Shown here: in pieces, positions 1 to 32,936 of the stretch
Layout of the letters: each line of letters begins with the position of its first letter
Position numbering within the stretch: position 1 is the stretch's first letter
Source of the DNA: Nitrospirota bacterium
GTDB taxonomy: Bacteria; Nitrospirota; Thermodesulfovibrionia; UBA6902; DSMQ01
Reading direction: 5' to 3'
NCBI GenBank assembly: GCA_016212185.1
Contig: JACRGX010000101.1
Coordinates: 1 to 32,936 of the forward strand
Length of the DNA: 32,936 bases
Notes under the pieces: model-generated
The model's input: only the letters and a program-made list of their open reading frames with translations
Database searches by the model: none
What the model was told of the DNA's origin: nothing
Position numbers and translations under genes: made by a program

Positions 1-393
<393 letters not shown>

Positions 394-419
394 TAACTCA
401 TTGAGGGGGTGAAATTCCC

Positions 420-976
420 ATGCAGGCAGAAGTAAAGAAAAAACTTACCGAAAAGATGGAAAAGACGCTTGAGGCGCTTAAAAAAGACCTCTCAAGCATA
501 AGGACCGGCAGGGCGTCGCTTTCAATATTAGACGGGCTGACAGTTGATTATTACGGAACGCCTACGCCTCTTAATCAGGTTGCAACCTTAGCAGTGCCCG
601 AAAGCAGGCTGATTACCATTCAGCCATGGGAGCCCAAGTTAATACCTGAAATTGAAAAAGCCATACAAAAATCAGACCTCGGATTAAATCCAGCCAATGA
701 CGGAAAGATAGTCCGTGTGCCAATCCCTCCACTTACCGAGGAGCGCAGGCAGCAGATTATCAAGCATGTGCATAAAAGGGCTGAGGAGGCAAGGGTCGCT
801 GTAAGAAATATCCGCCGTGACGGCAACGATGAAATTAAAAAACTCCAGAAGGAAAAACACATAAGCGAAGATGATGTCAAAAAATCAACAGATGAGATAC
901 AGAAAATTACGGATAGTTATATAAAAAGAATTGATGAAATCATGTCCCATAAAGAAAAAGAACTGATGGAAATCTA

Positions 977-977
<1 letters not shown>
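420..977 (+). CDS. frr: Ribosome recycling factor
   Basis: RRF works with EF-G to split post-termination ribosomes. The 185-residue length is exactly typical. Family landmarks are visible: [16 protein letters not shown] near residues 24-39, [15 protein letters not shown] around 43-57, and the C-terminal helical bundle containing [19 protein letters not shown]. The ATG at 420 follows a purine-rich GAGGGGGTG about 7 nt upstream. It lies 26 bp after pyrH and is probably co-transcribed with it. The stop codon abuts an 80-bp imperfect palindrome that separates frr from gap. No anomalies in the coding region. Confidence 0.97.
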
Positions 978-2077
<1,100 letters not shown>

Positions 2078-2078
<1 letters not shown>

Positions 2079-3304
2079 TGAAGAATAACCATTCAGAGCC
2101 GATAAAGGGAGTTTTAAACAAGCTTACCATTGCAGACTTGAATATAAAAGGGAAGCGGCTTTTCATCCGCGCAGATTTTAATGTGCCTCTTGATGAAGAC
2201 CTCAATATTACGGATGACCGGAGAATACGCTCAACCATACCGACAATAAACTATGCAATTGACGAGGGCGCTAAATTAATCCTTACCTCGCATCTCGGAA
2301 GGCCCAAGGGCAAGGCGGATAAGCGGTACAGCCTTGCGCCTATTGCAAAGAGGCTTCAGCGTCTTATAAAAAAGGAAGTGGTTTTTTTGCCGGACTGCAT
2401 GGGACCTGAAGTTGAAGACGCCGTAAGCAAGATGAAAGAAGGAGATATCATACTCCTTGAAAACCTGAGATTTCATCCTGAGGAAGAGAAAAACGACGGA
2501 GCCTTCAGCAAGAAACTGGCAGGGCTTGCAGATTATTATATAAATGACGCATTCGGAGCGGCGCACAGGAGTCATGCCTCAACCGTCGGCATAACAAAAT
2601 TTCTTCCCTCTGCCGCAGGATTCCTTTTACGCAAGGAGATTGAATATCTGCAGGGCGTTGTAAATTCCCCGGTCAGGCCGTTTGTGGCGCTCCTCGGCGG
2701 GGCAAAGGTATCAGGGAAAATCGGGGTGCTCGGAAACCTTGAGGGCAAGGTGGACAAGGTAATAATAGGCGGCGGCATGGCGTACACTTTTTTAAAAGCA
2801 ATGGGATATGGGGTCGGAGACTCGCTTGTTGAAGATGAGATGCTGGACCTTGCAAACAAGATAAAAGAAAAACTTATTGCTAAGGGCGTCAAGTTTTACC
2901 TGCCGGTAGACAGCGTTATTGCCCAGAGTGTTGAGCCGGGCGCTGAAACAAAGATCGTCCCTGTTCAGGAAATACCCAAAGGCTGGAGGGCGCTGGACAT
3001 AGGCCCTGCCTCAGTCCGGCTTTTTTCAGAGGCACTGGGCAATGCAAAAACTATATTGTGGAATGGGCCCATGGGGGTTTTTGAAATAGATGCTTTTTCG
3101 CGCGGGACCTTTGCGCTTGCGCGCTCGGTTGCAGACGCCTACGCCCTTACAATCGTAGGCGGCGGCGACACCGACCTTGCCGTAAGCAAGGCGGGGGTTT
3201 CCCCTGAAAGCATATCCTTTATCTCAACAGGCGGCGGCGCAGCGCTTCAGCTTCTTGAAGGCAAAGACCTGCCGGGCATCGCAGCGCTTACGGATAAGAC
3301 GTAA
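2078..3304 (+). CDS. pgk: Phosphoglycerate kinase
   Basis: Transfers phosphate from 1,3-bisphosphoglycerate to ADP in central carbon metabolism. From the ATG at 2078 it has 408 residues. The substrate-binding motif RADFNVPLD, the HLGRPKG motif, the hinge region, and the C-terminal nucleotide site GGGDTDLAVSK followed by STGGGAAL are all present. An in-frame upstream start exists at 2021, but the ATG overlapping the gap stop is the natural choice. It leaves a roughly 13-residue N-terminal extension before the usual LTIADL beginning. The gap-pgk pairing is classic. The 122 bp to the convergent smpB shows only a weak inverted repeat (GTGCGG/CCGCAC). Confidence 0.97.
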
Positions 3305-3426
3305 AAAGGCATTGATAAGTGCGGGATAAATTTTAGTGGTATAATTTAATATGCCGCACATCCCTTTGAAAACAGCATATTTAAAAATATATTTGCTGGC
3401 ATTTGAGCTTTGTAACCAGACATTAA

Positions 3427-3876
3427 TTAATTGCTGCGCCTCAAATGCCTCTCTATCTCCCTCTTTGCCTCTTTTTTCTTTATCTCCTCTCTTTTTTCAT
3501 ACTGCCTCTTTCCCTTGCATAAGCCAATCTCAACCTTTGCCCTGCCTTTTTTAAAATACAGCTTAAGCGGGATGAGAGTAAGCCCTTTTTGAGTGAGCTT
3601 GCCCCAGAGTTTTTGTATCTCCTGCTTGTGAAGGAGCAGTTTCCTTGTTCTTAACGAGTCGTGGTTCAGGATGTTGCCGTGGGTATACGGGCTTACGTGG
3701 CAGTTAAGCAAAAACGCCTCTCCGTTTTTAATTATGACATAGCTGTCCTTAAGATTAGCCTTGCCGTCACGCAGGGACTTTACCTCAGTGCCTAAAAGCG
3801 AGATGCCTGCCTCATAGGTCTCTTCTATAAAGTAATCATGATAAGCCTTGCGGTTGGTGCCGACTACAGGTTCCAT
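3427..3876 (-). CDS. smpB: SsrA-binding protein, trans-translation
   Basis: SmpB binds tmRNA and delivers it to stalled ribosomes. The 149 residues match family length. The OB-fold core is recognisable: [27 protein letters not shown], with the GTEVKS motif near 30, and HVSPYTHGN further on. The C-terminus ends in the expected basic tail ([20 protein letters not shown]) that inserts into the mRNA channel. No tmRNA (ssrA) gene was found nearby. The start ATG lies only 7 nt after a perfect extended -10 box and has no Shine-Dalgarno, so the transcript is probably leaderless. Converges with pgk and diverges from hemW. Confidence 0.96.
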
Positions 3877-3883
3877 GATGCTG

Positions 3884-3892
3884 ATTATATCA
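3884..3892 (-). promoter_or_regulatory. Extended -10 promoter element of smpB (TGATATAAT)
   Basis: On the minus strand TGATATAAT matches the extended -10 consensus TGN-TATAAT. Only 7 nt separate it from the smpB ATG, which places transcription initiation at or next to the start codon. No convincing -35 box is seen, as is allowed for extended -10 promoters. Confidence 0.65.
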
Positions 3893-3921
3893 CATTAAAA
3901 CAACAGAATTAGCTTGATCTC

Positions 3922-3930
3922 TGTTAAAAT
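3922..3930 (+). promoter_or_regulatory. Extended -10 promoter element of hemW (TGTTAAAAT)
   Basis: TGTTAAAAT ends 5 nt before the hemW ATG at 3936 and there is no ribosome-binding site in between. The same nonamer precedes the next gene (5315-5323). This suggests a leaderless or near-leaderless transcript. Confidence 0.5.
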
Positions 3931-3935
3931 TATCC

Positions 3936-5267
3936 ATGCTGTTCCTTTATGTCCACATCCCGTTTTGCTTAAAAAAATGCATCTACTGCGATTTTGTGTC
4001 AGGCATTTATGACCCCGCAAAGGCAAATGCTTATATTGAGGCTTTGAAAAAAGAGATTCACGCTATCTCTAATGCGATTTACCCCTCCCCTATCCCCCTT
4101 CCCGACACATCAACCCTTTACATCGGCGGCGGTACGCCTACAGCGCTTTCAACTGAGCGCTTAACTGATTTAATCACGCATATTTTTAACACCCTGCCCT
4201 TCCAGAAAAATACTGAGGCAACAATTGAGGCAAATCCCGGGACGGTTGACAGAGCAAAACTTTCGGCGATTTTATCCTCCGGCATAAACAGATTGAGCAT
4301 CGGCGTTCAGTCTTTTGATGATAATGAGCTTGCCTGCCTTGGAAGATTGCACACAGCGGAAGACGCAGAGCGTGCGGTTCTTCTTGCCGGAGAAGCAGGA
4401 TTCCGGAATACCGGCATAGACCTCATCTATGCCATACCCGGGCAGGGTATGGCAAGCTTGCGAAAAACGCTTGAGAAGGCGGTAAGCCTTAAGCCTCAGC
4501 ACATATCGGCTTACGAGTTGACAGTTGAGAAAGGGACACTGCTTTATGAATACATGAACCTCCCCGCCGCAGAGAAAGCGGGGTATCCTAAAGTCTCCCC
4601 TCCCTTTACGGGAGGGGATGTAGGGGAGGGTGAAAACAGCATCTTAATCACCCCCACCCTCGCCCTCCCCCGTCCCGAAGCGGGTCTCCGCGAAGGGTCG
4701 CTACGACAAGGGGGAGGGGAGTATAAGGACTCCCCACAGTCCCGAAGACTTTCGGGATGGGGTTTTGTGGATGAAGAAGAAATTATTAAAATGTATAACT
4801 ATACGATAGATTATCTGACATCTGCGGGCTATATCCATTATGAAATTTCAAACTTTTCCCTGCCCGGTTATCAGTGCAGGCACAATCTGAATTACTGGCA
4901 GAGAGGTAAGTATTACGGCGCAGGCATTGGCGCAAGTTCATTTATAAATGGAAAGCGCCTTCGCAATACTGCGCAGATTGATGATTACATAAAACTCGTA
5001 TCAGAGAATAAAAGTCCGGTTAAGGAATCTGAAGCGATTACGAAAAAACAGGCTCTCAGCGAGGCTATATTTCTCGGCTTGAGGCAGACAGAGGGAATAA
5101 ATGTTGATTTTCTTAGTCAAAGATACGGCGAGAACCTTTTAACATATTACCGGAAGGAGATAGCAGAATTAGAAGATGCGGGGCTTCTTGAATTTAAGGA
5201 CAATCATATGAGGCTTACAAGAAAAGGATTCCTCCTGTCCAACGAAGCATTTAAAAGATTTCTGTAA
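3936..5267 (+). CDS. hemW: HemW, haem chaperone of the radical SAM HemN-like family, with repeat-derived insertion
   Basis: HemW proteins bind haem and a [4Fe-4S] cluster and are thought to deliver haem to target enzymes; they are often misnamed coproporphyrinogen III oxidase. The N-terminus YVHIPFC with C11-x3-C15-x2-C18 is the cluster motif, and YIGGGTPT, SIGVQSFD and GIDLIYAIPGQ follow in family order. The C-terminal HemN domain is present (SEAIFLGLRQTEGI). The protein has 443 residues against about 380 usual. The excess is a segment of about 60 residues (roughly 215-276) encoded by GC-rich inverted repeats, placed just before the conserved EEEIIKMY helix. The frame stays open through it. 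The gene heads a module with ahbD and hemE. Confidence 0.92.
   Translation: MLFLYVHIPFCLKKCIYCDFVSGIYDPAKANAYIEALKKEIHAISNAIYPSPIPLPDTSTLYIGGGTPTALSTERLTDLITHIFNTLPFQKNTEATIEANPGTVDRAKLSAILSSGINRLSIGVQSFDDNELACLGRLHTAEDAERAVLLAGEAGFRNTGIDLIYAIPGQGMASLRKTLEKAVSLKPQHISAYELTVEKGTLLYEYMNLPAAEKAGYPKVSPPFTGGDVGEGENSILITPTLALPRPEAGLREGSLRQGGGEYKDSPQSRRLSGWGFVDEEEIIKMYNYTIDYLTSAGYIHYEISNFSLPGYQCRHNLNYWQRGKYYGAGIGASSFINGKRLRNTAQIDDYIKLVSENKSPVKESEAITKKQALSEAIFLGLRQTEGINVDFLSQRYGENLLTYYRKEIAELEDAGLLEFKDNHMRLTRKGFLLSNEAFKRFL
4566..4763 (+). repeat. In-frame palindromic repeat insertion inside hemW
   Basis: This stretch contains several short inverted repeats (CTCCCTTTACGGGAG; CCCTCGCCCTCCCC facing GGGGGAGGGG; CCCGAAGACTTTCGGG). 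It translates to a low-complexity Pro/Gly/Arg-rich loop with no counterpart in ordinary HemW. The flanking protein sequence is continuous with the family, so the DNA behaves as an insertion that kept the frame. Confidence 0.75.
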
Positions 5268-5314
5268 GTTCCGTTAGAAACATTATTTCTACCGGGATAA
5301 ACCCCTCTTCTCTA

Positions 5315-5323
5315 TGTTAAAAT
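5315..5323 (+). promoter_or_regulatory. Extended -10 promoter element of the ahbD-like gene (TGTTAAAAT)
   Basis: Identical nonamer to the one before hemW, 6 nt ahead of the ATG at 5330 and without a Shine-Dalgarno sequence. Supports an independent leaderless start inside the haem module. Confidence 0.5.
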
Positions 5324-5329
5324 ATAAAA

Positions 5330-6406
5330 ATGATTACCAAGTTTGAGCCAAAATGGATTGCATGGGAGATTACGCGCAGATGCAATCTTAAGTGCGTCCA
5401 CTGCCGTTCTTCGTCTGAAATGATAGTGTCCCAGCACCCGGATTTTTCTACGGAGGAAGCTTATAGAATTATTGATGACATATCAAGTTATGCAAAACCC
5501 GTTGTGGTGCTTTCAGGCGGCGAGCCTTTATTGAGGGCGGATGTTTTTGATATTGCAAAATATGGAACTGAAAAGGGGTTAAGGATGTGCCTTGCTACAA
5601 ACGGCACGCTGGTGACAGAAGCCATCTGCAGGAATATTAAGGCGTCAGGCATCAGGATGGTATCCCTAAGTCTTGACGGCTCTACAGCTGAGGTTCATGA
5701 TGATTTCAGATCGCAGAAAGGCGCTTTTGACGGCGTTGTAAATGCGGCAGGATTGTTCAAAAAGCATGACATCCAGTTTCTGATAAATTCCTCTTTTACA
5801 AAGCGCAATCAGGGGGAAATTCCCAAAGTTTACAAACTCGCAAAAGAACTCGGCGCCACGGCATGGTATATGTTCATGATTGTTCCTACCGGCAGGGGCG
5901 AGGATATAATGAGCGAGCTGATTTCAAAAGAGGACTACGAAGAACTGCTGGACTGGCATTATGAAATGGAGAAGAAAGAAAAAGATATGCTGGTGCGTCC
6001 CACCTGCGCGCCGCATTATTACAGGGTCGTTCTTCAGAAGGCGAAACAAAAGGGAGAAAAGTTTGAGCGCCGGACGCTTAAATTCTCCACCGGCGGCGCT
6101 AAGGGGTGCATCGCAGGGCAGGTAATTTCCCTGATTGATGTTGACGGCAATGTGCTTCCTTGCAGTTATTTCCCGAAATCAGCAGGCAATATAAGGAAAC
6201 AGTCTTTTAAAGATATCTGGGAAAACTCCGGGCTGTTCAAAGAACTGCGGGACTTTAAAAAATATAAGGGCAGATGCGGTTCATGCGAGTATGTGACAGT
6301 GTGCGGAGGCTGCAGGGCAAGGGCATACGCCATTACAGGAGATTATCTTGATGAAGAGCCTTTCTGCGGATATGTTCCGAAGAGACTAAAACGGGAGGGA
6401 AAATGA
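5330..6406 (+). CDS. ahbD: AhbD-like radical SAM haem synthase (SPASM-type C-terminus)
   Basis: AhbD oxidatively decarboxylates two propionates of iron-coproporphyrin III to give haem b in the alternative (sirohaem) pathway. The opening [16 protein letters not shown] carries C18-x3-C22-x2-C25, followed by [11 protein letters not shown] and the [14 protein letters not shown] region. The C-terminal part has the extra-cluster cysteines: CAPHYYR, GCIAGQ, PCSYFP, then [17 protein letters not shown] and EPFCGY. That order fits AhbD. The related AhbC and peptide-modifying SPASM enzymes remain possible. Its 4-nt overlap with hemE argues strongly for tetrapyrrole work. 358 residues, normal length, no insertion. 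Confidence 0.82.
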
Positions 6407-7455
6407 ATGATACATTTTTAAAGGCGTGCTGCGGTGAAAAAGTTTCACATACCCCTGTCTGGATAATGAGGCAGGCAGGGCGGTATTTAAAGCAATATCA
6501 GCAGGTGAGAAAAAAAGTGGATTTTCTTACCCTTTGCAAAACGCCTGAGCTTGCGGCTAAAGTGACAATACAGCCGATTGATGCGCTCGGCGTTGATGCG
6601 GCAATACTTTTTTCTGACATACTCATCCCGGTTGAGGCAATGGGCCTCGGGCTTAAATTTTCTGAAAAAATCGGTCCCCAGTTTTCAAACCCGGTAAGAG
6701 ATGCGGCCGGATTAAAAAAACTCCGAATACCCGACCCTGAGAACGACCTGAGTTTTGTGATGGAAACCATAAGGATTTTGCGCAGGGAGCTTGCGGGACG
6801 GGTTCCTTTGATTGGATTTGCAGGCGCTCCTTTTACAACTTCTATATACATGATTGAGGGCGGGACATCAAAGAATTTCCTGAATACAAAAAGGATGATG
6901 TTTCAAAACCCAAAGCTTTATGCTGCAGTCATGGATAAAATCACGCAGACGCTTACTGAATATCTAAAGGGGCAGATAGCGGCAGGCGCTCAGGCGCTTC
7001 AGCTTTTTGATTCGTGGGGAGGCGCGCTTTCACCGCAGGATTTTAAAGTTTTTGCCCTGCCTTATGTTAAAGAGATAATTAAAAATCTCAGGAAGTGGCA
7101 GGCGCAGGAGAAAAGACAGCCGGTGCCGATTATTTATTTTGTCGGCGAATGCGCCGGCGTGCTTGAAGATATTAAGGACTCAGGCGCGGATGTTGCAGGC
7201 ATTGACTGGCGGATAAGCATTGATACGGCAATTAAACACCTCGGCAGTAAAATCTCGGTTCAGGGCAATTTGGACCCGTGCGCCTTGTTTTTGCCAAAAG
7301 ATAAAATAGTTGAGCGCGTAAAAGATATTTTAAAGAAAGCTGATTCTGCACGCGGGTATATCTTCAACCTCGGTCATGGCATCCTGCCTGAGACGCCTGT
7401 TGAAAGCGCAGTCGCAGTAGTTGAGGCAGTGCACAAATACGGCGGGGAGAAATAG
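6403..7455 (+). CDS. hemE: Uroporphyrinogen decarboxylase
   Basis: Converts uroporphyrinogen III to coproporphyrinogen III in the cytoplasm. The 350 residues begin with the signature [12 protein letters not shown] and include [17 protein letters not shown], the DSWGGALSP segment and the C-terminal [11 protein letters not shown]. The ATG overlaps the preceding stop as ATGA, with GGGAGG just upstream, so the gene is coupled to the ahbD-like one. Its presence beside ahbD suggests that coproporphyrinogen from HemE, once oxidised and metallated, could feed AhbD. No ferrochelatase or coproporphyrinogen oxidase follows; a repeat cluster and a convergent gene come next. Confidence 0.96.
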
Positions 7456-7458
7456 TCT

Positions 7459-7653
7459 TAACCACAGATTAACACAGATTAACACAGATTTTTTAAGAAA
7501 AAAAGAGAGTACAGAAAGCCACTTTGTGTTCTTAAAAAAACGTCATTCCCCGACTTGATCGGGGAATCCAAAAACTTAAAATACTGGATTCCCGCCTTCG
7601 CGGGAATGACAACACCCAAAGCATAAGATTTTTCTGTGTCCTCTGTGGTTTAA
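7459..7653. repeat. Nested inverted repeats in the hemE-cinA spacer
   Basis: Outer arms: tandem ACCACAGATTAACACAG-type units (7459-7490) face TCTGTGTCCTCTGTGG (7632-7648). Nested inside is a widespread-type element running from GTCATTCCCC to GGGAATGAC (7542-7610), which itself holds two hairpins (CCCCGACTTGATCGGGG and CCCGCCTTCGCGGG). The spacer holds no gene. The inner element has relatives at 8656, 12480, 27084 and 31588. Confidence 0.85.
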
Positions 7654-7674
7654 ATAGCTTTGCTGTTTTAATTT

Positions 7675-8412
7675 TTATTCCACTCTGACGATTATATTTT
7701 CCGGCAGTTTTGTCTTTAATGCCGCAAGCGTCTTTTTGAATGCTCCCTCAGATTTGGATTCAACAGTGATAATTATGCAGTGCTCAGGGTTGTTTTCAAT
7801 CGGGTAAGAGCCTATATCCACATCTTTGTTCTCAAGCACAATCTCAGTCAGTGTATCTGCAATCAGCGATTCATGGGTATTATTAAGAAAAATCCGCTTC
7901 AGATAAAACGGTGATGAGCGGAACCGTTCCTTAATCAGGGAAAATTTATTTTTCAGGTAATCCGGGATTCCGGGAAAAATAAATATATTTTTGAAAACCA
8001 CAACTGGAAAACGCATCTCTTTAAATGAAATGACCTCAGTTCCCTCGGGCACCAGGGCAATTTTGAGCATGGCGTCAGTGAGAATGTCTTTATATTTTTT
8101 TGTCAAAAAACCTTCAATTTCAGGGTGCGGTGTAAGTTTTACGCCAAAGCCGTGAGCCATGCCTGCCATTGTGACATCATCATGCGTTGGTCCCACTCCC
8201 CCTGAGGTAAAAACATAGTCATACGCCTTTGAAAACTCAAACGCCTCTTTGCCTATGATTTCTATTTCATCGGGGATAACGGAGATGCGTCTTACGCTTA
8301 CTCCAAGCTCCCGCAGTTCTGAGGCAAGGAAAAAAGAATTGCCTTCATGCAGTTTGCCTGAGAGTATCTCATTGCCGATGATAATAATTCCTGCGGTTTT
8401 TATATTAGTCAT
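7675..8412 (-). CDS. CinA N-terminal/MoaB-Mog domain protein (short CinA type)
   Basis: Contains the molybdopterin-binding-like fold shared by MogA/MoaB and the N-terminal half of CinA. The family motifs are IIIIGNEILSGK (about 9-20), FTSGGVGPTHDDVT (about 68-81) and FIFPGIPDYL (about 143-152). At 245 residues it lacks the C-terminal PncC-type deamidase domain of full CinA, so it is the stand-alone form. Some relatives are proposed nucleotide pyrophosphatases or FAD synthase-like enzymes; the substrate cannot be assigned here. The ATG is preceded at 9 nt by an extended -10 element and no clear Shine-Dalgarno. Confidence 0.85.
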   Translation of the reverse strand: MTNIKTAGIIIIGNEILSGKLHEGNSFFLASELRELGVSVRRISVIPDEIEIIGKEAFEFSKAYDYVFTSGGVGPTHDDVTMAGMAHGFGVKLTPHPEIEGFLTKKYKDILTDAMLKIALVPEGTEVISFKEMRFPVVVFKNIFIFPGIPDYLKNKFSLIKERFRSSPFYLKRIFLNNTHESLIADTLTEIVLENKDVDIGSYPIENNPEHCIIITVESKSEGAFKKTLAALKTKLPENIIVRVE

Positions 8413-8421
8413 TGCCCGCTA

Positions 8422-8430
8422 ATTTTATCA
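8422..8430 (-). promoter_or_regulatory. Extended -10 promoter element of cinA-like gene (TGATAAAAT)
   Basis: Minus-strand TGATAAAAT, 9 nt before the ATG at 8412. Fits the TGN-TANAAT pattern seen ahead of smpB, hemW and ahbD. Confidence 0.5.
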
Positions 8431-8494
8431 TAAGGGGATTACTATTGGAAATATTTTTTAAGAGCAATTAAATTAATGAGCAAAACCTCCGGCA

Positions 8495-8644
8495 GGAGGC
8501 AAGGGACAGAAAAAGCTCTTAGAAATGCAATGATTTATTTTTGAAATGTTATGCGGCAAAATGAAAGTTAATTATATATTTTTCACTTGCCGCATGACAT
8601 GTTTTAAGGTATTGCCCTAAGAGTTTTTTCTGTCCCTTGCCTCC
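8495..8644. repeat. Palindromic element PE1 (150 bp)
   Basis: Terminal arms of 28 nt (starting GGAGGCAAGGGACAG at 8495; complement ending at 8644) match at 27 of 28 positions. Inside each half lies a conserved subarm: the left half reads GCAATGATTTATT...ATGCGGCAA, the right half (as its complement) GCAATACCTTAAAACATG...ATGCGGCAA. The GCAAYACC half and the ATGATT half occur in all six PE copies of this window. No ORF and no transposase inside. Confidence 0.88.
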
Positions 8645-8655
8645 ATCATGTTCGT

Positions 8656-8739
8656 GTCATTCCGTCCCGACACATCGGGACGGAATCCAGTTCCTTTAAA
8701 AAAGCACCTGAATTCCCGATAGAAATCCTCGGGAATGAC
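8656..8739. repeat. GTCATTCC...GGAATGAC intergenic repeat
   Basis: Begins GTCATTCC and ends GGAATGAC. It carries an internal hairpin CCGTCCCGACACATCGGGAC and a second one, CCCGATAGAAATCCTCGGG. It belongs to a class of short dispersed repeats common in many Gram-negative genomes. Confidence 0.8.
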
Positions 8740-8777
8740 AGGGAAAAAACAATATAGAGCTTAAAACCCCACACAGG

Positions 8778-8816
8778 TTACACTTCCGTAATGCTACTGT
8801 ATTGTAATATGTTACA
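8778..8816 (+). promoter_or_regulatory. Two dyads, possible activator (enhancer) sites for the sigma-54 promoter
   Basis: TTAC-N6-GTAA (8778-8791) and the perfect TGTAA-N4-TTACA (8803-8816) are 25 bp apart. They lie about 90-125 bp upstream of the -24/-12 promoter, the usual distance for sigma-54 activator binding. PEP-CTERM loci are known to be accompanied by a PrsR-type sigma-54 activator, but the binding motif here is inferred only from symmetry. Confidence 0.45.
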
Positions 8817-8902
8817 CCTTAAACTCAATACCTCATGCCAAGAAATTCCATAACTGTTTGATTTTAAAGAAAAATAAGGTTATTATTTTTTTACAGTTTT
8901 GC

Positions 8903-8916
8903 GGCATTTTTCTTGC
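8903..8916 (+). promoter_or_regulatory. Sigma-54 (-24/-12) promoter of the PEP-CTERM gene
   Basis: GGCATTTTTCTTGC has GG and GC elements with exactly 10 bp between them and a TTGC at the -12 side, as in the consensus GGCACNNNNNTTGC. Transcription would start near 8928, giving a leader of about 65 nt ending in a good Shine-Dalgarno (AAAGGAG) before the ATG at 8993. No sigma-70 promoter of comparable quality is seen here. Confidence 0.68.
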
Positions 8917-8992
8917 TTGATTTTTTCATAGGGGAATATTTGTAGCATTTCAACCCATAGCATTTAAAATTAATAGAAAGGAGATAATTATA

Positions 8993-9802
8993 ATGATAAG
9001 AAAGTATAAAGCATTATTACTTTTAGTTGTCATCTGCATGACGAGTATATCTTTCACAACATCGTCTCATGCAGTGGTTACGGCTACGGGCGATGCCGTG
9101 ATAGACTGGAGCTCCCTTGTAATTACTTTTGACCCTGGTATGAGCTTAACATGGACAGCACAGGGAAGTGGGTCTGAGGCTTGGGCCTACTATAATGGAG
9201 TACAAATGGATAATCAGGCCTCCAGCTCAAGTGATTGGGGTGATACATACGCCTCAGCCGCGTACTCTACTGCAAATGGATCTGCAGCAGGAACGGCATT
9301 TACGAATGCTTCAACACTGTCAAGTTCTGTGAGTGCATCCTCAGACATGGGCGGTCAATTTAACGCTGATGCCCATGGATGGGGTGAGAATCGTTGGGGC
9401 TATTTCAATGTGTCAGGGACCGGGAACATAACTTTCAATGTGGATTACAATATGTCTCTCGCGCTGAACGAAACGCAACCTCGCCCATTAGATGAGGCCT
9501 CTGGGTTTTTAGAGTTGGATATGTTCTTACAAAATCAAACCACCCTTAATGAGGCGTTTGCGCATGACGAGATAAACTACCCTAACTGGAATCCGCCTCT
9601 CAATGGGACATTGAACGACTCCGGTAAGCTGATTGTTACTCTGGGATTTGATGATGGAGACCAGGGCTATATGCGGGCAGGCGTTGCCAGCCATGTGCAG
9701 GCTGCCAGTGTTGCTCCCGAGCCGGTAAGCTCTATCCTCTTTCTCACAGGCGGAGCGGTTATGGCAGGGAAAAGATATCTGAGAAAAAAGAGAAAGACAT
9801 AG
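8993..9802 (+). CDS. PEP-CTERM exosortase-sorted secreted protein
   Basis: A 269-residue exported protein. Residues 1-27 form a signal peptide with a basic start, a hydrophobic core and a likely cut after SHA. The body is rich in Ser, Ala, Thr, Asn and aromatic residues, with no catalytic motif recognised, and looks like a beta-rich surface or matrix protein. The last 28 residues are a textbook PEP-CTERM signal: PEP at 242-244, the hydrophobic stretch SSILFLTGGAVMAG, then the basic tail KRYLRKKRK. Exosortase would cleave near PEP and release or anchor the protein, often with exopolysaccharide. No exosortase gene lies in the window. ATG follows AAAGGAG. Monocistronic, between a sigma-54 promoter and a strong terminator. 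Confidence 0.9.
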   Translation: MIRKYKALLLLVVICMTSISFTTSSHAVVTATGDAVIDWSSLVITFDPGMSLTWTAQGSGSEAWAYYNGVQMDNQASSSSDWGDTYASAAYSTANGSAAGTAFTNASTLSSSVSASSDMGGQFNADAHGWGENRWGYFNVSGTGNITFNVDYNMSLALNETQPRPLDEASGFLELDMFLQNQTTLNEAFAHDEINYPNWNPPLNGTLNDSGKLIVTLGFDDGDQGYMRAGVASHVQAASVAPEPVSSILFLTGGAVMAGKRYLRKKRKT

Positions 9803-9828
9803 ACAATTAAATCCCTAATTCTAATTCC

Positions 9829-9866
9829 AAACCGTCAGGAGTTTCCTCCTGACGGTTTATTTTCTC
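9829..9866 (+). terminator. Rho-independent terminator after the PEP-CTERM gene
   Basis: Perfect 13-bp stem (AAACCGTCAGGAG, 9829-9841; complement 9846-9858) with a 4-nt loop TTTC and a T-rich tail (ATTTTCT). It is the cleanest stem-loop in the window. The T-rich and A-rich sides make it workable in both directions, but only the plus-strand gene needs it. Confidence 0.88.
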
Positions 9867-9917
9867 CTTACTTCCGCGGCAAGAGAAACTCACACACAAA
9901 TAACATTTTTTGCCCTA

Positions 9918-9933
9918 TGTTCCACGTGGAACA
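9918..9933. promoter_or_regulatory. parS-like ParB binding site
   Basis: TGTTCCACGTGGAACA is a perfect 16-bp palindrome. It matches the chromosomal parS consensus TGTTTCACGTGAAACA at 14 of 16 positions, and the two differences are symmetric; the CC/GG variant is known from other bacterial parS sites. It lies in the spacer between a terminator and tsaD, outside any gene. Only one such site is visible in the window, and no parA/parB genes are present. Confidence 0.72.
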
Positions 9934-10017
9934 TTTCCCATTGACGCTGGCATGAGTGTTATGTTTTAATAACCATTAGGCAAAAAACTATAAACTTATT
10001 CACTAATAAATAACATT

Positions 10018-11061
10018 ATGTTAATTCTTGGCATAGACACCTCCTGTGATGACACGGCTGCTTCAGTTATTGAGGACGGGGTAAATATTCTTTCCAACAT
10101 CGTTTCCTCTCAGGACGAAGTCCACAAAAAATACGGCGGTATTGTGCCTGAACTTGCCTCCAGAAGGCATATTGAAATGATATTACCTGTAGTTGATGAG
10201 GCATTGAAAAAAGCAGCAGGGGTAGCTTTTAAAGATATTTCAGCAATCTCAGTGTGCAAGGGACCCGGTCTGATAGGCTCCCTGCTTGTTGGGGTATGTT
10301 TTGCTAAGTCATTGTCATTTGTTCACAATATTCCTTTGGTGGCTGTAAATCACCTTGAAGGGCATGTTTTTTCATCTTTTCTTGATGGGGTAAAGCCTGA
10401 ATTCCCATTCCTTGCACTGATAGTCTCAGGTGGGCATACAAGCATTTACAGGGTAGATGGATTTGGACTTTATAAAGAGCTTGGCAGGACAAGGGATGAT
10501 GCCGCAGGCGAGGCATACGATAAGGTGGCAAAACTCTTAGGGCTTGGGTATCCCGGAGGGCCGATAATTGACATGCTTGCGCAGGACGGCAATCCTGAGG
10601 CAATTGGTTTTCCGCGAGCGTATCTTCCCGGCACTTCTGACTTTAGCTTTAGCGGGCTGAAAACTGCAGTGAAGATAGAAATTGAGAAGATGGGAAGATT
10701 GGAAGATGAGAAAAGGCTCTTAACTTCTCAACCTCTGAATTTCTTAACTTCTGCTGTACTCAACGATATCGCCGCCAGTTTCCAGTCAGCAGTCATTGAG
10801 GTGCTGATTGAAAAGACAGTTGCGTCTGCAAAAGAGCAAGGGTTGAATAATATTGCCCTTAGCGGCGGGGTCTCGGCAAATAAGTCATTGCGCGAGAAGA
10901 TTACGGAACATGCACAAAAAGAGGGAATAAAGGTCTTTTTACCGCCATTAAATCTCTGCACAGATAATGCGGCAATGATTGCGGCAGCCGGCTATTATCA
11001 CTTCAAGACAGGGCAACTCGCTGATTTTATGCTGAATCCAGAGGCGTACTTGCATCTGTAA
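10018..11061 (+). CDS. tsaD: tRNA threonylcarbamoyladenosine transferase TsaD
   Basis: Catalyses transfer of the threonylcarbamoyl group to A37 of ANN-decoding tRNAs, with TsaB and TsaE. 347 residues begin with GIDTSCDDTAASV and include the metal-binding NHLEGH motif near 109-114. VSGGHTSIY, GYPGGPIID, FSFSGLKTAV and the C-terminal SGGVSANKSLRE with CTDNAAMIA follow. Between KTAVKIEIEKMG and ASFQ about 15 extra residues (GRLEDEKRLLTSQPLNFLTS) derive from a degenerate AACTTCT-type repeat at 10688-10750, leaving the frame intact. No Shine-Dalgarno precedes the ATG. It is downstream of the parS-like site and upstream of a repeat-rich spacer. Confidence 0.96.
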   Translation: MLILGIDTSCDDTAASVIEDGVNILSNIVSSQDEVHKKYGGIVPELASRRHIEMILPVVDEALKKAAGVAFKDISAISVCKGPGLIGSLLVGVCFAKSLSFVHNIPLVAVNHLEGHVFSSFLDGVKPEFPFLALIVSGGHTSIYRVDGFGLYKELGRTRDDAAGEAYDKVAKLLGLGYPGGPIIDMLAQDGNPEAIGFPRAYLPGTSDFSFSGLKTAVKIEIEKMGRLEDEKRLLTSQPLNFLTSAVLNDIAASFQSAVIEVLIEKTVASAKEQGLNNIALSGGVSANKSLREKITEHAQKEGIKVFLPPLNLCTDNAAMIAAAGYYHFKTGQLADFMLNPEAYLHL

Positions 11062-11151
11062 CGGCAAGTGAGAACTGAGAAATGGGAACTGGGAAATAGA
11101 AAGTAAGAAATAAAAACTAAGAACTGAGAAGTGACAACTGAGAGAAACAGA

Positions 11152-11306
11152 AGGCTTGGGTATCTGAAAAAGTTTAGGCGACTCCTTACCTGCCATGTTG
11201 CCATGTTTTCTTTAACAGTTATTTATTAGATACAAAACTATAGCGGTTGCAACATGGCATTTATGAATCATTGTCGCTTGCTAAAATTTTGAAGATATTC
11301 AAGCCT
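11152..11306. repeat. Palindromic element PE2 (155 bp)
   Basis: The left arm AGGCTTGGGTATCTGAAAAAG (partly diverged) pairs with the right arm ending at 11306. The inner stem TGCCATGTTGC (11191-11201) is complemented exactly by GCAACATGGCA (11249-11259). The ATGATT-type half is on the right, so it is inverted relative to PE1 and PE3. Confidence 0.8.
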
Positions 11307-11332
11307 GCTGTCTGGATTAGAACTGGTAAGTT

Positions 11333-11494
11333 GCCGACATGGATGCCCTCAAAATCTTTAGAAAAGCAACATTAATTATTTGGATGCCATGTTGCAAATT
11401 CTTAGCGTTTTTTGAATTGCTGCACAAAATATAAATAAGGCAACATGGCTTTAACTGTGTTGCCTCTAAAGCTTTTTAAGACATCCATGCCGGC
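11333..11494. repeat. Palindromic element PE3 (162 bp)
   Basis: The arms start GCCGACATGGATGCC (11333) and end with GGCATCCATGCCGGC-like complement (11494), with few mismatches. The inner stem GCCATGTTGC faces GCAACATGGC. The left half contains AGCAACATTAATTATT, the right half (as complement) GGCAACACAGTTAAAGCCAT, the same asymmetric pattern as the other PE copies. Confidence 0.85.
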
Positions 11495-11623
11495 TTAGCT
11501 CTTACTTCTCAGTTCTTAGTTTCTAAACTCCTAACCTTGCCTACCGGCAGGCAAGCTCTTAACTCTCAACTCGCGGGCTTTAGCCTGCGGTTTGTCAGCA
11601 ACCTGCTAACATTGTCTTAGCCC

Positions 11624-12382
11624 TCAGGTTATTCCTCTTTTGTAAAGCAGAAAAATAACCGCAGATATAAAGAGCGCTAAGCTTATACCCTGTGATGTTG
11701 AAATGCCGTCAAAGAGAAATCCCCTTGCCATATCCCCTCTAAAAAATTCAATTGTAAACCTTACGGCAGAGTAATACATCAGATACAAAGCAAAGATCTG
11801 TCCATCAAAACGCTTGTGCCTTTGAAATAAAAGGAGTAAGAAAAAAATCACAAGATTTGCGAGCACTTCATAAAGCTGTGTCGGGTGAAGAGGCACGCCT
11901 GTTATCGCTAATGAATTGGGGTCAGTGAAAACTACGCCCCATGGCAGGGTTGTCGGTTTGCCATGACAGCATCCTGCGGAAAAACATCCGAGCCTGCCGA
12001 TTGCATGCGCTATTGCCAATGCTGGCGCAAATATATCTGCCACTTTTCCAAATGACAGGGCATTTTTTCTGAGATACAAGATTACAACCGGAAGGGCAAG
12101 CAATAGTCCTCCGAAGAAAACAAGCCCGCCCTCCCACAATTTAAAAATATCCAAAGGATGTTTAATATAATACTCATATTCAATGATTACAAATAGAAGT
12201 CTTGAGCCGACAATTGCAGATATTAAAATATAAAAGCCTAAGTCAAGTATTTTTTCCTTCGGTATTCCTTGTTTTTTTGCCTGATTTATTGCGACAAAAA
12301 GCCCTGCTATAAAACCCGCTGCAACAAGGGCTCCATAGGTATGTAAGGTAAGCGGTCCTATTTTACAGAGAATTGGATGCAT
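11624..12382 (-). CDS. lgt: Prolipoprotein diacylglyceryl transferase
   Basis: Inner-membrane enzyme adding diacylglycerol to the lipobox cysteine of prolipoproteins, the first step of lipoprotein maturation. 252 residues with about seven hydrophobic segments. The N-terminal HPILCKIGPLTLHTYG, the signature HAIGRLGCFSAGCCHG and the conserved HPTQLYE motif are present. It is on the same strand as, and downstream of, lspA, the next enzyme of the pathway, with 187 bp of repeat-bearing spacer between. The start at 12382 (MHPILCKIG) is the only sensible one; no clear Shine-Dalgarno is visible. Confidence 0.96.
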   Translation of the reverse strand: MHPILCKIGPLTLHTYGALVAAGFIAGLFVAINQAKKQGIPKEKILDLGFYILISAIVGSRLLFVIIEYEYYIKHPLDIFKLWEGGLVFFGGLLLALPVVILYLRKNALSFGKVADIFAPALAIAHAIGRLGCFSAGCCHGKPTTLPWGVVFTDPNSLAITGVPLHPTQLYEVLANLVIFFLLLLFQRHKRFDGQIFALYLMYYSAVRFTIEFFRGDMARGFLFDGISTSQGISLALFISAVIFLLYKRGIT

Positions 12383-12479
12383 AAAAAATAAATTTAAAAA
12401 TAAAAAAGTAAAAATGAACTACCCCGCAGTCCCGACATTTCGGGATGAGGTATCAAAATTGAAAACGACTTTTCACTAT

Positions 12480-12536
12480 GTCATTCTGGCTTGTCCAGAA
12501 TCTCTCTGAGAAGGATTCCCGTCAAGCGGGAATGAC
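12480..12536. repeat. GTCATTCT...GGGAATGAC intergenic repeat
   Basis: Short dispersed repeat of the GTCATTCC type in the lspA-lgt spacer, with hairpins TCTGGCTTGTCCAGA and TTCCCGTCAAGCGGGAA. Just before it lies a smaller palindrome CCCGACATTTCGGG (12431-12444). Confidence 0.8.
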
Positions 12537-12569
12537 AGAGGGGTAGCCAATTTTTTATTTTTCAATTTG

Positions 12570-13043
12570 TCATTTAGTTGCATGCCTCCTTAAGCTTAAA
12601 TTAGCAACGAGAAAAATTATAATCCCCACAGTCAGCGCTGAGTCAGCAACATTAAATGCAGGCCAGTGCCAATCACCAATAAAAAAGTCAATAAAATCAA
12701 TAACTTTGCCCACAGTAAGCCTGTCTATTAAATTCCCGGTCGCCCCGCCTATGATGAGTGCAGATGCAAAAAGTTCAAGCCCGTGCAATAACTTCAGGGC
12801 GTAGATTATTATCATGCTCATAGCTGCAAGATAAATCGCTATAAAAACATAATTGCTTACGCCGGCGAAAAGCCCGAATGCTGCGCCCGGGTTTCTTACA
12901 TGTACAATTCTTAAAAATGGTAGCAGGTCAATAAACTCATACGGGGTTACATATTCCACAATTGCCATTTTGGTAATGTAATCAAGAATTATGACAGTGA
13001 CGGAGATTATGCCGGCAAATAACCACTTTGGATTTTTTAACAT
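12570..13043 (-). CDS. lspA: Lipoprotein signal peptidase (signal peptidase II)
   Basis: Aspartic protease of the inner membrane that removes signal peptides from diacylglyceryl-modified prolipoproteins. Starting at the ATG that shares one base with the ileS stop (TAATG), it has 157 residues, the family norm. An upstream ATG at 13067 would overlap ileS by 25 bp and adds nothing conserved. Motifs: VRNPGAAFG, then GGATGNLIDRL...GKVIDF and FNVADSALTVG, containing the two catalytic Asp residues. Four hydrophobic segments are evident. ileS-lspA coupling is the classical arrangement. Confidence 0.96.
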   Translation of the reverse strand: MLKNPKWLFAGIISVTVIILDYITKMAIVEYVTPYEFIDLLPFLRIVHVRNPGAAFGLFAGVSNYVFIAIYLAAMSMIIIYALKLLHGLELFASALIIGGATGNLIDRLTVGKVIDFIDFFIGDWHWPAFNVADSALTVGIIIFLVANLSLRRHATK

Positions 13044-15901
13044 TAAGCCTTTAACACCCCAAAACATTTTCCGCAGACCGAAGGATGCGCTTCATGCTCT
13101 CCTACGCTCGTACTCCAGCTCCAGCATCTTTCACATTTTCCGCCTTCTGCCTTGCTGACTGAGACGACAAGTCCGTTAATCTCAGGGCTTTTGTAAACAC
13201 CCTCAGTCCTTGTTGTCTCTTTTAAGATTTCAGCTCGTGAAACTATAAAAAGCGCTGGAAGAAATGTTTCCTGCTCCTTGAGCACAGCATAATTTACTTC
13301 ATTTACATAAAGCACAACCTTTGCCTCAAGTGAATTGCCGATGAACTTTTCCTGCCGCTTAATCTCTAATGCCTTGTTAACCTCATCACGTATTTTTAAA
13401 AGCGCTCCCCATTTCTCTTCCAGATTTTTATCGTAGAACTCTTCATTAACCACAGGGAAAGAAGAAAGGAATATGCTCTCCTCTCCTTGAACCCTTGAAC
13501 CCTTGAACCCTTGAACCCTGTCTTTCTCAAGATGCTGCCATATTTCCTCTGCAGTAAAAGGGAGCGCCGGCGCCATCATCTTCGTAAGCGATGTAAGAAT
13601 TTGATAAAGCACCCACTGCGCCGCCTTTCTTTCTCCGGAATCTGCCTTAAATGTGTAGAGCCTGTCCTTAAGCACATCAAGATAAAATGCGCTCATCTCC
13701 GTTACGCAGAAATTATAGATTGAATGAAAAACCTCATGAAACGCAAACTCCTCATATGCCCTGCCTGCTTTTTTTATAAGGCTTTGAAGCAGGCTCATGG
13801 CATGTCTGTCTATTTCAAGCAGGGCATCTTTTTTTATTGCCGTTTCCGGGTCATAATCATAAAGATTGCCTAACATAAATCTGCAGGTGTTTCTTATTTT
13901 CCTGTAAGCCTCAACAAGCCTGTCAAGGATCTCCTTTGAAATCCTCATGTCTTCCCTGTAATCAGCGGCAGACACCCAGAGCCTTAATATTTCCGCTCCG
14001 TGTTTATTTATAATTTCCTCCGGAGAGATGACGTTTCCCTGAGATTTGGACATCTTTTTCCCCTGCCCGTCAACGACAAAGCCGTGAGTAAGCACTGCCC
14101 TGTAAGGCGCCCTGCTTCTTGTGCCTGTTGAGGCCAGCAGGGCGCTCTGAAACCATCCCCTATGCTGGTCGCTGCCTTCAAGATACATGTCAGCAGGCCA
14201 TGAAAGCCTTTCATCCGCTTCCATGACTGCGGCATGGCTCACCCCTGAGTCAAACCACACATCAAGGATGTCCCTCTCTTTTGTAAATTCTGATGAAGAA
14301 CATTTGGGACATTTGTAGCCCAAAGGCAGAAGCTCTGCCGGTAATTTTTCAAACCAGACGTCTGTGCCTTTAGCCTCAACCTCCTGCACAATTTTATCAA
14401 GGACCATCTTATCAACTACAAATTCTTTGCATTTTTTGCACTGGAATAATGCTATGGGCACTCCCCATGACCTCTGTCTTGAGATGCACCAGTCAGGCCT
14501 GTTTTTAACCATGCCGGAAATCCTGTCTTGGCCCCATGCCGGCACCCACCTGACATTTTCTATTTCAGCAAGCGCATTTTTTCTTAAATCATGTTTTTCC
14601 ATCGAGATAAACCACTGCTCGGTTGCCCTGAAAATGACAGGTTTTTTACACCGCCAGCAGTGTGGATAGGAGTGCGTTACCTTCCCTGCATCGCCAAGCA
14701 GGGCATTTATGCCTTTAAGCTTTTCAATAATAGCCGCATTTGTCTTAAAGACATGCTGTCCTTCAAACTCTTTCACATCTTCTGTAAATAGTCCTTTCTG
14801 GTCAACAGGCGCAAAGACTTCAAGATTGTATTTTAATGCCATTTCATAGTCGTCTTCACCATGCCCCGGCGCCGTGTGCACTACGCCGGTGCCCTGTTCT
14901 AAAGTCACATGCTCTCCGGTAATGGTTTTAACTTCACGGTCAATCCATGGGTGAAGGCAGGCAATCCCTTGCAGTTCAGCGCCTGTCCATCTTCCCTCTG
15001 AAACTGAATAACTACCTTCTTTATAACCTGTTTTTTCCATGCAGTCTTTAATTAAATCCTCTGCAATGATAAGCCCCTTGCCATTAATTTTTACAAGACG
15101 GTATATAAGCTGCGGATGCAATGCCAAAGCCATATTTGCAGGAATGGTCCAAGGGGTAGTAGTCCAGATAACGAAAGAGACGGTTGACAGTGAACCGTTA
15201 ACAGTTAACAGTGAAGGATTTTTAACTTTAAACTTCACATAAACTGATGGGGATTCTTTGTCGGCATATTCCACCTCTGCGTCTGCAAGCGCCGTAATAC
15301 AGGACGGACACCAGTGTACAGGTTTTTTGCCTTTATAAACATAGCCATTTCCCACAAACTTGCAAAACTCCCTCACAATTGACGCCTCGTAAGAATACGT
15401 CATCGTTAGATATGGTTTTCCCCAGTCTCCAAAGACGCCGAGACGCTGAAATTCTTTCCGCTGTATGTCTACAAATTTTAAGGCGTATTCCCTGCAAAGC
15501 TGTCTTTTCTTAAGAAGTATCTCTGTTTTTTCTTTATCCGTTAACTTGTTACTTGTAACTTGTAACTTGTTACTTTCCTTATCCACCTGATGCTCTATCG
15601 GCAGTCCGTGACAATCCCATCCCGGAACATACGGTGAATAATAGCCCTGCATTGATTTGTATTTAACAATAATGTCCTTGAGAATCTTATTCAGGGCGTG
15701 CCCAAGGTGGATATGTCCGTTGGCATAAGGCGGCCCATCATGCAGGATATAAACCTTGGACATGTCTTTTTCCTGCATTTTCTGATATGTGTTGTTCTTC
15801 TCCCAGAAATTTAGCAATTCCTGTTCTTTCTGGACAAGATTTGCCTTCATCGGGAATGCTGTCCGTGGCAGATTTAGGGTATTTTTGTAATCAGTGGCCA
15901 T
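13043..15901 (-). CDS. ileS: Isoleucyl-tRNA synthetase with repeat-derived insertions
   Basis: Charges tRNA-Ile; class I synthetase with an editing domain. 952 residues. The HIGH motif lies in PPYANGHIHLGHALNK (about 55-70), the KMSKS motif in GKKMSKSQGN near residue 620, and a C-terminal zinc finger in CERCWSW...HPSVCGKC. DVWFDSGVSHAAV is also conserved. Three short stretches look like repeat DNA read in frame: SNKLQVTSNKLT (from 15538-15577), LLTVNGSLSTVS (from 15180-15213) and VQGFKGSRVQGE (from tandem octamers at 13487-13518). No T-box leader was found upstream. Overlaps lspA by one base. Confidence 0.97.
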   Translation of the reverse strand: MATDYKNTLNLPRTAFPMKANLVQKEQELLNFWEKNNTYQKMQEKDMSKVYILHDGPPYANGHIHLGHALNKILKDIIVKYKSMQGYYSPYVPGWDCHGLPIEHQVDKESNKLQVTSNKLTDKEKTEILLKKRQLCREYALKFVDIQRKEFQRLGVFGDWGKPYLTMTYSYEASIVREFCKFVGNGYVYKGKKPVHWCPSCITALADAEVEYADKESPSVYVKFKVKNPSLLTVNGSLSTVSFVIWTTTPWTIPANMALALHPQLIYRLVKINGKGLIIAEDLIKDCMEKTGYKEGSYSVSEGRWTGAELQGIACLHPWIDREVKTITGEHVTLEQGTGVVHTAPGHGEDDYEMALKYNLEVFAPVDQKGLFTEDVKEFEGQHVFKTNAAIIEKLKGINALLGDAGKVTHSYPHCWRCKKPVIFRATEQWFISMEKHDLRKNALAEIENVRWVPAWGQDRISGMVKNRPDWCISRQRSWGVPIALFQCKKCKEFVVDKMVLDKIVQEVEAKGTDVWFEKLPAELLPLGYKCPKCSSSEFTKERDILDVWFDSGVSHAAVMEADERLSWPADMYLEGSDQHRGWFQSALLASTGTRSRAPYRAVLTHGFVVDGQGKKMSKSQGNVISPEEIINKHGAEILRLWVSAADYREDMRISKEILDRLVEAYRKIRNTCRFMLGNLYDYDPETAIKKDALLEIDRHAMSLLQSLIKKAGRAYEEFAFHEVFHSIYNFCVTEMSAFYLDVLKDRLYTFKADSGERKAAQWVLYQILTSLTKMMAPALPFTAEEIWQHLEKDRVQGFKGSRVQGEESIFLSSFPVVNEEFYDKNLEEKWGALLKIRDEVNKALEIKRQEKFIGNSLEAKVVLYVNEVNYAVLKEQETFLPALFIVSRAEILKETTRTEGVYKSPEINGLVVSVSKAEGGKCERCWSWSTSVGEHEAHPSVCGKCFGVLKA
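13487..13518. repeat. Four tandem TTGAACCC octamers inside ileS
   Basis: Four exact head-to-tail copies of TTGAACCC. Since 8 is not a multiple of 3, the peptide repeats every 24 nt (VQGFKGSR then VQG). Gain or loss of one unit would shift the reading frame of an essential gene, so copy number should be constrained. The same octamer builds the palindrome between mqnE and htpX. Confidence 0.9.
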
Positions 15902-16043
15902 AGTTCAATCTTAATCCTGTTTTTGAATTATAAAAACAAATGAAGCTTTAAAATTAACATCTCAAAGAAGTTTGTGTCAAGGCAATCACTTAGTTTGTTT
16001 TGCTAACCCTGTTAATCTTAATTGTAAACACAGCCAACATCAA

Positions 16044-16101
16044 CCTGCTAATTGCTTGATGCCTGCTAATTGCTTGACATCTAATTAGAAAATGTGATAA
16101 T
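16044..16101 (+). promoter_or_regulatory. Sigma-70 promoter with 18-bp tandem repeat upstream of the small membrane protein
   Basis: TTGACA (16074-16079), a 16-bp spacer and GATAAT (16096-16101) preceded by TGT form a good extended promoter. Transcription would start near 16108, ten bases before the ATG at 16118. The -35 box is the end of the second copy of an 18-bp direct repeat, CCTGCTAATTGCTTGAYR (16044-16061 and 16062-16079). This could be a regulator site, although low-complexity repeats are common in this genome. Confidence 0.6.
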
Positions 16102-16117
16102 AATATTAACACACAGA

Positions 16118-16417
16118 ATGAAGCACATATCAGTAATATTACTTATCCTCTGTATCTTGCCTTATCTCTTTATCATACCGATGATGGGCTGTGCCGGCTC
16201 CGGAGACAGGGATTGTTCTATGCTGTCTCTGAAGATAATATTGTTCAGGATAATAATGAGCAAAATAATGGGCGGCGTTTTTATACTTGCAGGGGTGCTG
16301 ATATGCCTGATTATACCGCAGGGATATACTGTTTTGGCAGACATCCCAAAAAAATTTAAGGGCCTCCTTTTTCCGTCAATAAAAGACAGGCCTCCGCAAC
16401 TTTCTTACTGCATTTAA
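16118..16417 (+). CDS. Small hypothetical membrane protein
   Basis: I do not recognise this 99-residue protein. It has two strongly hydrophobic segments: HISVILLILCILPYLFIIPMM near the N-terminus, and a second around residues 45-65 (GGVFILAGVLICLII). They are separated by a short Cys/Asp-containing loop (GCAGSGDRDCSM), and a basic C-terminal tail follows. MGCAGS resembles a lipobox but sits after a long hydrophobic stretch, so lipoprotein status is doubtful. An upstream in-frame GTG at 16094 overlaps the -10 region of the apparent promoter, which favours the ATG at 16118. No Shine-Dalgarno. The stop codon lies inside a perfect hairpin. Confidence 0.5.
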   Translation: MKHISVILLILCILPYLFIIPMMGCAGSGDRDCSMLSLKIILFRIIMSKIMGGVFILAGVLICLIIPQGYTVLADIPKKFKGLLFPSIKDRPPQLSYCI

Positions 16418-16436
16418 TACGCCATAGGCGTATTAA
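16414..16436 (+). other. Perfect hairpin overlapping the stop codon of the small ORF
   Basis: TTAATACGCC-ATA-GGCGTATTAA: 10-bp arms and a 3-nt loop, with the ORF stop TAA in the left arm. No T-tract follows, so it may be an mRNA 3'-end stabiliser, a DNA-binding palindrome or a non-canonical terminator. Confidence 0.6.
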
Positions 16437-16749
16437 CAAGCATTGCCCCCTGCAGGCTTTATTCCGGCAGAAAAGAGAAATTTCACACTGTTTAGTTTAC
16501 AATTAGGATAAAGCGCAGCGCTTTGAATGCCTGATTTTCATTATAGTGCGAAGCTGTAGACGGAATGGATTTGAAAATATGAAATTTTTTTTATATTATA
16601 AGTTTTCTGAACCCGGGAGGGTATATTTTTAGGTTCAATATGGATAGTGAGCGTATTCCCTGTGGTCTTGCCACAGGGGCAAGCGAGCGAATATAATAAA
16701 AATTCCTTACATAAGATTCCCTGTGGTTTTGCCACAGGGGAGATAAATT
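16418..16749. other. 332-bp spacer before the ABC transporter, with duplicated CCCTGTGG hairpins
   Basis: No gene is seen. It contains the hairpin at 16414-16436, an AT-rich stretch, and two hairpins with identical stems, CCCTGTGG-N5-CCACAGGG, at 16658-16678 and 16719-16739. The second one's right arm provides the AGGGGAG Shine-Dalgarno of the ATPase gene, so the ribosome-binding site would be partly paired. A TATAAT-like box (near 16692) lies between the two. Confidence 0.65.
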
Positions 16750-17520
16750 ATGATTAAATTTATAAATGTCAACAAAAAATTTAATAAAGACTCGTATGTG
16801 CTTAAAGATATAAATCTTGAGATAGAAGCCGGCGAGGTTGTTGTCATATGCGGGCCAAGCGGCGCAGGCAAAAGCACGCTTGTAAAAACAATTAATAAGC
16901 TTGAGCCCATTGACGACGGCGAGATAATCGTTGACGGGTTTTCCATCCAGGACCCAAAGACTAACCTTACCTCTCTCAGGGCAGAGATAGGGGTGGTCTT
17001 TCAGCATCTTAACCTGTACCCGCATAAATCTGCCATTCAGAATATAATGCTTGCTCCCATGAAGGTAAAAAAATTAAGTAAACCAGCTGCTAAAGATCGG
17101 GCATGCAAACTAATGGAGAGGGTGGGACTTATTAAGAAATGCGACAATTTCCCAAACCAGCTCTCAGGCGGCGAGCAGCAGCGCGTTGCCATAGCGCGGA
17201 GTCTTGCAATGGAGCCCAAGATAATGCTTTTTGACGAGCCGACCTCAGCCCTTGACCCTGAACTTACAAGCGAGGTGCTGGATGTAATGGTGTCCCTGGC
17301 GCAAAGCGGTATGACGATGGTTGTGGTTACACATGAGATTGGCTTTGCATGCAATGTTGCAGACAGGGTAGTTTTCATGGATAAGGGGGAGATTGTGGAA
17401 GTCGGCAGGCCGCCGGATATTTTTGTAAATCCGCAGCACAGCCGGACAAAAGAATTTATGAGTAAGATCCTGCATATTCCTGTTAATAACAGCAATGGTG
17501 ATTCAGTTGACGGCCAGTAG
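16750..17520 (+). CDS. Polar amino acid ABC transporter, ATP-binding protein (GlnQ/GltL type)
   Basis: Cytoplasmic ATPase of an importer for polar amino acids. 256 residues with Walker [10 protein letters not shown] (35-43), Q-loop [14 protein letters not shown] signature LSGGEQQR (about 137-144), Walker [15 protein letters not shown] and the switch histidine in VVVTHE. The closest family by pattern is GlnQ/GltL/HisP. It is followed by two permease genes on the same strand, so the order is ATPase-permease-permease. The first 12 nt before ATG hold AGGGGAG within a hairpin arm. No substrate-binding protein gene is adjacent, so the substrate is undetermined. Confidence 0.93.
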
Positions 17521-17580
17521 GACGGATTAGCAACTCTTTATAATTGACCTTCAGGTCAAAAGCCAAAATGGAGGCATAAA

Positions 17581-25400: not shown

Positions 25401-26081
25401 AATACTTCCTATTACCTTAATCATCTCCTTTGTTTTCCCCCTTATATCCTCTGCCCTGAAAATCTCTGATATCACTGCAACCCCGTATGCGCCTGCATCT
25501 TTTAATTCGCTGATTTTATTAAGTTTCACCCCGCCGATTGCAAAAACCGGAATCTTTATTTTTTTTGCAGTCTTTTTTAATGTCTCTCTGCCGAGCGGTG
25601 CGCCGTATTTTAATTTTGACGGGGTTCTGTAAACCGGCCCGAAGGTTATAAAATCAGCTCCCTTTTTTTCCGCCTCCACCGCCTCTTTTAAAGAATGCGT
25701 TGAAACCCCGATTAAAAACCGTGATGCCTGCCTGTCCGGTAGGCAGGCGTGAACAACCTTTCTTACTGCATCCGCGGGGATGCTGTTTTGAGCAAGGTGT
25801 ACTCCGTCAGCCCCGACAGCAAGCGCAATGTCCAGCCTGTCGTTGATAAAAAGTTTTGCGTTGTATTTTTTAGTCAATTCCCTCATTTTATACGTTAGTT
25901 TTAAAAGCTCCCTTGTGCCTAAATCCTTTTCCCTGAGTTGAATTGCCCTTGCCCCGCCTTTTAATGCCTCTTTAATGGCAGTGAATAGTGAACAGTGAAC
26001 CTGCCTTGTCGGCAGGCAGGCAGTGAACAGTTTTCTATCGGTAATTAAATAAAGTCTAAAATCAATTGCTTTGTTACTCAT
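25368..26081 (-). CDS. thiE: Thiamine-phosphate synthase with repeat-derived insertions and tail
   Basis: Joins HMP-PP and thiazole phosphate to give thiamine phosphate. TIM-barrel, 237 residues against about 210-220 usual. Motifs: AIQLREKDL, LFINDRLDIALAVGADGVHL, ITFGPVYRTPSK, and PVFAIGGV. Two inserts disturb the pattern, ACLPTRQVHCSLFT near residues 21-34 and ACLPDRQAS near 112-120, both encoded by CTGCCTGNCCGGTAGGCAG-like palindromes. The final ten residues and the stop codon come from PE5. No Shine-Dalgarno precedes the ATG; TJ2 begins 5 bp upstream of it. The core motifs are intact, so the enzyme is probably functional. Confidence 0.93.
   Translation of the reverse strand: MSNKAIDFRLYLITDRKLFTACLPTRQVHCSLFTAIKEALKGGARAIQLREKDLGTRELLKLTYKMRELTKKYNAKLFINDRLDIALAVGADGVHLAQNSIPADAVRKVVHACLPDRQASRFLIGVSTHSLKEAVEAEKKGADFITFGPVYRTPSKLKYGAPLGRETLKKTAKKIKIPVFAIGGVKLNKISELKDAGAYGVAVISEIFRAEDIRGKTKEMIKVIGSIHKAYLPSKSL
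25727..25755. repeat. Palindromic insertion in thiE (GCCTGCCTGTCCGGTAGGCAGGC-type)
   Basis: GCCTGCCT-GTCCGGT-AGGCAGGC hairpin, read in frame as ACLPDRQA. A sister unit with CCTGCC...GGCAGG lies at 25998-26020 of the same gene, read as ACLPTRQV. Confidence 0.85.
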
Positions 26082-26085
26082 ATAG

Positions 26086-26224
26086 GATATAACATGGTAT
26101 AGACTTTGAACGGATTTTTTTGCCGATAGTCAAATTTTTTATTAAAATATCAAGAGGCAAAAACCTCGGATGCCCCGATACTTCGGGGCAGAGAATGAGT
26201 GAAAAGTCTATACCATGTTATATC
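26086..26224. repeat. TJ2: three-stem palindromic element, copy 2 (139 bp)
   Basis: Perfect 22-bp outer arms (GATATAACATGGTATAGACT... at 26086-26107, complement 26203-26224). The second stem is TTTTTGCC/GGCAAAAA and the third CCCCGATACTTCGGGG. The core matches TJ1 and TJ3. It lies between thiG and thiE, 5 bp before the thiE start codon. Confidence 0.92.
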
Positions 26225-26274
26225 ACCCATTGTTATATTATTCATCACCCTTCACTCTTAACTCTTCACTGTCT

Positions 26275-27045
26275 TTACAGCATTCCCTCAAACGGACTGC
26301 TTGCATTTGCATAGAGTTTTTTGGGCATCCTTCCTGCCTTGTACGCCAGCCTTCCTGCCATTACCGCAAACTTCATCGCTTCAGCCATTGCAACCGGGTC
26401 TTTTGCGCCTGCAATCGCTGTGTTTAAAAGCACGGCGTCGCATCCCAATTCCATTGCAATAGCAGTATCAGAGGCGGTCCCGACGCCCGCATCAACAATT
26501 ATCGGGACCTTTGCCTGCTCAAGAATAATTTTTATGTTGTACGGGTTTCTTATGCCAAGCCCTGAGCCGATGGGCGCCGCAAGAGGCATGACAGCGCTTG
26601 CGCCTGCATCCACAAGCCTCAAAGCCATTACAGGATCATCATTTACATAAGGAAGTACCATAAACCCCTCCTTTGCAAGAATCTCCGTTGCCTTGAGCGT
26701 AGCGCAGACATCAGGGAACAGGGTCTTTTCATCGCCTATGACCTCAAGCTTTATAAGGTCAGAGATTCCTGCCTCCCTTGCAAGTCTTGCATATCTTAAG
26801 GCATCTTCCATTGTATAACAGCCTGCCGTATTGGGCAGGATTTTATATTTTTTAGGGTCAATGAAATCAAGCAGGTTTCCAGATTTCCTGTCAAATATAT
26901 TCACCCTTCTTACCGCAACTGTCACGACATCTGCGCCTGCCGCTTCTATTGCCCTTTGTGTTTCTTCAAAGTTCTTATATTTTCCCGTTCCAACCCAGAG
27001 CCGGGATTTAAACTCAATGCCCCTGATTATCAATTTATCTTCCAT
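26275..27045 (-). CDS. thiG: Thiazole synthase
   Basis: Forms the thiazole phosphate carboxylate from deoxyxylulose-5-phosphate, ThiS-thiocarboxylate and dehydroglycine. 256 residues, full length. Motifs: [48 protein letters not shown] (with the Schiff-base Lys), [13 protein letters not shown], and [33 protein letters not shown] at 27045 follows AAGGAGTACAT. The preceding gene in the operon is thiS, separated by a 319-bp spacer of repeats. No insertion in this gene. Confidence 0.97.
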
Positions 27046-27364
27046 ATGTACTCCTTCTGACTTTATTACTTATATTAAGAAAAGATTCCGGACAAGTCCG
27101 ATGCGGATCTCCGCGAGGAGTCGCTACGACCGGAATGACTCGTTTTTAACTTTCAACTTTTAACTATTAACTTATAACCTGCCAGAGGCAGGCAAGCTCT
27201 TAACTCTCCCTGATGCACCGGATATTCTTCTTGAGCGGATTTTTTTGCCGATAGTCAAAAATTTTATTAAAATAACCAGAGGCAAAAACCTCTCCCGACA
27301 ATTCGGGACGATACTTCGGGGCAGAGAATGAGCGAAAGAAGAATATCCGGTGCATCTCAACCCA
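27046..27364. other. 319-bp thiS-thiG spacer: dispersed repeats and TJ3
   Basis: Contains the thiG Shine-Dalgarno and a partial GTCATTCC-type element (about 27084-27139, with CCGGACAAGTCCG and CGGATCTCCGCGAGGAGTCG). A run of TTAACTTTTAACT-like units with the palindrome CCTGCCAGAGGCAGG (27179-27193) follows, and then TJ3 (27212-27356). No gene or promoter seen. Confidence 0.78.
27212..27356. repeat. TJ3: three-stem palindromic element, copy 3 (145 bp)
   Basis: Perfect 21-bp outer arms (GATGCACCGGATATTCTTCT... and its complement ending at 27356). The core is GAGCGGATTTTTTTGCC...GGCAAAAACCTC...GATACTTCGGGGCAGAGAATGAGCG, with an added CCCGACAATTCGGG hairpin. It starts 9 bp beyond the thiS stop codon. 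Confidence 0.92.
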
Positions 27365-27565
27365 TCATCCTCCTCCTACAAAATTCACAATCTCCACCGA
27401 ATCGCCGTCACGAAGGACCTGAGCATGAAAATCGCATTTCTTGACAATCTTCATGTTCACCTCAACAGCGACCCTCGCAGACTTAATCTTCAAGCCCTGC
27501 AAAAGCCCTGAGACAGTAATATCATCCTGAAATTCTGTTATATCGCCGTTTAGTTTAAGTTTCAT
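27365..27565 (-). CDS. thiS: Sulfur carrier protein ThiS
   Basis: Ubiquitin-like carrier whose C-terminal Gly is thiocarboxylated to donate sulfur to ThiG. 66 residues, typical length. It begins MKLKLNGDITEF, contains the family pattern VAVEVNMKIV followed by LRDGDSVEIVNFVGGG, and ends in Gly-Gly-Gly where most relatives end in Gly-Gly. It lies between the hydG/thiH-like gene and thiG in the operon, flanked by PE6 upstream and TJ3 downstream. No Shine-Dalgarno is obvious before the ATG. Confidence 0.93.
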   Translation of the reverse strand: MKLKLNGDITEFQDDITVSGLLQGLKIKSARVAVEVNMKIVKKCDFHAQVLRDGDSVEIVNFVGGG

Positions 27566-27580
27566 AGAAAAATCGTAAAA

Positions 27581-27726
27581 AGCATATATGTCCGAAAAAC
27601 TTTAAGGCAACACCTTTAAGTCATGCTGCCTTTTGCAAATAGTTCAAAAGCAAATACTTAAAACTTTTTGTAGCATGACTTATAATAATAATGTTGCTTG
27701 CTTAAAGTTTTGGGGGTATGTATGCT
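27581..27726. repeat. Palindromic element PE6 (146 bp)
   Basis: Arms AGCATATATGTCC-AAAACTTTAAG and the complement ending at 27726. The inner stem TCATGCTGC faces the near-complement TAGCATGA. One half has GGCAACACCTTTAAGTCATG, the other (as complement) AGCAACATTATTATTATAAG, the same asymmetry as PE1-PE5. It fills the spacer between the hydG/thiH-like gene and thiS. Confidence 0.84.
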
Positions 27727-27749
27727 TTTTACTCTCAACCCTTAACTTA

Positions 27750-29090
27750 TTACACATGCAAATCCCTTTTCCCCTGTTCAATTAACTTAAATTTCTCAAA
27801 TATCCCGTTGCCTATTTTCTCAGCCTCCTCTTTAAGCCTTTTTGTCAAAAGCCCCCGCACATTGTCTGACGCATAATCCTCCACATATTCCTTAAGCGTA
27901 AGCAGTGCATTTTGCCGGCACAGGTTTTTAATGGTCTGCCCCTCTGCAAGCTCTCTGAATTTCTCACCGCTTCTTCCTTCCCTGTAACAGGCAGTGCAGA
28001 GGCTCGGAATAAGTCCGAGGCTTGCGATAGCGCTCATCACCTCATCAAGACTTCTTTTGTCTCCTATTTCAAACTGCGCAGTATCGCTGTCATTCAGGTA
28101 ACCCAAGGGGCTGGTCCTTGAACCTGCGGACACCTGCGATGCTCCGGTTAAAAAAAGTTCGTCCCTGAGTTTTGCAGGCTCTCTCGTAGTAATCACAATG
28201 CCTGTGTAGGGAAGAGAGAGGCGGTAAATTGCAACTATTTTTTTAAAATCATCGTCTGAAACCGTATGTTTTGTCCCTGTAAATCCCGAGCCTTCCGCAG
28301 GCTGAAGCCTCGGCGCTGAAAGCGTGTGCGGACCAAAGCCGTATTTTCTTAATAACCTGTTGCTGTGCGCAATTAAAGCCCACACATCCCATCTCCAGTC
28401 ATAAATGCCGAGAAGCACTCCCATTCCGACATCCTCAAAGCCCGCCTCTATTGCCCTGTCTATGACATTAAGCCGCCATTGATAATCGGATTTTGGGCCT
28501 GACGGATGCAGAGTCCTGTATGTTGGGATATGGTATGTCTCCTGAAAGCACTGATAAACGCCTGTGCCCGAAGCCTTGAGCCTTTTGAAATCTTCAACAC
28601 TCATGGGCGCCGCATTGACATGCAGTATCCTTATGTCTGTGTTTTTGTAGATTGCGCTGATAATTGTCTCAAGGTAGTCAATGCCTGATAATTTCGGATG
28701 CTCGCTCGTAACAAGTAATAGCCTCTTATATCCCCTGCCGGCAAGCAGGGACGCCTCTTTAAGCGCCTCCTCAATGCTCAGGTTTTTTCTTTTTGCCTTT
28801 TTGTTCCCAATTCTAAAACCGCAGTACAGGCAGTCGTTTATACATTCATTTGAAAGATATAGCGGGGCAAAAAGCACTATTCTCCTGCCATAGACTTTTT
28901 CCTTGACCCTGCGGCTAACGTCAAAGACCTCATCCCACAAATCCTTTCCGCTGAGATTTATCAGGAATGAAACATCCCTGAGGCTTAATGCGTGCAGGTT
29001 CAGGGACTTAGCAAGGATATCTCTGAGGAGATGCCTGTCATTTGCTGCTAAACTGCTTTTCGTGATGGTATGCAAACAAAAAAACCGCAT
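27750..29090 (-). CDS. Radical SAM tyrosine lyase of the ThiH/HydG family, HydG-like, in the thiamine operon
   Basis: 446 residues. The radical SAM motif C83-x3-C87-x2-C90 lies in NECINDCLYCGF. Unlike classical ThiH (about 370 residues) it has the HydG-type C-terminal extension with C365-x2-C368-x22-C391 (CTACYREGRSG...NLCRQNA), which in HydG binds the auxiliary cluster that makes the Fe(CO)(CN) synthon. Context says thiamine: a TPP riboswitch directly upstream and thiS-thiG-thiE-thiC downstream, with no hydE or hydF visible. It likely cleaves tyrosine to dehydroglycine for ThiG. The ATG at 29090 lies in the stem of the riboswitch terminator with no usable Shine-Dalgarno spacing. A downstream TTG (29075) is an alternative start. 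Confidence 0.85.
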   Translation of the reverse strand: MRFFCLHTITKSSLAANDRHLLRDILAKSLNLHALSLRDVSFLINLSGKDLWDEVFDVSRRVKEKVYGRRIVLFAPLYLSNECINDCLYCGFRIGNKKAKRKNLSIEEALKEASLLAGRGYKRLLLVTSEHPKLSGIDYLETIISAIYKNTDIRILHVNAAPMSVEDFKRLKASGTGVYQCFQETYHIPTYRTLHPSGPKSDYQWRLNVIDRAIEAGFEDVGMGVLLGIYDWRWDVWALIAHSNRLLRKYGFGPHTLSAPRLQPAEGSGFTGTKHTVSDDDFKKIVAIYRLSLPYTGIVITTREPAKLRDELFLTGASQVSAGSRTSPLGYLNDSDTAQFEIGDKRSLDEVMSAIASLGLIPSLCTACYREGRSGEKFRELAEGQTIKNLCRQNALLTLKEYVEDYASDNVRGLLTKRLKEEAEKIGNGIFEKFKLIEQGKRDLHV

Positions 29091-29122
29091 CCCCTGTCAT
29101 TGCTCATAGAAAAGAGATACGG
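29078..29122 (-). terminator. Terminator of the TPP riboswitch expression platform
   Basis: On the minus strand CCGTATCTC (29122-29114) can pair with GGGGATGCGG (29094-29085) through 9 bp including G.U pairs. Seven T residues (29084-29078) follow. The stem and U-tract overlap the first codons of the hydG/thiH-like frame, so termination would occur inside the apparent coding start. Confidence 0.65.
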
Positions 29123-29236
29123 CATCCTCCTTTTCCTCCGCCGGCATTACCCGGTTCAGGTTCAATGGGTCTCTCCCGATTTATCGGGGGACTCTCAGGC
29201 ATACCCGGCATTTATGCGGATATTCGCCTCCCCAGG
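29123..29236 (-). ncRNA. TPP riboswitch (THI element)
   Basis: Minus-strand reading shows the THI-box landmarks in order: GGGTATGCCTGAGAG (containing the CUGAGA motif), a variable hairpin CCCCCGATAAATCGGG, GAACCTGAACCGGGTAATGC, and CCGGCGGAGGAAAAAGG. The last two form the pyrophosphate/pyrimidine-binding helices. The P1 boundaries are approximate. It lies between a strong promoter and the first thiamine gene and is followed by a terminator, which implies transcriptional attenuation when thiamine pyrophosphate is abundant. Confidence 0.93.
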
Positions 29237-29245
29237 GTAGATTTA

Positions 29246-29275
29246 AGTATAATGCTGTCCGGGTAATTGTGTCAA
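29246..29275 (-). promoter_or_regulatory. Sigma-70 promoter of the thiamine operon
   Basis: Minus strand TTGACA (29275-29270), 18-bp spacer, TATACT (29251-29246). Transcription would begin near 29239, immediately before the riboswitch. The -35 box overlaps the stop codon region of mqnE. Confidence 0.82.
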
Positions 29276-30498
29276 GCAGACGCACCTGGTCTGTAAAACG
29301 AATCCCTCTCAACAGGCTGTTTGTCTGCTTTTTGGATTAAATTTATCAGCTCATCTTTGGTCATTGCACTGCCTGAGAGTGCGCCTGCTGAATGGGTAAT
29401 TCTTTCTTCAATTACAGTGCCGTCAAGGTCATCCGCGCCAAAAAGGAGCGCAAGCTGGGCAATTTTTTCGCCGAGCATTATCCAGTAAGCCTTGATGTGG
29501 GGGAAGTTATCAAGGAAGATCCTTGATACGGCAATTGTCTTAATGTCATCAATGCCTGAAGTAAAACGGCTGGGATTAGGGGTTTGGAAAGATAGGGATT
29601 GGGGTTTGGGGGTTTGGGGGTTGGAAGTCATTCTATTACTAATCCCTAATCCCGAATCCCCAACTGCCAGTTCTGTGTTCATGGGGTGAAACGCCAACGG
29701 GATAAATGCCTGAAACCCTCCGGTTTTGTCCTGAAGCTCCCTTAGTTTAAGCATGTGTTCAACACGGTGCCTGTATGTCTCACGGTGTCCGTAGAGCATT
29801 GTTGCATTTGATTTAATGCCTGCGCTGTGAGCCTTTTCCATAATCTCAAGCCATCTTCTGCCTGTGATTTTTTCAGGGCATATTTTATTTCTAACATCTG
29901 AATTGAATATCTCAGCCCCTCCGCCGGGCATGGAGCCAAGCCCTGCATTTTTTAATGCGGCAAGGACAGAGGCAAGGCTTAGACCGCTTATCTTTGAAAA
30001 ATAATCTATCTCAACCGCAGTAAAAGCCTTTATGTGAATGTCGGGAAAGTTCTTTTTAACATCTCTGAGCATTTCAAGATAAAAATCAAAAGTCCAGTCA
30101 GGATGAAGCCCGCCGACAATGTGAACCTCTGAAAGACCGTGAGACGTAAGGGGTGTAAGGCGTAAAGCGTGAGACGTGAGACGTCCTGTGATTCTCTTAT
30201 CTCCTGACTCCTGTGCTCTGAGCTTTTTAATAATCTCTTTAATCGTCAGCTCATATGCGCCTTTTTCACCTTTTGAGCGGCTGAATGCGCAGAACTTACA
30301 GCGGTTGACGCAGATGTTTGTGGGGTTTATGTGATGGTTGCGGATAAAATAGACTTTGTTCTTATTTTTTTTGCGGGCAATGTACGATGCAAGCCTGCCA
30401 ATGGTGAAGATATCATCGTTTTGAAAAAGCGTCAGGGCATCATCAGAGGTCAGACGCTTTCCGGAGAGGACTTTGGCTTCAATTTTATTAAGGGACAT
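29272..30498 (-). CDS. mqnE: Aminodeoxyfutalosine synthase with two repeat-derived insertions
   Basis: Radical SAM enzyme of the futalosine route to menaquinone. Motifs: NICVNRCKFCAFSR (C-x3-C-x2-C), VHIVGGLHPD, DIHIKAFTAVEIDYFSKISG, PGGGAEIFN, ATMLYGHRETY, GGFQAFIPLAFHP and IKAYWIMLGEKIAQLAL; the AFTAVEI pattern favours MqnE over MqnC. From ATG 30498 it has 408 residues versus about 360 usual; an upstream TTG at 30522 is less likely. The surplus sits in two loops: RITGRLTSHALRLTPLTSHG (DNA about 30136-30205) and SNPQTPKPQSLSFQTPNPS (DNA about 29575-29660). Both are encoded by degenerate tandem repeats. No Shine-Dalgarno; TATACT lies 7 nt before the ATG. Confidence 0.93.
   Translation of the reverse strand: MSLNKIEAKVLSGKRLTSDDALTLFQNDDIFTIGRLASYIARKKNKNKVYFIRNHHINPTNICVNRCKFCAFSRSKGEKGAYELTIKEIIKKLRAQESGDKRITGRLTSHALRLTPLTSHGLSEVHIVGGLHPDWTFDFYLEMLRDVKKNFPDIHIKAFTAVEIDYFSKISGLSLASVLAALKNAGLGSMPGGGAEIFNSDVRNKICPEKITGRRWLEIMEKAHSAGIKSNATMLYGHRETYRHRVEHMLKLRELQDKTGGFQAFIPLAFHPMNTELAVGDSGLGISNRMTSNPQTPKPQSLSFQTPNPSRFTSGIDDIKTIAVSRIFLDNFPHIKAYWIMLGEKIAQLALLFGADDLDGTVIEERITHSAGALSGSAMTKDELINLIQKADKQPVERDSFYRPGASA
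29575..29660. repeat. Degenerate GGGATTAGGGGTTTGG-type palindrome inside mqnE
   Basis: GGGATTAGGGGTTTGG and GGGATTGGGGTTTGGGGG units (left) face CTAATCCCTAATCCCGAATC (right). Read on the minus strand as a Pro/Gln/Ser-rich loop between conserved HPMNTELA and TSGIDDIKTIAVSRI. Confidence 0.85.
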
Positions 30499-30514
30499 AA
30501 TTAAGAGTATAAGA

Positions 30515-30613
30515 GGGTTCAAGGATTCCAGCGGTCAAGGGGTCAAGTGAAGGTAACAATCAACAATATCATTGCATTACTTGAACCCTTGAATCCTTGA
30601 CCCCTCGAACCCT
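30515..30613. repeat. TTCAAGGG-type palindrome between htpX and mqnE
   Basis: GGGTTCAAGGATTCC...GGTCAAGGGGTCAAG faces CTTGAACCCTTGAATCCTTG and CCCCTCGAACCCTG. It is built of the same octamer (TTGAACCC) that occurs four times inside ileS. It fills the whole intergenic region. Confidence 0.88.
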
Positions 30614-30618
30614 GTCTT

Positions 30619-31461
30619 TCACAGCGTCATGCTTTCAAGCCTTGCAATCCTCTCTTCCATGGGCGGATGCGTGCTGAAGAGCTTTAAAAGCCCTCCGCCT
30701 GAAAAGGGATTTACAATAAACATATGCGCCGTGGCAGGAGTTGCCGTCTGAAGGGGTATCCTCTGGGATGCCATATGCAGTTTTTTAAGCGCATTTGCAA
30801 GGTTCCTCGGGTTGCCGGCTATCCTTGCGCCTCCGGCATCTGCCAGGTATTCCATTGAACGGGATATAGCCATCTGAATAAGCATTGCCGCAATAGGACC
30901 TACAATCATCATTACCAGCGCTGCAAAAGGACTCCCGCCCTCATCATCATCGCTTCTTCCGCCGAATATCATGGCCCACTGCGCCATCTGCGCAAGATAG
31001 CTTATTGCGCCGGCAATTGTAGCCGCAATCGTGCCTATCAGAATATCCCTGTGTTTTACATGAGCCAACTCATGGGCTATAACGCCTTCAAGCTCCTCAC
31101 GAGTCAAAATATTCATTATCCCTCTCGTGACGGCGACTGCCGCATGTTCAGGATTTCTTCCTGTGGCAAAGGCATTGGGCTGGTCTCCTTCAATTATATA
31201 AACCTTTGGCAAAGGAATCTCCGCCCTCTGCGCAAGCCTTCTTACAATTGAGAAAAGCTCAGGGGCATCGTTTTCCCTTACTTCCTTAGCGCGGTACATT
31301 TTAAGCACAATCTTATCGCTGAACCAGTATGTAACAAGGTTCATCACAAGGGCAAACATAAGCGCCATGGTCATGCCGGACCTGCCGCCAAAAGCAGCGC
31401 CTGCCCATACAAGGATAAGCGTAAGCATAACCATAAAAAACATTGTCTTCATTGTATTCAT
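30619..31461 (-). CDS. htpX: Membrane metalloprotease HtpX
   Basis: Zinc protease of the inner membrane involved in membrane-protein quality control. 280 residues. Two N-terminal hydrophobic segments (about 5-25 and 30-47), then the cytosolic domain with [11 protein letters not shown] and the HExxH zinc motif H130-E131-LA-H134 in [12 protein letters not shown]. Two further hydrophobic segments (about 140-160 and 180-200) and the [13 protein letters not shown] region with the third ligand Glu follow. The C-terminus has [18 protein letters not shown] at 31461 follows GGAGGT at 6 nt. Single gene; a repeat palindrome separates it from mqnE. Confidence 0.96.
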
Positions 31462-31768
31462 TGTGTTACCTCCGTTTTATCAGTTGCAAATCAATGTTAA
31501 AAATAACATAAATTTTCATCGTAAATCAAGCCACCCCAGCCAGCCTGATGTCAAAATTTCTCTGATTCTCTTTTTGCCCATTTATCCGTCATTCCAGCGC
31601 AGGCGGAAATCCAGTATTTAAAGGTTTTGGTTCCCCCGATTAAATCGGAGGACAACGTCTGGATTCCATAACAAGTACGGAATGACAATAGAGAAGGTTC
31701 ATTGACAAAACCCCTTGCAAAGCAATATAATTTACTAAATCTCTACTTAAGTTAAGGAGGATGCAGGG
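31462..31768. other. 307-bp divergent spacer htpX-trxA with a GTCATTCC repeat
   Basis: Contains the htpX Shine-Dalgarno at one end, a GTCATTCC...GGAATGAC element (31588-31686) with internal hairpins such as CCCCCGATTAAATCGGAGG, then the trxA promoter and its AAGGAGG (31754-31760). No further gene seen. Confidence 0.8.
31702..31731 (+). promoter_or_regulatory. Sigma-70 promoter of trxA
   Basis: TTGACA (31702-31707), 18-bp spacer, TATAAT (31726-31731). Transcription near 31738 gives a 31-nt leader with AAGGAGG ahead of the ATG at 31769. Confidence 0.85.
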
Positions 31769-32095
31769 ATGTCTGAGAATATTACAAATGTAAATGCTGA
31801 GTCTTGGGATAAAGAGGTTGTTCAAACACTGGGAATTGTCATGGTTGATTTTTGGGCCACATGGTGCGGCCCATGCAAGACAATAGCTCCCACAATTGAA
31901 GAATTAGCCAAAGAATATACAGGCAAGGCAAAATTTGTAAAAGTTAACACGGATGAAAACCCTGACCTTGCAAGCCGTTATAAAATTACCGGTATTCCGA
32001 CACTCATCTTTTTTAAAGACGGCCAGCCAAAGGAACAGGTAGTCGGGGCAGTGCCAAAGGCTCACCTCAAGACAAAATTAGACTCCCTCCTTTAA
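31769..32095 (+). CDS. trxA: Thioredoxin
   Basis: Small cytoplasmic dithiol reductant. 108 residues with the classical active site WATWCGPCK (Cys33, Cys36), the VDFWA strand before it, and the cis-Pro motif GIPTLIFF. The C-terminus GAVPKAHLKTKLDSLL is as expected. It has a near-consensus sigma-70 promoter and a strong Shine-Dalgarno, the most conventional expression signals in the window. It lies 8 bp upstream of the thioredoxin reductase gene, so the redox pair is an operon. Confidence 0.97.
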   Translation: MSENITNVNAESWDKEVVQTLGIVMVDFWATWCGPCKTIAPTIEELAKEYTGKAKFVKVNTDENPDLASRYKITGIPTLIFFKDGQPKEQVVGAVPKAHLKTKLDSLL

Positions 32096-32103
32096 TAAAT
32101 AAA

Positions 32104-32936
32104 ATGCTTTGGGATGTCATAATTGTTGGCGGAGGCCCTGCAGGCCTTACTGCAGGGCTTTATACTTCAAGGGCGCGGCTTAAAAGCCTTCTTGTTGAAA
32201 AGGCCTTTGCCGGCGGTCAGGTCACAACCACAGAATGGATTGAAAACTATCCTGGTTTTGATGAGGCTGTCTCCGGCATTGAACTTTCCCAGCGGATGGA
32301 AAAACAGGCAAAAAAGTTCGGACTTGAGATTATTCAAGGCAGTGTCCGGGAAATTTCAATAGACGGCAAGATAAAAAAGGTGCTGTTTGAAAACGGAGAA
32401 GCTTATGAGGCAAAGAGCATAATCCTCTGCACAGGCGCAAACCCGAAGCCGCTGAATATTGACGGAGAGGAAAAATTTAGGGGCAGGGGAGTTTCATATT
32501 GCGCGGTCTGCGACGGTGCATTTTTTAAGGGCAAACGCCTGGCAGTCATAGGCGGCGGCAATTCCGCAGTTGAAGAGGCGCTGTTCCTGACAAAATTTGC
32601 CGAGATTGTTTATATAGTGCACAGGAGGGACCAGCTAAGGGCTGAAAAAATTATACAAGAGCGGGCCTTTTCAAACCCTAAGATAAAACTCATCTGGAAT
32701 TCTGTGCCGGAGAAAATAGACGGGGATGATACCGTTACCGCATTATTTCTTAAAAATGTAAAGACCGGTAAAAGCGCAAAGCTTGATGTCGGAGGCGTCT
32801 TCGTTTACGTCGGCTATAATCCTAATACAGAGCTTCTTAAAAATATCGCTGCGCTGAACAAAAATAATTACATCATCACTGATGATGCAATGGCAACATC
32901 ACAGCCGGGCTTTTTTGCGGCAGGCGATGTAAGGCA
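32104..32936 (+). CDS. trxB: Thioredoxin reductase, 3'-truncated by window edge
   Basis: FAD/NADPH disulfide reductase that recycles TrxA. The frame from ATG 32104 stays open to the window end (277 residues of about 305). FAD-binding motif VIIVGGGPAGLTAGLY (5-20), the redox-active CAVC (Cys133, Cys136) in SYCAVCDGAFF, the NADPH motif VIGGGNSAVEEA, HRRDQLRA, and the C-terminal FFAAGDVR at the very end are all present. It follows trxA by 8 bp with no separate promoter. Flavodoxin/ferredoxin-dependent relatives share the fold, but the GGGNSA and HRR residues favour NADPH use. Confidence 0.96.
   Translation, partial: MLWDVIIVGGGPAGLTAGLYTSRARLKSLLVEKAFAGGQVTTTEWIENYPGFDEAVSGIELSQRMEKQAKKFGLEIIQGSVREISIDGKIKKVLFENGEAYEAKSIILCTGANPKPLNIDGEEKFRGRGVSYCAVCDGAFFKGKRLAVIGGGNSAVEEALFLTKFAEIVYIVHRRDQLRAEKIIQERAFSNPKIKLIWNSVPEKIDGDDTVTALFLKNVKTGKSAKLDVGGVFVYVGYNPNTELLKNIAALNKNNYIITDDAMATSQPGFFAAGDVR

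Follow-up and report, generated by a model that had tools for sequence, protein, structure and literature searches.

The closest described relatives of the protein analyzed here are ThiH and HydG. In ThiH, the tyrosine carboxylate is contacted by Glu158, and the tyrosine-binding residues of TcThiH are T299, R306, S318 and S321 (PMC9046217, which also names Glu133 of HydG). For HydG a histidine ligand is mentioned, with no residue number given (PMC6212873). In the open-access papers examined, the second cluster of HydG is explained solely by CO and cyanide chemistry for the H-cluster, and a search of the open-access literature turned up no HydG subfamily described as dedicated to thiamine and bearing the cluster. 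We take the histidine of the GPHT motif (His265 in T. italicus HydG) to be the residue that holds the fifth iron.

The HydG-type gene and its thiamine operon

The window (the whole stretch of 32,936 nucleotides analyzed, from a Nitrospirota bacterium) carries a HydG-type gene with the following features.

27750..29090, minus strand: HydG-type tyrosine lyase (thi-type HydG), predicted for the thiazole pathway; 446 codons when read from the called ATG
28821..28844, minus strand: radical-SAM cluster motif C83-x3-C87-x2-C90 (PF04055), invariant in the alignment
28614..28628, minus strand: barrel strand 155-159 (ILHVN; a strand in the model) with the subfamily markers I155 and H157
28326..28328, minus strand: His255, the fifth ("dangler") iron ligand by alignment, equivalent to His265 of T. 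italicus HydG
27918..27998, minus strand: auxiliary-cluster motif C365-x2-C368-x22-C391, kept in 56 of the 56 readable thi-type sequences

The sequence-only reading of this gene had reported a HydG-type C-x2-C-x22-C motif at Cys365, 368 and 391 (numbering that depends on the called start at 29090). The motif is exact in the open reading frame, which reads SLC(365)TAC(368)YREGRSGEKFRELAEGQTIKNLC(391), and its cysteines align with the cluster cysteines of HydG 4WCX and 4RTB; the pattern occurred anywhere in 0.15% of 20,000 shuffles of the protein's own residues. The numbering of the 4WCX chain is shifted by 14 residues, as checked with Glu133, and this shift equates His255 with His265. The protein passed the cut-off of the HydG model TIGR03955 (436.3 vs. 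312.15 bits) and missed that of the ThiH model TIGR02351 (299.6 vs. 380 bits). The AlphaFold model (pLDDT 92) found its best match in HydG 4WCX over the whole length (TM 0.92/0.90), and the match to ThiH 7PD1 was poorer (TM 0.72/0.87). The tyrosine-pocket pattern TRRSS, made of residues common to ThiH and HydG, is present. Because the called ATG at 29090 falls within a terminator-like hairpin and model residues 1-13 have pLDDT below 50, the true start probably lies downstream of 29090, for example at the TTG at 29075.

The surrounding features of the operon are as follows.

29246..29275, minus strand: promoter-like TTGACA-18-TATACT just ahead of the aptamer, a consensus match only (11 of 12 positions)
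29115..29244, minus strand: TPP riboswitch aptamer RF00059, 55.1 bits (gathering cut-off 54.3)
29078..29123, minus strand: terminator-like hairpin and T-run, likely expression platform (arms ~29123-29112 and 29096-29085, T-run 29084-29078)
27365..27565, minus strand: thiS, sulfur carrier with GG end (TIGR01683, 68 bits, cut-off 37)
26275..27045, minus strand: thiG, thiazole synthase (PF05690, 374 bits)
25368..26081, minus strand: thiE, thiamine-phosphate synthase (TIGR00693, 188 bits)
23767..25050, minus strand: thiC, HMP-phosphate synthase (NF009895, 629 bits)

On the minus strand the order is promoter-like site, TPP aptamer, hairpin, HydG-type gene, thiS, thiG, thiE and thiC, with mqnE upstream of the operon and ending at 29272. 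Both the TPP control and the downstream order thiS-thiG-thiE-thiC that had been read from the letters are borne out, the former by the aptamer match upstream on the same strand and the latter by the profile matches. Each of the 25 thiG-linked loci scanned, among them the decayed L141 and the hyd-type L236, gave an aptamer match, and scores among relatives rose to 77.6 bits, above that of the window. The hyd-linked and ThiF-only loci scanned gave no match.

The intergenic gaps of the operon (184-319 bases) are filled by related palindromic elements of ~140 bases each, at 25073-25403, 26086-26224, 27212-27356 and 27575-27732 of the window; their arms measure 30-44 nt, and one pair is 92% identical over 62 nt. 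The match of MqnE (29272-30522) to its own model falls into two parts, with insertions that keep the reading frame, and ThiE contains two inserted palindromic pieces (25725-26022) with CLPTRQ/CLPDRQ peptides. We read these insertions as mobile palindromes inside coding sequence.

The window's own genome is a draft of 103 contigs and 97.6% complete, in which genes could be missed, and closed relatives agree with it. Profile searches recovered a single HydG/ThiH gene in it, that of the window, the HydG model giving just two further matches of ~20 bits each. The proposal that a HydG-family protein stands in the place of ThiH held up. A search of this genome for a separate canonical thiH found none, and the window gene was the only ThiH candidate. 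HydF was not found above the cut-off in this genome and HydA was not found at all, and a ThiF-family protein is encoded elsewhere in it. HypE is a 65-residue remnant with no intact gene (L264:1179-1373, on the 9-kb contig C102), unlike in relatives of the same order, where full HypE is present, and [NiFe]-hydrogenase maturation by the usual route has apparently been lost here.

A thiamine-linked subfamily of HydG

Sorting by positions 157 and 178 gave 57 thi-type sequences (from Nitrospirota, Moorella relatives and others) and 134 hyd-type sequences. Fifty of the thi-type loci adjoin thiG, six adjoin a ThiS-ThiF fusion and one lies at a contig end, while the hyd-type includes one thi-linked locus, L236. 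In a full-length tree without ThiH (26 thi-type and 50 hyd-type rows), the split between the types received 100/99, and the window protein falls on the thi-type side of this branch and not with hydrogenase-linked HydG. Nor did a tree with ThiH place the gene deep within a motif-bearing ThiH, the outcome against which a tree had been proposed as a check. The statement that classical ThiH lacks the C-terminal domain is also correct for 12 canonical ThiH of other genomes, which end at ~370 residues without the C-x2-C-x22-C motif.

At positions 155/157/178 the sequences of the tree set read I (once M)-H-V in the thi-type vs. R-N-T in the hyd-type, V178 being the third marker after I155 and H157. 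Since strand 155-159 ends in the model at an Asn next to the substrate, the marker positions may line the route from one cluster to the other. The fifth-iron His, absent from ThiH, is present in 57/57 thi-type sequences, and the His, the three C-terminal cysteines and the TRRSS pocket are all kept in the 56 sequences readable to the C-terminus, so the retention of the auxiliary-cluster cysteines first noticed in the window extends to the subfamily. Positions 361-400 are as conserved as the barrel (42.5% vs. 41% of positions at >=90%).

In a scan of 246 Nitrospirota genomes, 37 passed the HydG cut-off and eight had HydF. Gene neighbourhoods and marker residues sorted the 37 into 21 thi-type genomes (15 with thiG and six with an adjoining ThiS-ThiF fusion), eight hyd-type genomes with HydF, and eight hyd-type genomes of one family, in which, on readable contigs, the gene is linked to a [NiFe]-hydrogenase operon. 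HydF occurred in 0 of 21 thi-type vs. 8 of 16 hyd-type genomes (Fisher p = 3e-4, with classes set by three marker residues), and HydA was found in none of the 21. As 29 of the 37 HydG-positive Nitrospirota are without HydF, a HydG match alone is no evidence of [FeFe]-hydrogenase. Three thi-type genomes, each a single chromosome record, gave no HydF, HydA or separate ThiH, and no second ThiH was found among the thi-type genomes tested. Four Moorella relatives (G246, G447, G358 and G256) encode HydA and HydF together with HydG of both types, and searches for ThiH found none in them; because they hold both types of HydG without ThiH, the thi-type appears to take the place of ThiH. G464 and G308 (the latter presumably the C. 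hydrogenoformans genome) pair hyd-type HydG with an ordinary ThiH, and G249, from another group, is a thi-type genome with an extra hyd-type copy.

Apparent "orphan" relatives without thiG were found adjacent to the ThiS-ThiF fusion. The HydG of 4RTB (C. hydrogenoformans), which lacks Glu133, had been considered for the thi-type and was rejected; its gene adjoins HydF, genome G308 has a separate canonical ThiH, and the close relative L211 carries hyd-type residues.

Variation was also observed within the hyd-type. The pocket reads A/C-R-R-D-S/T, not T-R-R-S-S, in 28 of the 134 sequences (L021-L023, L025, L121, L147 and others), and Gly or Asp occupies the alignment position of the second C-terminal Cys in 18 hyd-type sequences; the altered forms include Thermodesulfovibrio-like genomes with HydF and HydA. 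Judged from the residues, another substrate or another cluster ligation is possible for these proteins.

A separate observation concerns a [NiFe]-hydrogenase operon that includes HypC-HydE and HydG, found in a single family of Nitrospirota and, as a partial copy, on a contig with the label Deltaproteobacteria.

L126:823-8928, L127:817-8578, L265:6282-14262: [NiFe]-hydrogenase operon with HypC-HydE and HydG
L266:211-6414, L267:5528-13300, L268:838-9141, L270:3895-7194: [NiFe]-hydrogenase operon with HypC-HydE and HydG

It encodes Fer4_22, an NAD-binding subunit, the [NiFe] small and large subunits (sulfhydrogenase-like), a HycI protease, a cNMP-binding protein, HypC-HydE and HydG, and in two genera HypC-HydE-HydG are fused into 943 or 922 aa. 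No HydF, HydA or cut-off-level HypE was found in the Nitrospirota with this operon, even at 95-100% completeness (HypE was searched in the eight Nitrospirota genomes only). This points to HydE and HydG as possible makers of the Fe-CO-CN unit of a [NiFe]-hydrogenase, assembled on HypC; no precedent for such a route was found in an open-access literature search.

Function of the enzyme and of its auxiliary cluster

The window protein very probably makes 2-iminoacetate (dehydroglycine) for the cell, as a tyrosine lyase of the HydG family in the ThiH role, because of its gene order, its riboswitch, its radical-SAM and tyrosine-pocket residues, its complete set of auxiliary-cluster ligands, its membership of a thi-linked subfamily and the failure to find another ThiH, HydF or HydA in the genome; this confidence covers the ThiH role alone and not the role of the second cluster. 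Against the assignment, the NCBIfam HydG equivalog accepts the protein and the ThiH model rejects it, and Asn159, as in HydG, stands at the position of ThiH Glu158.

By analogy with ThiH and HydG, SAM would be cleaved at C83/C87/C90 to give a 5'-deoxyadenosyl radical, which would split tyrosine into p-cresol and dehydroglycine. Dehydroglycine would pass to ThiG and be joined to DXP and to sulfur from ThiS, and ThiE and ThiC would complete thiamine phosphate; the lyase and thiazole steps follow known ThiH chemistry (PMC9046217). A rise in TPP would then close the riboswitch and turn the operon off. The C-terminal domain would close the bottom of the barrel and bear a second [4Fe-4S] cluster, to which the fifth iron may be attached. 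We infer, as a best guess, that this cluster holds or gates dehydroglycine for hand-over to ThiG and does not serve CO and cyanide production for an acceptor.

Several readings of the auxiliary cluster were weighed. It might be structural or a leftover, the enzyme being an ordinary ThiH in function that could lose the cluster without harm, which we consider possible though not probable. G006, G016 and G025, of one Nitrospirota family, are in keeping with this, as V or A stands in place of the His in their thi-operon relative, whose C-terminus is decayed. However, the decayed lineage is placed by the tree outside the thi-type subfamily, all four ligands persist in the 56 readable members, and the 361-400 region is conserved as the barrel is. 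More doubtful, in our estimate, is an active part for the auxiliary cluster and fifth iron in thiazole formation, either in binding or handing over dehydroglycine or in other ThiG/ThiS chemistry; on this view the organometallic site of HydG would be a specialised version of one that had also, or originally, worked in thiamine synthesis. It is improbable that the thi-type enzyme, besides feeding ThiG, still makes CO and/or cyanide for another acceptor, such as a [NiFe]-hydrogenase or an unknown Fe-CO/CN site. The constancy of the three cysteines and the fifth-iron His (56/56) and the occurrence, in other genomes, of hyd-type HydG in the [NiFe]-hydrogenase operon with HypC-HydE speak for it, but HypE of the window's genome is a remnant and usual [NiFe] maturation looks lost there, the tested thi-type relatives mostly have normal HypE and so need no other cyanide source, R155, N157 and T178 of the hyd-type are replaced in all thi-type members, and TPP control suits a role in thiamine synthesis only. 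The suggested double role of one TPP-controlled enzyme, in thiamine synthesis and in [FeFe]-hydrogenase maturation, can be dismissed almost entirely here. The protein does have every catalytic and cluster ligand of HydG, but HydA and HydF were found neither in this genome nor in the thi-type genomes of its order, and the Moorella relatives with [FeFe]-hydrogenase have a second, hyd-type HydG, so that the suggestion is refuted unless HydA and HydF both fall in the missing 2-3% of the genome.

With the ThiH role as the preferred reading, thi-type bacteria, most of them without [FeFe]-hydrogenase, would use a HydG relative, extra iron-sulfur site included, for making vitamin B1. A subfamily that keeps the cluster for this purpose, mostly in cells without an H-cluster, offers a naturally occurring comparison for testing how the cluster acts on dehydroglycine, and it also bears on the origin of H-cluster assembly.

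Evolutionary direction and comparison with known systems

Recruitment of a HydG ancestor for dehydroglycine supply had been proposed for the window gene. This direction is supported for a separate case, G277 (L236, L269), in which a hyd-type HydG lies in a thiE-hydG-thiS-thiG-thiC operon with a TPP riboswitch and in which HydF and HydA were not found; for the window subfamily the trees conflict on the position of the root. Because grouping of the G277 HydG with the thi-type was rejected (AU p 2e-5), HydG-family enzymes have been linked to thiamine synthesis at least twice. The reverse direction, in which hydrogenase HydG was derived from a thiamine-pathway enzyme already bearing the auxiliary cluster, has in our judgement slightly less than an even chance. 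With 12 ThiH as outgroup, all hyd-linked HydG fell into one clade (99/98) with the thi-type genes outside, but alternatives stand in AU tests (p 0.39-0.47) and a thinned tree sets ThiH inside the hyd-type side (91/84). The rooting is unstable, because ThiH joins the thi-type branch in one tree and falls among the hyd-type sequences in another. The first tree had suggested an ancestral thi-type, a reading that the AU tests and the thinned tree did not uphold.

The decayed thi-operon relatives L141, L142 and L143 (from G016, G025 and G006, respectively), with V or A at the fifth-iron His, a decayed C-terminus and, in L141, a TPP riboswitch, show the auxiliary site either lost in nature or at an early stage.

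Among known systems, HydG (TIGR03955; 4WCX, 4RTB) resembles the window protein in whole-length fold (~42% identity), in both cysteine motifs (C-x3-C-x2-C and C-x2-C-x22-C), in the fifth-iron His and tyrosine pocket, and in having Asn for ThiH Glu158. The window protein differs from it in its thi operon and TPP riboswitch, in a genome without detected HydF or HydA, in I155/H157/V178 in place of R/N/T, and in belonging to a separate subfamily (100/99). ThiH (TIGR02351; 7PD1) shares the genomic role, the tyrosine-pocket residues and the radical-SAM barrel (TM 0.72/0.87), and the window protein has the context of a ThiH, being encoded with thiS and thiG, TPP-controlled and the sole candidate in its genome; ThiH, however, lacks the C-terminal cluster domain and the GPHT His and carries Glu158. 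The tryptophan lyase NosL (4R33) has the same type of barrel but another substrate and bond cleavage, with the C-terminal domain unmatched and 24% identity.
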